The translations under genes were made by a program, and so were the position numbers. A DNA stretch of 64,000 nt, taken from Phaeovulum sp. Lineage in GTDB: Bacteria > Pseudomonadota > Alphaproteobacteria > Rhodobacterales > Rhodobacteraceae. The stretch covers positions 1-64,000 of the forward strand of contig NZ_JAUXPI010000014.1 of assembly GCF_030684035.1 (NCBI RefSeq). Reading direction: 5' to 3'. Shown here piece after piece: positions 1 to 64,000 of this stretch; positions within the stretch are counted from its first letter, which is position 1, and every line of letters begins with the position of its first letter. The notes under the pieces were generated by a model. It was not told the origin of the DNA. It worked only from the letters and a program-made list of their open reading frames with translations, and did not search any database.

Positions 1-1
1 C

Positions 2-1105
2 TTCCGGCTTGCGGACGAAGAGGCATTGCCGCTGCTGGACCTGAAGGATTTGCAGGCGATGCTGGTGTTCATCGGCCAGAACGCCGCCGACATCGGGCTG
101 CGCTATGGCAATGTCGCGCCCGCCACGATCGGCGCGATTCAGCGCCAGTTGCTGGTTCTGGAGAATCAGGGCGGGGCGAAGCTGTTCGGCGAACCGGCGC
201 TTGATCTGGCCGATATCATGACAACCGCCGCCGATGGTCGCGGCCGGATCAACATTCTTGCCGCCGACAAGCTGATGGCCTCGCCGCGGCTTTACGCGAC
301 ATTCCTTTTGTGGCTGCTGTCGGAACTGTTCGAAGAACTGCCCGAAGTCGGCGACCCCGACAAGCCCCGGCTCGTCTTCTTCTTTGACGAGGCGCATCTG
401 CTGTTCGACGACGCGCCAAAGGCGCTGGTCTCGAAGGTCGAGCAGGTGGCGCGGCTGATCCGTTCCAAGGGGGTCGGGGTCTATTTTGTCACCCAGAACC
501 CGACCGACGTGCCGGATGCGGTGCTGGGCCAACTTGGCAACCGTGTGCAGCACGCGCTGCGGGCCTTTACCGCGCGCGACCAGAAAGATCTTCGCCGCGC
601 CGCCGAGAATTACCGCGCCAACCCGCGCTTTGATACGGAAACGGCAATCAAGGAAGTCGGCACGGGCGAGGCGGTGACCTCGTTCCTGCAGGCCAAAGGC
701 GCGCCGGGCATGGTCGAGCGCACGCTGGTGCGGCCTCCGGCAAGCCGCCTTGGCTCGATCACCCCTGTCGAGCGCGCCGAAATATTGCACGCCTCAGCGC
801 TCGGGCAGAAATACGATGCCCCCATCGACCGGGATTCCGCGCATGAAAGGCTTGCGGCGCGCGCGGCCCGCGCGGCAAGCGATGCTGCCGCCGGTGCGGC
901 ACCCGAGGAAGCCTCGCGCGAATTCGCCAATGCGCGCCGCTATGGCGGTGCGGCGGGGGCCAAGACCGCGAAACCGGCGGCCCGCAGTTCGCGTTCCGAT
1001 TCCATCGCGGAAACCTTTGGCAAAAGCTTCGCGCGCCAGCTTGGCACCAAGTCGGGGCAGGCGCTGGTGCGCGGGGTTCTGGGCGGGCTGTTCAAGTCGC
1101 GCTGA
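2..1105 (+). CDS. HerA-like helicase/ATPase, DUF853 family (5' end outside window)
   Basis: The reading frame is open from base 2, so the gene starts upstream of the window and only its C-terminal part is seen. Visible are a Walker B-type strand (LVFFFDEAHLLF) and a following VYFVTQNPTDVPD segment, both typical of the DUF853/YjgR branch of HerA-FtsK ATPases. An Ala/Arg-rich linker and a short basic tail ending FKSR follow. The family is thought to translocate or remodel DNA, but its cellular job is poorly known. The Walker A half lies outside the window. The gene ends 3' to 3' with the DUF6477 gene, overlapping it by 14 bases. Confidence 0.88.
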   Translation, partial: FRLADEEALPLLDLKDLQAMLVFIGQNAADIGLRYGNVAPATIGAIQRQLLVLENQGGAKLFGEPALDLADIMTTAADGRGRINILAADKLMASPRLYATFLLWLLSELFEELPEVGDPDKPRLVFFFDEAHLLFDDAPKALVSKVEQVARLIRSKGVGVYFVTQNPTDVPDAVLGQLGNRVQHALRAFTARDQKDLRRAAENYRANPRFDTETAIKEVGTGEAVTSFLQAKGAPGMVERTLVRPPASRLGSITPVERAEILHASALGQKYDAPIDRDSAHERLAARAARAASDAAAGAAPEEASREFANARRYGGAAGAKTAKPAARSSRSDSIAETFGKSFARQLGTKSGQALVRGVLGGLFKSR

Positions 1106-1388
1106 GCCGCAGCCCGGCAAGCAGGCGCGATTCTGCCAAGAGCGCGATCAGCACTTCGACGTGCCGCGCGAGGCTGTAATGCGCGGCCCCGGCGCAGCGG
1201 ATTTCTTCCAACTCGGCCTCGGCCAGCATCAGCGCTTTCAGCGCCCGCTCTGGTGTCGGCGTATCCTGCGCATGCACAAGTCGCCTCAGGTCGCGGGTGC
1301 GGTTATAGGCACCGAGCCCCAGCCGCGCCGCGCGGATCAGAAGCCGCGGACGGCGCAGGTCGGCGAGTTGGCGAGTGAAATCGTTCAT
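1092..1388 (-). CDS. DUF6477 family small protein
   Basis: A 98-residue protein beginning MNDFTRQLADLRRPRLLIRA and carrying an Arg-rich N-terminal half and a helical YSLARHVEVLIALLAESRLL segment near the end. This matches the Rhodobacteraceae family DUF6477, which has no known function. I chose the ATG at 1388 because the longer upstream frame is not protein-like and family members begin at this point. It is transcribed divergently from the DUF6456 gene across a 217-base AT-richer intergenic region, so the two may share control elements. It is all-helical by eye, with no signal peptide or membrane segment. Confidence 0.75.
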   Translation of the reverse strand: MNDFTRQLADLRRPRLLIRAARLGLGAYNRTRDLRRLVHAQDTPTPERALKALMLAEAELEEIRCAGAAHYSLARHVEVLIALLAESRLLAGLRLSAT

Positions 1389-1524
1389 GGCGAATGGACC
1401 CCTCAAGGTGTGAGGGCGCAGAATACACAACCTATACGGGTGTTGCGCATATTCGCATTCAACCGCGCGGCGAATTGCCGATTGTTTATCATTTAGCAAC
1501 AATTATCGAAATCCGGGCGTTTTG

Positions 1525-1540
1525 TTAACGAATGGGTAAC
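1525..1540 (+). promoter_or_regulatory. Possible CtrA-type site (TTAA-N7-GTAAC)
   Basis: The sequence reads TTAA, seven bases, then GTAAC. This is one mismatch from the alphaproteobacterial CtrA full site TTAA-N7-TTAAC. It lies 66 bases before the DUF6456 start, in the AT-richest part of the divergent intergenic region. Assignment rests on motif match only. A single near-match can occur by chance. Confidence 0.3.
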
Positions 1541-1605
1541 GAATACAACCCACGGTTGAGTAATAACATTGGCTTCGGCCTGTAAACCGAGGATTTCAGG
1601 GAAAA

Positions 1606-2733
1606 ATGTCGGATCTTGTCGTGCCTTCCGCAGGGCTTCCAGCCTGGCTTCCCGAGTTCACGCGGGCTTATTTGCGGCACACCAAGGATGGCGTGCCGAT
1701 CCGGCAACTCGCGCGGGACGAGGGGCTGCATGCCTCGACCGTGCTGCGCCGTCTGCGCCGGATCGAATCTCGCCGCGATGACCCCCTGATTGACGAGGCG
1801 CTGCTCAGCTATGCCCATTCCGCCGGATGCCCCCCCCACAATGCCTGCAAACCGAAGGAATCCATTGCCATGAGTGCCCCAATCCGCAATCGCATCACCA
1901 CCGAAACCGAAGAGACGCTTCAGCGCGAGGGGCGCCGGATCCTGCGCAGGCTTGCAGAGCCGGGCGCGGTGCTGGCGGTCGCCGCCGACATGAAAAACGC
2001 GGTGGTGCTGAAAGGCACCGTGCGCACCGCGGTGCTTGAGCGCGGTGTCGCGCTCGCCTTCGCGCTTCGGGACTGGATTGCGGTGTCTCATGCAGGGCGC
2101 GTCACCAGCTACGAAATCACCCCGGCCGGGCGCGCCGCGCTGCGCCGGATGCTTGAGGCCGATGAAACGCGACGCGTGCCGGGCTTTGCCGACGCGCAAG
2201 CAGGCTTCACCACACCCTATGCCGACCAGCACCGCGATTGGGGCACGCGCGATCTTCCCGATCCGGGCTCGAACGGGCCACGGCGGATGCGCCTCAACCT
2301 TGCCGAAAGCCCGCTTGGGGTTTTGGCCCGGCGGCGCGACAAGGATGGCGAACCCTTCCTGACACCAGATCTGGTGGCGGCGGGCGAGCGGCTGCGCGAA
2401 GATTTCGAGCTCGCCCAGCTTGGCCCGCGCGTGGCGCAGAACTGGGAACGTTTCCTTGCGGGCGGCGATCGCGGCCAATACCGGCCCGAAGCGACGAATT
2501 CGGGTGGCTCCGACCGCGCCCGCACCCGCGTTGCCACCGCACTGCGCGACCTCGGGCCGGGGCTTGGCGACATGGCGTTGCGCTGCTGCTGCTTTCTCGA
2601 AGGGCTTGAGGCGGCGGAAAAACGGCTGGGGTGGTCAGCGCGGTCGGGCAAGATCGTGCTGCGCATCGCGCTGATGCGGCTCAAGCGGCATTACGAAGAA
2701 ACCTATGGCTGCGCGAGCCCGCTGATCGGGTAA
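1606..2733 (+). CDS. DUF6456 domain protein with N-terminal helix-turn-helix
   Basis: A 375-residue protein. Residues ~15-60 look like a helix-turn-helix (AYLRHTKDGVPIRQLARDEG, then HASTVLRRLRRIE), suggesting DNA binding. The middle (~95-190) resembles a winged-helix-like segment (VTSYEITPAGRAALRRML). The C-terminal ~150 residues match the Rhodobacterales family DUF6456 (ENW/NWERFLAGG ... DRARTRVATALRDLGPGLGD). The start ATG at 1606 has an AGGGA ribosome site just upstream. I infer a transcriptional regulator. The target is unknown. A CtrA-like site lies upstream, and the gene faces the DUF6477 gene. Confidence 0.82.
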   Translation: MSDLVVPSAGLPAWLPEFTRAYLRHTKDGVPIRQLARDEGLHASTVLRRLRRIESRRDDPLIDEALLSYAHSAGCPPHNACKPKESIAMSAPIRNRITTETEETLQREGRRILRRLAEPGAVLAVAADMKNAVVLKGTVRTAVLERGVALAFALRDWIAVSHAGRVTSYEITPAGRAALRRMLEADETRRVPGFADAQAGFTTPYADQHRDWGTRDLPDPGSNGPRRMRLNLAESPLGVLARRRDKDGEPFLTPDLVAAGERLREDFELAQLGPRVAQNWERFLAGGDRGQYRPEATNSGGSDRARTRVATALRDLGPGLGDMALRCCCFLEGLEAAEKRLGWSARSGKIVLRIALMRLKRHYEETYGCASPLIG

Positions 2734-2817
2734 CGGGCCGGGCCCCGGGGTGAAACCGCCTCCAAGGCCGAACCCAACCAAAACGCGGCCGGTCGGGCGG
2801 TGGCAGGGCCTGCCCCG

Positions 2818-5800
2818 CTAGCCCTCCAGCTCCAGCAGCAGATCCTTGGCGTCGATCTGCTGGCCAGCGGTGACGTGAACTGCCTTGACCAGCGCGGCGC
2901 GGTCGGCGTGGATGCCGGTTTCCATCTTCATCGCCTCGATTGTCAGCATCAGATCGCCCGCATTCACCCGCTGCCCGGCGTGGACCGCGACCATCGCCAC
3001 CACCCCCGGCATCGGCGCGCCGATCTGCATCGGGTTACCCTCGGCGGCCTTCGGGCGGGCAGCGGTGGCGGATTTGACGGCGCGGTTCGGCACCCGGATC
3101 ACCCGGGGCTGGCCGTTGAGTTCGAAGAACACCTTGGCTTCGCCCTCGTCATTGGTTTCGCCCACCACCTGCAAGCGGATTTCCAGCGTCTTGCCGGGGT
3201 CGATCTCGGCGGAAAACTCTTCGCCGGGCAGCATCCCGTAAAAGAAGATCGGCGTCGGCAGCGCACGCACCGGCCCGTAAAGGCGGTGGCGGCCCATGTA
3301 GTCCAGAAATACCTTGGGATACATCAGGTACCCCGCAAGGTCTTCATCATCGACCGGAAAGCCGTCAAGCTCGGCCGAAACCCTTGCCCGCACCGCTTCC
3401 AGATCGACCGGAGCCAGCGCCGCGCCGGGGCGCGCTGTGGCAGGGCTTTCACCCTTCAGCACCTTGGCGCTGATGCCCGCAGGCCAACCGCCGGGCGGCT
3501 GGCCAAGGTTGCCGCGCAGCATGTCCACCACCGAATCGGGAAAGGCCACGTCGATTGCGGGGTCTTCCACCTCGGCCCGTGTCAGATTTTGCGCCACCAT
3601 CATCAGCGCCATATCGCCCACCACCTTCGATGAGGGCGTGACCTTGACGATATCACCGAAAATCGCGTTGGCATCGGCGTATGCCTGCGCCACCTCGTGC
3701 CAGCGTTCCTCCAGCCCGAGGCTGCGCGCCTGCGCCTTGAGGTTGGTGAACTGGCCACCCGGCATTTCGTGCAGGTACACCTCGGAAGCGGGCGCGGGCA
3801 GCCCGCTTTCGAAGGCCGCATACTGGCCACGCACCGCCTCCCAATAGTTCGACATGCTGCGGATTGCGGCGATGTTCAGTCCGGTATCGCGGGGGGTGTG
3901 GCGCAGCGCCTCGACGATCGAGCCAAGGCAGGGCTGCGAGGTGCCGCCCGAAAACGCATCCATCGCGGCATCGACCGCATCGACGCCCGCGTCGGCGGCG
4001 GCAAGCACCGTGGCACCGGCAATGCCCGAAGTGTCATGCGTGTGAAAGTGGATCGGCAGCCCCACCTCGTCCTTCAATGCCTTCACCAGCACCCGCGCCG
4101 CAGCGGGCTTCAATAGCCCCGCCATATCCTTCAGCCCCAGCACATGCGCGCCCGCCGCGCGCAGATCGCGGCCCATGCGGACGTAATAGCCGAGGTCGTA
4201 TTTCGCGCGGTCCGGGTTCAGGATGTCGCCGGTATAGCAGATCGTGCCCTCGCAAAGCTTGTTCGCCTCAAGCACCGCATCCATTGCCACGCGCATGTTC
4301 TCGACCCAGTTCAGGCTGTCGAACACCCGAAACACGTCAATGCCGGTTTTCGCCGCCTGGCTGACGAAAAACCGCACGACGTTGTCGGGATAGTTGGTGT
4401 AGCCCACGCCGTTCGAGGCGCGCAGCAGCATTTGTGTCATCACATTGGGCAGCCCTGTGCGGATGTCGCGCAGCCGCTGCCACGGGCATTCCTGCAAGAA
4501 TCGGTAGGCCACATCGAAGGTGGCACCGCCCCAGCACTCGACCGAGAAAAGCTCTGGCAGGTTCGCCGCATAGGCGGGCGCGGCGCGCACCATGTCGATT
4601 GACCGCATCCGCGTGGCCAAAAGGCTTTGGTGGCCATCGCGCATGGTGGTGTCGGTCACCAGCACGCGGGTTTGCGATGCCATCCAGTCGGCCACCGCCT
4701 GCGGGCCTTCTGCCTCCAGCAGTTGCCGGGTGCCGGGGGCGGGGGCGGCAATGGCGGCGGGCGGTTTTGGCGGGCGCGCCTGCGCCGGGGGCTTTGGCCG
4801 ACCCGCGGTTTCCGGGTGGCCGTTTACCGAAATGTCGGCGATGTAGGTGAGAATCTTCGTGGCCCGGTCAAGCCGCTTCTTGAAATCAAACAGTTCGGGG
4901 GTCGTGTCGATGAATTTGGTGGTGTAGGTGTTGTCAAGAAAAGTCCTGTGTTTCAACAGGTTGATGACAAATTCGATGTTGGTTGAAACGCCCCGCACCC
5001 GAAACTCGCGCAGCGCCCGGTCCATCCGGGCAATCGCCTGCTCGGGGGTCTGCGCCCAGGCGGTGATCTTCACCAGCAAGCTGTCGTAATAGCGGGTGAT
5101 TACCCCGCCCGCATAGGCAGTGCCGCCATCAAGCCTTACGCCCATGCCGGTTGCCGACCGGTAGGCGGTGATCCGGCCGTAATCGGGTATGAAGTTGTTT
5201 TGCGGGTCTTCGGTGGTCACCCGGCATTGCAGCGCATGGCCGGACAGGCGCACCCCGGACTGCGCGGGCACGCCGGTCGCTTCGGCCAATGTCGCGCCTT
5301 CGGCAATGCGGATCTGCGCCTGCACGATGTCGATGCCGGTGACCTGTTCGGTCACCGTATGCTCGACCTGCACCCGCGGGTTCACTTCGATGAAGTAGAA
5401 GCGCCCATCGTCCATATCCATCAGGAACTCGACCGTGCCGGCGTTGCGGTAGCCAACCGCGCGGCCGATCTTCAGCGCCAGGCCGCAAACCTCGTCGCGC
5501 TGCGCTTCGCTGAGATAGGGGGCGGGCGCGCGCTCCACCACCTTCTGGTTGCGCCTTTGCACGGTGCAGTCGCGCTCATAAAGGTGGTAAAGCCCGCCAT
5601 GCGCGTCGCCCAAAAGCTGCACCTCGACATGGCGCGCGCGCAGGATCATCTTTTCCAGATAGCCTTCGCCATTGCCAAAGGCGGCCTCGGCCTCGCGTCG
5701 CCCCTCGCGGATCTTCTCTTCCAGTTCAAACGGCGAATGGATGGCGCGCATGCCGCGGCCACCGCCGCCCCAGCTGGCCTTCAGCATCAGCGGGTAGCCG

Positions 5801-6255
5801 AGTTCCTCTGCGGCATCGCGCGCCGCACGCATGTCGTCGGTGAGCAGTTCCGAAGCGGGCACCACCGGCACACCTGCCGCCATCGCCACCCGCCGCGCGC
5901 TTGCCTTGTCGCCGAGCGCGCGCATGGTGGCGGCGGTCGGGCCGATGAAAACGATACCTGCCGCATCGCAGGCGTCAACGAACTCGGGGTTCTCCGACAA
6001 CAGCCCGTAACCGGGGTGAATCGCGTCGGCACCGCAGGCGCGCGCCACGCGCAGGATTTCGGCAATGCTCAGATAGGCCGCCACCGGCCCCATTCCCTCG
6101 CCGATCCGGTAGGCCTCATCAGCCTTGAAACGGTGCAGCGAAAGCTTGTCTTCCTCAGCATAGACCGCCACCGTCTTCTTGCCGAGCTCGGTTGCTGCGC
6201 GCATGACGCGAATGGCGATTTCGCCGCGGTTGGCGATCAGGATTTTGCGAAACAT
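2818..6255 (-). CDS. pyc: Pyruvate carboxylase (single chain)
   Basis: ATP-dependent carboxylation of pyruvate to oxaloacetate, replenishing the TCA cycle. The 1145-residue chain is the normal full length. The N-terminal biotin carboxylase domain (~1-450) has an ATP-grasp core and the RVQVEHTVTE motif. The carboxyltransferase domain begins near residue 535 with TTMRDGHQS and includes the ECWGGATFDVA metal-site region and the HFHTHDTSG motif. The C-terminal biotinyl domain has AMKM with the biotin lysine at about 1110. All catalytic landmarks are present. It stands alone on the minus strand, with trkH divergent from it. Confidence 0.98.
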   Translation of the reverse strand: MFRKILIANRGEIAIRVMRAATELGKKTVAVYAEEDKLSLHRFKADEAYRIGEGMGPVAAYLSIAEILRVARACGADAIHPGYGLLSENPEFVDACDAAGIVFIGPTAATMRALGDKASARRVAMAAGVPVVPASELLTDDMRAARDAAEELGYPLMLKASWGGGGRGMRAIHSPFELEEKIREGRREAEAAFGNGEGYLEKMILRARHVEVQLLGDAHGGLYHLYERDCTVQRRNQKVVERAPAPYLSEAQRDEVCGLALKIGRAVGYRNAGTVEFLMDMDDGRFYFIEVNPRVQVEHTVTEQVTGIDIVQAQIRIAEGATLAEATGVPAQSGVRLSGHALQCRVTTEDPQNNFIPDYGRITAYRSATGMGVRLDGGTAYAGGVITRYYDSLLVKITAWAQTPEQAIARMDRALREFRVRGVSTNIEFVINLLKHRTFLDNTYTTKFIDTTPELFDFKKRLDRATKILTYIADISVNGHPETAGRPKPPAQARPPKPPAAIAAPAPGTRQLLEAEGPQAVADWMASQTRVLVTDTTMRDGHQSLLATRMRSIDMVRAAPAYAANLPELFSVECWGGATFDVAYRFLQECPWQRLRDIRTGLPNVMTQMLLRASNGVGYTNYPDNVVRFFVSQAAKTGIDVFRVFDSLNWVENMRVAMDAVLEANKLCEGTICYTGDILNPDRAKYDLGYYVRMGRDLRAAGAHVLGLKDMAGLLKPAAARVLVKALKDEVGLPIHFHTHDTSGIAGATVLAAADAGVDAVDAAMDAFSGGTSQPCLGSIVEALRHTPRDTGLNIAAIRSMSNYWEAVRGQYAAFESGLPAPASEVYLHEMPGGQFTNLKAQARSLGLEERWHEVAQAYADANAIFGDIVKVTPSSKVVGDMALMMVAQNLTRAEVEDPAIDVAFPDSVVDMLRGNLGQPPGGWPAGISAKVLKGESPATARPGAALAPVDLEAVRARVSAELDGFPVDDEDLAGYLMYPKVFLDYMGRHRLYGPVRALPTPIFFYGMLPGEEFSAEIDPGKTLEIRLQVVGETNDEGEAKVFFELNGQPRVIRVPNRAVKSATAARPKAAEGNPMQIGAPMPGVVAMVAVHAGQRVNAGDLMLTIEAMKMETGIHADRAALVKAVHVTAGQQIDAKDLLLELEG

Positions 6256-6413
6256 CGGGGCCTCTGGCAGAGCGAGGGGGGCGGGATCAGCAAGAGGTTA
6301 ACGTTGCTGCGCTGCGGCGCAAGCACAATTCGCGAACCTGTCAGAAGTTCTTACCAATTTCAGCAGATGCGCGGCGCTTGACAGCGCATTGCGGCAGCGC
6401 CAAGCAGGGGCGC

Positions 6414-7862
6414 ATGATCGATCTGCGCCCCGTTGCCCATATCATTGGCCTGCTCGTGACGGTGCTGGGGCTGTTGATGCTCATTCCGATGGCGCTTGAC
6501 TGGCAGCGGGGCGATGCCAACTGGCTCGCATTTCTTGAGGCGGCGATCATCACCACCGGGGCGGGCGGGCTTGTGGCGCTGGCCACCCACAGCGCCATCG
6601 CGCGCGGGTTGAATTTGCATGACAGCTTCTTGCTGACCTCGGGGGCCTGGCTGGTGCTGCCCGCCTTCGGCACCTTGCCATTCCTGATCGGCGCGCCCGA
6701 CGTTTCCTTTACCGACGCCTATTTCGAAGCGATGTCGGGGGTGACCACCACCGGAACAACGGCGTTTCCCGCGCTTGACCGGCTGCCCTGGGGCACCAAT
6801 CTCTGGCGCGCCATACTGCAATGGCTGGGCGGTCTTGGTATCGTCATCGTCGCGCTGATCTTTCTGCCGGTGATGAAGATCGGCGGCATGCAGTATTTCC
6901 GTTCCGAAGGGTTCGACACCTTGGGCAAGATCCTGCCCCGCGCGATCGATATCTCTACCGCCATGCTGCGCATCTACATCGGGCTGACCGTGCTTTGCGC
7001 CATGGTTTATGCGGCGGCGGGGATGACCGCCTTCGATGCCATCATTCACGCGCTGACCACGCTTTCGACCGGCGGCTTTTCCAATTATGACGCGAGTTTC
7101 GGTGCCTACAAGGGCGCGCCCGAGGTGGTGGCCACGGTGTTCATGATCCTCGCCTCGCTGCCCTTCATCCGCTTCGTGCAGTTGTCACAGGGCCAGATGC
7201 GGCCGTTTTGGCGCGATGTGCAGGTGCGCGCCTATCTGCGCTGGATCGGCTATGCGGTCGTGGTGATCGTGGTCTACAGGATGGTTCGGCATGAGGCGGC
7301 ATTCTGGCCGACGCTGCGGGAAGTAACCTTCAACGTGGCGGCGACTTTTTCTGGCACCGGATACCTTTCGGAAGACGTGACGAAATGGGGGCATCTCGCC
7401 TTCGTGGTGTTGCTGGTCATCGGCTTGATCGGTGGCTGCACCTCGTCCACCGCCTGCTCGGTCAAGGTGTTCCGCTATCTGATCCTGTTCGAGGCGATCA
7501 AGACCCAGATCAAGCGGCTGCACAGCCCGCACCGGGTGCTTGCGGTGCACTATGACGGGCGGCCGGTCGAGGCCGAAGTGGTCAGCTCGGTGATCGCGTT
7601 CTTTTCGCTGTTCATCCTGAGCTACGGTGTGCTGATCGTCGGCTTGTCACTGACCGGACTTACCGCCGAAACCGCAATGACCGCCGCCTGGACAGCGATT
7701 GCCAATGTCGGCCCTGCCTGGGGCCCCGAGGTTTCGGGAAACGGTGCCATCGACCAGTTTCCCACCGCATCAAAATGGCTGATGATTGCCGGCATGTATG
7801 TGGGGCGGCTCGAACTCATGGCGGTGTATGTGCTGTTGCTGCCGCGCTTCTGGCGCGGTTAG
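6414..7862 (+). CDS. trkH: TrkH family potassium uptake protein
   Basis: A 482-residue multi-spanning inner-membrane protein of the Trk/Ktr K+ transporter superfamily. P-loop signatures are visible: SGVTTTGTTAF near residue 110, TLSTGGFSN near 220, and GGCTSSTACSVKVFR near 345, matching the repeated selectivity-filter loops. These proteins normally work with the cytosolic regulator TrkA, which is not in this window. The ATG at 6414 was preferred over a TTG 36 bases upstream because family proteins begin at the first hydrophobic helix. The gene is divergent from pyc and ends in a strong hairpin. Confidence 0.93.
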   Translation: MIDLRPVAHIIGLLVTVLGLLMLIPMALDWQRGDANWLAFLEAAIITTGAGGLVALATHSAIARGLNLHDSFLLTSGAWLVLPAFGTLPFLIGAPDVSFTDAYFEAMSGVTTTGTTAFPALDRLPWGTNLWRAILQWLGGLGIVIVALIFLPVMKIGGMQYFRSEGFDTLGKILPRAIDISTAMLRIYIGLTVLCAMVYAAAGMTAFDAIIHALTTLSTGGFSNYDASFGAYKGAPEVVATVFMILASLPFIRFVQLSQGQMRPFWRDVQVRAYLRWIGYAVVVIVVYRMVRHEAAFWPTLREVTFNVAATFSGTGYLSEDVTKWGHLAFVVLLVIGLIGGCTSSTACSVKVFRYLILFEAIKTQIKRLHSPHRVLAVHYDGRPVEAEVVSSVIAFFSLFILSYGVLIVGLSLTGLTAETAMTAAWTAIANVGPAWGPEVSGNGAIDQFPTASKWLMIAGMYVGRLELMAVYVLLLPRFWRG

Positions 7863-7885
7863 GGGTGCCCTCCGAGGGCACCCCT
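7861..7885. terminator. Perfect 11-bp hairpin between convergent genes
   Basis: AGGGGTGCCCT (7861-7871), a 3-base loop, then AGGGCACCCCT (7875-7885) form a perfect stem. It overlaps the trkH stop codon and lies 6 bases before the end of the convergent gene. There is no T-run, so I infer a bidirectional stabiliser or terminator rather than a classical intrinsic terminator. Confidence 0.5.
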
Positions 7886-7890
7886 GACCC

Positions 7891-9597
7891 TCATTTCCAG
7901 CAGGAAACCTGCACCGCTAACCCGCGTGCAAGCCGCGCAAGGTCTTCGGGGGCCATCGCGCCGGTGCTGCTGGCGGAAACCGGGGCAAAGCCGCGCTCGG
8001 TCAGCAAGGCGACAAGCGCGCTGGTTTGCCGCGCGAGTGCCAGATCGTCAGGCAGAATGCGCGTGCCACTGGTATCGGCGGGCAAAAGCACGCCCAGCAC
8101 CGCGCCCGAAGGATCGAGCACCGGCCCGCCAGCATCGCCCGGCAGCGCCACCAGCCGCAGCCGCGCCAGATCGGCCTCGCCGCCGAGCCCGCTCATTGCC
8201 GCCAGCCGCCCGAAGGTCAGCACCGGTGCCGATATTGCATCGGCATAGGGGAACCCCGCCACCGCAACCTCGGTTTCCAGCCGTGGCGAAAGCGTCAGGA
8301 ACGCCGCGACCGCCTGCGGCGCAAGCGCCACCCGCGGGGTCAGCACCGCAATGCCGGTTGCGGCATCGACAAATGCGGTATCGAAGGCCGCGCCATCAAC
8401 CGTGACCCGGCCGCAGCCCGCCGCGGCATCGGCGGTGGTCAGTACCGCGCCCGCCGCGGTGAGATAAAAGCCGGTGCGCGAATGCGACGGTTTGCGCAGG
8501 TCGATACCGCTCAGCAAATCGGCGGTGGCGATCGACAGCGGCTCCCCGAGCGAGGCATCCATCGCGCGGTTGCCAAGCGGGGTGAAGCTGCCCTGCATTG
8601 CCGCCAGAACGCGCGCCATCCGCACCGCGTCGGCCGCGGGCCAGACCAGAGTGAAGCCCTTGATCAGGCCGCCGCGCAGGCTGACCTCGGTATGCGAGTA
8701 TATCTCGGCGTTCTGCCCGGACAGCACGAACCGGTTGGCTTCGCGGCTGCGCGCGCCCTCCAGAGGCACGATCTCGAAATTCTGCATGATGTCGTAAAGC
8801 GTGAACAGCGCCGTCTGGTCGCCCTGCTGCGAAATCAAGAGCACCTGCACACCCGAGCCATCGCGCGCGCCATAAACCGCGAACGGCGGTTCGTAACGCT
8901 CGAATTTCACCAGCCCGGTAGGCATGATCACCGAAATAGCGGCCTCTTCATCGCGCACATCGGCAAGCCCAAGGGCGGCGCGCTCCGCAGCGCTGCGCGT
9001 CAGCAGATCGTCACGCTGCGCGCTGGTCAACACACCGGTCTGTTCGGCACCGATTGCGCCCTGCCATGCCGCCATGCTGGCGCGGGTACCGGGGCCGAAA
9101 GCGCCGTCGATGCCCGAGGTGTAGTAGCCCTGCCATTGCAGCGCCTCTTGCAAGGCCATCCGCTCGCCCGCGCTCAGGCGGCCTTCGGTGGCTCGCGCCT
9201 CGGCAAGTGTTTCGCCGGGAAGCCCCGGCTCGTTTGGTGCCGCTGCGGGTGCGGTTGTGGTGGTTGCTGCCGCCGAGGCGGGCCAGAAGCGCTGCCGAAA
9301 GCGCGCCTCATCGGCTACGAAAGCGTCGGAGGGGATCATCCCCTCGCGCCGCAAAAGCTCCGCCTGCGCCACGGCCTCGGCTTGCGAGAAGGGCCCGAGT
9401 GCTACCGCATACCACCCCGACCCGAGCACGAAACCCCCGACATTGGGAAAGGTCGCTGCCCATGCCGCCGCCCGCGCCATGGCCTCTGCCTCGGCCGGCT
9501 TGGCCTCGATCTGCACCCAACTCGGCTCGGCCCAGGCCGAACCGGAAAAACCCGAAATGAACAACGCTACCAACAGCGCCAAACGCCTTGCAAACAT
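7891..9597 (-). CDS. Secreted trypsin-fold protein with SPOR-like and peptidoglycan-binding regions; catalytic triad apparently lost
   Basis: 568 residues from ATG 9597, which gives a clean signal peptide (cut after AWA, ~residue 23). Residues ~26-105 look SPOR-like (repeated WYAVALGPF type pattern). Residues ~145-200 match a peptidoglycan-binding domain 1 (LQEALQWQGYYTSGIDGAFG). Residues ~375-535 resemble a trypsin-like protease fold. The nucleophile box is GDAGGP (487-492) instead of GDSGGP. The histidine box reads LTTADAA (386-392) instead of LTxxHVV. The region expected to hold the Asp reads DAATGIAVL. I infer a non-catalytic periplasmic protein that may bind cell wall or a protein partner. 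It is convergent with trkH. Confidence 0.85.
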   Translation of the reverse strand: MFARRLALLVALFISGFSGSAWAEPSWVQIEAKPAEAEAMARAAAWAATFPNVGGFVLGSGWYAVALGPFSQAEAVAQAELLRREGMIPSDAFVADEARFRQRFWPASAAATTTTAPAAAPNEPGLPGETLAEARATEGRLSAGERMALQEALQWQGYYTSGIDGAFGPGTRASMAAWQGAIGAEQTGVLTSAQRDDLLTRSAAERAALGLADVRDEEAAISVIMPTGLVKFERYEPPFAVYGARDGSGVQVLLISQQGDQTALFTLYDIMQNFEIVPLEGARSREANRFVLSGQNAEIYSHTEVSLRGGLIKGFTLVWPAADAVRMARVLAAMQGSFTPLGNRAMDASLGEPLSIATADLLSGIDLRKPSHSRTGFYLTAAGAVLTTADAAAGCGRVTVDGAAFDTAFVDAATGIAVLTPRVALAPQAVAAFLTLSPRLETEVAVAGFPYADAISAPVLTFGRLAAMSGLGGEADLARLRLVALPGDAGGPVLDPSGAVLGVLLPADTSGTRILPDDLALARQTSALVALLTERGFAPVSASSTGAMAPEDLARLARGLAVQVSCWK

Positions 9598-9761
9598 CCG
9601 CCTCAAACCCCTGATCCCTTCGCGCGCCTTCGCGCGTTCCGCCAAGTTAGCAGGAAGTTCGGCGGCGTCACCCCAAAATCCTCTGTTGCGGTGCCGCTGC
9701 CGATTGACCCTGTGGCAGCGCATGCCTAAGGAGAGGGCGCTTTTGCCCCGCGAGGTTCCCG

Positions 9762-10700
9762 ATGACCCGATCCACGCCGCGCTCGTTTCAGGAAATCATC
9801 CTGCGGCTGATGAGCTACTGGTCAGCGCAGGGCTGCGCCGTGCTGCAACCCTATGACATGGAAGTGGGGGCGGGCACCTTTCACCCGGCGACCACCTTGC
9901 GCGCGCTCGGCAGCCGCCCCTGGGCTGCCGCCTATGTGCAGCCCTCGCGCCGCCCGACCGATGGGCGCTATGGCGAAAACCCGAACCGCTTGCAGCATTA
10001 CTACCAGTATCAGGTGCTGATAAAGCCAAGCCCGCCCGATCTTCAGGCGCTTTACCTCGGCAGCCTCGCCGCCATCGGCATCGACCTTGGCCTGCACGAC
10101 ATCCGCTTTGTCGAGGATGACTGGGAAAGCCCCACGCTCGGGGCCTGGGGTTTGGGCTGGGAGGTCTGGTGCGATGGCATGGAAGTAAGCCAGTTCACCT
10201 ATTTCCAGCAGGTCGGCGGGCACGATTGCCGCCCGGTCGCGGGCGAATTGACCTATGGGTTGGAGCGTCTGGCAATGTATGTGCTGGGCATCGACCATGT
10301 GATGGACATGCCCTTCAACGATCCCTCAGCACCGATTCCGCTGAAATACGGCGACGTCTTCCGCCAGACCGAGCAGGAATACAGCCGCTGGAACTTCGAT
10401 CAGGCCGATACCGACATGCTCTTGCAGCACTTCAGGGATGCCGAGGCGGAATGCGCGCGCATCCTTGCCGCCCCGGCGGAGGACAAGGCGGGCCGCCGCA
10501 TCGTCATGGCGCACCCGGCCTATGACCAGTGCATCAAGGCCAGCCACCTGTTCAACCTGCTGGATGCGCGCGGGGTGATCTCGGTGACCGAAAGGCAGGC
10601 CTATATCGGCCGGGTGCGTGCGCTCGCCAAGGCCTGCGCCGATGCGTTCGTCACCACCGAAGCGGGCGGGGCGGCAGAAGCGGAAGCCGCCCATGGCTGA
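9762..10700 (+). CDS. glyQ: Glycyl-tRNA synthetase, alpha subunit
   Basis: Catalytic alpha chain of the bacterial alpha2-beta2 glycyl-tRNA synthetase, which charges tRNA-Gly. At 312 residues it has the usual length. The N-terminus reads [20 protein letters not shown], and family motifs [34 protein letters not shown] and QQVGG are clear. A GAGG ribosome site precedes the ATG. It is the first gene of a plus-strand operon with an FkbM methyltransferase, DUF6446, glyS and a PPDK-like gene. The methyltransferase overlaps its last 8 bases. Confidence 0.98.
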
Positions 10701-11397
10701 CTACAAGCCCCGGACCCTTGCCGAAAAGGCGCTCGACCGGCTGCAACACCTGGACAACCGGATTGGCCATTCGGCGGCGCGCAAGCTGGGGCGACGCTAC
10801 CGCAAACGCGCGGCGCATGATTTTGCCGAGCGTCTTCGGACTATCGGGCCGGGCGATATCGTGTTCGATCTGGGTGCCAATGTCGGCGAGGTGACCCGGC
10901 AGCTTGCAAAGACCGGTGCCACGGTCCATGCCTACGAGCCCGACCCCGTCACTTTTGTGCATCTCGAAACGAACCTGCGTGGGTTGCCAAATGTGGTCTT
11001 GCACCCGCGGGCGGTGGGGGCCGAGAGGGGCACGGTAAAACTGATGCGGTCCAAAGGGTTCCTGTCGGACTTCGGGCGGCTCTCGCTTGCGTCCACGATT
11101 GTGTTCGACACGGCGCGCGTTGACCCCGCGCTGGCCGTCGAGGTGGAGATGGTCAGCTTCCGCGACGTTCTTGCGCAGGCAGATGGCCGCGTTGCGCTCG
11201 TCAAGATGGATATAGAAGGGGCTGAGTTGCAAATTCTCGATATGCTGTCCGGCGCGCCCGATCTGCTCGCGCGGTTCGACACGATGTTTGTCGAGACGCA
11301 CCAGTATCTGCGCCCGTCGGATACGCGGCATGTCCTGAGGTTGCGCGAATGGGTTGCGTCCTTGGCGCAACCCGACATCAACCTTCATTGGCATTGA
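10693..11397 (+). CDS. FkbM family SAM-dependent methyltransferase
   Basis: 234 residues from ATG 10693, overlapping the glyQ end by 8 bases. The SAM-binding motif I is [19 protein letters not shown] (~60), followed by the acidic HAYEPDP loop. The [13 protein letters not shown] motif (~175) is the hallmark of FkbM methyltransferases, and FVETHQYL follows. Known relatives O-methylate small molecules or sugars, but the substrate here cannot be read from the sequence. Its placement inside the glyQ-glyS operon is unexplained. The overlap implies translational coupling to glyQ. Confidence 0.88.
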
Positions 11398-11410
11398 CAG
11401 GGGCGGCAGC

Positions 11411-11887
11411 ATGAATGGCAAGGCGGTAGGGCTCATCTTGGTGTTTTCGGCGCTCATGACCGGGGCAGCGGTCTGGTATCTGCAAGTCTATGGCTATTAC
11501 GACCCGATCCCCGCCTCGGCACCCGCAGCCGAAGTCCGGCTGACCTCGCTGGTGACCGGGCAGCCGGAGAAAATCATTGCCGCAGGCTTTCAGGGCATTG
11601 ACGCCGATAGCTCGCCGCTGCGCTTTCGCGCCTGTTTTACCACGCCGCTCGGGCTTGCCGTGGCGACCGAAAGCTTCAAGGTCTATGATGCCGCCACCCC
11701 GTTGAATGCGCCGGGCTGGTTTGACTGTTTCAACGCCGCCCGCATCGGTGGTGATCTGGAGGCGGGCAGGGCGGTGGCCTTTCTTTCGGTTGCCGACATC
11801 ACCCCCGGCATCGACCGGGTAGTGGCGATCTACCCCGACGGCCGCGCCTATGCCTGGCATCAGTTGAACGAGACCGCGGAGAAGTGA
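11411..11887 (+). CDS. DUF6446 family membrane-anchored protein
   Basis: 158 residues from ATG 11411 with a single N-terminal hydrophobic anchor (VGLILVFSALMTGAAVWYL) and a periplasmic-side globular part containing RFRACFTTPL and a second cysteine in WFDCFNAARIGGD. It matches DUF6446, a family I associate with the glyQ-glyS interval in Rhodobacterales. The function is unknown. It ends one base before the ATG of glyS, so it is co-transcribed with the synthetase genes. The two cysteines could form a disulphide outside the cytoplasm. Confidence 0.8.
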   Translation: MNGKAVGLILVFSALMTGAAVWYLQVYGYYDPIPASAPAAEVRLTSLVTGQPEKIIAAGFQGIDADSSPLRFRACFTTPLGLAVATESFKVYDAATPLNAPGWFDCFNAARIGGDLEAGRAVAFLSVADITPGIDRVVAIYPDGRAYAWHQLNETAEK

Positions 11888-11888
11888 C

Positions 11889-13982
11889 ATGCCCGACCTC
11901 TTGATCGAACTCTTTTCCGAAGAAATCCCCGCCCGCATGCAGGCCCGCGCCCGCGAAGACCTGAAGAAACTGGTGACCGATGGCCTGGTCGAGGCGGGCC
12001 TCACCTACCGCTCGGCGGGTGCCTTTTCCACGCCACGCCGCCTGACACTCACCATCGAGGGCCTCACCCCCGAAAGCCCGACGCTCCGCGAGGAACGCAA
12101 GGGCCCCGCCGCCACGGCACCCGCCGCAGCGCTTGTGGGTTTCCTGCGCTCGACCGGCCTCATGCGCGAGCAGCTTGAACTGCGCGACGACAAGAAGGGG
12201 CAGGTCTGGTTTGCCAGCATCGAGCGCCCCGGCCGCCCCGCGAGCGCCATCGTCGCCGAGGTGCTGGAAGCCACCATCCGCAATTTTCCCTGGCCGAAGG
12301 CGATGCGCTGGGGGTCGGGGTCCTTGCGCTGGGTGCGGCCCTTGCACGCGATCCTCTGCCTGATGACCACCGAGGCGGGGGCCGAGGTGGTGCCGCTGAC
12401 CATCGAGGGCATCACCGCAGGTGACACCACCGAAGGCCACCGCTTCATGGTGCCGGGGCGCTTCGCGGTGTCCGGGTTCGACGACTACCGCGCCAAACTG
12501 CGCCGCGCTTTCGTGATGCTCGACGCCGCCGAGCGCGAGGCGGTGATCTGGGCTCAGGCGGGCAACCTTGCCTTTGCGCAGGGGCTTGAGGTGGTGCCCG
12601 ATGCGGGCCTGCTGGCCGAGGTGGCGGGGCTGGTCGAGTGGCCCGTGGTGCTGATCGGGGCAATCGGCGAGGCCTTTCTCGGCCTGCCGCCCGAGGTGCT
12701 GCAAACCTCGATGCGCGCGCATCAGAAATTCTTTTCGGTGAAAAACCCGGCGACCGGGCGGATCGAAGGCTTTGTCACTGTTGCCAATCGCGAAACAATC
12801 GACCACGGGCAAACGATCCTGCAGGGCAACCAGAAGGTGCTGTCGGCGCGGCTTTCCGATGCGCGGTTCTTCTGGGAAAACGATCTGCGGCGGGTGAAGG
12901 CCGAGGGGCTGGAGGGCATGGCGGCGGGCCTCGCCCATGTCACCTTCCACAACAAACTCGGCAGCCAGCTTGACCGGGTGAAGCGGATCGAGGCGCTGGC
13001 GCGCGAGATCGCGCCCTTGGTCGGCGCCGCCCCTGACCTTGCCGCCGAGGCCGCGCGGGTGGCCAAGGCCGATCTGCAAAGCGCGATGGTCGGCGAGTTC
13101 CCCGAACTGCAAGGCATCATGGGCCGCTACTATGCCGAGGCGGCGGGCCACAACGACGGCGTGCCCGAGGCATGCCGCGAACATTATCAACCCCTTGGGC
13201 CGGGGGATGCGGTGCCGACCGCCCCGGTATCCGTCGCCGTGGCGCTGGCCGACAAGATCGACACATTGTGCGGGTTCTGGGCGATTGATGAGAAGCCGAC
13301 GGGGAGCAAAGACCCGTTTGCGCTCAGAAGGGCGGCGTTGGGGGTGATCCGGTTGGTGTTGGGGAATGGGGTGCGCTTCAATTTGTTGGACCGTATTGTT
13401 TTACCGTTCAGCCGATTTAACCTCATCGAGTGGAATGGCGAGGGAAAATCCGTTGCCTCCGACCTCCTCGCCTTCTTCCACGACCGCCTCAAGGTGTTCC
13501 TGCGTGACCAAGGCATCCGCCATGACGTGATCGACGCCTGCCTCGCGATGCCCGGCAACGACGACCTGACGCTTCTGGTCAAACGCGCCGAGGCGCTCGC
13601 CGCCTTCCTCAAAACCGACGATGGCGAGAACCTGCTGCAGGGCTTCAAGCGCGCCAACAACATCCTCACGCAAGCGGAAACCAAGGACGGGGTCGAATAC
13701 TCCTACGGTGCCGACCCGAAGTTCGCCGAAACCGAGGCCGAACGCGCCCTGTTCGCCGCCCTCGATGCCGCCGAAGGGGCGATCTCTCCGGCCATAGAGG
13801 CCGAAGATTTCGCCGCCGCCATGACCGCCATGGCTGCCCTGCGCGCGCCCATTGATGCGTTTTTCGAGGCGGTGCAGGTGAATGCGGAAAACCCGGTGAT
13901 CCGGCGCAACCGCCTCAACCTGCTCAACCGCATCCGCGCGATCTGCCTTGGCGTCGCCGACCTCGGCCGCATCGAAGGCTGA
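11889..13982 (+). CDS. glyS: Glycyl-tRNA synthetase, beta subunit
   Basis: 697 residues, the normal length for the beta chain that recognises tRNA-Gly in the alpha2-beta2 enzyme. It starts MPDLLIELFSEEIPARMQ, the standard family N-terminus, and contains LPKAMRWG-like (FPWPKAMRWGSGSLRWVRP) and HQKFFSV motifs. A C-terminal anticodon-binding/DALR-like helical region runs to the end (ENPVIRRNRLNLLNRI). It lies one base after the DUF6446 gene. An inverted-repeat element follows directly after its stop codon. Confidence 0.98.
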   Translation: MPDLLIELFSEEIPARMQARAREDLKKLVTDGLVEAGLTYRSAGAFSTPRRLTLTIEGLTPESPTLREERKGPAATAPAAALVGFLRSTGLMREQLELRDDKKGQVWFASIERPGRPASAIVAEVLEATIRNFPWPKAMRWGSGSLRWVRPLHAILCLMTTEAGAEVVPLTIEGITAGDTTEGHRFMVPGRFAVSGFDDYRAKLRRAFVMLDAAEREAVIWAQAGNLAFAQGLEVVPDAGLLAEVAGLVEWPVVLIGAIGEAFLGLPPEVLQTSMRAHQKFFSVKNPATGRIEGFVTVANRETIDHGQTILQGNQKVLSARLSDARFFWENDLRRVKAEGLEGMAAGLAHVTFHNKLGSQLDRVKRIEALAREIAPLVGAAPDLAAEAARVAKADLQSAMVGEFPELQGIMGRYYAEAAGHNDGVPEACREHYQPLGPGDAVPTAPVSVAVALADKIDTLCGFWAIDEKPTGSKDPFALRRAALGVIRLVLGNGVRFNLLDRIVLPFSRFNLIEWNGEGKSVASDLLAFFHDRLKVFLRDQGIRHDVIDACLAMPGNDDLTLLVKRAEALAAFLKTDDGENLLQGFKRANNILTQAETKDGVEYSYGADPKFAETEAERALFAALDAAEGAISPAIEAEDFAAAMTAMAALRAPIDAFFEAVQVNAENPVIRRNRLNLLNRIRAICLGVADLGRIEG

Positions 13983-13986
13983 GGCG

Positions 13987-14088
13987 TCTTCTTTGCCTGA
14001 AATACCCCCCCGCCGGAGGTGCCGCCAGCGCGCCGCGGCGGTGGCGGTGCCTTCGGCGCGCGCGGCATGGGTATTTGGGCAAAGAAGA
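13987..14088. repeat. Inverted-repeat intergenic element, copy 1
   Basis: Left arm TCTTCTTTGCCTGAAATACC (13987-14006) and right arm GGTATTTGGGCAAAGAAGA (14070-14088) are near-perfect reverse complements flanking a GC-rich core of about 60 bases that can itself pair. The same AAATAYCCC/GGGRTATTT arm recurs at about 46.0-46.2, 52.9 and 62.3 kb. This looks like a REP/MITE-like element or a family-typical large hairpin terminator after glyS. Confidence 0.65.
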
Positions 14089-14179
14089 ATGCGCCCGCGC
14101 CCGACCCGCCGCGCCGCAAACCCCGCTTGCCCCGCTCGGCGTATCGCCTATGCTGCCAGCGAAACGGGAGAATGCCGCA

Positions 14180-16729
14180 GTGCAGAAACAGGCCGATTTC
14201 GCCGAATTCGTCGAACTGACGCCGACCGCGCCGATAACCACGGCGCGCCACGGCTGGCGCGCCAAATGCCTGCAACGGCTGATCCGCCTCGATCTGCCAG
14301 TGCCGCGCACGGTGGCGCTTTCCTGTGAAGGCGTGCGCGCCATCGCGGCAGGCCAGCTTCCCGACACCGCGAAACTGGTGGCGATGTTCGGCGGCGATTT
14401 TCTGGTTTCGGTGCGCGGCAGCCCGGAAAATCCCGAATGGGGCGGGCCGGGAACGGTGCTCAACGTCGGCATGAACGATGCGCGGCGCGATATTCTGGCG
14501 GCGCGGCTTGGGCGCGAGGCGGCCGAGGCGCTTTATCTGCGCTTCGTGCAGGCTTTCGCCACCCATGTCGCGCGCCTCGACCCCGACATGTTTTCCGCCG
14601 CCGCGTCGCCCACAGCGCTTGCCGCGGCGCTTGCGGCTTATGAGGCGGAAACCGACGAGCCGTTTCCGCAAGACCCGGCGCGCCAGCTTGCCGATGTGCT
14701 GCGTTCGATGGCGCGCGCCTGGGAGGGCACCACGGCGCGGCTTTTGCGGCAGGCCAAGGGCGCGCCCGCCGAGGCGGCGCTGGGGCTGGTGGTGCAGGAA
14801 ATGGCGCTGGGCATCGGCCCCGGCCTGTCCGGTTCGGGCACAATGCAATGCGTCGACAGCATCACCGGAGCCGCAAAAATAACCGGGCGCTTCCGCGGCC
14901 AGAGCCAGGGCCGCAGGGCCTCGCCCGAGGAAACGCTCTACCTCACGCGCGATCCGCGCGGTGCCTCGCTCGAAGAGGCCTCGCCCGAGCTTTTCGCCCA
15001 GCTTTTCAGTCATGCGCAAGCCTGCCGCGCCCGGCTGCGCGAGGAAATGCAGATCGAGTTCACCGTCGAGAACGGCCGTCTTGCGGTGATCGACGCGGTG
15101 CGGGTGGCGCGCAGCTCGCGCGCGGCGGTGAAAATCGCGGTGACGCTGGCACAGGATGGGGTGATCAGCCGCGAAGAGGCGCTGTTGCGGGTGGAACCGC
15201 GGGCCCTGTCGGAGCTGCTGCATTATCAGGTTGATCCGCTCAGCCCGCGCGACGGGCTCGGGCGCGGCATTGCGGCAAGCCCCGGTGCCGCTACCGGGCG
15301 CATCGTCTTTACAGCTGCCGCCGCGCAGGCGAGTGCGGCGCGCGACGAGCCCTGCGTGCTGGTGCGCCGCGAGACCGCGCCCGAAGATATTCGCGGCATG
15401 CACGCGGCGGTTGCCGTGCTGACCGAGCGCGGCGGCATTACCAGCCACGCGGCGGTGATTGCGCGCGGGCTGGGGCTGCCCTGCATTGTCGGCGCTTCGG
15501 AAATTTCGCTCAACCCGAAGGAACGCACGCTGCGCGGGGCCGATGGCCGCATCCTGCGCGAAGGCGACACCATTACCATCGATGGCACCAATGGCGAAGT
15601 GCTGGTGGGGGCAGCGGCGATGCTGGAACCGGCGCTTGATGATGGCTTTCGCACCCTGCTGCACTGGGCCGACAATGTGCGCGACATCGGCATTCGCGCC
15701 AACGCCGACACCCCCGATGACGCCCGCACCGCGCGCATGTTCGAAGCAGAAGGCATTGGCCTTTGCCGCACCGAGCACATGTTTTTCGATGAAGACCGCC
15801 TGACGGTGATGCGCGAGATGATTTTCGCCGACACCGCCTATGACCGTCGGATCGCGCTGGAGCGTCTGCTGCCGATGCAACGGGCCGATTTTACCGCGCT
15901 TTTCGACATCATGGCGGGGCTGCCGGTCTGCATCCGGCTGTTTGATCCGCCGCTGCACGAATTCCTGCCACAAGACCGCGAGGGCATTCGCGAGTTGGCC
16001 GAGGCGCTCGACAAGCCCTTGTCGGATGTGACGCGGCGGGTCGAGGCGCTCAGCGAGTTCAACCCGATGCTCGGCATGCGCGGGGTGCGGCTCGGCATCA
16101 CCGTGCCCGAGATCTACGACATGCAGGCGCGGGCGATCTTCGAGGCGACGATCGAGGCAAGCCGTCGCGGCGCGCAGGTGGTGCCGGAAATCATGATCCC
16201 GCTGGTTTCCGCGGCGCGCGAGGTGGAAATCGTCAAAACCCGCATCGACGCGGTGGCGGCAGCGGTGAAGAACGAGTTGAAGGCAGAGTTCACCTATCGG
16301 CTTGGGGTGATGGTCGAGACCCCGCGCGCGGCGCTGCGGGCGGGCGAAATTGCCGAACATGCCGCGTTCCTTTCGTTTGGCACCAATGACCTGACACAGA
16401 TGACCTACGGCCTGTCGCGCGATGACGCGGGGCGTTTCATGGGGGTCTATGTCAGCCAGCGCGTTTACGCCGAAGACCCTTTCCATGTGCTTGATGTGGA
16501 AGGCGTGGGCGAGTTGCTGCTGATTGGCGCGCAGCGCGGGCGCGAACGTCGCCCGGGCATCACGATTTCGGTCTGCGGCGAACATGGCGGCAACCCGGAA
16601 TCGATCGCTTTCTGCCGCGCGGCTGGCTTCGATTATGTCTCCTGTTCGCCGTTCCGGGTGCCGGTGGCACGCCTTGCCGCAGCGCATTTCGCCCTGCTCG
16701 CCCCGCGCGAGGGCGGCAGGGAGAAATAG
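14180..16729 (+). CDS. Divergent pyruvate phosphate dikinase-like PEP-utilizing enzyme
   Basis: 849 residues from GTG 14180, chosen because GGGAG lies 10 bases upstream; ATG 14150 is an alternative. The N-terminal ATP-grasp part contains VSVRGSPENPEWGGPGTVLN. The central swivelling domain has the phosphohistidine motif ERGGITSHAAVIARG. The C-terminal PEP/pyruvate TIM barrel has EGIGLCRTEHMFF, FGTNDLTQMTYG and CGEHGGNPE with the catalytic cysteine. It follows the PPDK domain order and is close in length, but the ATP-grasp domain is divergent and lacks the usual KGANL start. The physiological reaction is uncertain: PEP/pyruvate exchange or a related phosphotransfer. Confidence 0.85.
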   Translation: MQKQADFAEFVELTPTAPITTARHGWRAKCLQRLIRLDLPVPRTVALSCEGVRAIAAGQLPDTAKLVAMFGGDFLVSVRGSPENPEWGGPGTVLNVGMNDARRDILAARLGREAAEALYLRFVQAFATHVARLDPDMFSAAASPTALAAALAAYEAETDEPFPQDPARQLADVLRSMARAWEGTTARLLRQAKGAPAEAALGLVVQEMALGIGPGLSGSGTMQCVDSITGAAKITGRFRGQSQGRRASPEETLYLTRDPRGASLEEASPELFAQLFSHAQACRARLREEMQIEFTVENGRLAVIDAVRVARSSRAAVKIAVTLAQDGVISREEALLRVEPRALSELLHYQVDPLSPRDGLGRGIAASPGAATGRIVFTAAAAQASAARDEPCVLVRRETAPEDIRGMHAAVAVLTERGGITSHAAVIARGLGLPCIVGASEISLNPKERTLRGADGRILREGDTITIDGTNGEVLVGAAAMLEPALDDGFRTLLHWADNVRDIGIRANADTPDDARTARMFEAEGIGLCRTEHMFFDEDRLTVMREMIFADTAYDRRIALERLLPMQRADFTALFDIMAGLPVCIRLFDPPLHEFLPQDREGIRELAEALDKPLSDVTRRVEALSEFNPMLGMRGVRLGITVPEIYDMQARAIFEATIEASRRGAQVVPEIMIPLVSAAREVEIVKTRIDAVAAAVKNELKAEFTYRLGVMVETPRAALRAGEIAEHAAFLSFGTNDLTQMTYGLSRDDAGRFMGVYVSQRVYAEDPFHVLDVEGVGELLLIGAQRGRERRPGITISVCGEHGGNPESIAFCRAAGFDYVSCSPFRVPVARLAAAHFALLAPREGGREK

Positions 16730-16775
16730 GCCCAAGGGCCGCATTGGTGACCGCAGCACCGCGCGAATTGCCCTT

Positions 16776-16793
16776 TGTTGCAATTTAGCAACA
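16776..16793. promoter_or_regulatory. Perfect dyad TGTTGC-N6-GCAACA upstream of the SleB gene
   Basis: A 6-base perfect inverted repeat with a 6-base AT-only spacer, centred about 95 bases before the start at 16880. The geometry fits a dimeric repressor or activator operator, and a run of seven T follows at 16811-16817. I cannot name the regulator. Confidence 0.35.
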
Positions 16794-16879
16794 GTATCTG
16801 GACTTGTGGCTTTTTTTCGGCTAAGGCATTCGCGTCGCCACTGTCTGCTCGGCGGCCATGGGATGGGTTGGGGCGGAAT

Positions 16880-17569
16880 ATGTCGGTCATGGTTCAATGG
16901 GCAGAGCGCCTTGCGCTGCTGCTTTTTCTTGCGGTGCCTGCCGCTGCCGAAACAGCTGTCAGTACCTCGAATGACCCCGCCGGGGTTGGCCCGGCGCTCG
17001 CGGCCGTGCTCGGGCAGGAACGCACGGCACTTGCAGCCCTTCCAGAGCAACATTTTGCCGCGTTGACCGAGGAACCGCAGCAACCGTTCAGCCTGTTCGG
17101 TCGGCGCGAGGCACCGGGCGTGATTATTGACGGACAATGGCTGGCGGCACAGCCCGAGGCCACTGGCGACGCGCAATTCGAATGTCTTCGGCAAGCGCTG
17201 TATTTCGAGGCGCGTGGCGAGCCGGTTTCGGGCCAGGTTGCGGTGGCCGAGGTGATATTGAACCGGGTGGCTGACCCGGCGTTTCCCAACACGATTTGCG
17301 GTGTGGTCAAGCAATCGAACGGGCGCGGCTGCCAGTTTTCCTACTATTGCGATGGCCTCACCGATACCATGCGCGATCTCGCGGCGGTCTCGCGCGTGGG
17401 CAAGGTTGCACGCGCGCTGATCGATGGCGCGCCGCGCGCGCTGACCGGAGGGGCGACCTTCTTTCATGCCTTCTGGGTGCGCCCGTCGTGGCGGCTTGAT
17501 TTTGAGCGCACGACCCAGATCGGCGTGCACACCTTCTATCGCAAGCCGGTGCGAACCGCCGTCAACTGA
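16880..17569 (+). CDS. Cell wall hydrolase, SleB family
   Basis: 229 residues with an N-terminal signal peptide (WAERLALLLFLAVPAAA). From about residue 105 the Hydrolase_2/SleB domain is clear: LRQALYFEARGEPVSGQVAVAE-type sequence with the catalytic glutamate in YFEARGE, then VILNRV, then FPNTICGVV and CQFSYYCDG. It is predicted to cut peptidoglycan glycan strands in the periplasm. ATG 16880 is used; a second ATG nine bases on gives nearly the same signal peptide. The upstream 150 bases contain a perfect dyad. Confidence 0.88.
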   Translation: MSVMVQWAERLALLLFLAVPAAAETAVSTSNDPAGVGPALAAVLGQERTALAALPEQHFAALTEEPQQPFSLFGRREAPGVIIDGQWLAAQPEATGDAQFECLRQALYFEARGEPVSGQVAVAEVILNRVADPAFPNTICGVVKQSNGRGCQFSYYCDGLTDTMRDLAAVSRVGKVARALIDGAPRALTGGATFFHAFWVRPSWRLDFERTTQIGVHTFYRKPVRTAVN

Positions 17570-17659
17570 GGTCGCGCCGAGGCAGCACAATGCCGTTTCG
17601 GGGCTGCGCGCGCGCCGCCGCCGCACTATGATCGTGCGACCAAACCCGAGGCCGTGGCG

Positions 17660-18574
17660 ATGAGCAGCGATATCAGTCAGGCATTTGCCCACCCCGAGGA
17701 ACGCGCCGAGGCCTCGGCCGGTGCCGACCCGCGCGACCGCATCAGCCTGCGCGATCACATCGTCGAGGCCGATATCGGGGCCTTTCAGCTTGAACGCGGG
17801 CATCGCCAGCGGCTGTGCTTCAACATCGTGGTCGAGGTGCGCCGGGCCCCTGCGCCGCTGGAAGACGATGTTGACCGGATCCTTTCCTATGACCGCCTGA
17901 CCGAAGCGATTGCCGCAGAGCTTGCCGCCGAGCGGGTAAACCTGCTTGAAACCCTGGCCGCGCGGGTCGCCGAGCGGATACTGGCGGCACCGCAGGCGAT
18001 GCGGGTTTTTCTGCGGATTGAAAAGCTCGACCGCGGCCCGGGCGCGCTGGGGGTAGAGATCGTGCGGGCCCGTGCCGCAATGCCGCTGCGCGCGCCGCCC
18101 GATGGCGACGAGGCGGCGGCGCTGCATCCGGTGGTGGCGTTCCTGTCCAACGCCGCGATTTCCGCGCCCGACCTCGCGGCGCGGCTTGATGCCCTGCTGG
18201 CCTGCGGGATGCCGGTAATCCTAGCTGTCGGCGCGCCGGAAATGCCCGCGCCGCAAAGCGACCAGCGCCCGACCCAGCGGCGCATCGAATTGCTGGCGAT
18301 CGAGCAGAACGCCTGGGTTCTGGCGGCGCGCGATCGGCGCTGTGTCGTGGTGGCAAGCCGCACCGAGATTGATTGGGCCATGCGGCACCGGCAAATGGTG
18401 GTCTGGGCACCTTCGAAGCTGGTGCTTGACGCGGTCGACGGGCCAAAGGTGCAGGACGGCGTCGCATTGGCGCTCTGGCTGGCGGAAACGCTTTCGGCGG
18501 CGCGGCTGGAACTTCACGGTGCTGTTTCAGCCCCGGCGGGAAGCCGCGTGCCGCTGCGGCTGGTGGCGCTCTGA
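17660..18574 (+). CDS. folB: Dihydroneopterin aldolase with a long C-terminal extension
   Basis: 304 residues, about 2.5 times the usual FolB length of ~120. Residues ~28-140 carry the FolB fold: RISLRDHIVEADIGAF, a central ILSYDRLTEAI segment, and VFLRIEKLDRGPGALGVEI with the expected active-site lysine. It converts dihydroneopterin to 6-hydroxymethyl-dihydropterin for folate synthesis. Residues ~150-304 (from HPVVAFLSNAA) are a separate unrecognised domain. The first codon is ATG 17660. folP lies 29 bases downstream, which supports the folate role. Confidence 0.85.
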   Translation: MSSDISQAFAHPEERAEASAGADPRDRISLRDHIVEADIGAFQLERGHRQRLCFNIVVEVRRAPAPLEDDVDRILSYDRLTEAIAAELAAERVNLLETLAARVAERILAAPQAMRVFLRIEKLDRGPGALGVEIVRARAAMPLRAPPDGDEAAALHPVVAFLSNAAISAPDLAARLDALLACGMPVILAVGAPEMPAPQSDQRPTQRRIELLAIEQNAWVLAARDRRCVVVASRTEIDWAMRHRQMVVWAPSKLVLDAVDGPKVQDGVALALWLAETLSAARLELHGAVSAPAGSRVPLRLVAL

Positions 18575-18603
18575 TGCTTGCCAAAGGCGGCGGGATGCGC
18601 TGA

Positions 18604-19626
18604 ATGGCGGGCATGCGCAGCTATTATCGCCCGATAGCCCAGACCGACCCGCTGCGCCCGCAGGCCGCGCGGCGGCTGGCGGGCGGCTGGTGCTGGTTCG
18701 ACCGTGTCGAAGTGCTGACGCGGGCTGGCAGCGCCGGGGTCATTGCCGCCGCCGACCTGCCGCCCGATGTTGCGGCGCGGCTCTGCGCCCAGCGCCCTGC
18801 TATCGTCGGGCTTTCATGGCAGGTGCCGAAATTGATGGGCATCGTCAACACCACGCCTGACAGCTTTTCCGATGGCGGGCGCTTTGGCAGCTCTGCCGAA
18901 GCGGTCGCCGCGGCGCAGGCGCTGGCGGCCGAGGGTGCCGACCTGCTCGACATTGGCGGCGAATCGACCCGCCCCGGGGCCGCGCCGGTGCCCGAGGCCG
19001 AGGAAATCGCCCGCACCATACCCGTCATCGCGGCACTTTGCGGCGCAGGCGGGGTCGGGGTGCCAGTTTCGGTCGATACCCGCAAGGCGGTGGTGGCACG
19101 CGCCGCACTTGCCGCCGGGGCAGTGCTGGTCAATGACGTTTCGGCGATGGAACATGATCCGCAGATGGCGGCGGCGGTGGCCGCATCGACCGCCGGGCTT
19201 TGCCTCATGCACGCGCAGGGCAGCCCCGAAACGATGCAGGCAGCGCCGCGTTACGACAATGTCGTGCTTGATGTGTATGACTATCTCGAAGCGCGGATCG
19301 CTGCGGCAGAGGCGGCGGGTATTGCACGGGCGCGGATTCTGGTCGATCCCGGTATTGGCTTTGGCAAGTCGCAGGAGCACAATCTGGCGTTGCTGCGAAA
19401 CCTCTCGCTCTTGCACGGCCTTGGCTGCCCGATATTGCTCGGTGCCTCGCGCAAGCGCTTCATCGGCAGCATCGGCGGTGCTGCGCTGGCGCAAGCGCGC
19501 GGGCCGGGAACGCTCGCGGTGACGCTGGCGGCGGTGGCGCAGGGGGTGCAGGTGCACCGGGTGCATGATGTGGCCGAGGTGGCACAGGGCCTTCGGCTCT
19601 GGCGGGCGCTCGGCGGGGAAGGGTAG
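18604..19626 (+). CDS. folP: Dihydropteroate synthase
   Basis: Joins 6-hydroxymethyl-dihydropterin diphosphate to p-aminobenzoate, giving dihydropteroate. The 340-residue protein has an N-terminal extension of about 75 residues before the TIM barrel begins at [20 protein letters not shown]. The pterin-binding motifs [11 protein letters not shown] and DPGIGFGKS and the [11 protein letters not shown] loop are intact. Start ATG 18604; ATG 18613 (MRSYYRPI) is also possible. It sits between folB and glmM in the same direction, with 8 bases to glmM, as in the common bacterial folP-glmM pair. Confidence 0.96.
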
Positions 19627-19634
19627 GGGGTAGG

Positions 19635-20987
19635 ATGACGCGAAAGCTATTTGGCACCGACGGGGTGCGCGGGCAGGCCAACAGCTACCCGATGACGGCC
19701 GAGGTTGCGCTGCGGCTGGGTGCCGCTGCCGGGCGGTATTTTCGCCGCCACGGGCAAAACGACCACCGCGTGGTTATCGGCAAGGATACAAGGCTTTCGG
19801 GCTACATGATCGAAAACGCGCTGACCGCTGGGCTTACCTCGACCGGCATGAACGTGCTCTTGCTCGGGCCGGTGCCGACGCCTGCGGTCGGGTTTCTGAC
19901 CCGTTCGATGCGGGCCGACCTCGGCATCATGATTTCCGCTTCGCACAACCCCGCCGCCGACAATGGCATCAAGTTTTTCGGCCCCGACGGTTTCAAGCTG
20001 TCGGATGAGGCCGAGGCGATGATCGAAGCGATCATGGCGGGCGAAATTGCGCCGGCGCAGCCCGCCAACATCGGCCGCGCCAAGCGGATCGAGGACGGGC
20101 GCGGGCGCTATGTCGAATATGCCAAGACCACCTTTCCCGGCCGTGACCGGCTGGCGGGGATGAAAGTGGTGGTCGATTGTGCCAATGGTGCGGCCTACCG
20201 CGCCGCCCCCGAAGTGCTGTGGGAGCTTGGTGCCACGGTGATTCCCGTCGGCGTTTCGCCCAATGGCTACAATATCAACGAGAACTGCGGCTCGACCCAT
20301 ACCCAAACCGCCGCCGAGGAGGTGGTAGCACATGGGGCCGATCTCGGTATCTGCCTCGATGGCGATGCCGACCGGGTGATGATCCTTGACCAGAATGGCA
20401 GGGTGGCCGATGGCGACCAGATCATGGCGCTTTTTGCCGCGCGCTGGGCCGATGAGGGGCGGCTTCGGGGCGGCGCGCTGGTGGCCACGGTGATGTCGAA
20501 CCTCGGGCTGGAGCGGTTCTTGCAGGCGCGCGGGCTCAGGCTTGAACGCACCAGGGTGGGCGACCGCTATGTGGTCGAGAGGATGCGCGAGGGTGGCTAT
20601 AACCTCGGGGGCGAGCAGTCGGGGCATATCGTGATGACCGATCATGTCACCACCGGCGACGGGCTGATTGCGGGCTTGCAGTTTCTGGCGGCGATGGCCG
20701 AGACCGGGCAACCGGCAAGCGCGTTGGTGAACCAGTTCGAGCCGCTGCCGCAGCAATTGCGCAACCTGCGCTATGCCCGCGGACGCGAGCCGCTGGAAAC
20801 AGCCCCGGTTCGGGCGGTGATCGCCGAGGCCGAGGCGCGGCTTTTGGGCTGTGGCAGGCTGGTCATCCGCAAATCGGGCACCGAGCCCTTGATCCGGGTG
20901 ATGGGCGAGGCTGAAGATGGCGCGCTTCTGACCGAGGTGCTTGACGGTATCGTTGCCGCAATCGCGGCAGACCTGCCCGCAAACTGA
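19635..20987 (+). CDS. glmM: Phosphoglucosamine mutase
   Basis: Interconverts glucosamine-6-phosphate and glucosamine-1-phosphate for UDP-GlcNAc and peptidoglycan synthesis. It has the usual length at 450 residues. The N-terminus is [13 protein letters not shown], the phosphoserine loop is [12 protein letters not shown] (Ser near residue 102), the Mg2+ loop is DGDADR and the phosphate-binding loop near the C-terminus is [14 protein letters not shown]. It is directly downstream of folP and likely co-transcribed with it. Confidence 0.98.
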
Positions 20988-21071
20988 GCGCGCGAAAGTG
21001 GCAGGCGTGCAGGGCTTTCGCATCGCTGCCCGGCGGCCTATCCTGCGGCCCGAGGGCAAGGGGAGAAACGC

Positions 21072-21848
21072 ATGAGACCCGTGATCGGCATCATCGGCAA
21101 TGCCTATGAGATGAACGACCGCTATCCGGTGCACGCCGGGGGCACGATGAATTCCCAGGCGGTGGCCGAGGTAGCGGGGGCAATGCCGCTCTTGATCCCC
21201 GCCGATCCGCGCTTCGTTTCGGTGCCCGAGTTGATGGCGGTCTGCGACGGATTTCTGCTGACCGGCGGGCAGCCGAATGTCCACCCTTCGGAATATGGCG
21301 AGGCCGAGACCCCGGCGCATGGCCGCTTTGACCGCGCCCGCGATGCGATCACGCTGCCGCTGGTGCGCGAGTGCGTTGCTGCGGGGCAGCCGATTTTCGG
21401 CATTTGCCGTGGGTTTCAGGAATTGAACGTGGCCTTGGGCGGCACTTTGCACCCCGAGATCCGCGAGCTTCCGGGGCGGATGAACCACCGCATGCCGCCC
21501 GATGCGCCACTTGCCGAACAGTTTGCGCTCCGCCACGCGGTGCATCTGGTCGAAGGTGGGGTGTTCCACCGCCTGTTGAGGGCTACCGAAGTGATGACCA
21601 ACACGCTGCACGGGCAGGGCATCTGCAAGCCGGCCCCGCGGGTGATCGTGGAAGGCCGCACCGACGATGGCACCCCGGAAGCTGTGCGGGTGGAAGGGGC
21701 GGTGGGTTTTGCGCTCGCCGTGCAGTGGCACCCGGAATGGAACGCCGCAGAGGACCCGGTGTCGCGGGCGCTCTTTGGCGCTTTTGGGGCCGCGGCGGCA
21801 GGCTGGGCCGCAGCGAAGCGCGCGCCCGGCGGTGCGAAATCGGGCTGA
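21072..21848 (+). CDS. Gamma-glutamyl-gamma-aminobutyrate hydrolase-like protein (peptidase C26)
   Basis: 258 residues with the class I glutamine-amidotransferase fold of the PuuD type. The nucleophile elbow GICRGFQELN places the cysteine near residue 112, and the His-Glu pair is in VQWHPEW. An oxyanion-side MNHRMP segment is also family-like. PuuD enzymes cleave gamma-glutamyl-GABA in putrescine breakdown. This copy is about 29 kb from the amine-ligase cluster and next to glmM, so its substrate is uncertain. An AGGGGAG-type ribosome site precedes the ATG. Confidence 0.88.
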   Translation: MRPVIGIIGNAYEMNDRYPVHAGGTMNSQAVAEVAGAMPLLIPADPRFVSVPELMAVCDGFLLTGGQPNVHPSEYGEAETPAHGRFDRARDAITLPLVRECVAAGQPIFGICRGFQELNVALGGTLHPEIRELPGRMNHRMPPDAPLAEQFALRHAVHLVEGGVFHRLLRATEVMTNTLHGQGICKPAPRVIVEGRTDDGTPEAVRVEGAVGFALAVQWHPEWNAAEDPVSRALFGAFGAAAAGWAAAKRAPGGAKSG

Positions 21849-21918
21849 GCCCGAGGCGTCGCGCGCGATCAAGGGGCGAAATCGGCACCGCGTCGCGGCG
21901 AGGTGCCAGGCAACCGCT

Positions 21919-22314
21919 TCAGTCCGCGCGCGGCGCGCGCAGGCCGATTTCGTCGAGCCTGCGCTCGAACAGGGCGCGCGGGCTGGCGGCGTTTTCTTTC
22001 AGCGCGTCAAATCGGGCGCGAAGTGCCACCTTTTCGGCACCCCGGCAATCGTTCCAGGGGCGGCCTTGCAGACCCATGACCAGCGCGTAATAGCCGATGA
22101 AATGCGGCGCGTTCCCGGCCGCGAGCCAAAGCGCATAGGCCGCATCGGCACCGATCGCCGCGAGCCTGTCGGCATCATCGATGCCGGCACGCGCGAAGGC
22201 CGCGGCAGTTGCCGGGCCAATGTTCGGGATCTCGGTCAACGGGCGGGGCAGCGCGTGTCTCCGGTGCTCTGGCGGCTGAACCGTCAGAGTGCCGCCCGCG
22301 CCTGCCGCTGGCAA
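21919..22314 (-). CDS. TfoX C-terminal domain protein (helix-hairpin-helix type)
   Basis: 131 residues if it starts at TTG 22314. No ATG or GTG gives a full domain, so the start is uncertain. The core LTEIPNIGPATAAAFARAGI is the TfoX-C motif, followed by DRLAAIGADAAYALWLAAG and a YALVMGLQGRPW helix. The N-terminal TfoX domain is absent, so this is a stand-alone C-terminal domain. In gammaproteobacteria Sxy/TfoX controls competence; the role in this lineage is not established. The TTG lies 3 bases after the stop of a small upstream ORF, suggesting translational coupling. Confidence 0.7.
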   Translation of the reverse strand: MPAAGAGGTLTVQPPEHRRHALPRPLTEIPNIGPATAAAFARAGIDDADRLAAIGADAAYALWLAAGNAPHFIGYYALVMGLQGRPWNDCRGAEKVALRARFDALKENAASPRALFERRLDEIGLRAPRAD

Positions 22315-22317
22315 GTG

Positions 22318-22608
22318 TCAGATTGCCGCCCAGTCGCGAAAGCGCGGTGCGGCGGGGCTTGTGGTTTGCTGCGCACCGGCCTCTGTGTTGCCCTGCTGGC
22401 TCTGCGCCGGGGTGCTTCCCTGCTGGCTGCCTGCTGCGGGTGTCGTGCCGATAGGTTCGATCGTCTGCATCTTTGCCTCGGTTGTTTCGCCGTTGGTTCC
22501 CTGATGGAACCTTGCAATTGCGGCGAACGCGCGGCGCAGATAGGCGCAGCGCGCGACAAGGTCAAGCGGAATGACAAAAAGGTCGCGCGGCTTTCCGCTT
22601 ATTGGCAG
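22318..22608 (-). CDS. Possible small protein between the Rrf2 gene and the TfoX-C gene
   Basis: An open frame running from the 3' end of the Rrf2 gene to just before the TfoX-C gene. It reads LPISGKPRDLFVIPLDLVAR, continues as a helical Arg/Ala segment (CAYLRRAFAAIARFHQG), then becomes Gln/Thr-rich and ends PRFRDWAAI. There is no good ATG for the long form: CTG 22608 would start it, whereas ATG 22470 gives only ~50 residues. The mix of a structured N-terminus and tight packing between two same-strand genes suggests a real gene. I recognise no family, and the start is unresolved. Confidence 0.4.
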   Translation of the reverse strand: MPISGKPRDLFVIPLDLVARCAYLRRAFAAIARFHQGTNGETTEAKMQTIEPIGTTPAAGSQQGSTPAQSQQGNTEAGAQQTTSPAAPRFRDWAAI

Positions 22609-23060
22609 GCCGAGGACAGCCGCTGTTCGCTGAGCGCGAGGATATGCGCCAGTGGCACATTGCCATCGACCAGATCGGCGAGCGTGATTTCGTCCATCGA
22701 TCCGTAAAATGCTTCAAGCGCGCGGTCGAGCACATTGCGGAACCGGCAGATGCCGATCAGCGGGCAGGTGTTGGTGGCGGGGTCGTGGCATTCGGCAAAA
22801 GGCATGCCGGTTTCGAAGGCCCGCAGCACCGCGCCAACCCCGATCTGGTTGGTCGGCCGGTTAAGCCGCATGCCGCCCGCGCGGCCACGCTGGGTGTCGA
22901 TGAAACCCTTTTGCGAAAGCGTGTTGACCACCTGTGCGAGGTGGTTTTCGGACGAGTTGCAGATTGCCGCGACTTCGTGCTTGCGCACGATGCGGTCTGA
23001 ATTGACGGCGCAGAACATCAGCGTGCGCATTGCAAGATTGGTTCGGGTGGTCAGACGCAT
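22599..23060 (-). CDS. nsrR: Rrf2 family regulator with NsrR-type cysteines
   Basis: 153 residues from ATG 23060; the upstream extension is not protein-like. It begins with the Rrf2 winged-helix core MRLTTRTNLAMRTLMFCAVN and contains ENHLAQVVNTLSQKGFI, the recognition-helix region. Three cysteines in CHDPATNTCPLIGIC have spacing C-x7-C-x5-C, and TLADLV follows, both typical of the [Fe-S] nitric-oxide sensor NsrR. IscR or RirA is less likely from this spacing. It is divergent from a SLAC1/TehA gene, and an FNR-type box lies 52-65 bases before its start. tehAB is an NsrR target in E. coli, so the neighbour fits. Confidence 0.78.
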   Translation of the reverse strand: MRLTTRTNLAMRTLMFCAVNSDRIVRKHEVAAICNSSENHLAQVVNTLSQKGFIDTQRGRAGGMRLNRPTNQIGVGAVLRAFETGMPFAECHDPATNTCPLIGICRFRNVLDRALEAFYGSMDEITLADLVDGNVPLAHILALSEQRLSSACQ

Positions 23061-23111
23061 GGCGGGACCCTTTGCTTTGCCGATCAATAGCCCGGTTTTG
23101 CGAGCGGCGAT

Positions 23112-23125
23112 TTGATGCAGATCAG
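23112..23125. promoter_or_regulatory. FNR/FnrL/Dnr-type box (TTGAT-N4-ATCAG)
   Basis: TTGATGCAGATCAG matches 9 of 10 conserved positions of the FNR-family consensus TTGAT-N4-ATCAA. It lies between the divergent Rrf2 (start 23060) and SLAC1/TehA (start 23311) genes. A weak -10-like TATTGA on the minus strand (23089-23084) would place the box centre at -41.5 of an Rrf2-gene promoter, the classical activating position. Low oxygen or NO control of this locus is inferred. Confidence 0.55.
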
Positions 23126-23310
23126 ATGCATGAAGGGGAATGTTTTGCGCTGGATTTGCCCGTGCGGGCATGACATATGCGCAAATGCGAATGTATTGTG
23201 CCCATGAACCCGTTGTGGTCTTCTCGCTCAGGTAAAATGCGGGTTCTGGTCTTGCCCTCGCGGGCGCAACCGCCACGCCATGCAGGCGTGGCAGAACCAA
23301 TGGAGCCGAA

Positions 23311-24291
23311 ATGCCGCCAACCGCCGCCGACAGTGCCGCCGCGCCGAGCGGACTAGAACATTATCCGATTACCCTTTTTGCCACCACGATGGGCCTTGGC
23401 GGGTTCACGCTGGCACTGCGCGCGGGTGCCGAATCGCTCGGTCTTGGTGGCTGGCCATGGCAGGCGGCACTGGCGCTGACGGTGGCGGTGTTCGTGCTGG
23501 TGGCGGCGGGCTACGCGCTGAAGGCGCTGCGCCACCCCGCTGCGGTCGTCGCAGAGTGGCGGCACCCGGTGCGGCTGGCTTTCTTCCCCACGGTGTCGAT
23601 TTCCTTGCTGATCATCGCTACTGCGGCGCTGCCGCTTTACCCGGCGGCGGCCGAGGCCGCGTGGCTTTTCGGCACCGGATTGCAGGCGGTGCTCGCGCTG
23701 GCGGTGATAACCGGATGGATCAGCGCCCGCGCCTTTCAGCAAGGTCACCTGAACCCGGCATGGTTCATTCCGGCCGTGGGCAACGTGATCGTGCCGGTGG
23801 CGGGCGCGCAGATGGGCTATGTCGAGACATCGTTCCTGTTCTTTTCGGCGGGGATGATCTTCTGGATGGTGCTGCTGACGCTGGTGTTCAACCGGCTGGT
23901 GTTTCACGATCCGATGCCGGCGCGGCTGCAACCGACGCTGGTCATCATGATCGCGCCGCCGGCTGTCGCCAGTATCGCTTGGCTGCGGATGACAGGCGAA
24001 ATGGATGCATTCGGCCATATTCTGATGAGCCTGGGCTTTGTGTTCGCCGCGTTGGTCGCGGTGCAGGTGCCGCGCATCTTGCGGCTGCCATTCGCGCTTT
24101 CCTTCTGGGCGCTCAGTTTCCCCGTCGCGGCGCTGACAATTGCCAGCTTGCTGCACCACGAGGCAACGGGCACCGGCGGGTATCTGTGGCTGGGCGCGGC
24201 GCTGCTTGCGGTGCTGAGCTTGCTGATCGCCGGGTTGGTCGGGCGCACGCTTCTGGCGATGGTGCGGGGCGAGATCTGCAAGCCGGAATAA
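23311..24291 (+). CDS. SLAC1/TehA family anion channel-like transporter
   Basis: 326 residues with about ten hydrophobic segments of the TDT/SLAC1 family (TehA, Mae1, plant SLAC1). The N-terminus has LEHYPITLFATTMGLGGFTLA, the first pore helix pattern, and HLNPAWFIPAVGNVIVP is the conserved family motif. TehA in E. coli is linked to tellurite resistance, but homologues are anion channels or C4-dicarboxylate exporters; the substrate is open. A GGAG ribosome site precedes the ATG. The gene is divergent from the NsrR-like regulator and likely controlled with it. Confidence 0.87.
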   Translation: MPPTAADSAAAPSGLEHYPITLFATTMGLGGFTLALRAGAESLGLGGWPWQAALALTVAVFVLVAAGYALKALRHPAAVVAEWRHPVRLAFFPTVSISLLIIATAALPLYPAAAEAAWLFGTGLQAVLALAVITGWISARAFQQGHLNPAWFIPAVGNVIVPVAGAQMGYVETSFLFFSAGMIFWMVLLTLVFNRLVFHDPMPARLQPTLVIMIAPPAVASIAWLRMTGEMDAFGHILMSLGFVFAALVAVQVPRILRLPFALSFWALSFPVAALTIASLLHHEATGTGGYLWLGAALLAVLSLLIAGLVGRTLLAMVRGEICKPE

Positions 24292-24397
24292 TCGGGACTG
24301 CGTGGTGGAAATTGCGGGCGGGGGTGGCAACTCGCCCCGCCCGCGCTTAAGTCTGCGCTGAACTTTGCCCCTGAATCGGGGTGCCGCGAGGGATCCC

Positions 24398-26263
24398 ATG
24401 CGCCGACCTTCTTCCTCAGCCACAACCGCGCCCACTGCGGCCCAGAAGGGGCGCAACCTGCGCACCCTGCGCGCGCTTCTGCCGTATCTCTGGCCCGCGG
24501 GTGAAACCTGGGTGAAACGCCGGGTGGTGCTGGCCATGCTGGCGCTCTTGCTCGGCAAGCTGATCTCGGTCACCACGCCCTATGTCTACAAGCGCGCCGT
24601 TGATGCCTTGGCCGGCCCCGCACCTGACGCGGCAGCGATGCTTGGCCTTGGTGCGGTCGGGTTGACAGTCGCCTATGGGCTGGCGCGGCTTGGCACCGTG
24701 GGTTTCAACGAATTGCGCGATGCGGTTTTCGTGCGGGTGGGCCAGCGCGCCTTGCGCAAGCTGGCGCTGGAAACTTTCACCCATATCCACCGCCTCTCGA
24801 TGCGCTACCACATTACCCGCAAGACCGGCGGCCTCAGCCGGATCATCGAGCGCGGCGTGAAGGGCCTCGACTTTCTCCTGCGCTTCATGCTGTTTTCGGT
24901 CGGCCCGCTGATCCTTGAACTGACCATGGTCTCGATCCTGTTCGCGGTGCTGTTCAATGTCTGGTACATGCTGGCGGTGGTGGTCACCATCTGGGTCTAT
25001 GTGACCTACACATTCCGCGTCACCGAATGGCGGGTGCAGATCCGGCGCGACATGAACACCCAGGATACCGACGCCAACCAGAAGGCGATCGACAGCCTGC
25101 TGAACTTTGAAACGGTGAAGTATTTCGGTGCCGAATCCCGCGAGGCGCAGCGCTACGATGGCGCGATGGCGCGTTACGAAGGGCTGGCGGTCAAGACCGG
25201 GCAAAGCCTTTCAATCCTGAACTTCGGGCAATCGTTCATCATCACCGCGGGTCTTATCGTCGTCATGGTGATGGCGGCGCAGGGGGTGCAGGTGGGCACG
25301 CTCACGGTCGGCGATTTTGTCATGGTCAATGCCTACATGATCCAGATCACCATGCCGCTGGGTTTTCTGGGCACGGTTTACCGCGAAATCCGGCAGGCGC
25401 TGGTGGATATGGGCGACATGTTCGACCTGTTGGGCCAGCCTGCCGAAATCATCGACGCGCCGGGCGCGCCCGCGCTGAAGGTGAGCAAGGGCGAAGTGGT
25501 GCTCGATCATGTGAGCTTTGGTTATGAGGCGGATCGCGCGATCCTCCGCGATGTTTCGATTACCGTGCCCGCGGGCCAGACCGTGGCGCTGGTCGGGCCC
25601 TCCGGATCGGGAAAATCGACCGTCGGGCGGCTGCTCTTTCGCTTTTACGACGTGACCGGCGGGGCCTTGCGGATCGACGGGCAGGATGTACGCGAAGTGA
25701 CCCAGCAAAGCCTGCATGACGCGATCGGCGTGGTGCCGCAGGATACGGTCCTGTTCAACGACACGATCTATTACAACATCGCCTATGGCCGCCCCGAGGC
25801 GAGCCAGGCCGAGGTCGAGGCCGCCGCGCGCGCCGCGAAGATCCATGATTTCATCCTGAGCCTGCCCGAAGGCTATGCCTCACAGGTGGGTGAGCGCGGG
25901 CTGAAGCTTTCGGGCGGCGAAAAGCAGCGCGTCGGCATTGCCCGCACTCTGCTGAAGAACCCGCCGATTCTGTTGCTGGACGAGGCGACGAGCGCGCTTG
26001 ACACCCAGACCGAGCGCGACATTCAGGACAGCCTGAAGGCGATGGGCCAGGGGCGCACCGTCATCACCATTGCGCATAGGCTTTCCACCATCGCCGATGC
26101 CGATTGCATCATCGTGCTGGAAGCGGGCCGGGTGGTGGAGCGCGGGCGGCACGAGGAACTGGTCGAGGCAGGCGGGCGCTACGCCTCGATGTGGGCGCGC
26201 CAGTCGAGCGAGGAAGAAGCCGAAAGCCAAGCAGCCCGAGAGAGCGGGCGCGCCGCCGGATGA
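24398..26263 (+). CDS. Atm1/HMT1-type ABC half-transporter
   Basis: 621 residues from ATG 24398. The N-terminal transmembrane domain (~35-330) contains the Atm1 signature stretch TFTHIHRLSMRYHITRKTGG-like and ERGVKGLDFLLRF. The nucleotide-binding domain has Walker A GPSGSGKST, signature LSGGEKQR and Walker B ILLLDEATSALD. Family members export glutathione-bound sulphur or metal compounds and support iron-sulphur cluster or heavy-metal homeostasis. Location next to an Fe-S-sensing Rrf2 gene fits this, though a shared transcript is not shown. The residues past ~605 are Ala/Glu-rich and family-variable. Confidence 0.93.
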   Translation: MRRPSSSATTAPTAAQKGRNLRTLRALLPYLWPAGETWVKRRVVLAMLALLLGKLISVTTPYVYKRAVDALAGPAPDAAAMLGLGAVGLTVAYGLARLGTVGFNELRDAVFVRVGQRALRKLALETFTHIHRLSMRYHITRKTGGLSRIIERGVKGLDFLLRFMLFSVGPLILELTMVSILFAVLFNVWYMLAVVVTIWVYVTYTFRVTEWRVQIRRDMNTQDTDANQKAIDSLLNFETVKYFGAESREAQRYDGAMARYEGLAVKTGQSLSILNFGQSFIITAGLIVVMVMAAQGVQVGTLTVGDFVMVNAYMIQITMPLGFLGTVYREIRQALVDMGDMFDLLGQPAEIIDAPGAPALKVSKGEVVLDHVSFGYEADRAILRDVSITVPAGQTVALVGPSGSGKSTVGRLLFRFYDVTGGALRIDGQDVREVTQQSLHDAIGVVPQDTVLFNDTIYYNIAYGRPEASQAEVEAAARAAKIHDFILSLPEGYASQVGERGLKLSGGEKQRVGIARTLLKNPPILLLDEATSALDTQTERDIQDSLKAMGQGRTVITIAHRLSTIADADCIIVLEAGRVVERGRHEELVEAGGRYASMWARQSSEEEAESQAARESGRAAG

Positions 26264-26363
26264 CACGGCTGCAACGGCTTGGCAACACCCGCGCCTTGCG
26301 TGTAAGACGTGGCGCAAGCGCAACGCGCCCCGATGCGGGGGCGAGACAAGGGGCACCCTCGCC

Positions 26364-26999
26364 GTGAGCGAAACCGACAGCTTCATCGACGAAGTCACCG
26401 AAGAGGTCCGCCGCGACCGCCTGTTTGCACTGATGCGCCGCTATGGCTGGATCGGCATTCTCGGGGTGGTGCTGATCGTGTCGGGTGCCGCCTATGTGGA
26501 GTGGCAAAAGGCCCGTGCTTCAGCGCGCGCCGAGGCCTTTGGCGATGCGGTGCTGGCGGCGATGGAAGCGCCCGACCGTGGCGCTGCATTGGCGGCGATT
26601 TCGGCCGATGGCGCGCAGGTCGCGGTGCTGCGGCTGCTGGTTGCCGCCGAGGCCACGCCGAACGCCGAGACGGTGGCGGGGTTGCAGGCGCTTGCCTCCG
26701 ATACCACGCTGCCTGCCAGTCTGCGCGCGCTGGCGCAGATCAAGGCGGTGCTGATGGCGGGCGCGACAATGACACCCGCGCTGCGCGATGCAACCCTGGC
26801 CGAATTGGCAGCGCCCGGCGCGCCGTTCCGCGGCCTTGCAATGGAACAGCAGGCGTTGGCGCTGCTCGCCGACGGGCAAACCGAGGCCGCAATTGCGCTG
26901 CTGCGGCAGATTCTGCAGGAACCGGAGCTGACGGCGGGCTTGCAACAGCGCGTGACACAGGTGATTGTGGCGCTCGGGGCCGATCCGGTCGCGAACTAG
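26364..26999 (+). CDS. YfgM-like membrane-anchored TPR-type protein
   Basis: 211 residues from GTG 26364, where the protein-like frame begins (VSETDSFIDEVTEEVRRDRL). One transmembrane anchor (WIGILGVVLIVSGAAYVEW) follows a basic cytoplasmic N-terminus, and the rest is Ala-rich helical repeats of the TPR_21/YfgM type. In E. coli YfgM sits in the inner membrane and works with PpiD near the Sec translocon. The order yfgM-bamB-der matches that of E. coli, which strongly supports the assignment. Confidence 0.82.
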   Translation: MSETDSFIDEVTEEVRRDRLFALMRRYGWIGILGVVLIVSGAAYVEWQKARASARAEAFGDAVLAAMEAPDRGAALAAISADGAQVAVLRLLVAAEATPNAETVAGLQALASDTTLPASLRALAQIKAVLMAGATMTPALRDATLAELAAPGAPFRGLAMEQQALALLADGQTEAAIALLRQILQEPELTAGLQQRVTQVIVALGADPVAN

Positions 27000-27041
27000 C
27001 CGGAGCCGCGCCCAGTGCGGCGCGAAGAAGGGGGCAGGGCA

Positions 27042-28367
27042 GTGAAGCTTTCAGTCGGTCTCGGGCTTCTGGGCGTGCTCGCGCTGGTTCAGGGCTGCTC
27101 GCAGCGCGAAATCATTCTGCCGGGCGACCGGGTCGATCCGCGCTCGGTTCTGCAAGGCTCGATCAGCGAATTTGCCACCCCGCAGGGCGGCACCGTGTCG
27201 GTGCCGATCCGTCTGCCCGCGCAGGTTGCCAATGCCGAATGGACCCATCGCGGCGGCTCGCCGAGCCATGCCATCAGCCACCCGGCGCTGGGCGCGGGCA
27301 CCACGCTCGCATGGTCCGCCGCGATTGGCCAGCCTGCCGGGCGCAGGCACCGGATCACCGCCGACCCGGTGGTGGGCGCAGGCCGCATCTTCACCCTCGA
27401 CAGCCGCGCCACCGTTGCCGCCACCTCGACCGCGGGCGGCACGCTCTGGTCGGTTGACCTCACGCCTGCGGGCGACCGCGCCGATGACGCTTCGGGCGGC
27501 GGGCTGGCCTTTGCCGCGGGTCGGGTTTTTGTGACCACCGGCTTTGGCGAGCTGGTGGCGATCGACGCTGCCAGCGGCGCGGTGGCCTGGCGGCAAAAGT
27601 TTGATGCCGGCATCGGTGGAGCACCCACCGTGGTGAACGGTATTGTCTATGTGGTCGCGCGCGATGCCTCGGGCTGGGCGATCCGCGCCGAGGATGGCAA
27701 ACTTGTCTGGCGTCTGCCGGGCACGCCGGCACCTTCGGGCGTTACCGGGGTTTCGGCACCTGCGGTGGCCGGGCAGATTGCGGTGTTCCCCTTCGCCTCG
27801 GGTGAAATGATCGCGGTGCTGCGCCAGCGCGGTTTCCAGCTTTGGCAGGCGACGGTTGCGGGGCAGCGGCTCGGGCGCGGCTATAGCGCGGTAAGCGACC
27901 TTACCGGCGACCCGGTTATTGTCGGCGACCGCATCTATGCAGGTTCCTCGGCAGGCCGGGCGGTGGCGGTGACCGCCGCCAAGGGTGAGCGGATCTGGAC
28001 CGCCAACGAAGGTGCTACAGGGCCGATGCAGGTGGTCGGCGGGGCGGTGTTCCTGATCTCCGACGAGGCGCAACTGGTGCGGCTTGATGCGGGCACCGGG
28101 CGCGCGGTCTGGGCCGTGGACATGCCCTATTTCCTCAAGGACAAGCCCCGGCAGCAGCAGGAGATTCACGCCCATTTCGGCCCCGTGCTGGCGGGCGGGC
28201 GGCTGTTTGTTGCCTCTTCCGACGGGCTGATGCGGGTGTTCGACCCGGCCTCGGGTGCCTTGGTGGGCAGCGCCGCAATTCCCGGCGGCGCGGCAACAGC
28301 GCCGGTGGTGGCGGGTGGCACGCTTTATGTGGTGAGCGCGAGCGGGCAGCTTCACGCTTTCCGTTGA
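27042..28367 (+). CDS. bamB: Outer membrane assembly lipoprotein BamB-like (PQQ-type beta-propeller)
   Basis: 441 residues from GTG 27042 (ribosome site GGGCAGGG). The signal peptide ends in a lipobox, LVQGC, so it is a lipoprotein. The body shows repeated beta-propeller blades (GRIFTLDSRATVAATST, GRVFVTTGFGELVAIDAASG, VWAVDM, GTLYVVSASGQLHAF). BamB is a Bam-complex subunit that assists outer membrane protein insertion. It lies between yfgM-like and der, as in E. coli. It is longer than E. coli BamB (392 residues), mostly from an extended N-terminal segment before blade 1. Confidence 0.88.
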   Translation: MKLSVGLGLLGVLALVQGCSQREIILPGDRVDPRSVLQGSISEFATPQGGTVSVPIRLPAQVANAEWTHRGGSPSHAISHPALGAGTTLAWSAAIGQPAGRRHRITADPVVGAGRIFTLDSRATVAATSTAGGTLWSVDLTPAGDRADDASGGGLAFAAGRVFVTTGFGELVAIDAASGAVAWRQKFDAGIGGAPTVVNGIVYVVARDASGWAIRAEDGKLVWRLPGTPAPSGVTGVSAPAVAGQIAVFPFASGEMIAVLRQRGFQLWQATVAGQRLGRGYSAVSDLTGDPVIVGDRIYAGSSAGRAVAVTAAKGERIWTANEGATGPMQVVGGAVFLISDEAQLVRLDAGTGRAVWAVDMPYFLKDKPRQQQEIHAHFGPVLAGGRLFVASSDGLMRVFDPASGALVGSAAIPGGAATAPVVAGGTLYVVSASGQLHAFR

Positions 28368-28415
28368 CCCGAAAGCGGTGTAAGCGGGCTGCTTGATCCG
28401 CCCAAGGAGGGCAGC

Positions 28416-29873
28416 ATGAGCTTTACCATGGCCATCGTCGGCCGCCCCAATGTTGGCAAATCGACACTGTTCAACCGCCTCGTCGGCAAGCGCCTCGCGC
28501 TGGTCGATGACCAGCCCGGCGTCACCCGCGACCTGCGCGAAGGGGCGGCGAGGCTGGGCGATCTGCGCTTTGTGGTGATCGATTCGGCGGGGCTGGAACT
28601 GGCCGACGACGACAGCCTGCAAGGCCGCATGCGCCGCCTGACCGAACGCGCCGTGGCCGAGGCCGACATCTGCCTGTTCGTGATTGACGCGCGTCAGGGC
28701 GTGACCCCCGCCGACGAGATTTTTGCCGATATCCTGCGCAAGAAGAATGCCCATGTCATCGTCGCCGCCAACAAGGCCGAGGGCAACGCGGGCGAGATTG
28801 GCGCAATGGAAGCCTGGAGCCTTGGCCTTGGCGAGCCCTTGCGCATTTCCGCCGAACATGGCGAGGGCATGGACGACCTTTACCGGGTGCTGGTGCCGCT
28901 GGCAGACGCCTTTGATGCCGAGGTGGCGACCACCGAGCCCGAGGTCAACGTTGATGTCGTCGAAGGAGAAGACGATACCTATCAGCCACCGTCAAAATCA
29001 AAGCCGCTGCAACTTGCGGTGATCGGTCGCCCGAATGCGGGCAAATCGACGCTGATCAACAAGATCCTCGGGCAAGAGCGCCTGCTGACCGGCCCCGAGG
29101 CGGGCATTACCCGCGACGCGGTTTCGGTGCAGACCGAATTCATGGGTACGCCGATGCGGATTTTCGACACCGCAGGCATGCGCAAGAAGGCGCGGATTTC
29201 CGACAAGCTGGAAAAGATGTCGGTCTCCGACGGCCTGCGCGCGGTGCGGTTTGCCGAAGTGGTGGTGGTGCTGCTCGACGTCGAAGTGCCGTTCGAGGCG
29301 CAAGATCTGCGGATTGCCGATTATGCCGAATCCGAGGGCCGGGCGGTGGTTATTGCCGCCAACAAATGGGACCTTGAAGACGACAAGCCGCACAAGCTCA
29401 ACGAATTGCGCGAGGCGTTCGAGCGGCTTTTGCCGCAACTTCGCGGTGCGCCGCTGGTGACAGTCTCGGCCAAGACCGGCAAGGGGCTTGATCGGTTGCA
29501 TGCGGCGGTGCTGAAGGCGCATCAGGTCTGGAACAAGCGCATCACCACCGCGCGGCTGAACCAATGGCTGGGTGCGATGACCGTTGCACACCCGCCACCG
29601 GCCCCGGGTGGCCGTCGGATCAAGCTGCGCTACATGACGCAGGTGAAAACCCGGCCGCCGGGTTTTGTGGTCATGGCAAGCCATGCCGACAAACTGGCCG
29701 AAAGCTATTCGCGGTATCTTGTCAATGGCTTGCGCGAAAGCTTCGAGATGCCGGGCACGCCCATTCGGCTGACTTTCCGCGATCAGGGTGGCGATAATCC
29801 GTTCAAGGATCGCAAGAAATCCATCCCGTCACGACTGCGCAAGCATGTCGTGGGCCGTGACAAGCCGTTCTGA
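28416..29873 (+). CDS. der: GTPase Der (EngA), 50S ribosome assembly
   Basis: 485 residues with two tandem G domains, the hallmark of Der. G domain 1 has GRPNVGKST (near residue 10), and domain 2 has GRPNAGKST (near 210) after an acidic linker. NKAE and NKWD are the corresponding NKxD boxes. A KH-like C-terminal domain follows ([18 protein letters not shown]). It acts in 50S subunit maturation. An AAGGAGGG ribosome site precedes the ATG. It is the last gene of the yfgM-bamB-der block and is convergent with the hydrolase gene, with 8 bases between them. Confidence 0.98.
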
Positions 29874-29881
29874 AACCGCGC

Positions 29882-30820
29882 CTATCGGCTTGCGTCAAAA
29901 AGCTCCGCCGCCGCGTTGAAAAAGGCGGCGCGCCGGGGGGCGGTTTCCATCATCACCTCGTGCTCGCCGCCGGCAATCTCCAGAAGCGTTGCGCCCGGCC
30001 AGCGCGCGATGCGGGCACGAATCGCGGCGGCGTCGACGATACGCTCATGGCTGCCGAGCGAGGCGAGCGCGGGTAGCGCGGGCGCGGGCCGAGCCACCAG
30101 CGCGCGGCATTCGGCAAGCGCCAGTTTCAGCCAAAGCATGGTCGGCCCGGCAAGCGCCAATGCCGGAACCTCGGCAAGGTGCTGCTGCTGAAAGGCATAC
30201 ATTTCCGCTTCGCCGGTCAGCATGTTGTCGGCGAAAGGGGCATCCTGCACATAGGGCACCGGGCCGTTTTCGGGCGCATAGGCCGCGCTGCGGCCAAGCG
30301 CACAGGCAAGCGTGGTCACCACCCGCGCCACCGGGCGTTTCCACGCGGGAATAGCAATGCCCCACATCGGCGCGGAAAACGCGACAGAGGCCACCGGCAA
30401 GCCATTCAGAATCGCGCGAAGCCCGATCGCGCCGCCCATCGAATGCGCCAGAAGGTGCCAGGGTCGGGGCAGGGCCTGCGCCTCGGCAAGGTCAAGAAGC
30501 GCTGTGACATCTTTTTGATAATCCGCGAAATCAAGCACATGGCCGGGCAGCGGGTCGGCCAGCATCCGCTTGGCCAGGCCTTGCCCGCGCCAGTCGATGG
30601 TCAGCGTCGCATAGCCCCGCGCCGCAAGTTCCGCCGCCGCGGGCCCATACTTTTCAATGTATTCGGTACGGCCGGGGAACAACAGCACGGTGCCGCGTTC
30701 GCCCTCCCCCGCCCGCCATAGACCCGCGCGCAGCCGCAGCCCGTCAGCGGCGCGCAGCCAGAATGCCTGCCCGCCCGCGGGGCCGCGCGCGAGCCTGGCG
30801 TGCAGCGGGGCGGCCTCCAT
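29882..30820 (-). CDS. Alpha/beta hydrolase, lysophospholipase-like (PldB type)
   Basis: 312 residues from ATG 30820. Nucleophile elbow AHSMGG (Ser near residue 130), oxyanion region LFPGRTEYIEKY, an acid/His end with LGSHERIVDAAAIRARI and GGEHEVMME, matching COG2267 monoglyceride lipase/lysophospholipases. The start overlaps the stop of the SCP2 gene in TGATG, which indicates translational coupling. With SCP2 as neighbour, a lipid substrate is likely but not shown. No signal peptide, so it is cytoplasmic or membrane-associated. Confidence 0.87.
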   Translation of the reverse strand: MEAAPLHARLARGPAGGQAFWLRAADGLRLRAGLWRAGEGERGTVLLFPGRTEYIEKYGPAAAELAARGYATLTIDWRGQGLAKRMLADPLPGHVLDFADYQKDVTALLDLAEAQALPRPWHLLAHSMGGAIGLRAILNGLPVASVAFSAPMWGIAIPAWKRPVARVVTTLACALGRSAAYAPENGPVPYVQDAPFADNMLTGEAEMYAFQQQHLAEVPALALAGPTMLWLKLALAECRALVARPAPALPALASLGSHERIVDAAAIRARIARWPGATLLEIAGGEHEVMMETAPRRAAFFNAAAELFDASR

Positions 30821-31107
30821 CAAGCCAGCGCCGAGGCAAGCTGCATCGCCATGCCCATCGAGCCGTCAACCTTCAGCTTGCCGGTCATGAAAGCCATGGT
30901 CGGGTTCACGTCGCCGCTCAGGATGCCTTCGAAGGTTTCGGCGCTTGCGGTCAGCGTCACTTCAGCTTCGTCATCGCCAGCGCGCACGCCGGATGCATCG
31001 GCGATGATCGCGCCTTCGCCCTCGATGACGAACTTTGCCACGCCGTCAAAACCCTTGCCCAATTTGGCACCCAGCATCTTCAGGGCCCCTTCGATGACGT
31101 CGCTCAT
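30820..31107 (-). CDS. SCP2 sterol-carrier-type lipid-binding protein
   Basis: 95 residues starting MSDVIEGALKMLGAKLG. The SCP2 fold motif SGDVNPTMAFMTGKLKVDG near the C-terminus is diagnostic. Proteins of this type bind acyl lipids or fatty acyl-CoA in a hydrophobic tunnel. It is upstream of and coupled to a hydrolase gene (TGA overlaps ATG), suggesting the pair handles one lipid class. It is divergent from the TPR gene, with 63 bases between the starts. Confidence 0.9.
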   Translation of the reverse strand: MSDVIEGALKMLGAKLGKGFDGVAKFVIEGEGAIIADASGVRAGDDEAEVTLTASAETFEGILSGDVNPTMAFMTGKLKVDGSMGMAMQLASALA

Positions 31108-31170
31108 TGCATCCTCCAAATGTGATCGCGTGACACTCGCTTTTCGGCGCGAATGCGGTAGGTTTCCCTT

Positions 31171-31761
31171 ATGCGCGGAATGGTGGCAAAGCTCAAACAT
31201 ATCGTTGCGGCAGGTCTCGCGGTGCTGGCGCTGGCGCTGCCGCTTGCCGCGCAAGACCCTGCCGCGCAGCTTTCGGGCGGGCGCGCGGCGCAGCTCGATG
31301 CGCTTTTCGCCGAGCTGACAGACCCCGAGAATCGCACCTGGCGGCGCTCCGAGGCGGATATTCGCAGGCTCTGGTCGCAGTCTGGATCGGCGGCGATGGA
31401 CCTGCTTTACAAGCGTGGCGAGGCGGCACTTGATGCCGATGATCCGGCGCTTGCGGTCGAGCATCTGACCGCGCTTACCGACCATGCGCCGGACTTTGCC
31501 GAGGGCTGGCACCTGCGCGCCGTGGCCTATTACAAGACCGGCGAGATCGGCCCGGCGCTTGCCGATCTCGCGCGGGCGCTGGCGCTGGAGCCGCGACACT
31601 GGACCGCGCTTTCAGGTCTTGGCACGATCCTTGAAAATGTCGGCATGAACGAAAGCGCGCTTGCCGCCTTTCGCGCCTCGCTGGCCTTGCATCCGCATCA
31701 GGATGACGTCAAAGACGAGATCGCGCGGCTGACGCGCGAAGTGACGGGCGTCAGCCTGTAG
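31171..31761 (+). CDS. Exported TPR protein
   Basis: 196 residues with a signal peptide (LKHIVAAGLAVLALALPLAAQ). After a ~50-residue helical segment (RAAQLDALFAELTDPENRTW), three TPR-like repeats are seen (ADDPALAVEHLTALTDHAP; AEGWHLRAVAYYKTGEIGPA; ALSGLGTILENVGMNESALA). I predict a periplasmic protein-protein interaction module. ATG 31171 is used; ATG 31180 would also keep the signal peptide. It ends 16 bases before the helicase gene. Confidence 0.85.
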   Translation: MRGMVAKLKHIVAAGLAVLALALPLAAQDPAAQLSGGRAAQLDALFAELTDPENRTWRRSEADIRRLWSQSGSAAMDLLYKRGEAALDADDPALAVEHLTALTDHAPDFAEGWHLRAVAYYKTGEIGPALADLARALALEPRHWTALSGLGTILENVGMNESALAAFRASLALHPHQDDVKDEIARLTREVTGVSL

Positions 31762-31777
31762 GCCAGGGAAAACGGCT

Positions 31778-34700
31778 ATGGCTGCGGCGCGGATCACGGC
31801 GGTTCTGGGACCGACGAATACCGGCAAGACGCATTACGCGATCGACCGGATGCTGGCGCATCGCACCGGCGTCATCGGGTTGCCGCTCAGGCTGCTCGCG
31901 CGCGAGGTCTATGACCGGATCGTGAAGGCGCGCGGGCCATCGGTGGTGGCGCTCATTACCGGTGAAGAGCGCATCGTGCCCGAGCGGGTGGCTTATTGGG
32001 TCTGCACCGTCGAGGCGATGCCGACCGAGATTGGTGCCGATTTCGTCGCGGTGGACGAGATCCAGCTTTGCGGCGACCCAGACCGGGGCCATATCTTCAC
32101 CGACCGGTTGCTCAATGCCCGGGGGCTGCTCGAAACCATGTTCCTCGGCTCCGATGTGATGCGCGGCGCAATCGCGGCGCTGGTTCCGGGTGTGCAGTTT
32201 TCCCGCCGCGAAAGGTTTTCGACACTGACCTGGGCGGGGTCGAAAAAGACCTCCCGGATGCCGCCGCGAAGCGCCATCGTCGGGTTTTCGGTTGAAAACG
32301 TTTATGCCGTGGCGGAACTGGTGCGCCGACAGAAGGGCGGCTGCGCGGTGGTCATGGGCGCGCTGAGCCCCCGCACGCGCAACGCGCAGGTGGCGATGTA
32401 CCAGAATGGCGAGGTTGACTACCTCGTCGCCACCGATGCAATCGGCATGGGGCTGAACCTTGATATCGGCCACGTGGCGTTTTCCGCCACGTCAAAATTC
32501 GACGGCCGCCGCATGCGGCATTTGTTCCCGCATGAAATTGGCCAGATCGCCGGTCGCGCCGGGCGGCACACGCAGGCGGGCACCTTTGGCGTGACCGGCG
32601 AGGCGCGGCCCTTTGACGAGGGGCTGGTTGCGGCGGTGGAGAATCACCGCTTTGCACCGATCCAGCGCCTGCAATGGCGCAATCCGGCGCTTGAATTTGG
32701 CTCGATCGCGCGGCTGATCGGCTCGCTCGAGGTCGCGCCCAGCAACGAGTGGCTTCAGCGCGGGCGCGAGGCTGACGATGTTATTGCTTTGAAAACGTTG
32801 ATTGAAGTGCCAGAAGTGCGCAGCCGCCTCGTGCACCCCAGCGACCTGCGCCTGCTTTGGGATGTCTGCCGCATTCCCGATTTCCGCTCGGTCTCGGGCA
32901 CCGAACATGCCATGCTTCTGGCGCGCATCCACGGTTTCTTGCAAGACCCCGGTCATGTGCCTTCGGACTGGCTTGCCGGGCAGATTGCGCGGATCGACAA
33001 GACCGAGGGCGATATTGACGCGCTGTCCAAACGCCTCGCCTTCATCCGCACCTGGACTTATGTAGCGCAGCGCAGGGGTTGGGTGCATGATGAAAGCCAT
33101 TGGCGGGGCGAGACGCGCGCTGTAGAAGACCGGTTGTCGGATGCGCTTCACACCGCGCTGACGCAACGCTTTGTGGACCGGCGCACATCGGTTTTGCTGC
33201 GCCGGCTCAATCAAAAGGAGACCCTCGTGGCCGAGGTGAATGAAAAGGGCGACGTCAGCGTGGAAGGCGAGTTCGCCGGGCGACTGGAGGGTTTCCGTTT
33301 CCGCCAGGACGCAACATCGTCAAGCGACGAAGCGCGGATGCTGGCGCGCGCGGCCTATGAATCGCTGCGACCCGAGTTCCACCTGCGCGCTGATCGTTTT
33401 TACAACGCCCCCGACACCGAGATGGATTTCACCGAACAGGGCGGCCTGATGTGGGGCGCGCTTGCGGTGGGCAAGCTTGTCAAGGGTGCCGATGTACTGC
33501 GCCCGGTCGTCGAGGCCTTTGTCGATGAGGAAGCGGGCGAAGAGGTGGCGGAAAAGGTGCGCCGCCGCCTGCAGCATTTCATCGACCGCAAGGTGGCAAC
33601 CCTGTTCGAGCCGCTGCTGGCGATGGGCCGCGACGAGGCGCTTGCCGGGCTGGCGCGCGGTTTTGCCTTCCGCCTTTCCGAGGCGCTCGGGGTCTTGCCG
33701 CGCGAAGGCGTCGCGGCCGTGGTCAAGGAGCTTGACCAGGAGGCCCGCGGCGCGTTGCGCAAGCATGGCGTGCGGTTTGGCCAGTACACGATCTTTCAGC
33801 AAGCGCTGCTCAAGCCCGCCGTGACGCGGCTTCGGCTGGTGCTCGCGTCGCTCTGGGCCGGGCTCGAGACCTTTCCCGAAAGCCCGCCGCCGGGTCTGGT
33901 GACAATCCCGTTCCTGCCCGAACTGCCGCGGAGCGACTATACGCTGGCGGGCTACCACCCGGCTGGCGCAAGGGCGATCCGGATCGACATGCTGGAACGG
34001 CTGGCCGATATTCTGCGCGGGCAAGACAGCAAGGCAGGGTTCGAGGCGGCAGCCGAGATGCTCTCGATCACCGGCATGACGCTGGAACAGTTTGCGCATC
34101 TGATGGAAGGTCTGGGCTATCACGCCGAAAAGGGCGAGCGGGTCAAGACCAAGCCTGCCGCACCGGCGGTGGTGCTGCCCGAACCCGACCCCTCGGGCAA
34201 CCCGATCCCCGAGGAGGTTTCGCTTCTGGCAGTGGCCGAAGCCGCGCCTGCCGATAGCGAGGCCGAGGCGAGCGCCGAGCCTGCCGCGCCCGAAATGGAG
34301 GTGTTCTACACCTTTGCCTGGGCCCCACGCCCGCGCCATCAGCGCCCCGAGCACCAGCCCCCCCGCGACGGCGGCCAGCCACGCGGCGAAGCCCGTGGCC
34401 GTAGCAATCGCCCGCAGGGCGCGCGCGCGCCCACCCTGCCGGGTGCAGAAGGCCAACCCGGAGCAGCGGCCCCAGCCCCCCCCCCCGCCGAGGGCGCCGC
34501 AGATGCCCGCCCGCCGCGATCACGGCGGCCGGAAGGTCAGCGCCGCAACCAGGGCGGGGCTCCGGGCGAAGCCGAGGCGGCACAAACCGGCAGACCGCCG
34601 CGCGAGCGCCCGCAAGGCGGCAAGCCGTCAGGCGATGGTCCGCGCGAACGCCGACCCGAGGGCGAGGCCCGCAACGAGCGCAAACCAGCGGGCGGGTCGC

Positions 34701-34867
34701 GCCAGGATGGCAAATCCGGCGGCAAGCCTTACGAGGGCCGTGGCGGCAAGCCCGCACCGCGCCGCGACGAGGGCCCGCGTGTCTATGAGGCGCACCCGCC
34801 GCGCGAAGGCAAATATGACCCCGACAGCCCCTTCGCGATTCTGGCAAAGCTGCGCGATCAGAAATGA
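31778..34867 (+). CDS. Suv3-like superfamily 2 RNA helicase with a disordered basic tail
   Basis: 1029 residues. Helicase motifs: Walker A GPTNTGKTHYAIDRM near residue 12, DExH-type VDEIQL near 93, motif V ATDAIGMGLNLDIGH near 220 and QIAGRAGRH (motif VI) near 253. This matches the Suv3 branch, the mitochondrial degradosome helicase, common in alphaproteobacteria. From about 810 the chain becomes Pro/Arg/Gly-rich and low in complexity, ending FAILAKLRDQK. This tail resembles RNA- or RNase-binding tails. The run of 11 C at 34476-34486 falls in it. The stop overlaps the S4 gene in ATGA. Confidence 0.92.
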   Translation: MAAARITAVLGPTNTGKTHYAIDRMLAHRTGVIGLPLRLLAREVYDRIVKARGPSVVALITGEERIVPERVAYWVCTVEAMPTEIGADFVAVDEIQLCGDPDRGHIFTDRLLNARGLLETMFLGSDVMRGAIAALVPGVQFSRRERFSTLTWAGSKKTSRMPPRSAIVGFSVENVYAVAELVRRQKGGCAVVMGALSPRTRNAQVAMYQNGEVDYLVATDAIGMGLNLDIGHVAFSATSKFDGRRMRHLFPHEIGQIAGRAGRHTQAGTFGVTGEARPFDEGLVAAVENHRFAPIQRLQWRNPALEFGSIARLIGSLEVAPSNEWLQRGREADDVIALKTLIEVPEVRSRLVHPSDLRLLWDVCRIPDFRSVSGTEHAMLLARIHGFLQDPGHVPSDWLAGQIARIDKTEGDIDALSKRLAFIRTWTYVAQRRGWVHDESHWRGETRAVEDRLSDALHTALTQRFVDRRTSVLLRRLNQKETLVAEVNEKGDVSVEGEFAGRLEGFRFRQDATSSSDEARMLARAAYESLRPEFHLRADRFYNAPDTEMDFTEQGGLMWGALAVGKLVKGADVLRPVVEAFVDEEAGEEVAEKVRRRLQHFIDRKVATLFEPLLAMGRDEALAGLARGFAFRLSEALGVLPREGVAAVVKELDQEARGALRKHGVRFGQYTIFQQALLKPAVTRLRLVLASLWAGLETFPESPPPGLVTIPFLPELPRSDYTLAGYHPAGARAIRIDMLERLADILRGQDSKAGFEAAAEMLSITGMTLEQFAHLMEGLGYHAEKGERVKTKPAAPAVVLPEPDPSGNPIPEEVSLLAVAEAAPADSEAEASAEPAAPEMEVFYTFAWAPRPRHQRPEHQPPRDGGQPRGEARGRSNRPQGARAPTLPGAEGQPGAAAPAPPPAEGAADARPPRSRRPEGQRRNQGGAPGEAEAAQTGRPPRERPQGGKPSGDGPRERRPEGEARNERKPAGGSRQDGKSGGKPYEGRGGKPAPRRDEGPRVYEAHPPREGKYDPDSPFAILAKLRDQK

Positions 34868-35172
34868 CCGAGGCACCGGGCGAAGCCGCCCGGATCCGGC
34901 TCGACAAATGGCTCTGGCAGGCGCGGCTGGCAAAAACCCGCGCGCTGGCGCAGGCATTGGTCAGCGCCGGGCATGTGCGCATCAACGGCCAGCGTGGTGA
35001 CAAACCGGGGCGCGCCATCGGCCCGGGCGATGTGCTGACGCTGCGGCTTTCTGGCGGGGTGCGGGTGCTGCGGGTGGTCGGCTGCGGAACCCGACGCGGC
35101 CCGGCCCCTGAGGCGGAAATGCTGTATCAGGAAATCACGTTTAGTGCCACCCGGCAAGACCCGCTTGATTGA
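34864..35172 (+). CDS. S4 RNA-binding domain protein (Hsp15-like)
   Basis: 102 residues. IRLDKWLWQARLAKTRALAQAL is the S4/Hsp15 motif, followed by GHVRINGQRGDKPGRAIGPGDVLTLR. In E. coli Hsp15 (HslR) binds stalled 50S subunits carrying nascent peptidyl-tRNA. The ATG overlaps the helicase stop by 4 bases (ATGA), so the two are translationally coupled and likely act on related RNA. It is slightly shorter than E. coli Hsp15 (133) because the basic C-terminus is missing. Confidence 0.9.
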   Translation: MTEAPGEAARIRLDKWLWQARLAKTRALAQALVSAGHVRINGQRGDKPGRAIGPGDVLTLRLSGGVRVLRVVGCGTRRGPAPEAEMLYQEITFSATRQDPLD

Positions 35173-35224
35173 TCTGACCGGCGCGGCTAGGTAACGGCCT
35201 AACGATCATCCGCGGGGGTGCCAA

Positions 35225-35563
35225 ATGACCTATATCGTCACCGACAACTGCATCTTGTGCAAATACACGGATTGCGTTGAGGTCTGTCCGGTGGACTGCT
35301 TTTACGAGGGCGAGAATACGCTGGTGATCCACCCCGACGAATGCATCGATTGCGGCGTGTGCGAACCCGAATGCCCCGCCGATGCGATCCGCCCCGACAC
35401 CGAACCGCAGATGGAAAAATGGGTCGAGTTCAACCGCAAATATGCCGATCTCTGGCCGGTCATCACCAAGCGCAAGGACCCGATGCCTGACGCCGAGGCG
35501 CATGACGGCGAGACTGGCAAACTTGAAAAATTCTTCAGCCCGAAGCCGGGCAGCGGCGACTGA
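35225..35563 (+). CDS. fdxA: 7Fe ferredoxin (FdxA type)
   Basis: 112 residues. Two cluster motifs: [17 protein letters not shown] near the N-terminus, which binds the [3Fe-4S] cluster with part of the [4Fe-4S], and [12 protein letters not shown]. This is the Azotobacter-type 7Fe ferredoxin, an electron carrier in the cytoplasm. The C-terminus ends [11 protein letters not shown], as typical of the family. It stands alone between the S4 gene and carD, an order I associate with Rhodobacteraceae. Confidence 0.95.
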
Positions 35564-35659
35564 GCCACCGATTCGCGCAGATTGCCCTTTGCCGAATCGC
35601 GCGCCGACCTACAAGCAATTGCTAACGTTCGATTCTGCGCCTTGCCGCAGCGCGGCGCT

Positions 35660-35687
35660 TTGATTCGTGTGAATTTTGTGCTACATT
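35660..35687 (+). promoter_or_regulatory. Candidate sigma-70 promoter for carD
   Basis: TTGATT (35660-35665), a 16-base spacer, then TACATT (35682-35687). The surrounding sequence is unusually AT-rich for this genome. It lies about 160 bases before carD, which leaves room for a leader containing a 48-codon ORF. Confidence 0.45.
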
Positions 35688-35703
35688 CCTGTTACAAGGA
35701 AAC

Positions 35704-35850
35704 ATGGACCGACAACCCCCCGCAGAACTGCTCGTCTGTGGGCAAACCCCGTCGCAATCAGGCCGTGCCCGGAAGGCGTTTGCCGCCGTGCGGTTTTGTT
35801 GTGCAAAGGCCAGGGATTGCGCCGCCCGCTGCAAGGAAGTGCCTGAATGA
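35704..35850 (+). CDS. Possible 48-codon leader ORF overlapping the carD start
   Basis: ATG 35704 has AGGA four bases upstream and the frame stays open until a TGA that overlaps the carD ATG in ATGA. It begins MDRQPPAELLVCGQ and is rich in Arg, Ala and Cys (five cysteines). The length and start are compatible with a translated leader that couples to carD. I recognise no family, and chance is possible in a GC-rich leader. Confidence 0.3.
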   Translation: MDRQPPAELLVCGQTPSQSGRARKAFAAVRFCCAKARDCAARCKEVPE

Positions 35851-36356
35851 CAAAAAACAAACGGAACGATTTTCACCCGGATGAGTTCGTTGTGTACCCC
35901 GCCCACGGTGTCGGCAAGATCATCTCGATCGAAGAGCAGGAGATTGCGGGGTTGCGGCTGGAACTGTTCGTGATCTCGTTCGAAAAAGACAAGATGACGC
36001 TGCGGGTGCCCACGCACAAGGCGCTCGATATCGGCATGCGCTCGCTTTCCTCGCCCGACGTGGTGACAAAGGCGCTTGAAACGCTGAAGGGCAAGGCCAA
36101 GGTCAAGCGCGCCATGTGGTCGCGCCGCGCGCAGGAATATGAGCAGAAGATCAATTCCGGCGATCTGCTTTCAATTGCCGAAGTGGTGCGCGATCTGCAC
36201 CGCAACGACGATCAACGCGAACAGAGCTATTCCGAGCGCCAGCTTTACGAAGCGGCGCTGGAACGGCTTACCCGCGAAGTGGCGGCGGTATCCGGCACCG
36301 ATGAACGCGGTGCCGCCAAGCGCGTCGGCGATGTTCTGGTTACCCGCGCCGCCTGA
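35847..36356 (+). CDS. carD: CarD-family transcription regulator
   Basis: 169 residues. The N-terminal RNA-polymerase-interacting domain (FHPDEFVVYPAHGVGKIISIEEQ) is the CarD_CdnL_TRCF Tudor-like fold. The C-terminal helical domain contains SRRAQEYEQKINSGDLLSIAEVVRDL. CarD/CdnL binds RNAP beta and stabilises open complexes at rRNA and housekeeping promoters. It is the usual alphaproteobacterial length. An intrinsic terminator hairpin follows after 22 bases. Confidence 0.94.
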   Translation: MTKNKRNDFHPDEFVVYPAHGVGKIISIEEQEIAGLRLELFVISFEKDKMTLRVPTHKALDIGMRSLSSPDVVTKALETLKGKAKVKRAMWSRRAQEYEQKINSGDLLSIAEVVRDLHRNDDQREQSYSERQLYEAALERLTREVAAVSGTDERGAAKRVGDVLVTRAA

Positions 36357-36378
36357 GATTTCGGCATGACGCGATCAG

Positions 36379-36405
36379 GGCCGCGGCTGCAGGGTCGCGG
36401 CCTTT
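36379..36405 (+). terminator. Intrinsic-type terminator after carD
   Basis: Stem GGCCGCG (36379-36385), 10-base loop, CGCGGCC (36396-36402), then TTT. The U-run is short. It separates carD from the following Crp-like regulator gene. Confidence 0.5.
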
Positions 36406-36441
36406 GCCATGCGGCGGTATGGCCGACGGAGGGCAGTTTCG

Positions 36442-36966
36442 GTGCAAACGGGTTTTCAACGGATTTTTGGTGGCGCGCCCGAACGCGTCGTGGCACCGGG
36501 TGAGGCGCTGTTTCGCACCGCCGATGCCGTGCGCCAGATGCATCTGGTGCGCGCAGGCTCGGTGCTCCTCGAACGGGTGACCCACGCGGGCACCCGCATT
36601 CTGTTGCAGCAGGCACATGCCGGGGTGGTGGTTTCCGAAGCCTCGGCCTATTCACCCGCCTATCACTGTGATGCCGCGGCGGGGGCGCAAGGCGCGCGTT
36701 GCGCCATACTGCCGGTGACCGAGTTTCATGCCAGGCTGGCCGCCGACCCCGGGGCCGCGACTGCCTGGGCGGCGGGGCTGGCGCAGGCGGTGCAGGCCGC
36801 GCGCCTGCGCGCCGAACTGCGCAGTTTGCGCACCGTCGCCGAACGGCTCGACGCGTGGCTGGGTGAACATCGCAAACTGCCCGAACGTGGCTGCTGGCAA
36901 GACATCGCGGCCGAACTGGGGGTCAGCCGCGAAGCGCTTTACCGCGAACTGGCGCGGCGGCGATAA
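36442..36966 (+). CDS. Crp/Fnr-type regulator
   Basis: 174 residues from GTG 36442. I chose this over ATG 36409 because GGAGGG lies eight bases upstream. The N-terminal part has cyclic-nucleotide-binding-like features (GEALFRTADAVRQMHLVRAGSVLLERVTHAG). The C-terminal helix-turn-helix is WQDIAAELGVSREALYREL. It is shorter than typical Crp proteins (about 230), with a minimal DNA-binding end. No cysteine arrangement of FNR is seen. Effector and targets are unknown. It is convergent with the DUF4395 gene. Confidence 0.75.
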   Translation: MQTGFQRIFGGAPERVVAPGEALFRTADAVRQMHLVRAGSVLLERVTHAGTRILLQQAHAGVVVSEASAYSPAYHCDAAAGAQGARCAILPVTEFHARLAADPGAATAWAAGLAQAVQAARLRAELRSLRTVAERLDAWLGEHRKLPERGCWQDIAAELGVSREALYRELARRR

Positions 36967-36970
36967 GCTG

Positions 36971-37729
36971 TCAGCAGCCGTTGTGCAGTTTCCATTCCTC
37001 CGCATGGCCGAGCGCCTTGGCGAAGGCGGGCACCTCGCAATCGCCCGCTGCCACCACCACGCCCTCAGCAGTGACCAAGGCTTGCGTCGCAGCGCCCGGC
37101 CCCATGTAGCGCGGGCCTTGCATACCCGCCACCACCGGCGACACCACGATGATCGCCGCCAGAGTGGCCAGCACCACCGCGCCCTGCGCCCAACCGAGGC
37201 GGGTAATCGAGGGCCGTTCGGCGGGCACCTCACAAACCCCACCGGGGCAAAGCTGTGCCTGACCAGGCCAGATCCAGTTGTAGATGGCGCAGCCGACGCA
37301 GATGCCGAACGAGGTTTCGAAGAAAAGCAAGAGGATGCAAGTGACGCAGCCCAGCATCGCCACCGGTCCGGCTTGGTTCAACACCAGGTTCCAGACGATC
37401 ATGAACAGCGCAATCGCCAGCCCCAGCCCCCAGGCAAAGCGTTTCTGCGCCGCCCCCACATAGTCGGGCGCCTGCTTGCGCACCATGTAGCGCCCGAGGA
37501 TCAGGCTGGGCGCAAAGCGCGGGTTGACCAGCACCCGCAGCGCGAAATCGACGGCGAATACCAAAATCACCATGCGCGTCATGGCAAAAGAGCCGTTGAG
37601 GAATGCCTGCGAAAAGGCAATGAGACCAAAGAGCAGCAAAATGCCCGCCCCGGCGCGCGCCTCGCGTTCGTTCACCACCCGGATCGGGTAACCCTCGACC
37701 ACTTCGCCGAAATCGAAAACGCGCGCCAT
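36971..37729 (-). CDS. DUF4395 membrane protein
   Basis: 252 residues from ATG 37729, which has AGGAG eight bases upstream. It contains four to five hydrophobic segments of the DUF4395 family (FSQAFLNGSFAMTRMVILVF; FRLVNPRFAPSLILGRY-like). The second half carries cysteine pairs CVTC, CVGC and CPGGVC around the membrane segments and a final CEVPAFAKALGHAEEW with a terminal NGC. DUF4395 has no assigned function; thiol pairs suggest redox or metal binding. It is upstream of the Kef antiporter gene on the same strand, with 86 bases between coding ends. Confidence 0.8.
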   Translation of the reverse strand: MARVFDFGEVVEGYPIRVVNEREARAGAGILLLFGLIAFSQAFLNGSFAMTRMVILVFAVDFALRVLVNPRFAPSLILGRYMVRKQAPDYVGAAQKRFAWGLGLAIALFMIVWNLVLNQAGPVAMLGCVTCILLLFFETSFGICVGCAIYNWIWPGQAQLCPGGVCEVPAERPSITRLGWAQGAVVLATLAAIIVVSPVVAGMQGPRYMGPGAATQALVTAEGVVVAAGDCEVPAFAKALGHAEEWKLHNGC

Positions 37730-37815
37730 ATGCAACTCTCCTGCCAAGATGTTACCTGCCATAGCCCAAGCGACCTGGCGGTCATATGATTGTGATCATG
37801 CGCACGCAAGCGTGA

Positions 37816-39684
37816 TCATGTCGGTTCGTGAGGGCTGCCTGACGTGGTCGTTTGCGCCGATTTCTCGCGCGTCATCAAAGCATTTTCCAGATCCCGGTTT
37901 TGCGCGCGGCTCAGTTCCATGTATTCGGAATTGTTTTCGACCGGCACCCCCGGTTTCCAAACCCGCGCCAGATCGCGCAGGCCTTCGCGGTCGAGTTTAT
38001 AGAAAATGCGCTGCGCCTCGGCGGCTTCAAACTCTGAAAGACCCACGTTTTCAAGCACATACCGCGCGGCCCGCAATGAGCTGTCGAACAATTCGCGCAC
38101 CACGTCATTCGCCCCCGCCCGGACCAGCTCGAACACATGCACCCGGTCCCGGGCGCGCGCGACAATGTGCAGATCGGGCCGCACCCTGCGTGCATAGGCC
38201 ACAAGCCGGGTGCTGGCGGCGTAATCGTCAAGGCAGATCACCAGCACGCTGGCGTTTTGCAGCCCGGCCGAGCTTAAAAGGTCAGGCCGGGTCGGATCGC
38301 CGAAATAGGCCTTGAAACCGAATTTGCGCATGAGCTGGATCGTTTTCAGGTCGTTGTCGAGAACCGTGGTCTTGAAGCCCGACATCGTGACCATGCGGTT
38401 GACGCCCTGACCAAAGCGACCGACCCCGGCGATGATGATCTGGCGCGGGTCGTCGATCGCGTCGGGGGCGGTTTCCAGGCCGGGCTTTTGCCCCGGCCCA
38501 AGCCGGTCAAGCAGGATGAACAGCACCGGCGTTATCAGCATCGACAGCGCCACGATCAGCAACACCTTTTGCGCCAGCGCCTCGGGCAGAATGCGCTGCC
38601 CAAGCGCGAAGGAGACCAGCACAAAACCAAACTCGCCTGCCTGCGCCAGACCCAGCGTGAACAGCCAGCGGTCGCGCCCGAAAAGGCCGTAAGCCCGCCC
38701 GAGCGCATAGAGCAGCCCCGCCTTCAGGCCCACCAGTGCCAGCACCAGCCCGATGATATTCGGCGGGTTGGTAATCAGCGGAGCAAAGTTCATGCCGGCA
38801 CCAACGGTGATGAAGAACATGCCAAGAAGCAGGCCCTTGAACGGCTCGATGCTGCTTTCCAATTCGTGCTTGAACTCGCTGTTAGCCAGCACCACACCCG
38901 CCAGAAAGGTGCCAAGTGCCGGTGAAAGCCCCACCAGAGTCATCATCGAGGCGATGACCATGACGATCATCAGCGCCATCGCCGTGTTGATCTCGCGCAG
39001 TTTGGCGGCGTGCACATAGCGAAACAATGGCCGAATCAGATAGTGACCGCCCAGTATGACCGCAGCCACAGCGCCAAAGGTGGTCAGCGCCGCGCCCCAG
39101 GCGGGCAAGCTTTGCAGGAAATCACCGACCGCGCCGCTGCCGTTATCTGCCTGCGCCACCGCCCGCGCGCCGGGCAGCGCCAAAAGCGGCATCAGCGCCA
39201 GCATCGGAATGACGGCAATATCCTGCGTGAGCAGCACCGCAAAACTGGCCCGCCCGCCCGCGGTCTGCATCAGCCGCTTTTCCGTCATGGTTTGCAGCAC
39301 GATTGCGGTAGAGGAGAGCGAGAAGATCATTCCCAGTGCCAGCGACACGCGCCATTCCTGCCCGGTAGCAACAAGCAGCGCCGTGATCAGCGCCATTGTC
39401 CCCAGCACCTGCAACCCGCCAAGCCCGATCAACTTTCCCCGCATCGCCCAAAGTGCGCGCGGATCAAGCTCCAGCCCGATCAGAAACAGCATCATCACCA
39501 CGCCGAACTCGGCAATGTGCTGAAGGTCGCGCATTTCACTGCCGACAAGCCCGGTGACCGGGCCGATCAAAAGCCCGATCAGCAGGTAGCCCAGCACCGA
39601 ACCAAGCCCGAGACGTGCCGCAACCGGCACCGCCACGACCATGGCAATCAGATAAAGGCTGGCTTGAAACAAGAAGGCGTCCAT
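37816..39684 (-). CDS. CPA2-family K+/H+ antiporter, KefB/KefC-like
   Basis: 622 residues from ATG 39684. Residues ~1-390 form the CPA2 membrane domain (LGYLLIGLLIGPVTGLV; LFLIGLELDPRALW; LSSTAIVLQTM). A TrkA-N/RCK nucleotide-binding domain follows (IIAGVGRFGQGVNRMVTMSG, GDPTRPDLLSSAG). Such proteins protect against electrophiles or control K+ and pH. A KefF/KefG ancillary gene is not seen nearby. The length matches KefC (620). Several upstream ATGs exist, but they would extend the protein before the first helix. Confidence 0.9.
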   Translation of the reverse strand: MDAFLFQASLYLIAMVVAVPVAARLGLGSVLGYLLIGLLIGPVTGLVGSEMRDLQHIAEFGVVMMLFLIGLELDPRALWAMRGKLIGLGGLQVLGTMALITALLVATGQEWRVSLALGMIFSLSSTAIVLQTMTEKRLMQTAGGRASFAVLLTQDIAVIPMLALMPLLALPGARAVAQADNGSGAVGDFLQSLPAWGAALTTFGAVAAVILGGHYLIRPLFRYVHAAKLREINTAMALMIVMVIASMMTLVGLSPALGTFLAGVVLANSEFKHELESSIEPFKGLLLGMFFITVGAGMNFAPLITNPPNIIGLVLALVGLKAGLLYALGRAYGLFGRDRWLFTLGLAQAGEFGFVLVSFALGQRILPEALAQKVLLIVALSMLITPVLFILLDRLGPGQKPGLETAPDAIDDPRQIIIAGVGRFGQGVNRMVTMSGFKTTVLDNDLKTIQLMRKFGFKAYFGDPTRPDLLSSAGLQNASVLVICLDDYAASTRLVAYARRVRPDLHIVARARDRVHVFELVRAGANDVVRELFDSSLRAARYVLENVGLSEFEAAEAQRIFYKLDREGLRDLARVWKPGVPVENNSEYMELSRAQNRDLENALMTREKSAQTTTSGSPHEPT

Positions 39685-39811
39685 GGTCCCCTGCATTGGC
39701 CGGGCGGGCAACGCGCCCTGTATCGCGTGCACCCTTCAAAGCTAGCGCAAGCAGCGTGGCACGCAAGCCGCAAGGTCCTCAAAAAAACCTTTGCAGCGCA
39801 GAGATTTGCTC

Positions 39812-42800
39812 TCAGTTGCTTTGCAGAAGCTTAAGCGTGATGGTGTTGCTGCCCTTGACGTAGCTCATCTGCGTTTCCGAGATTGCCACGACCTGCCCGC
39901 CATCGACCCGGTCGCCGACCTCGACAGTCTGGAAGCGCCCTGAAGGCAGGCGCAGCAATGCCCGCCGTGCCCCTGCCGCCCCAAAAAGCCCGACCAGGGT
40001 CAGTTCGCTCAGATTGATCGCCCCGGTTTGCGTTGCCTGCTGTGCGACCGACGTGGGGGTGGCCCCGGTGGATACCACGGCAGGTGCTTCGGGCTCACCG
40101 GTCTCGATATGCTGGCCGTTCGCGACCGGAGCGGGCTGCGCCGCCATCGCTTCAGCTAGTGCCTGATCGAGCGCGCGCGTCGCCGCCGCCGAAATGCTGC
40201 GCGGGCGCACAATCGGGCGGGGTGCCGCCGCCACCGCCTGCGGCGTCGCCGTGGCGAGGCCCGCAGCAACACGCTCCGCCTCGGCGACGCGGGCGGCAGA
40301 GGCGGCCGCAGCGGTGGCGGAAATCGCCTGCGGGCGCAGCGCGGGCTTGCGCGCGGCCAGTGCTGCAAGCTCGGCCCGTTCCGCGTCGGTCAGGCCGCGA
40401 TCCTGCGCCGCGGGCGCGGCGGGGGCGGTCTGCGGTGCCGCCGGAAGCGCGGCCGGATTTGGCGTGGCGGGGGCGGTCTGCGGTGCTTCGGGGGTGCCTG
40501 CGGGGGCTGTTGCGGGGGCTGTGGCAGGGTTGAGGCCCAGCGGACGCGGTTGCGGCCGGGCAGCGGCAAGCGCCGCCGCCTCGGCAGCAATGGCGGCGTC
40601 CGCAGCCGCGCGCGCAACCCGTGCCGCAGCTTCGATCGCAGTCGGGCGCGGGCCGGGTGCCGCCTCGGGGTGCCCGGCGTAAAGCGTGAAGCCACCCGGC
40701 ATGGCCGTGCCTTCAACCGTCGGTACTCCGGCCCCCGGCACCTCGCCAGCGGCAGGCGGCACGGTGGCGGCCGGATCGGTGACCGCGACCGGCGCAGGTG
40801 CGAGGCTCGGCGGTGCTACGGTATCGGCCACGTCATTTGGCGGCAGCGACACGATCGGAAGCGGCGGGGCTGAAACCGGTGCTGGCGCGGCGGGCGTGGT
40901 TGGCAAAGGTGCCTGCGCCGCAGCCGCGCTGGCCTCACGCGCCATCGCCGCGAGCTGCGCCGAACTGAAGGCAGGCAGCGGCGCAAGCGCGGGAAGCGCA
41001 GCGGTGACGCCGCTGTCAGCGGTCAATGCGCTGACTTCCGGCGCACCCGGATCGACAGTCGCAAGCAATTGCGCGTCGCTTGCAATGCTCGGGGGCACCG
41101 CCGCTTCGGGCTCGGCGGGCGCTCCGGGCGTGGTGGGCAGCGGCGGCAGCGGTTCAGCGGTGGCGAGGTTTGTCGGCTCGGCTACCGGCTCGGCGGCGGG
41201 TGCAGGCGGGTCTGCTGCGGCAGGCGGCGCAGCCGTTGCGATTTCCACCACGTCGGGTGCCGCCGCTACATCCGGGGTCGGGGCATCGGCGGGCACGGGA
41301 TCTATCGCGACCGCTTCGGTGGCCGGGGGGCGGATTGCCACCGCGAAGGGTGCTTCGGCGGTGGCAGCGACGGCGGCAGGTGCCAATGCAACTGACTCGA
41401 CAAGCGGCGGCGAAATTCCTGTGACTGGCTCGGCATCGGGAAGCTGAGGCGCGCCAGATGCCGCCAGCGAAGTAGCGGGCGGTGCCGCAAGCGTGGTCAC
41501 GGGCGCTTCGGGGGCAGCGGATGGCACATCGGGTACCGGTGTGCCAAGAAATACCGACCAGAGCACCACGATAGCCATGAACACCACAAGCGCCGCGGTA
41601 AGCGCCAGACCGAGGTGTTTGGGCCGCCCGCGCGCCGCTGCCGCAATCGGGCCGCCGAAAACGCTGGTACGCGCCGGGGCGCGGGGCGGCGTTTCGGTTG
41701 GAGCGGCCGCTTGCGGCGGCGCATCGGCTACCGCCAGGTCCGGCTCGGTCGCGGCGGTCTTGCCGGCAAGCTTGCGGGCGAGTGTCAGCCCGGCGGTGCT
41801 ACCCGAAGCTGCGGCGCGCCCGGCCAAGGCCTGCAATCGCGCCGCGGAACCGGGGCTGCGCGTGGGTGTCGAAGCCGCGGGCGGTGGCACGATGTCGGCA
41901 CCTGTGGCCCCGAAATTCAGCCGCCGCGCCGCGCCAAGTTGCGGCGCTTCGGTTTGGAACAGGGGCTTGATCTCGACTTTCGGGCGCAAACTGGCAGCCC
42001 CCGCCACAGCCAAAGCCGCGCCGCGCGGCGCGGTGCCCGCCGCCTTTGCCAGGCGCGGGTCGGGCACCTTCTCCCCCGCCGCGCGCCGCCCGAGCAAGCC
42101 GGTGCCGTTGGTGGCAGGTCGCTGGCCAGCCCCTTGCGGGGTGTCGGCGCGTGCAAGCGCCAAGGCACGGGGAAAGGAAATCGCGCCCGCCTGTGCCGCT
42201 GGCGCATCGCGCCGCGCCGACAAGCCCTTTGGCATTGTTGGCGTTTCTCTGACGTCATTGCGGGTTGCGGTGAAAGGTTCAATCATGGCGCTGGCGGCGA
42301 CAGCCTGGGAAGCCGCCTCATCTGGCGCGGGCATGAGCGGATCCGGCGCTGCGGATGCAGCCGCGACGGCCTCGGCCCCGGCTTCGGATGCGATTTCCGG
42401 CTCGGGCTCGGGGCTTGCGGCGCTTTCTGTATCGGTCGAGGCATCGGCGGGCAGCGAACCCGTTTCGGCGGGTGTGCCCGCATCTGCGGCCAACGGTTGG
42501 GGTTCGGTTGGGTCGGCGGCGCGCAGGTCCGCGGTCGCAGAGGCCGCAACCTCGGCCAGGGGTTCCGCTGCAGCGGACGCCGCCGCATCGACATCGGAAG
42601 CGGCTGCGGTCTGGGTTTCTTGCAGGACCAGAGTGGGGAGCTGCCCCGTGCCCTCGGCGTTGGCGGCGGTTTGGGCCGCCTCGCGTTTTTTCCCGGAGCC
42701 GGGCTTGCGGGCACGACCCGCGCTGGCCACCGCAGGGCGGGCTTTCGCTGCCGACTTGCCCCGGCCCTTGCGCCCCGGCTTGGGTTCGGGTCCGGCGGGT

Positions 42801-43744
42801 TCCGCTGCTACCGGTTCCGTTGTTGCCGCATCGTTGGCCAGCTGCGTGACGGCGGGTTGCGCCTGCTCGGGCCCCGCCCCACCCGGAGTGTCTGAAGCCG
42901 CCGCGTCGGGCAGCAGCCCGGCGGCCCGCGCGAGGCCCTGCCCGGCGGGAACGGTCGCCGCTTCGGGTGTCGGCAACGCCGCCGCGATCTCGGGCACCGC
43001 CGCCGCCTCTGGCACCATCGCCACCAGAGCCCCGGCCTCGGCTGGCTCCGCCGACGCCGCAGCAGTTTCCGGGCCCTCGGCCTGCCGGGCTTCCGCCCCG
43101 CTGCCGCTGGCGGGTGCTGCCACCTCCGCTTCGGTCTCGGGCACCGCTTCGCTTGCGAAAGCCACCTCGGCCTCCTGGCTCTGCGGCCGCGGCGCGGCGA
43201 GGCCCAGAATCCGGATCGGATCCTGGTCACGGTCAAGCCGCGCACCTTCGGGCAAATATTGCGCCGCGCTGCGGGTGAGACCGAAGAACGGCTCGCCCGC
43301 AAAATCGCCGGGGCCGGGAATGGTCACAAAGCTCACCGGGTTGAAACGATGCAACTCGGCAAACGCTGCCGCCTCGGAAAGCGTGTCGCGTGCCACCACC
43401 GCCACACGGACTGTCTTTCCGGTGCCCGACCAGTCGAACACCAGATCGGCGACCGGGTAGGGGGTGCGCCCCTCGAGCGCTTTTGCAATCTGTGCGCGCC
43501 GCCGCGCCGCATCGGGGCCGGATGCCTCGATCGAAAGGTAAAGCACCTGCGTGGCCGGAATTACCACTTTGCTGATGATGCCCTGCGGCACCAGCCCCAG
43601 CGCGGTGCGCCGGAGCGTCGCCAGCGCCTGCGCCAGATCCGGCGCGTCAAGCGGCACCTCGCCCACGCTCAGCCAGCCCGAACCGGTGCGATGCAACAGG
43701 CCGATGCCGCCATGCGTGAGATTGAGCGCGAAAGAGGGTTTCAT
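39812..43744 (-). CDS. Giant Ala/Pro-rich protein with PilM/GspL-like N-terminus and GspC/PilP-like C-terminus
   Basis: 1310 residues. Residues ~1-180 look like the actin-like domain of PilM/GspL (MKPSFALNLTHGGIGLLHRT; LYLSIEASGPDAARRRAQIAK). Then ~520 residues of Ala/Pro/Glu low complexity, one transmembrane helix (LTAALVVFMAIVVLWSVF, ~715-732), ~500 more low-complexity residues, and a C-terminal GspC/PilP homology region (LTLVGLFGAAGARRALLRLP ... VGDRVDGGQVVAISETQMSY). I infer a type II secretion or type IV pilus-type inner-membrane scaffold. No other pilus or secretion genes are adjacent. It is divergent from the SIMPL gene. Confidence 0.8.
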   Translation of the reverse strand: MKPSFALNLTHGGIGLLHRTGSGWLSVGEVPLDAPDLAQALATLRRTALGLVPQGIISKVVIPATQVLYLSIEASGPDAARRRAQIAKALEGRTPYPVADLVFDWSGTGKTVRVAVVARDTLSEAAAFAELHRFNPVSFVTIPGPGDFAGEPFFGLTRSAAQYLPEGARLDRDQDPIRILGLAAPRPQSQEAEVAFASEAVPETEAEVAAPASGSGAEARQAEGPETAAASAEPAEAGALVAMVPEAAAVPEIAAALPTPEAATVPAGQGLARAAGLLPDAAASDTPGGAGPEQAQPAVTQLANDAATTEPVAAEPAGPEPKPGRKGRGKSAAKARPAVASAGRARKPGSGKKREAAQTAANAEGTGQLPTLVLQETQTAAASDVDAAASAAAEPLAEVAASATADLRAADPTEPQPLAADAGTPAETGSLPADASTDTESAASPEPEPEIASEAGAEAVAAASAAPDPLMPAPDEAASQAVAASAMIEPFTATRNDVRETPTMPKGLSARRDAPAAQAGAISFPRALALARADTPQGAGQRPATNGTGLLGRRAAGEKVPDPRLAKAAGTAPRGAALAVAGAASLRPKVEIKPLFQTEAPQLGAARRLNFGATGADIVPPPAASTPTRSPGSAARLQALAGRAAASGSTAGLTLARKLAGKTAATEPDLAVADAPPQAAAPTETPPRAPARTSVFGGPIAAAARGRPKHLGLALTAALVVFMAIVVLWSVFLGTPVPDVPSAAPEAPVTTLAAPPATSLAASGAPQLPDAEPVTGISPPLVESVALAPAAVAATAEAPFAVAIRPPATEAVAIDPVPADAPTPDVAAAPDVVEIATAAPPAAADPPAPAAEPVAEPTNLATAEPLPPLPTTPGAPAEPEAAVPPSIASDAQLLATVDPGAPEVSALTADSGVTAALPALAPLPAFSSAQLAAMAREASAAAAQAPLPTTPAAPAPVSAPPLPIVSLPPNDVADTVAPPSLAPAPVAVTDPAATVPPAAGEVPGAGVPTVEGTAMPGGFTLYAGHPEAAPGPRPTAIEAAARVARAAADAAIAAEAAALAAARPQPRPLGLNPATAPATAPAGTPEAPQTAPATPNPAALPAAPQTAPAAPAAQDRGLTDAERAELAALAARKPALRPQAISATAAAASAARVAEAERVAAGLATATPQAVAAAPRPIVRPRSISAAATRALDQALAEAMAAQPAPVANGQHIETGEPEAPAVVSTGATPTSVAQQATQTGAINLSELTLVGLFGAAGARRALLRLPSGRFQTVEVGDRVDGGQVVAISETQMSYVKGSNTITLKLLQSN

Positions 43745-43907
43745 GCCAAGCCCCTAGCACAAATCAACCGGGGGCCGAAACCGCAGAAACGGGCCCCGCC
43801 TCAGGTTAAGGCAGAAACCCGCGCAAGAAAAGCCGCCAAGACGGCATGCCTTGTGCGCACACGCGTTTCGGGCGAAACTTGCGCCTCGGTTGTTGATGGA
43901 GAGGTTC

Positions 43908-44600
43908 ATGCGTTTACTGCCGCTTGCCGTGCTCATTGTCGGCCTCGTTCTGCCCGTTGCCGCCGCTTCCGAGACCGCCCCGGCGCTGATGACCGTTACC
44001 GGCGAAGGTCAGGCGGTAGCGGTGCCTGACATGGCCAGCCTGTCGCTCGGCGTTGCCACCCGCGGCACCACCGCCGCGAAGGCGCTTGGGGCCAACTCGA
44101 CCGCGCTTGCGGCGGTGCTGGCGCAGCTCGCGGCCGACGGCATCGCGCCGCGCGACATTCAGACCTCGGGGCTTTCGGTAAGCCCGCGCTATGATTATTC
44201 CGATCAGGGCGAGGGGCGGCTGCTCGGCTATGACGCGCATAACATGGTGACCGTGCGGGTCCGCGATCTCGCCCGCCTCGGCGTGGTGATCGATGCCGCA
44301 TTTGCTGCCGGTGCCAATGAGTTCAACGGGTTGAGCTTCGGCCTTGCGGATGACCGCAGCGCGGTTGATGCCGCGCGCCGGGCGGCGGTGGCCGACGCCC
44401 GCGCCCGCGCCGAGCTTTACGCCGAGGCTGCCGGGGTAAGCCTCGGGCGGATCGTCACGATCACCGAAGCGGCGGCGGGCAATGCGCCGCAGCCGATGGC
44501 GCTTCGCGCGGCACCAATGGCGGCCCCGCCGGTGCCGATCGCTGCGGGCGAATTGAGCCTTGGGGCGCAGATCACCGTGGTTTACGAGATCATCCAATAG
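43908..44600 (+). CDS. SIMPL domain protein (DUF541), periplasmic
   Basis: 230 residues from ATG 43908, which has GGAGAGG just upstream. It has a signal peptide (MRLLPLAVLIVGLVLPVAAA). The SIMPL domain covers most of the rest: MTVTGEGQAVAVPDMASLSL, GIAPRDIQTSGLSVSPRYDY, VRVRDLARLGVVIDAA, NGLSFGLADDR. E. coli YggE is a homologue that lowers oxidative damage, with unclear mechanism. It is convergent with metY. Confidence 0.88.
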   Translation: MRLLPLAVLIVGLVLPVAAASETAPALMTVTGEGQAVAVPDMASLSLGVATRGTTAAKALGANSTALAAVLAQLAADGIAPRDIQTSGLSVSPRYDYSDQGEGRLLGYDAHNMVTVRVRDLARLGVVIDAAFAAGANEFNGLSFGLADDRSAVDAARRAAVADARARAELYAEAAGVSLGRIVTITEAAAGNAPQPMALRAAPMAAPPVPIAAGELSLGAQITVVYEIIQ

Positions 44601-44641
44601 GCGCGGTTGCGGGCGCGCGCAGGCCCCCGCGTCGCTCCGGT

Positions 44642-45925
44642 TCAGGCGGTGGCCGCCGCCAGCGCCTGATCGAGATCGGCGATCAGATCGGCCGCGTCCT
44701 CGATGCCGATCGAAAGGCGCACCACATTCGGTGCCGCGCCCGCTGCCACCTGCTGCGCTTCGGTCAACTGCCGGTGCGTGGTCGAAGCCGAGTGGATGAC
44801 CAGGCTGCGGGTGTCGCCAAGATTGGCGACATGGCTGAACAGCTTGAGGTTGTCGACCAGCTTCACGCAAGCGTCATAGCCACCCCTGACCGAAAAGGTG
44901 AAGATCGCGCCAGCCCCCTTTGGCGTCACCTTTGCCACCCGGCCATACCACGGAGACGAGGGCAGGCCCGCATAGGTCACGAATTCCACCCTTGGGTCTT
45001 GCTCCAGCCATGCGGCGACCTTTTGCGCATTTTCCACATGGCGTTGCATCCGCAGGCTCAGCGTCTCGATGCCCAGGAGCGTGTAATGCGCACCCTGCGG
45101 GTTCATCGTCATGCCGAGGTCGCGCAGGCCCACCGCGATCGAATGGAAGGTGAAGGCCATGGCACCAAGGGCTGCATGGAAATTGAGCCCGTGATAGGCA
45201 GGTTCGGGCGCAGCAAGGCTTGGGAACTTGCCCGAAGCCGACCAGTCGAATGTGCCGCTGTCGACGATCACGCCGCCGGTGACGGTGCCGTTGCCGGTAA
45301 GGTATTTGGTTGCCGAATGCACCACCAGCGTCGCGCCCTGCTCGATCGGGCGGCACAGATAGGGGGTGGCCAGCGTGTTATCGACGATGAGCGGCAAGCC
45401 CGCCTTGTCGGCCACCGCAGCCACGGCTGGCAGGTCGGTGATGTAGCCGCCGGGGTTCGAGATCGATTCGCAGAAGATCGCGCGAGTGTTGCCATCCACC
45501 GCCGCTTCGAGCGCCTTGAGGTCATCGAAATCGACGAATTTCGCCGACCAGCCGAACTTGCGGATGGTGTTGGAAAACTGCTGAATGGTGCCGCCATAAA
45601 GCCGGGTCGAGGCAACCACGTTGCAGCCCGGCCCCATCAGTGGAAAGAGCGCCATGATCTGTGCCGCGTGACCGGAGGAACAGCAGACAGCACCGGCCCC
45701 CCCCTCCAGCGCCGCCACCCGGCTTGCCAGCGCGGAAACGGTCGGGTTGGTCAGCCGCGAGTAGATATAGCCAACCTCCTGCAGGTTGAAGAGCTTGGCG
45801 GCGTGGTCCGCATCGCGGAACACATAGGCCGTGGTCTGGTAGATCGGCACCTGCCGCGCCCCGGTGGCGGGATCGGGGGCAGCGCCGGCATGGATCTGCA
45901 ATGTGTCGAAGGCATAATCGGTCAT
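44642..45925 (-). CDS. metY: O-acetylhomoserine aminocarboxypropyltransferase (sulphydrylase)
   Basis: 427 residues, PLP-dependent. It joins O-acetylhomoserine and sulphide to homocysteine for methionine synthesis. The N-terminus is FDTLQIHAGAAPDPATGARQ; SRLTNPTVSALASRVAALEGG is the cofactor-region motif; VHSATKYLTGNGTVTGG contains the PLP lysine near residue 207. LGMTMNPQGAHYTLLGIETL is typical of MetY rather than MetZ or cystathionine gamma-synthase. It is convergent with the SIMPL gene. A decayed repeat element lies upstream. Confidence 0.95.
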   Translation of the reverse strand: MTDYAFDTLQIHAGAAPDPATGARQVPIYQTTAYVFRDADHAAKLFNLQEVGYIYSRLTNPTVSALASRVAALEGGAGAVCCSSGHAAQIMALFPLMGPGCNVVASTRLYGGTIQQFSNTIRKFGWSAKFVDFDDLKALEAAVDGNTRAIFCESISNPGGYITDLPAVAAVADKAGLPLIVDNTLATPYLCRPIEQGATLVVHSATKYLTGNGTVTGGVIVDSGTFDWSASGKFPSLAAPEPAYHGLNFHAALGAMAFTFHSIAVGLRDLGMTMNPQGAHYTLLGIETLSLRMQRHVENAQKVAAWLEQDPRVEFVTYAGLPSSPWYGRVAKVTPKGAGAIFTFSVRGGYDACVKLVDNLKLFSHVANLGDTRSLVIHSASTTHRQLTEAQQVAAGAAPNVVRLSIGIEDAADLIADLDQALAAATA

Positions 45926-46001
45926 TGTCGGTGGCTCCCTGAAGTTTGGCAGAGCCTAGCGCGCCGCCTGCCGCCACACAACGCCGCAGGCAAGTCCAAA
46001 C

Positions 46002-46185
46002 GGCTCAAATACTTGCGGCGAACCGGAACATTCGTCTGCGGCGCGCGCCGGTTCCGCCCTGCGTCGCCTGACGCGGCGCTTGCGGCGAAACGGCTTTCCT
46101 GATTTTACCCGGCGGCGCCATCTCCGCCGAAGGCTCCCCTTGCCCGCGCAGCGCGCTCCGCAGGGGATATTTTGGCAAAAGCAGG
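46002..46185. repeat. Inverted-repeat intergenic element, copy 2 (partly decayed)
   Basis: Right arm GGGGATATTTTGGCAAAAGC (46163-46182) matches the arms of copies 1 and 4. A weaker left-type arm, GGCTCAAATACTTGCGGCG, lies at 46002-46020. The core between is GC-rich (CTCCGCCGAAGGCTCC, CGCAGCGCGCTCCG). The rest of 45926-46193 holds no gene that I can support. Confidence 0.45.
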
Positions 46186-46193
46186 CGGCAGGG

Positions 46194-47204
46194 TCAGCGC
46201 AACCACAGCCCTTCGCGCTTGATCGCGTTGCGCAGCATCTGTTCGCGCCGTGGCAGTGCTTCGCGGTCAAAGAGAGCGCGCAGTTTTTGCCCCTTGCCCT
46301 GATAGACGAGCTTGCGGATCGGGTCGTAGTCGCGCAGCAGCCGTTTGACCGGGTTCGGCGCGCTCACCGCTTCGAGCACCTCCACCACGCGGTCGCTTTC
46401 GCGCGCGTAAAGCAGCGGCAGGGCGCGGTAATGGCAACTGATCGCGCCGTCGAGCCCGGCAAGGCCGGGGCCGGGGCGGCCGCCGCCGAGGCCATGGATC
46501 ACCAGCGGCAGCGCCGCCTGATCGAGCCAGGGGTCGAGGCTTTGGCTGGCCAGCGCTTCGGGCGGGTCGGAGCGGATCGAGACGGCGTAGTCGAGAAAGC
46601 GCTTGCCGAAGGCCTGCGGGTCGGAATGAAAAAACCAGCCGGCGTTGAAGTAAAGGTAACGCTCCCAGTATTCGTCGGGCTGGGTGAGGTCGAGCGAGCT
46701 GGCAAAGTCGAGGCCGAAGCGGTCGTAAAGCGATTTCCAGATTTCGGTGTAGCCGGGGCCATAAAGCGGCGGCTCGGGCCAGGTGCCTTCGCGCCGCATC
46801 GAGGCGGAGGGGCGCGCGAAATCGAAGCTCGCACCCGCGAGCGGCGCGGTGAAAAGCGTGTCGGTATCGAAGAACACGAACGGGCCGGGGGGCAGCGCAG
46901 CCAGCATTTCTATCTTGTTGCCATAGGGGTAGCCTTGCCCGAAGGCGTGGTTTTCAAAAGCCAGGACTTCAGCACCAAAACCCTCAAGCGCCGCGCGGAT
47001 CGGGGCCGAAATCCGCGGATCGATGGACCAGCGCGGTCCGGGCTGCGGCTCGGCCACCAGCAGTTTTCCGCTGAAACCGGGATTGGCCGCGGCGAAGGAG
47101 GCCGCAAACAGCACCGCTTCATATTCAAGCCGCCCGGCCTGCGCAACGCAGACCACATTGGGGACCACTTTCGTCTTCTTTACCGCCACTTGCCACACTC
47201 GCAC
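46194..47204 (-). CDS. GT-A-fold glycosyltransferase-like protein of unknown substrate
   Basis: 336 residues from GTG 47204; GTG 47189 (VAVKKTKVVPNVV) is an equally good start. PFVFFDTDTLFTAPL near residue 125 is a DxD-type metal/nucleotide-sugar site, and FNAGWFFHSDPQAFGKRF is reminiscent of the acceptor side of GT8-like enzymes. I cannot assign a GT family with confidence. No signal peptide is seen. It is monocistronic by context, with a repeat element after its end and an HPF-type gene divergent from it. Confidence 0.65.
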   Translation of the reverse strand: MRVWQVAVKKTKVVPNVVCVAQAGRLEYEAVLFAASFAAANPGFSGKLLVAEPQPGPRWSIDPRISAPIRAALEGFGAEVLAFENHAFGQGYPYGNKIEMLAALPPGPFVFFDTDTLFTAPLAGASFDFARPSASMRREGTWPEPPLYGPGYTEIWKSLYDRFGLDFASSLDLTQPDEYWERYLYFNAGWFFHSDPQAFGKRFLDYAVSIRSDPPEALASQSLDPWLDQAALPLVIHGLGGGRPGPGLAGLDGAISCHYRALPLLYARESDRVVEVLEAVSAPNPVKRLLRDYDPIRKLVYQGKGQKLRALFDREALPRREQMLRNAIKREGLWLR

Positions 47205-47359
47205 CCAGCCTCGTGCGGCGAGTATAGAGGCACTGAGGCGGCAAGGACAGGGGCGGCGGTTTGTCGCGCGGGCACGATGCCGCCTTGTTCTCGTGGCCGG
47301 GCAGGCCCAGATCAGATTCGAGGGGCCCGCTACCCGGGGCCTGGCAGAGCGAGGTTGCC

Positions 47360-47680
47360 ATGCACATCCAGATCAATACCGACAAGGCGATACAGGGCCG
47401 CGAAGATGTCGCCCGTTTCGTGCAGGACGCGGTGATCGCCCGCGTCGGTCACTTTGCAGCGCGCATTACCCGCATCGAGGCACATCTGGGCGATGAAAAC
47501 GCCGACAAGGGCGGCAGCAAGGACAAGCGCTGCATGCTCGAAGCGCGCCCGGAGGGGCTGCGGCCGATTGCAGTGACCCATCACGATGCGACCTTGAAGC
47601 TTGCCGTCAGCGGCGCGGCGACAAAGTTGCGCACGGCGCTCGAACGTGAGTTCGGCAGCCTGGATGCGCGCAAGGTGTGA
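47360..47680 (+). CDS. Ribosome hibernation factor-like protein (HPF/RaiA family)
   Basis: 106 residues starting MHIQINTDKAIQGREDVARF. Lysine- and Glu-rich beta-alpha-beta-beta-beta-alpha pattern of the S30AE fold: IARVGHFAARITRIEAHLGD then RCMLEARPEGLRPIAVTHHD. It is the short form without the C-terminal dimerisation domain. Such proteins bind the 30S subunit and silence ribosomes in stationary phase. The family is divergent in sequence here, so the assignment is less certain than the fold. Confidence 0.75.
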   Translation: MHIQINTDKAIQGREDVARFVQDAVIARVGHFAARITRIEAHLGDENADKGGSKDKRCMLEARPEGLRPIAVTHHDATLKLAVSGAATKLRTALEREFGSLDARKV

Positions 47681-47746
47681 CCGGACGCGGGGTTGCCTGA
47701 AGGTTTCGGCGGCGTTGGCCCACCACGCGGCCGTTGCGGCCAGGCA

Positions 47747-47830
47747 TGGTGGGCGACCCTGGAATCGAACCAGGCGTGGGTCTCCCCGGCGGAGTTACAG
47801 TCCGCTGCCGCACCTTGCAGCTCGTCGCCC
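47747..47830 (-). tRNA. tRNA-Tyr (anticodon GTA)
   Basis: Reading the minus strand, acceptor stem GGGCGAC pairs with GTCGCCC, the anticodon stem GCGGA/TCCGC encloses loop CTGTAAC with anticodon GTA, and the T arm is CCTGG-TTCGATT-CCAGG. A long variable arm of class II type lies between anticodon and T arms, as expected for bacterial tRNA-Tyr. The 3' CCA is encoded (47747-47749). A promoter lies just upstream. Confidence 0.95.
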
Positions 47831-47840
47831 AACGCGGCGG

Positions 47841-47869
47841 TGGATAGCTTGGGGGGGCAGGGGCGTCAA
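47841..47869 (-). promoter_or_regulatory. Promoter for tRNA-Tyr
   Basis: On the minus strand TTGACG (47869-47864), a 17-base spacer, then TATCCA (47846-47841). Transcription would begin about 47834, four bases before the tRNA 5' end at 47830. Position and spacing are ideal for sigma-70. Confidence 0.6.
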
Positions 47870-47952
47870 GCTGGAAATAAGCCGGAGCCGGGCTTGCCAA
47901 GGGGCCACCCGGCAGCGCAGGAAGAAGCGCGAGGCCGGGCGGAGAGCGGGCG

Positions 47953-48729
47953 ATGAAAAAACCTGATTGGGTAATCGAGAAAGAGCGTGGCAAGCGCGCG
48001 GCGGCGGCTGAAACGGTATGGCTTTTCGGCCTCCACGCGGTGCGCGACGCGCTTTTGAACCCGGCGCGGGTGAAGTTGCGGCTGGTGCTGACCAAGAATG
48101 CCGCCGACCGTCTGGGCGAGGCGGTCGCCGCCGGGGGGGTGGAGCCTGAAGTCGTCGATCCGCGGCGTTTCGACGTGCCGATCGACGAAGGCTCGGTGCA
48201 TCAGGGGGCAGCGCTCGAGGTCAAACCGCTCAACTGGGGTTCGCTGGAAGACGTCTGCCTTGACGGACGCGGCGCGCCGCTTGTGGTGCTGCTCGACCGG
48301 GTGACGGACCCGCACAACGTTGGCGCGGTGCTGCGTTCTGCCGAGGTCTTCGGTGCCCGGGCGGTGATCGCCCCGCTACGCAATTCGGCACCCGAAACCG
48401 GCGCGCTGGCGAAAACCGCAAGCGGCGCGCTGGAACGGCAGCCCTATTTGCGTGTCACCAACCTTGCCGAGACGATGGAAACGCTGAAGGGCATGGGCTT
48501 TGTGCTTCTGGGTCTCGACGGCGAGGCCGAGGCAGAGCTTGGTGCCGCGCTCGCGGGATTGGGGTCAAGACCGATCGGGCTGGTGCTTGGGGCCGAAGGT
48601 CCGGGGCTGCGCGACAAGACCAAGGCCACTTGCGATGCACTGGTTCGAATACCCTTTGCCGCAGGCTTCGGCTCGCTCAACGTATCGAACGCCGCCGCCG
48701 TGGCGCTTTATGCCGCGACCACGCATTAG
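47953..48729 (+). CDS. rlmB: 23S rRNA (guanosine-2'-O)-methyltransferase RlmB-like (SpoU family)
   Basis: 258 residues. The N-terminal substrate-binding domain begins ETVWLFGLHAVRDALLNPARV. The SpoU knotted methyltransferase domain has LDRVTDPHNVGAVLRSAEVFGA (motif 1), LVLGAEGPGLR (motif 2) and SLNVSNAAAVALYA (motif 3). RlmB methylates G2251 of 23S rRNA in the peptidyl-transferase centre; TrmH is less likely given the N-terminal domain. GGAGAG precedes the ATG. It is divergent from tRNA-Tyr. Confidence 0.92.
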   Translation: MKKPDWVIEKERGKRAAAAETVWLFGLHAVRDALLNPARVKLRLVLTKNAADRLGEAVAAGGVEPEVVDPRRFDVPIDEGSVHQGAALEVKPLNWGSLEDVCLDGRGAPLVVLLDRVTDPHNVGAVLRSAEVFGARAVIAPLRNSAPETGALAKTASGALERQPYLRVTNLAETMETLKGMGFVLLGLDGEAEAELGAALAGLGSRPIGLVLGAEGPGLRDKTKATCDALVRIPFAAGFGSLNVSNAAAVALYAATTH

Positions 48730-48762
48730 CGATCACAACTGCGCGAATTGTCGCACCGGGCC

Positions 48763-48791
48763 TTCAAAGTGGCCCCCTGCATCCATATATT
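48763..48791 (+). promoter_or_regulatory. Candidate promoter of the small RNA at 48.8 kb
   Basis: TTCAAA (48763-48768), a 17-base spacer, then TATATT (48786-48791). It lies about 35 bases after the rlmB stop codon. Transcription would start near 48798, at the foot of a strong hairpin. Confidence 0.5.
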
Positions 48792-48797
48792 GGGGTG

Positions 48798-48885
48798 AGG
48801 AGGCGTGGCACCGGAACTGCCGTGCCTCGCGTTACTGTCCCTCGTTCCGTCACTTGCGCCCGGGCTTTGGCTCGGGCGCTTTTTC
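48798..48885 (+). ncRNA. Candidate small RNA (~88 nt) with two hairpins and an intrinsic terminator
   Basis: The predicted transcript has a 5' hairpin: GAGGCGTGGCA (48800-48810), 7-base loop, TGCCGTGCCTC (48818-48828), an 11-pair stem with two G-U pairs. A 27-base unpaired linker (48829-48855, pyrimidine-rich centre GTCCCTCGTTCC) follows. Then comes the intrinsic terminator: GCGCCCGGGC (48856-48865), loop TTTG, GCTCGGGCGC (48870-48879), then TTTTT. It is either a stand-alone sRNA or a terminated leader of the CoA-binding protein gene 17 bases downstream. I know no named family that fits. Confidence 0.6.
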
Positions 48886-48901
48886 ATCTGGATGCTGACC
48901 G

Positions 48902-49333
48902 ATGCAGAACCCTTCCGACGCCGCTATCCGAACAATCCTTGGCAGCACCCGCGTGATCGCCGTGGTGGGTATTTCCGCCAATCCCGATCGCCCCTCGCAT
49001 GGCGTCGCCCGGTTTCTGCAATCGCGCGGCTACCGGATCGTGCCGGTGAATCCGGGACTTGCCGGGCAGGAATTGCTGGGTGAAAAGGTCTGGGCCGATC
49101 TGGCCTCGATACCTTCCGATGCGGAAGTTGACATGGTCGATGTCTTCCGCAGGTCCGAAACGGTGCCCGAGGTCGTGGCCGAGGCGCTGGCGCATCTGCC
49201 GAAGCTGCGCACGGTCTGGATGCAACTTGGCGTAACCAGTGCCGAGGCGGCGGCGATGGCCGAGGCGCGCGGCATTGCCGTGGTGCAGAACCGCTGCCCG
49301 GCAATCGAATACCCGCGGCTGATGCCACGCTGA
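48902..49333 (+). CDS. CoA-binding domain protein (YccU-like)
   Basis: 143 residues. A Rossmann CoA-binding fold: VIAVVGISANPDRPSHGVAR near residue 20, then YRIVPVNPGLAGQELLGEKV and VDMVDVFRRSETVPEVV. Matches the stand-alone CoA_binding_2 family (E. coli YccU) related to the succinyl-CoA synthetase alpha N-terminal domain. No catalytic role is established. A strong terminator lies just upstream of the start, so expression may depend on read-through or on an internal promoter that I cannot see. Confidence 0.9.
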   Translation: MQNPSDAAIRTILGSTRVIAVVGISANPDRPSHGVARFLQSRGYRIVPVNPGLAGQELLGEKVWADLASIPSDAEVDMVDVFRRSETVPEVVAEALAHLPKLRTVWMQLGVTSAEAAAMAEARGIAVVQNRCPAIEYPRLMPR

Positions 49334-49380
49334 CCGGGCAGGGGGGCCTGCTGCCCCTCGCCGGTCGCAAGCCGCCAATT

Positions 49381-49400
49381 CGCCCTTTGAGGGCGGTTTT
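49381..49400 (+). terminator. Intrinsic terminator after the CoA-binding protein gene
   Basis: CGCCCT (49381-49386), loop TTG, AGGGCG (49390-49395), then GTTTTC. A second weaker stem GGGCAG/CTGCCC lies at 49336-49356. Both sit between convergent genes. Confidence 0.5.
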
Positions 49401-49419
49401 CAAGGAAGCTGCCGGGGTG

Positions 49420-50721
49420 TCAGATGCCCAGCCTGTCGCGCATCGAAAACCAGGTCATTGCCGCGACGAGGATGGGCCAGCGCAGCGCCGCGCCGCCGGG
49501 AAAGCGGGGCTGCGGCAGGCTTGCCATCAGATCGAACCCCGCCGCATCGCCCGCCACCGCCTCGGCCAGCATCCTTCCCGCAAGTGTGGCCAGCGCCACG
49601 CCGTGGCCGGAATAACCGGAAGCCGAAAGCACGCCCGGCGCGGGGCGCGCAAAATGCGGCAGCCGGTTCATGGTGATCGCCAGCGTGCCGCCCCAGGCGT
49701 GCGTGATCGCCACATCGGCAAGCCCGGGATAGACCTCAAGCATCGGTTTGCGCACCGTTTTCACCAGATCGGGAAAGCGGTAGCCGTAGCTTTCGCCACC
49801 GCCAAAAAGCAGCCGCTGGTCTGGCGAGAGGTGCCAGTAGTTGACCACGAATCTGGTATCAGCCACCGCGACGTTGCGCCGCAACACCTCTGCCACGCGG
49901 TGCCCAAGCGGTTCGGTTGCGACAATGAAATTGTTGATCGGCATCACATGGGCTGCGACACGCGGGGCGAGATTGCCCAGATAGCCGTTGCAGGCAAGGA
50001 TCAGATGATCTGCCACAACCTCGCCCGCGCTGGTCCGCGCGCCGGGGCGGGTGCCAGGGGTGATCTCGACGACCTCGCTTTGCTCGAATATCTGCGCCCC
50101 TGCGGCGCTGGCGGCGCGGGCAAGCCCGAGCGCGAAATTGAGCGGATGCAGATGCCCCGCTCCGAGGTCGAGATCGCCACCGCAATAGGCAGGTGACGGC
50201 AATATTTCGGCGAGTGCCGTGCGGTCGAGCGGGGTGATCTTGTCATAGCCATAGGCTTGCGCGAGTTTCTCGGCATTGGCGCGGGCATGCGCCACTTCAC
50301 CGGGGCGGCGGCAGGCATGCACAATGCCGGGGGCATAGTCGCATGCAATGGCGTGGCGCGCGATCAACTCTTGGACCAGCGCCTTGGCGTCTTGCCCGAC
50401 ATCCCAGAGCCTGCGGGCCATCTCGCGGCCAAGCATGCGCTCCAGCTCGCCCTGTTCAAGCCGCTGGCCAGAGCCGACCTGCCCGCCGTTGCGCCCGGAG
50501 GCACCAAAGCCCGCGCGGTGGGCTTCAAGCACCACCACCCTGAGCCCGCGCTCGGCCAGATGCAGCGCCGCCGAAAGCCCGGTGTAGCCCGCGCCGATGA
50601 TGCAGACATCGGCCGCGACCGGCCCCGCCAGCGCCGGAAACTCCGGCAGCGGGGTGGCGGTTTCGGCATACCAGCTTGGCGGATGCCTGCCGGGCCGGTC
50701 ATTGACGGTCAGAAGGTTCAT
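49420..50721 (-). CDS. FAD-dependent amine oxidase, PuuB-like (gamma-glutamylputrescine oxidase type)
   Basis: 433 residues from ATG 50721, overlapping the upstream ligase stop in ATGA. The N-terminal FAD motif is DVCIIGAGYTGLSAALHLAERG, then GFGASGRNGGQVGSGQ, characteristic of the DadA/PuuB/GlpD group. VNYWHLSPDQRLLFGGGE and SASGYSGHGVALATLAG are PuuB-type C-terminal motifs. PuuB oxidises gamma-glutamyl-putrescine to the aldehyde plus ammonia and H2O2. Being coupled to a glutamine-synthetase-like ligase supports this route. The exact amine is not known. Confidence 0.88.
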   Translation of the reverse strand: MNLLTVNDRPGRHPPSWYAETATPLPEFPALAGPVAADVCIIGAGYTGLSAALHLAERGLRVVVLEAHRAGFGASGRNGGQVGSGQRLEQGELERMLGREMARRLWDVGQDAKALVQELIARHAIACDYAPGIVHACRRPGEVAHARANAEKLAQAYGYDKITPLDRTALAEILPSPAYCGGDLDLGAGHLHPLNFALGLARAASAAGAQIFEQSEVVEITPGTRPGARTSAGEVVADHLILACNGYLGNLAPRVAAHVMPINNFIVATEPLGHRVAEVLRRNVAVADTRFVVNYWHLSPDQRLLFGGGESYGYRFPDLVKTVRKPMLEVYPGLADVAITHAWGGTLAITMNRLPHFARPAPGVLSASGYSGHGVALATLAGRMLAEAVAGDAAGFDLMASLPQPRFPGGAALRWPILVAAMTWFSMRDRLGI

Positions 50722-52073
50722 ACGTTCAACAGCAGGTGCTCGCGCTCCCACGGGCTGATGACCTGAAGGAACTCTTTGTATTCGTTTCGCTTCACCGATT
50801 CATAGACGGCAAGGAATTCGGCCCCGAGCACCTCGCGCATGGCCGCGCTTTCGGCCATCAGGTCAAGCGCATCGCCAAGGTTGAAGGGAAACTCGTCCTG
50901 CGCGATATAGGCATCGCCCACCCATTCCGCGCGGGGCGGCTGCTTTTCCATCAACCCGAGATAACCGCAGGCAAGGCTTGCGGCGAGCGCGAGGTAGGGG
51001 TTGCAATCCATGCCCGCCAGCCGGTTTTCCACCCGCCGCGATTCCGCCCCCGAGATTGGCACCCGAAGCCCGGTGGTGCGGTTGTCGCGGCCCCATTCGA
51101 GGTTGATCGGGGCGGCAAAGTCGGGAACGTAGCGGCGATAGCTGTTCACATAGGGGGCCAGAAGCGCGATGACGGCGGGCAGGTGGCGCTGCATGCCTGC
51201 AATGAAATGCAGGAAGGCAGGGGTTTCGCGCCCGCGCGCATCGGAAAAGATGTTCTTGCCGGTCTTGATGCTGATCACTGACTGGTGAATGTGCATGGCG
51301 CTGCCGGGTTCGCCCTCGATCGGCTTGGCCATGAAGGTGGCGAAGCAATCATGCCGCAGCGCCGCTTCGCGGATCAGCCGCTTGAAGTAGAAAATCTGGT
51401 CGGCAAGGTTGATCGGATCGCCATGCGCGAGGTTGATCTCCACCTGCGCCGCGCCGCCCTCTTGCAAGATGCCGTCGATTTCAAAGCCCTGTGCCTCGGC
51501 AAAATCATAGATGTCATCAATGACCTTGCCGTATTCATCAACCGCGCTCAGCGAATAGGCCTGCTTGGCAGCCGCCCGGCGGCCCGAGCGGCCCATCGGC
51601 GGGATCACCGGCATGTTCGGGTCAATGTTGCGCGCGACCAGAAAGAACTCCATCTCGGGTGCCACGACTGGTTGCCAGCCCTCGGCTTCGTAAAGCGCCA
51701 TGACCCGTTTGAGCACGTTGCGCGGCGCGACCGGCACCGGCACGCCGTTCTGGTCGAGCACGTCATGGATGACCTGCAAGGTCACGTCGGCGGTCCAGGG
51801 TGCCGCGGTGGCGGTGGTATAGTCGGGCACCAGCACCATGTCGGGTTCGGTGAACGAGCCGCCGGGGTTGTCGGCCCATTCGCCGGTGATGGTCTGCAGG
51901 AAAATCGAATTCGGCAGGTAAAAGTGCTTCTGATGCGCGAATTTCGAGGCGGGCATTGCCTTGCCGCGGGCCACCCCGGCAATATCGGGCACCACGCATT
52001 CCACCTCGTCGGGGCGGCGTCCGCCGATATAGTCACGGGCTGCTTGCGGAAGCTTGTCCATCCAGTCGGACAT
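50718..52073 (-). CDS. Glutamine-synthetase-family amine ligase 1 (PuuA-like)
   Basis: 451 residues of the GS family, beginning with the divergent N-terminus CVVPDIAGVARGKAMPASKF. Catalytic-face motifs: EMEFFLVARN (metal-binding Glu), AQVEINLAHGD, MHIHQSV (His of the active site) and NSYRRYVPDFAAPINLEWG with GRDNRTTGLRVP. This pattern fits gamma-glutamylpolyamine synthetases (PuuA), which attach Glu to amines using ATP, rather than true GlnA. It directly precedes and overlaps the PuuB-like oxidase. It is paralogous to the ligase at 52969-54300. Confidence 0.9.
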   Translation of the reverse strand: MSDWMDKLPQAARDYIGGRRPDEVECVVPDIAGVARGKAMPASKFAHQKHFYLPNSIFLQTITGEWADNPGGSFTEPDMVLVPDYTTATAAPWTADVTLQVIHDVLDQNGVPVPVAPRNVLKRVMALYEAEGWQPVVAPEMEFFLVARNIDPNMPVIPPMGRSGRRAAAKQAYSLSAVDEYGKVIDDIYDFAEAQGFEIDGILQEGGAAQVEINLAHGDPINLADQIFYFKRLIREAALRHDCFATFMAKPIEGEPGSAMHIHQSVISIKTGKNIFSDARGRETPAFLHFIAGMQRHLPAVIALLAPYVNSYRRYVPDFAAPINLEWGRDNRTTGLRVPISGAESRRVENRLAGMDCNPYLALAASLACGYLGLMEKQPPRAEWVGDAYIAQDEFPFNLGDALDLMAESAAMREVLGAEFLAVYESVKRNEYKEFLQVISPWEREHLLLNV

Positions 52074-52092
52074 CGGGGCTGCCTTTCGGGGG

Positions 52093-52776
52093 TCAGAGGG
52101 GGCGGGGCTGCAAGAAGAACGCGGCGATACGATCGGCCATTGCGGTTGAGGAATTGGCTTGGCCCATCCGCGCGCGGGCGGCGGCCATCAGCGGCTCGGG
52201 CACGACGCCGGGGCCACGGGTGCGCATCAGCCCGTCGATGAAACTGTCGGGGTATTCGGGATGGGCCTGAACCGAAAACGCCCGGTTATCATAGGCAAGG
52301 CCGGCGAATTCGCAAAATTCGTTGCGCGCGGTCACCTTGGCACCGGGCGGTACTTTTGTAACCTGATCGCGGTGCCAGGCGTTCAGCGTCAGTTTTTCGC
52401 CGCCGAAATCATAGTCTTGCGGGCCGACCGCCCAGCCCTTTTCAAAGCGCTCGACCTTGCCGCCCAGTGCCTGCGCCAGAATCTGATGGCCAAAGCAGAT
52501 GCCGACAATCGGCACACCCGCGCCGTAAGCCTCGCGCAGGAACGCTTCAAGTTTCGGGATGAAGGGCAAATCCTCATAGACGCCGTGCCGGGATCCGGTG
52601 ATCAACCAGCCTTCGCAGTCGCGCACCGATGCGGGAAACGCGCCGTCTTCGACATGATAGCGGCAAAACTCGAGGCCGCGCCCGGCCAGCGCGGCTTCGA
52701 ACATGTCGGGGTAGTCGCCCGCCTCGGCCCGAAGCGCGTCGGGGGATTGGCCGGTTTGCAGAATGCCGATCAGCAT
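52093..52776 (-). CDS. Class I glutamine amidotransferase-type protein (GMP synthase-like)
   Basis: 227 residues from ATG 52776. Nucleophile elbow VGICFGHQILAQALGG (Cys near residue 92), HPEY His near 175, and GWLITGSRHGVYEDLPFIPKL at the oxyanion side. The family (YfeJ/GuaA-like GATase1) hydrolyses glutamine or gamma-glutamyl amides. Located between two amine ligases and before a PuuB-like oxidase, it may play the PuuD role of releasing glutamate from the gamma-glutamylated product. That is inference; PuuD proper is a different subfamily. Confidence 0.88.
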   Translation of the reverse strand: MLIGILQTGQSPDALRAEAGDYPDMFEAALAGRGLEFCRYHVEDGAFPASVRDCEGWLITGSRHGVYEDLPFIPKLEAFLREAYGAGVPIVGICFGHQILAQALGGKVERFEKGWAVGPQDYDFGGEKLTLNAWHRDQVTKVPPGAKVTARNEFCEFAGLAYDNRAFSVQAHPEYPDSFIDGLMRTRGPGVVPEPLMAAARARMGQANSSTAMADRIAAFFLQPRPL

Positions 52777-52863
52777 GAAACGCCTGAGATTGATTGCCCC
52801 GAACCTAGCCGTGGGTGTGGGGGCAGCGCAAGGGGGAAGGGCGGGGCACCGCCCCCGAGCCCG

Positions 52864-52965
52864 GGAAGTATCTTGCGCAACGAAGACGCGGTGCCGGATC
52901 GACCGCCCGGCTGCTTCTCCTTCGTTCAAATACCCCGCGGGGGTCCGGGGGCGCGAAGCCCCCGG
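52864..52965. repeat. Intergenic inverted-repeat element, copy 3, plus a GC hairpin
   Basis: GGAAGTATCTTGCGCAACG (52864-52882) and CTTCGTTCAAATACCCCGC (52920-52938) are approximate reverse complements of the same element type, in outward orientation. A perfect hairpin, CCGGGGGC (52945-52952), loop gcgaa, GCCCCCGG (52958-52965), follows at once and lies three bases beyond the end of the downstream-reading ligase gene, where it could act as a terminator on the minus strand. Confidence 0.5.
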
Positions 52966-52968
52966 CCT

Positions 52969-54300
52969 TCAGACGGTTTCGAGGTAAAGCTCGGATTGCT
53001 CCTGATCGGAAAGCTCGGCCATGTAGTGGATTTCCTGGCGCTTGGTCATCAGGTAATTCTCGATCAGTTCCGGGTCGAAGATCCGCTTGATCTGCGCGCA
53101 ACTGGCAAAGGCCTCGATCGCCGCCTCCCAGGTGCCGGGCAGTTGCGGCAGGCTTTTTTCATAGGCGTTGCCGATGATCGGGGCGGGCGGCGTCAACCGA
53201 TCCTCGATCCCGTTGAGCGCCGCACCCAGAACCGCCGCGATCATCAGGTAGGGGTTCACATCGCCACCGGCGACGCGGTGCTCGATGCGCCGCGCGGCGG
53301 GGCGCGAGGCGGGAATGCGCAGCGCGGCGGTACGGTTTTCGAAGGCCCAGCCGATGCCGGTGGGGGCGTGCTCGTTTGGTACCAGACGGTCGTAGCTGTT
53401 TTCGTGCGGCGCAAGGATCAGCGTCGAGCCGGGCATGGCCTGCAAAAGCCCGGCAACCGCGCCGCGCATCTGCTCCGATCCTTCGGAAGTGCCATCGTTG
53501 AAGATGTTGCGGCCCTGCGCGTCGAGCACGGAAAAATGCATGTGCATGCCGTTGCCGGACCACATGTCATAGGGCTTGGCCATGAACGAAGCGGCAAACC
53601 CGTGGTGCCGCGCCAGCCCCTTGACCAGCATCTTGAAAAGCCAGGTATCGTCGGCGGCCTTCAGCGCGTCGCCCTGATGCACGAGGTTGATTTCGAACTG
53701 TCCCGGACCCGCCTCCGAAATCGCGGTATCGGCGGGAATGTCCATTTCCTCGCAGGCGTCGTAAAGCGCGGTGAAGAATGCATCGAACGCATCCAGCGCG
53801 CGCAGGCTGAGGATTTCGCCGCCGGTGCGTCGCTTGCCGGAGCGGGGCGAGGGCGGCACCCGGAGCTTGGTGCCGCTGTCATCGATCAGGAAAAACTCGA
53901 GCTCGGTTGCCACCACCGCCGTCAGCCCCGCGTCGGAATAGCGGTGCACCACCTTCGCCAGCGCCTGCCGCGGGTCGCCGGCATAGGGGCGGCCGTCCAT
54001 ATGAAACATCCAGATCGGCAGAAGCGCGGTGGGGGCTTCAAGCCATGGCATCGGCACGAAACCGCGCTCGGTCGGCATCAGCACGCCGTCAACATCGCCG
54101 GTTTCAAACACCAGCGGGCTGTCTTCGATGTCCTCGCCCCAGATGTCGAGGTTCATCACCGAATAGGGAAAGCGCGTGCCGTCGGTGAACACCTTGCTTG
54201 CGAAACGGGCGGGGATGCGCTTTCCCCGCGCCACCCCGTTCAGGTCTGCCGCCGCAACGCGGATCGTGCGCACCTCGGGGTGCTCTCTTAGCCAGTCCAT
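52969..54300 (-). CDS. Glutamine-synthetase-family amine ligase 2
   Basis: 443 residues, clearly paralogous to ligase 1. N-terminal DLNGVARGKRIPARF, catalytic motifs TELEFFLIDDSG, GPGQFEINLVHQGD, MHMHFSV (His), NSYDRLVPNEHAPTGIGW and FENRTAALRIPA. It lacks strong identity with GlnA. Like ligase 1 it should be an ATP-dependent gamma-glutamyl transferase to a small amine; two paralogues side by side suggest two substrates or a heteromer. It lies four bases after the end of a permease gene, so it belongs to the transporter operon. Confidence 0.9.
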   Translation of the reverse strand: MDWLREHPEVRTIRVAAADLNGVARGKRIPARFASKVFTDGTRFPYSVMNLDIWGEDIEDSPLVFETGDVDGVLMPTERGFVPMPWLEAPTALLPIWMFHMDGRPYAGDPRQALAKVVHRYSDAGLTAVVATELEFFLIDDSGTKLRVPPSPRSGKRRTGGEILSLRALDAFDAFFTALYDACEEMDIPADTAISEAGPGQFEINLVHQGDALKAADDTWLFKMLVKGLARHHGFAASFMAKPYDMWSGNGMHMHFSVLDAQGRNIFNDGTSEGSEQMRGAVAGLLQAMPGSTLILAPHENSYDRLVPNEHAPTGIGWAFENRTAALRIPASRPAARRIEHRVAGGDVNPYLMIAAVLGAALNGIEDRLTPPAPIIGNAYEKSLPQLPGTWEAAIEAFASCAQIKRIFDPELIENYLMTKRQEIHYMAELSDQEQSELYLETV

Positions 54301-54304
54301 ATCC

Positions 54305-55129
54305 TCACCTGATGATCTGCGGCCTGATCCTCAGGCGGGGGCGAGCCCCCGGCAGATGACGGTTCAGGCGGCGGTTGACCCATCCAAAGAGCCCGATCAA
54401 CGACAGCGTCAGCAACACGAAATAGAACGCCGCAATCGGGTAGGGCACGAACGGGTTGAAGGTCTTGTCTGCGAAAAACTTCGCATAGTAAAGCGCGTCG
54501 CCCTTTTGCTGGAACGACGGAAAGCCGGAAAAGAACACCAGCGTGGTGGCGTGAAACAGAAAAATGGCCTCGTTGGTGTAACTCGGCCAGGCCAGCCGCA
54601 GCATGGTCGGCCAGATCACCCAGCGAAACTTCTTCCAGCCTGTCATGCCATAGGCATCGGCGGCTTCGATATCGCCCTTGGGCACCGCCATCAGCGCGCC
54701 ATAGAAGATTTCGGCGGAATAGGCGGCGGTGTTGAGGAAGAGCACGATCAGCGCCCCGGCCCAGGCCTTGGTCAGCCACGAGGTTGCCACGGTCATTCCG
54801 AAGATATCGAAGCCGCCACGCGGCAGCAGCACCAGCATTTCATAGGCAAGAAAGAACTGGATGAACAAGGGCGAGCCGCGGAACAGGAAGATGAACCATT
54901 CAGCCGGTTTGCGCAGCCAGCGCGCGCGCGCGGACTTGGCCAGCGCCAGCCCGGTGGCGGCGAAAAACCCGGTCGCCAGCGCGAGCACCGCGAAATAGAT
55001 ATTCCAGATCAACCCCGAGCCGATCAGCGTGAACTGGTGGCAAAGCGAGAATTCGCCGCGCGGCAATAGCTGCGCGCCGATGCCGATCGAGCGCAACCCG
55101 TAATCGAGGATGATCTGCCCGCAGCTCAT
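54305..55129 (-). CDS. Polar amino-acid ABC transporter permease 2 (HisM/ArtM type)
   Basis: 274 residues from ATG 55129. It has a hydrophobic N-terminal helix (IGSGLIWNIYFAVLALATGFFA) and the BPD_transp_1 core. The EAA loop is EAADAYGMTGWKKFRWVIWPTM, where the ATPase docks. FRGSPLFIQFFLAYEMLVL is a family motif. The start overlaps the previous permease's stop in ATGA. It pairs with the upstream permease, binding protein and ATPase to form a polar-amino-acid (PAAT) importer. Confidence 0.92.
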   Translation of the reverse strand: MSCGQIILDYGLRSIGIGAQLLPRGEFSLCHQFTLIGSGLIWNIYFAVLALATGFFAATGLALAKSARARWLRKPAEWFIFLFRGSPLFIQFFLAYEMLVLLPRGGFDIFGMTVATSWLTKAWAGALIVLFLNTAAYSAEIFYGALMAVPKGDIEAADAYGMTGWKKFRWVIWPTMLRLAWPSYTNEAIFLFHATTLVFFSGFPSFQQKGDALYYAKFFADKTFNPFVPYPIAAFYFVLLTLSLIGLFGWVNRRLNRHLPGARPRLRIRPQIIR

Positions 55130-56007
55130 GCGCCCGCCTTCCGCATCGCTTCGCCCGCCATCGTCGCCTGCCCGCGCGTCAGCCGCCGGGTGACGCGGCG
55201 CAGCACCACTTCGGAAACCCTGGTCATCGCAAGGTAGAAGACCAGCAGCACGAGGAAATACCAGAGCCGCCAGTCGGGGTGCGGGAAATCGTAGATCTGC
55301 GATTTGCGCGCGCCAAGCTCGCGCGCCCAGTAAACGATGTCTGACACGCCAAGCAGGAACAAGAGCGGCGTCGCCTTGATCAGGATCATCCAGAGGTTGG
55401 AAAGACCGGGCAGGGCATAGACCCACATCTGCGGTATCAGGATGCGTCTGCTGACCTGACGGCGGCTCATGCCGTAAGCTTCGGCGGTTTCAAGCTGGGC
55501 ATGCGGCACCGCCTGCATGGCACCCGCCAGCACATTTGCGGCGAATGCGCCGAACACTATCGAAAAAGCAACCACCGCCAGCACGAAGCCATAGACCTGA
55601 TGCACCGATTGCGGGCTGGAAGACAAGGGCAGCTTGGCGGCAGCGCAGACCACGAAATCGGCACCCTGCCGCACCGGCTCGGTCCAGTCGGGGCAGAGCG
55701 TCTTGTGCCGGATCCATTCCAGCCCCTGATCAAGCGCCACCGGCACAAAGAGAAAAAACACGATATCGGGCACGCCGCGCACCATCGAGGTGTAGCCCAT
55801 GCCAAGCCAGCGCAGCGGCGCGATATGCGAGCGGGTGGCAAGCGCGCCGCCAAACCCGAAGCCAAGCGCGATCGGCGCGGTGATCGCCATCAGCGTCAGC
55901 ACGGTCAGGAACGACCAATAGAACAGCACCTGCTTGCCTGTGGTCAGGTAGCACAGGAACCAGACAAGGCCCTCGAGTGATTTTGGGTCTGCGCAATCTG
56001 CAAACAT
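55126..56007 (-). CDS. Polar amino-acid ABC transporter permease 1 (HisQ/ArtQ type)
   Basis: 293 residues from ATG 56007. It has about five membrane segments and the EAA loop ETAEAYGMSRRQVSRRILIPQM. VRGVPDIVFFLFVPVALDQGLEW is the HisQ/GlnP-type early motif. An ~45-residue insertion after it (LCPDWTEPVRQGADFVVCAAAKLP) is longer than in E. coli HisQ and carries two cysteines. It overlaps permease 2 by 4 bases and follows the binding protein gene by 50 bases. Confidence 0.92.
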   Translation of the reverse strand: MFADCADPKSLEGLVWFLCYLTTGKQVLFYWSFLTVLTLMAITAPIALGFGFGGALATRSHIAPLRWLGMGYTSMVRGVPDIVFFLFVPVALDQGLEWIRHKTLCPDWTEPVRQGADFVVCAAAKLPLSSSPQSVHQVYGFVLAVVAFSIVFGAFAANVLAGAMQAVPHAQLETAEAYGMSRRQVSRRILIPQMWVYALPGLSNLWMILIKATPLLFLLGVSDIVYWARELGARKSQIYDFPHPDWRLWYFLVLLVFYLAMTRVSEVVLRRVTRRLTRGQATMAGEAMRKAGA

Positions 56008-56057
56008 GATGGGTGCGCGGCGGGCCCGGGCGGAAACCCGGACCCGCCGCAACCAGA

Positions 56058-56777
56058 TCAGAATACGACGGCTTCGTCGCCGAACCACTTCTTGATCATG
56101 GCGTTGATCGTGCCATCGGCCTTCAGCGTCGAGATTGCCGCATCGAACTTGGCGCGCAGCTCGGTGTCGGTCTTGCGCAGCGCCATGCCGACGCCGCCAC
56201 CGAGCTGCACCTCGTCACCTGCCCAGACGAACTCGCCCTTGCTTTCCTCGACGAACGGCAGAAGCGCGTCGCGGTCGGCAAATACGGCATCTGCCTCGCC
56301 GTTTTTCACCGCCGCGACGGTATCGTCGAGCGTGGCGAATTCAAGCAGCGTCGCGCCGCTTGAGGCGATGTAATCGGCCTGAATCGTGCCGACCTGCACC
56401 GAAATGCGCCCCATCGTGTTGGCATCAGCTTTCAGCGCCATGTAGGACGAACCGGCCGGCGGAATGTAGTTCTGCGTGAAGTCCACAACTTCGCCGCGCT
56501 CGGGGGTAATGCTCATGCCGGCAATGATGGTGTCGTAGTTGCCTGACAAGAGGTTGGGAATGATGCTGTCCCAATCGGTGGTGACCCATTCGCAGGTCAC
56601 GCCCGCCATTGCGCAGAGCTTGTCGCCGAGCTCGCGCTCGTATCCATCGACCTCGCCCTTGTCGTTGATGAAGTTGTAGGGCGGATAGGCACCCTCGGTG
56701 CCCATGCGCACGGTCTGTGCGGTGGCCATGCCTGCGGCAAGCGCGAGAACGGCGGTCATCAGTGCCAGTTTTTTCAT
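56058..56777 (-). CDS. Periplasmic substrate-binding protein of a polar amino-acid ABC transporter
   Basis: 239 residues from ATG 56777 with a signal peptide (MKKLALMTAVLALAAGMATA). SBP_bac_3 domain: VRMGTEGAYPPYNFINDKGE near the N-terminus, VDGYERELGDKLCAMAG, TTDWDSIIPNLLSGNYDTIIAG (substrate cleft) and GVGMALRKTDTELRAKFDAA. Family ligands are basic or polar amino acids or opines. Given the downstream amine-ligase genes an amine or amino-acid derivative is plausible. It lies between the ATPase and permease genes. Confidence 0.93.
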   Translation of the reverse strand: MKKLALMTAVLALAAGMATAQTVRMGTEGAYPPYNFINDKGEVDGYERELGDKLCAMAGVTCEWVTTDWDSIIPNLLSGNYDTIIAGMSITPERGEVVDFTQNYIPPAGSSYMALKADANTMGRISVQVGTIQADYIASSGATLLEFATLDDTVAAVKNGEADAVFADRDALLPFVEESKGEFVWAGDEVQLGGGVGMALRKTDTELRAKFDAAISTLKADGTINAMIKKWFGDEAVVF

Positions 56778-56811
56778 TTGGGTAGCTCCCTGTGAGGTGG
56801 TTTCTTGAAAG

Positions 56812-57609
56812 TCACGCGTCCATCGTCGCGGATAGGAATTGTTTGAGCCGGTCCGATCTTGGCGCGCCGAAGAGATCATTCGGTGCCCCCTCTTCCTCGA
56901 TCCGGCCCTGATGCAGGAAGATGACGTGGTTGGAGACATCGGTGGCCAGTCGCATGTCATGGGTGACAAGGATCATGGTGCGGTGCTCGCCCGCCAGATC
57001 CTTGATGACCTTGACCACCTCGGCCTGCAATTCCGGGTCGAGCGCCGATGTCGGCTCATCGAACAAAAGCGCCTTGGGCTGCATGCAAAGCGCACGCGCA
57101 ATCGCCGCGCGCTGCTGTTGCCCGCCCGAAAGCTGCGCCGGCCAGTTATCAGCCTTTTCGCCGATACCGACCTTTTCCAAAAGCGCGCGGGCGCGCGGCT
57201 CGACAACCTCGCGCGGTTCGTGCAGCACGGTCAGCGGCGCTTCCATGACATTTTGCAGCACCGACAGATGCGACCAGAGGTTGAATTGCTGAAACACCAT
57301 GGCAAGGTTGGTGCGAAAACGCACCACCTGCGCGCGGTCGGCAGGGTGGCGGTGGAGGCCGTGCCCGCGCCATTTCACCGCCTCGCCTTCAAACAGCACC
57401 TCGCCCGCCTGGCTGTCCTCCAGCAGGTTGCAGCAGCGCAGCAATGTCGATTTGCCCGACCCTGACGAGCCGATCAGGCTGACCACCTGCCCGCGTTCGG
57501 CGCTGAGCGAGACACCCTTGAGCACCTCAAGCGCGCCGTAGCTTTTATGCAGGTCGCGAATTTCGATGACGGGGGGCAGCGTGGTCACATTGCTCTCGTG
57601 CTGGTTCAT
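56812..57609 (-). CDS. ABC transporter ATP-binding protein (HisP/ArtP type)
   Basis: 265 residues if translation starts at ATG 57609; ATG 57618 is also possible, and neither has a clear ribosome site. Walker A SLIGSSGSGKSTLLRC, Q-loop VFQQFNLWSHLSVLQNV, signature LSGGQQQRAAIARAL and Walker B ALLFDEPTSALDPE are all intact. This is the PAAT-type energiser and is the first gene of the importer operon that runs into the amine ligases. The upstream 106 bases should hold the promoter; I see no confident -35/-10. Confidence 0.93.
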   Translation of the reverse strand: MNQHESNVTTLPPVIEIRDLHKSYGALEVLKGVSLSAERGQVVSLIGSSGSGKSTLLRCCNLLEDSQAGEVLFEGEAVKWRGHGLHRHPADRAQVVRFRTNLAMVFQQFNLWSHLSVLQNVMEAPLTVLHEPREVVEPRARALLEKVGIGEKADNWPAQLSGGQQQRAAIARALCMQPKALLFDEPTSALDPELQAEVVKVIKDLAGEHRTMILVTHDMRLATDVSNHVIFLHQGRIEEEGAPNDLFGAPRSDRLKQFLSATMDA

Positions 57610-57715
57610 TCCGGCCATTGGGCGCGATTTTGTGGTCGAATGCAACGACCGAGTGTCGGTTTACCCTGCGACATCGCGCAATTTGCTTGGCGGAATTTGC
57701 CGAATTTGCGGTGGT

Positions 57716-58159
57716 TCAACCGAGCCGCTTGCGCACCCGTCGCCGCGCCAGAGCCGAATCGCGGTCGTTGACCCCCAGAAGGTTCGCGGCAAGCCGGATC
57801 TGCGCCTCTTCATCCGCGCTGCGGTGGCCGTCGGCAAGGGCAACCTCCCAAAGCGCCTCGATCACGCCCGAGCGATCTTCAAGCGGGACCATGGCCTTCA
57901 GCATTCGGGTAAAGCGCACGGTGTCGGCGGCTTCGGCTTCAATCTCCTCGGCGCTCTCGCGCAGGGTCTTGGCCTCATCCTCCGCAAGCCCGTCGCGCAG
58001 CGCCAGCACACGTTCGATACGCACCTTCTCGGCATCGTCATAGGCGCCATCGGCGCGCGCGATGCGCACCATCAGCGCGGCAAGCGCAACCTCGCGCTCG
58101 GGCAGGTTCGGCGCTTCCGGGGCAGGGGCCAAGAGACGTTTGAGAATGGCTTTCAGCAT
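57716..58159 (-). CDS. TerB-family protein
   Basis: 147 residues from ATG 58159. All-helical, with two similar halves carrying the TerB motifs MVRIARADGAYDDAEKVRIE and WEVALADGHRSADEEAQIRL. The acidic D/E-rich motifs are thought to bind metal in this family. TerB is linked to tellurite resistance and stress systems, but stand-alone proteins in Rhodobacteraceae have no set role. It lies on the same strand upstream of the ABC operon, 106 bases from it. Confidence 0.85.
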   Translation of the reverse strand: MLKAILKRLLAPAPEAPNLPEREVALAALMVRIARADGAYDDAEKVRIERVLALRDGLAEDEAKTLRESAEEIEAEAADTVRFTRMLKAMVPLEDRSGVIEALWEVALADGHRSADEEAQIRLAANLLGVNDRDSALARRRVRKRLG

Positions 58160-58200
58160 GCGCCGACTATAGCCGCGCGGCGAGGTCCGGCAAGGCGCAT

Positions 58201-58494
58201 TCAGCCCTGCCAGCCTTCGACGATGCACAAGTCCGCGAGCGATACCGGCAGGCGAAGCGCCCGGGCGGCCTGATACTCGGGGCTGGCATAGCAGGCCCGC
58301 GCCGCTTCGATGCTGGGAAACTCGATCACCACCGCGCGCGGGCGCAGCGCGCCTTCGACCACCTCTTGCGCCCCGCCCCGGACCAGAAAACGCGCGCCAT
58401 ATTTGGCAAAGGCAACGGCGTTGGCGGCCCGATAGGCCTCGTAAGCCGCCGGGTCACTGACCGTGACATGGCCGATCCAGTATCCCTTGGGCAT
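58201..58494 (-). CDS. DUF1330 family protein
   Basis: 97 residues from ATG 58494. The motif YWIGHVTVSDPAAYEAYRAAN and the RAVVIEFPSIEAARACYASPEY signature are those of DUF1330, a ferredoxin-like dimeric alpha/beta barrel family with no known reaction. No catalytic residues can be named. It is 41 bases upstream of TerB on the same strand and divergent from the lipoprotein gene at 58609. Confidence 0.88.
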   Translation of the reverse strand: MPKGYWIGHVTVSDPAAYEAYRAANAVAFAKYGARFLVRGGAQEVVEGALRPRAVVIEFPSIEAARACYASPEYQAARALRLPVSLADLCIVEGWQG

Positions 58495-58543
58495 CACACT
58501 CTCCCTTTGTGCCAGAATGGCGCGGCGGGCGCGTGGCGGCAAG

Positions 58544-58561
58544 GATCAAAGCGACTTGATC
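58544..58561. promoter_or_regulatory. Perfect dyad GATCAA-N6-TTGATC between divergent genes
   Basis: A 6-base perfect inverted repeat (58544-58549 and 58556-58561), 48 bases before the lipoprotein gene start and 50 bases before the DUF1330 start. The half-sites face the opposite way from an FNR box, so another dimeric regulator is more likely. Confidence 0.3.
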
Positions 58562-58608
58562 GGCTGGGGCTTCGGCGTATCCTGCCCGCGTCAATCGGGG
58601 GGGCGGAC

Positions 58609-59268
58609 ATGCGCGGATACTGGGCAGGGTTTTTCATCGCGGCCGTGGCGCTTGCAGGCTGTCGCGCCGACAGCCGGTTTGTGGTTTTCACCTCCGATAT
58701 CCTCGCGGTGGCAGCAGGCGGCGCGGCGGCCCCGGTTTCAGCGCTATACCGCGTCGAAATCTCGTCGATGAGCGACTGCGAGGAAAAGAAGCCGGTGATC
58801 ATGGAGATTGTCGCGAAATACTTCGAGGTCACTTCGGCGGCGCTTTGCGACGGCGGCGATGAGAAAAGCTGGCTGGAATACAGCGCGAAAACCGAGCTTG
58901 TGGCGCTTGGCGCACCGCTGCCGGGCGCGGCACCGCTGGGGCTTGCGGCGGCTACGGCAGGGGCCGGGGTGGAGCTTTATCTGGTATTCGATGCCGCCCG
59001 CTTCGCTGCCCTCGGGCGCGAGGTCGAGGCGCTCGAGCTTGGTGCCTCGGTCGAGCTTGGCGGGCTGACGCTGGAAATCATGCATGATGGCGAAATGCCG
59101 CTGGCGCTTGCCGCGCCCTCCGCATGGCTCAACAACGCGCCTGCGGTGGTGCCTGCACTGACCCTCAAGCGCCGCGATACGGCGGCGCTGCGGCTTTCGG
59201 ATGTGGGGGTGGCGGCGTTGCAGGCCGAAGGCAAGGCACTCGCGTTCAGCCTGACTGCCGCGCCCTGA
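58609..59268 (+). CDS. Lipoprotein of unknown function
   Basis: 219 residues from ATG 58609, which has a G-rich ribosome site. The signal peptide ends in the lipobox ALAGC, so it is membrane-anchored on the periplasmic side. Later cysteines in SDCEEKK and ALCDGGDE could pair. The mature part is beta-rich (RVEISSMSD; VELYLVFDAARFAALG; ASVELGGLTLEIMHDGEM). I do not recognise a family. It is convergent with the secreted protein gene at 59275, with six bases between stops. Confidence 0.7.
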   Translation: MRGYWAGFFIAAVALAGCRADSRFVVFTSDILAVAAGGAAAPVSALYRVEISSMSDCEEKKPVIMEIVAKYFEVTSAALCDGGDEKSWLEYSAKTELVALGAPLPGAAPLGLAAATAGAGVELYLVFDAARFAALGREVEALELGASVELGGLTLEIMHDGEMPLALAAPSAWLNNAPAVVPALTLKRRDTAALRLSDVGVAALQAEGKALAFSLTAAP

Positions 59269-59274
59269 CGCAGA

Positions 59275-59958
59275 TCAGCCGAGCACCAGAACCTGGGAAA
59301 AGGCGATGTCGTCAATCGAGATGCCTTCAATGTCGGTGTTGGTGATCGACACCCCGGCAATCGCTGCCGCCGTGGTCTGAAAGCAGGCTCGGGTGCGGCC
59401 CTGACTGCTCAGCGCGACCTCGCCGATCAGGCGCGCGTCACGCGCGAAGAACGCAAGCCGCACCGCGCCCTGCGGCGGTGACCCCGCATAGACCATCTCG
59501 AACTCGAAGCTGATGCCGATGGCCTGCTGATCGGTGTTGAACAGAATCGAAACTGCCCCCTCGCCCGAGCCGCTCTTGCTGTCAAACCCCATCGGGCCAA
59601 GTCCGTTCAGCGCGTTTTGCATGCGCCCGATGGCTTCGACCGAAAGGTTTTCACCCGGTGCGCCCGCCAGCAGCATGAGCGGCGCGCTGGCGTTGGTATC
59701 GAGAATGTCGAATGTCCGCCAGGCCGAAAGGGTCTGCCCGGCGAAACGCTCGCCGATGCTGGCACCGGGAAAGGTCAGGATGTCGTCGTAGCGGCTGCCA
59801 TTGACCACGCGCGGAAAATTCTCGAAGTCGATCTGCACCGGCAGGTTGAGCGTCTCGCAGGCAACGATGGCGACGCCGCCCGCCACAGCGGCCCCTGAAA
59901 ATGCCAAAACCGCCGATACCAAGCAGCCGACCCTTGCCGCGAAACCGAGCTTGACCAT
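59275..59958 (-). CDS. Secreted beta-sandwich-type protein of unknown function
   Basis: 227 residues from ATG 59958, which has AGGAGG five bases upstream. The signal peptide is visible (LVSAVLAFSGAAVAGG). The mature sequence resembles secreted extracellular-matrix-type domains (IDFENFPRVVNG; GAVSILFNTDQQAIGISFEF; LAFFARDARLIGEVALSS; IEGISIDDIAFS). No sortase or PEP-CTERM tail is seen. It has only two cysteines. Role unknown. It is divergent in direction from nothing close and lies 90 bases before pyrG's end on the same strand side. Confidence 0.65.
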   Translation of the reverse strand: MVKLGFAARVGCLVSAVLAFSGAAVAGGVAIVACETLNLPVQIDFENFPRVVNGSRYDDILTFPGASIGERFAGQTLSAWRTFDILDTNASAPLMLLAGAPGENLSVEAIGRMQNALNGLGPMGFDSKSGSGEGAVSILFNTDQQAIGISFEFEMVYAGSPPQGAVRLAFFARDARLIGEVALSSQGRTRACFQTTAAAIAGVSITNTDIEGISIDDIAFSQVLVLG

Positions 59959-60048
59959 ATCGCCTCCTGCAAGGCCGAGTGTGAGCCGCGGCGGCGCGTG
60001 AGGCAAGCACGGCCGCGATGACAAATCATCACAGCTGCAAGAGCGGGG

Positions 60049-61692
60049 TCAGACGAGACGGCTCGCTTCCACCGCGGCGCGGATGAAATCGGCGAACAGC
60101 GGGTGCGGCGCGAAGGGTTTGGATTTCAGCTCCGGGTGGAACTGCACCCCGATGAACCAGGGATGATCGCGGTATTCGATGATCTCGGGCAGGCGGCCAT
60201 CTGGGCTCATGCCGGAAAACTCCATGCCGCAGGCTTCAAGCCGCTGGCGATAGGCCACGTCAACCTCGTAGCGGTGGCGGTGGCGCTCCTCAATCTCGGT
60301 CGCCCCATAGATCCCGGCCACCCTGGAGCCGGGGGTCAGCACCGCGGTATAGGCACCAAGCCGCATCGTGCCGCCCTTGTCGTCATCAAGCCTGCGTTCC
60401 ACCTTGTGGTTGCCCTGCACCCATTCCTTCAGGTGGTAAACCACCGGAGTAAATCGCTTCTTTCCCGCCTCGTTGTCGAATTCCTCGGACCCGGCATCGG
60501 CCACCCCTGCAAGGTTGCGCGCCGCCTCGATCACCGCCATCTGCATGCCAAGGCAGATGCCAAGGTAGGGCACGCCCTTTTCGCGGGCAAACTGCGCTGC
60601 CTTGATCTTGCCCTCGGTGCCGCGCTCGCCAAAGCCGCCGGGCACCAATATCGCGTGGAAGCGTTCCAGATGCGGCGCGGCGTCTTCGCGCTCGAAGATC
60701 TCGGCGTCGATCCACTCGGCGCGCACTTTCACCCGGTTGGCCATGCCGCCATGCGTCAGCGCCTCGGCGATGCTCTTGTAGGCGTCCTCAAGCCGCACAT
60801 ATTTGCCGACGATCGCCACCCGCACCTCGCCCTCGGGGTTTTGCAGGCGGTCCATCACATCTTCCCAGCGCGCCATGTCGGGGCGCGGTGCCGGGCTGAT
60901 CTGGAATGCATCCAGCACGGCACGGTCAAGCCCGGCGCGATGATAGGCCAGCGGTGCCTCGTAGATGGTCTTGAGGTCATAGGCCGGGATCACCGCATCA
61001 AGCCGGACGTTGCAAAAAAGCGCGATCTTGGCACGCTCCTTTTCCGGGATCGGGTGCTCAGAGCGGCACACGAGGATGTCCGGCGCGATACCGATGGAGC
61101 GCAGCTCCTTCACCGAATGCTGGGTCGGCTTGGTCTTGAGCTCGCCTGAGGCTGCAAGGTAGGGCAAGAGCGTGAGGTGCATGTAGATCACCTGGCCGCG
61201 CGGGCGGTCCTGGCCAAACTGGCGGATCGCCTCGAAGAACGGCAAGCCCTCGATGTCGCCCACCGTGCCGCCGATCTCGCAAAGCATGAAATCGACCTCA
61301 TCGTCGCCAATGGCGAGGAAGTCCTTGATTTCATTGGTAACATGCGGAATTACCTGAATGGTTTTGCCCAGATAGGCGCCGCGGCGCTCTTTTTCCAGCA
61401 CGTTGGAATAGATCCGGCCCGACGAGACCGAGTCGGTCTTGCGCGCGGCAACCCCGGTGAAACGTTCATAATGGCCAAGGTCGAGGTCGGTCTCGGCACC
61501 GTCATCGGTGACGAAGACCTCGCCATGCTCGAACGGGCTCATCGTGCCCGGATCGACATTCAGATAGGGGTCGAGCTTGCGCAATCGCACCGAAAACCCG
61601 CGCGCCTGCAACAATGCGCCAAGCGCCGCCGAAGCCAGACCCTTGCCAAGCGAGGACACCACACCGCCGGTGATGAAAACGTAACGCGCCAT
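60049..61692 (-). CDS. pyrG: CTP synthase
   Basis: Makes CTP from UTP using ATP and glutamine. 547 residues, normal length. The synthetase domain starts [18 protein letters not shown], with the [14 protein letters not shown] and [10 protein letters not shown] motifs. The glutaminase domain has [12 protein letters not shown] (Cys) and the [11 protein letters not shown] His-Glu. It lies downstream of secG on the same strand with a 161-base gap. The intergenic 61693-61853 is AT/GC mixed with no gene. Confidence 0.98.
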
Positions 61693-61853
61693 CTCGGATG
61701 CCCCCGTGATCGGTTCAAGAATGCTCTGTCCAGCGGGGCCTCACAGGCCCTGCACCACGGGATTTGACGCTTATCAGATTCGCGCCGTGGCCGCAACCTG
61801 ACCGCAAGCAGTTGGTGCGGCGACCGCAATCTGCGCAAATGCTGGTGCGCGCG

Positions 61854-62210
61854 TCAGTTTGCCGGCGGCGGTGTGGCCGGCGCGTCGGACGGCAGCGCGG
61901 GCAGGGTCAGTTCGGGCAGCAACGGCACTACGGGCGCGGTGGTCTCGGGCAGGCCGGTATCGACGACCGAAGCGGTCGAGGCATTGCGCGCCGCCAGCAC
62001 GGTCAGAGAAACCGAAGTCATGATGAAGCCGATGGCGAAAATCCAGGTGAGTTTGGAAAGCGCGTTGGCGGCCTGACGACCGGTCATCACCCCGCCACCG
62101 CCACCGCCCCCCCCCATGCCTAGCCCGCCACCCTCGGAGCGCTGCAAAAGCACCACGCCGATCAGCAGAAGCGCAAGGATCAGGTGGATGGTGAGAACGA
62201 CGTTTTCCAT
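61854..62210 (-). CDS. secG: Preprotein translocase subunit SecG
   Basis: 118 residues with two membrane helices: the first (VLTIHLILALLLIGVVLLQ) at the start, the second (FAIGFIMTSVSLTVLAARN) after a Gly-rich loop (GGGLGMGGGGGGGGVM) that is typical of SecG. The C-terminal tail is Pro/Thr-rich. It is part of the SecYEG channel. The Gly loop is encoded partly by a run of nine C on the plus strand (62107-62115). It is on the minus strand, divergent from purA. Confidence 0.93.
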   Translation of the reverse strand: MENVVLTIHLILALLLIGVVLLQRSEGGGLGMGGGGGGGGVMTGRQAANALSKLTWIFAIGFIMTSVSLTVLAARNASTASVVDTGLPETTAPVVPLLPELTLPALPSDAPATPPPAN

Positions 62211-62311
62211 GAGACCCCGGCCCGAGTTGACGTTTGACGCGCCTATCTAGGCGCAAGGCGCGGGTCGCGCAAGGCCGTTTCCGCTTTGGCCCGGCCCCGC
62301 TTCCCCATGTC

Positions 62312-62390
62312 TGCTTCAGCCAAAATATCCCCCGCGGAGCGTGCTCTGCGCGCCGCAGGAGCCTCCGGCGGGGATATTTGAGCTGAAGCA
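62312..62390. repeat. Inverted-repeat intergenic element, copy 4 (most complete)
   Basis: Left arm TGCTTCAGCCAAAATATCCC (62312-62331) and right arm GGGATATTTGAGCTGAAGCA (62371-62390) pair almost fully over more than 20 bases, with a GC-rich core of about 35 bases between them. The element lies between the divergent secG and purA genes and so is not a terminator for either. The same arm is found after glyS (copy 1). Confidence 0.7.
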
Positions 62391-62469
62391 TTGTGCCGCA
62401 GCAATTTGCGGTTTCCTCGCGCGAAGCGCCCCGCTATACCTCGCGCGGTTTGAAACCGAGGAGAGCGGC

Positions 62470-63762
<1,293 letters not shown>

Positions 63763-63765
63763 GCG

Positions 63766-64000
63766 ATGACATACCGCACCCGCCGCCGCCTTTCGCTTCT
63801 GGTCTTGCTGGTGGTGATGCCCGCCTGGATTGTCACTGCACTGGTGCTGATCGCCTGGTGGGACCGCAGCTTTGGCCGCATGCCGGCGGCGCTGGAAATG
63901 CTCGTCTATCTGGTGTTGGGGGTGGTCTGGATCCTGCCATTCCGCCGGGTGTTCCTAGGCGTCGGCAAGGCCGACCCGGAGGCACCTGCCACGAATGACG
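63766..64000 (+). CDS. DUF2842 membrane protein (3' end outside window)
   Basis: 78 codons are visible from ATG 63766, three bases after the purA stop. The sequence shows two membrane helices (SLLVLLVVMPAWIVTALVLI and LEMLVYLVLGVVWILPF) ending with RRVFLGVGKADPEAP, matching DUF2842, a small alphaproteobacterial family of unknown function. Co-transcription with purA is likely from the spacing. The stop lies beyond the window edge. Confidence 0.8.
   Translation, partial: MTYRTRRRLSLLVLLVVMPAWIVTALVLIAWWDRSFGRMPAALEMLVYLVLGVVWILPFRRVFLGVGKADPEAPATND

Follow-up and report, generated by a model that had tools for sequence, protein, structure and literature searches.

In the window (the whole stretch of 64,000 nt that was analysed), an rlmB-type rRNA methyltransferase gene and a CoA-binding protein gene lie on the same strand and are separated by a gap of 172 nt (Table 1), as a preliminary description of this DNA had stated. 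The 11-pair 5' hairpin, the 27-base linker, and the 10-pair GC stem with its TTTG loop and TTTTT run that this description had placed in the gap were all found there, agreeing base for base. Upstream of rlmB, a tRNA-Tyr was seen on the minus strand (window 47747–47830), and a tRNA-like stretch also stands ahead of rlmB at locus L070.

Table 1. Genes and features at the rlmB / CoA-binding gene locus (window coordinates)
Feature	Position	Strand	Evidence or remark
rlmB-type (SpoU family) rRNA methyltransferase gene, upstream	47953–48729	+	Pfam PF00588, PF08032
Upstream DNA element TCACAACTGCGCGA (TCAC-N6-GCGA), possible regulator site	48733–48746	+	Kept in 54/132 copies
Predicted RpoH-type promoter: -35 CTTCAAA 48762–48768, -10 CCATAT 48783–48788	48762–48788	+	RpoH consensus favoured over sigma-70, 132 copies
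5' hairpin, 11 pairs 48800–48810 / 48818–48828, loop CCGGAAC 48811–48817	48800–48828	+	Both-side changes; invariant loop GGAAC
Possible pseudoknot: loop CGGAAC 48812–48817 with GTTCCG 48844–48849	48812–48849	+	RNAalifold; flanking-pair counts
Linker, 27 nt, with core ACTGTCCCTCGTTCC at 48834–48848	48829–48855	+	Core identical in 131/132 copies
Intrinsic terminator: 10-pair GC stem 48856–48879, TTTG loop, TTTTT 48880–48884	48856–48884	+	Terminator scan; pairing across 46 sequences
CoA-binding protein gene (CoA_binding_2), downstream	48902–49333	+	Pfam PF13380; start 17 nt past T-run

Taken alone, the promoter and terminator signals are weak, being near chance in simple scans: the 3 kb scanned hold one sigma-70-like and one terminator-like site, where shuffling predicts 0.4 and 2.9, respectively. 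The segment 48797–48885 folds at -42.9 kcal/mol (z = -3.4), a stability equalled by none of 200 shuffles. When the first base is included in the fold, the 5' GAGG pairs with CCUC of the linker, and folding from 48798 gives the 11-pair 5' hairpin. The candidate is raised above chance because it is conserved in relatives.

The loci of these relatives were fetched via the neighbouring CoA-binding protein and hence were not selected by the RNA itself. The module of hairpin, linker, and terminator was observed upstream of the CoA-binding gene in 40 of the 41 Rhodobacteraceae loci obtained in this way, and it was not found at the CoA-binding-protein loci fetched from non-Rhodobacteraceae groups. A covariance model built from the relatives' copies matched 221 of 247 Rhodobacteraceae genomes (about 90%), with one copy per genome in all but one of the genomes listed; outside the family, it gave only E values of at least 0.01, no more than chance across the genomes searched. 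Searches including the covariance model revealed no second copy in the source genome. The upstream neighbour within 1.5 kb is an rlmB-type gene in 58 of 75 loci.

The compensatory changes that the preliminary description had named as a check on the stems are present: in an alignment of 46 sequences, every one of the 11 pairs in the 5' stem was seen to change on both sides. For the complete structure, the covariation score is 0.285; shuffles give 0.160 ± 0.009, and sliding the partner gives no more than 0.111. In the terminator stem, 90% of the cells are paired across the 46 sequences. Neither the loop GGAAC nor the linker ACTGTCCCTCGTTCC varies in this alignment. The 15 bases of the linker core are identical in 131 of 132 distinct copies, a set that was partly recruited by the covariance model and is thus biased to the consensus, while the 41 neighbour-selected loci are free of that bias. 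These data demonstrate that the small RNA gene between rlmB and the CoA-binding gene is genuine and not a product of chance.

Comparison with known alphaproteobacterial small RNAs, also proposed in the preliminary description, led to StsR of Rhodobacter sphaeroides, a regulatory RNA of stress and stationary phase. The complement of the published Northern probe for this RNA, GGACAGTGAAGGTAGAACGG (PMC11354728), has an exact match in the rlmB / CoA-binding gap of genome G053, which we infer to be R. sphaeroides, fitting strain 2.4.1. The same genes flank the RNA on both sides in the window and in G053, in the order rlmB, RNA, CoA-binding gene, and one covariance model scores both copies (95.1 bits for the window and 81.8 bits for G053). 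Because the published probe matches the same gap, the candidate is, with high confidence, best explained as a whole as an ortholog of stsR (formerly RSs0827), which encodes a trans-acting small RNA of R. sphaeroides. The reading as a small RNA given in the preliminary description is thus borne out by the stem covariation and by a locus that is that of a Northern-detected RNA.

The following data on StsR were found in the literature: in R. sphaeroides, it targets UpsM and rpoE in trans, and its promoter is of the RpoH type (PMC8307010); it has been seen under iron limitation (PMC3413700) and late in singlet-oxygen stress (PMC3688512); and it has been termed an orphan sRNA (PMC8625941). The likeness extends to the hairpin, the invariant linker, and the terminator, as well as to a predicted RpoH-type promoter and a predicted pairing with the UpsM leader. 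Several differences also exist. The published RNA is 72 nt long, whereas the prediction from promoter to T-run is 83–87 nt for G053 and the window, the start being inferred; in the source genome, the searches used gave neither a clear second RpoH nor ChrR; and its UpsM pairing site is not the same in detail. Scans at the Rfam gathering threshold gave no family in the window or in the six loci tested, and StsR is unrecognised by Rfam 15. StsR outside R. sphaeroides was not found in the literature searched; the primary paper (NAR 2021, PMC8266604), which lay beyond that search, may already state its conservation.

The rival that survives best, although we consider it rather unlikely, sees the RNA first and foremost as a cis-acting terminated 5' leader, or attenuator, of the CoA-binding gene, like UpsM for mraZ, with any trans role being secondary. 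The preliminary description had offered a terminated leader as its alternative, and this holds in part for the architecture, with the CoA-binding gene close behind the T-run. This gene lies downstream in 72 of 75 loci, many of them selected by that gene, and its start, 17 nt past the T-run here, is no more than 40 nt away from it in 60 of 73 genomes. A spacing of this size leaves no room for a separate promoter of the CoA-binding gene unless it overlaps the small RNA, and the gene is probably reached by read-through, the simplest account of this arrangement. Comparable read-through past a terminator has been reported for UpsM-mraZ, family-wide in Rhodobacteraceae (PMC5089854): UpsM (RSs0682) is the terminated 5' leader of mraZ/dcw, in which an intrinsic terminator shortly before the start codon yields both a small RNA and a read-through leader. 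UpsM, however, belongs to another gene and has another sequence, StsR being its pairing partner, and StsR also occurs without its usual downstream gene. At three loci (L092, L099, and L104), the RNA is present and the CoA-binding gene is missing, and in L092 the RNA precedes a gene on the opposite strand; the RNA is therefore the conserved unit. The published trans action of StsR also stands against a primarily cis-acting role, no antiterminator is apparent, and what stays invariant is the linker rather than the terminator. By eye, the neighbours in L092, L099, and L104 resemble holB-type (opposite strand), NDUFA12-type, and trmB-type genes.

Membership in another known small RNA family, for which SorY (RF02651) gave the best match, is hardly credible. 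SorY, an sRNA of Rhodobacter that depends on RpoH, is similar in length and also has a GC-rich terminator, and the match is full-length, but the 18.8 bits lie far under the gathering cut-off of 111 bits. In the source genome, the SorY-like locus (68.6 bits) is at another place, and a distinct SorY in G053 passes the cut-off, the only such match among the genomes searched, as fits R. sphaeroides 2.4.1. A weak suhB match at the locus was rejected like that of SorY. The SorY-like RNA of the source genome (C32:45446–45526, L005) was seen beside a purL-like gene, and sub-threshold SorY matches in most Rhodobacteraceae suggest that the family is wider than Rfam shows. The idea that the gap holds merely the rlmB terminator after a chance hairpin and promoter-like bases agrees with the near-chance scan counts, but it is practically eliminated by the conservation in the neighbour-selected loci, the stem covariation, the invariant linker, and the presence of the RNA also where rlmB is not upstream. 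Equally implausible is a short translated ORF as the functional product, since, despite a ribosome-binding-site-like GAGGAG and an in-frame GTG at 48805, the frame enters the CoA-binding gene without a prior stop, and relatives show stem covariation and length changes that are not multiples of three.

Returning to the StsR ortholog, the preliminary description had read its promoter as TTCAAA (48763–48768), N17, and TATATT (48786–48791). These bases are present, but the sigma-70 reading is replaced by one of the RpoH type, the -10 element of which lies 3 nt upstream of TATATT. Across the 132 copies, a CTTTAA-type -35 and a CCNATNT-type -10 stand about 70 and 48 nt before the linker core, respectively. 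A score of 10 or more was obtained for the RpoH (sigma-32) consensus in 58% of the copies, against 11% of shuffled ones, and for the sigma-70 consensus in 2% of the copies. By these consensus scores, the predicted promoter is RpoH-like, not sigma-70, and transcription would be expected to start at about 48795–48798. The published RpoHI/HII elements are a -35 TTG and a -12 TAT (PMC10673084), whereas the -35 box here carries TTC (CTTCAAA). The source genome has one rpoH gene above the model cut-off, and a model search gave no clear second one comparable with that of G002, G003, and G053. The motif TCAC-N6-GCGA recurs at a similar position in 54 of the 132 copies, against 0.1 in shuffles, and TCACAACTGCGCGA may perhaps be an activator site. 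It was noted about 20 nt upstream of the -35 box, and many other relatives show TTCACA...TTAC instead.

The loop sequence CGGAAC of the 5' hairpin and the linker end GUUCCG are reverse complements of each other, and RNAalifold prefers pairing between loop and linker over the 5' stem. Five of the pseudoknot pairs never vary and hence are uninformative. The pair flanking them is CG in 91, UA in 18, UG in 7, CA in 12, and another combination in 4 of the 132 copies, and the column statistics for this pair give a Fisher p of 4e-5 (46 sequences). On a tree of 41 loci, the flanking pair changed independently three to four times, never in the wrong direction, which is too few for significance. Of two extra sets of copies, the first (about 30, best-scoring) added no U-A support, and the second (lower-scoring) did. 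These comparisons lend moderate support to a predicted pseudoknot between the hairpin loop and the linker.

Apart from the linker, no long stretch of the RNA is both unpaired and invariant, and the linker core is likely the seed for target pairing. Concerning the targets, energy prediction pairs the family linker with the mraZ leader of the source genome at UGGGACGAGGG...CAGUGG with -26.0 kcal/mol, a value matched by one shuffled target and three shuffled linkers out of 300 each. With the first base as it stands in the window, the predicted energy is -23.9; of 2121 window stretches, 15 equal or beat this value, and some of these are antisense to the RNA itself. The best complement to the linker within the window (-33.7) was discarded as merely the antisense strand of the small RNA. 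The UpsM complement GACGAGGG occurs in 11 of 15 genomes, with weaker support in one of these (G175), and it is absent or weak in the other four, including G053. In G053, the UpsM pairing is weaker, but a 12-nt complement, GGACAGTGAAGG, is predicted further down the dcw leader. Because three genomes (G036, G037, and G009) keep the RNA although the UpsM complement is missing, conserved targets besides UpsM are likely. A ChrR search found no ChrR-marked rpoE locus in the source genome or G053; genomes of the same genus have ChrR, and G053 gave no ChrR match, so this search may miss some. At three mraZ loci (L122, L129, and L130, of G051, G012, and G285, respectively), the mraZ start seems to be a GTG inside GGGACAGTG, which perfectly complements CACUGUCCC in the StsR linker and is missing in the source genome.

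Based on this evidence, we propose that stress and the stationary phase would lead to transcription of an RNA of about 87 nt from the RpoH-type promoter. Its linker would base-pair, probably with Hfq, the gene for which is present in the source genome, with the 5' leader RNA of dcw/mraZ (UpsM) and with other messages, and this pairing would lead to cleavage by RNase E, in line with what has been published for R. sphaeroides. The hairpin would protect the 5' end of the RNA and offer its loop GGAAC to the linker end GUUCC, so that the pseudoknot may shield the seed. Transcription would probably in part pass the terminator into the CoA-binding gene. That StsR is both a two-state RNA, with a loop-seed pseudoknot opened by the target, and the terminated leader of the CoA-binding gene is, as a joint proposal, tentative and doubtful. 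If it is true, one stress promoter would give a trans-acting small RNA and, by read-through, a protein, and the near invariance of the linker would reflect a set of targets across the family that goes beyond UpsM.

Given how closely it is linked to the CoA-binding gene, the "orphan" StsR may share a transcript with that gene. The covariance model can be used for annotating StsR, and the conservation shows which parts to mutate. As a single-copy RNA of nearly the whole Rhodobacteraceae with a linker that hardly changes, StsR appears to be a core regulator of the family rather than a peculiarity of one species.
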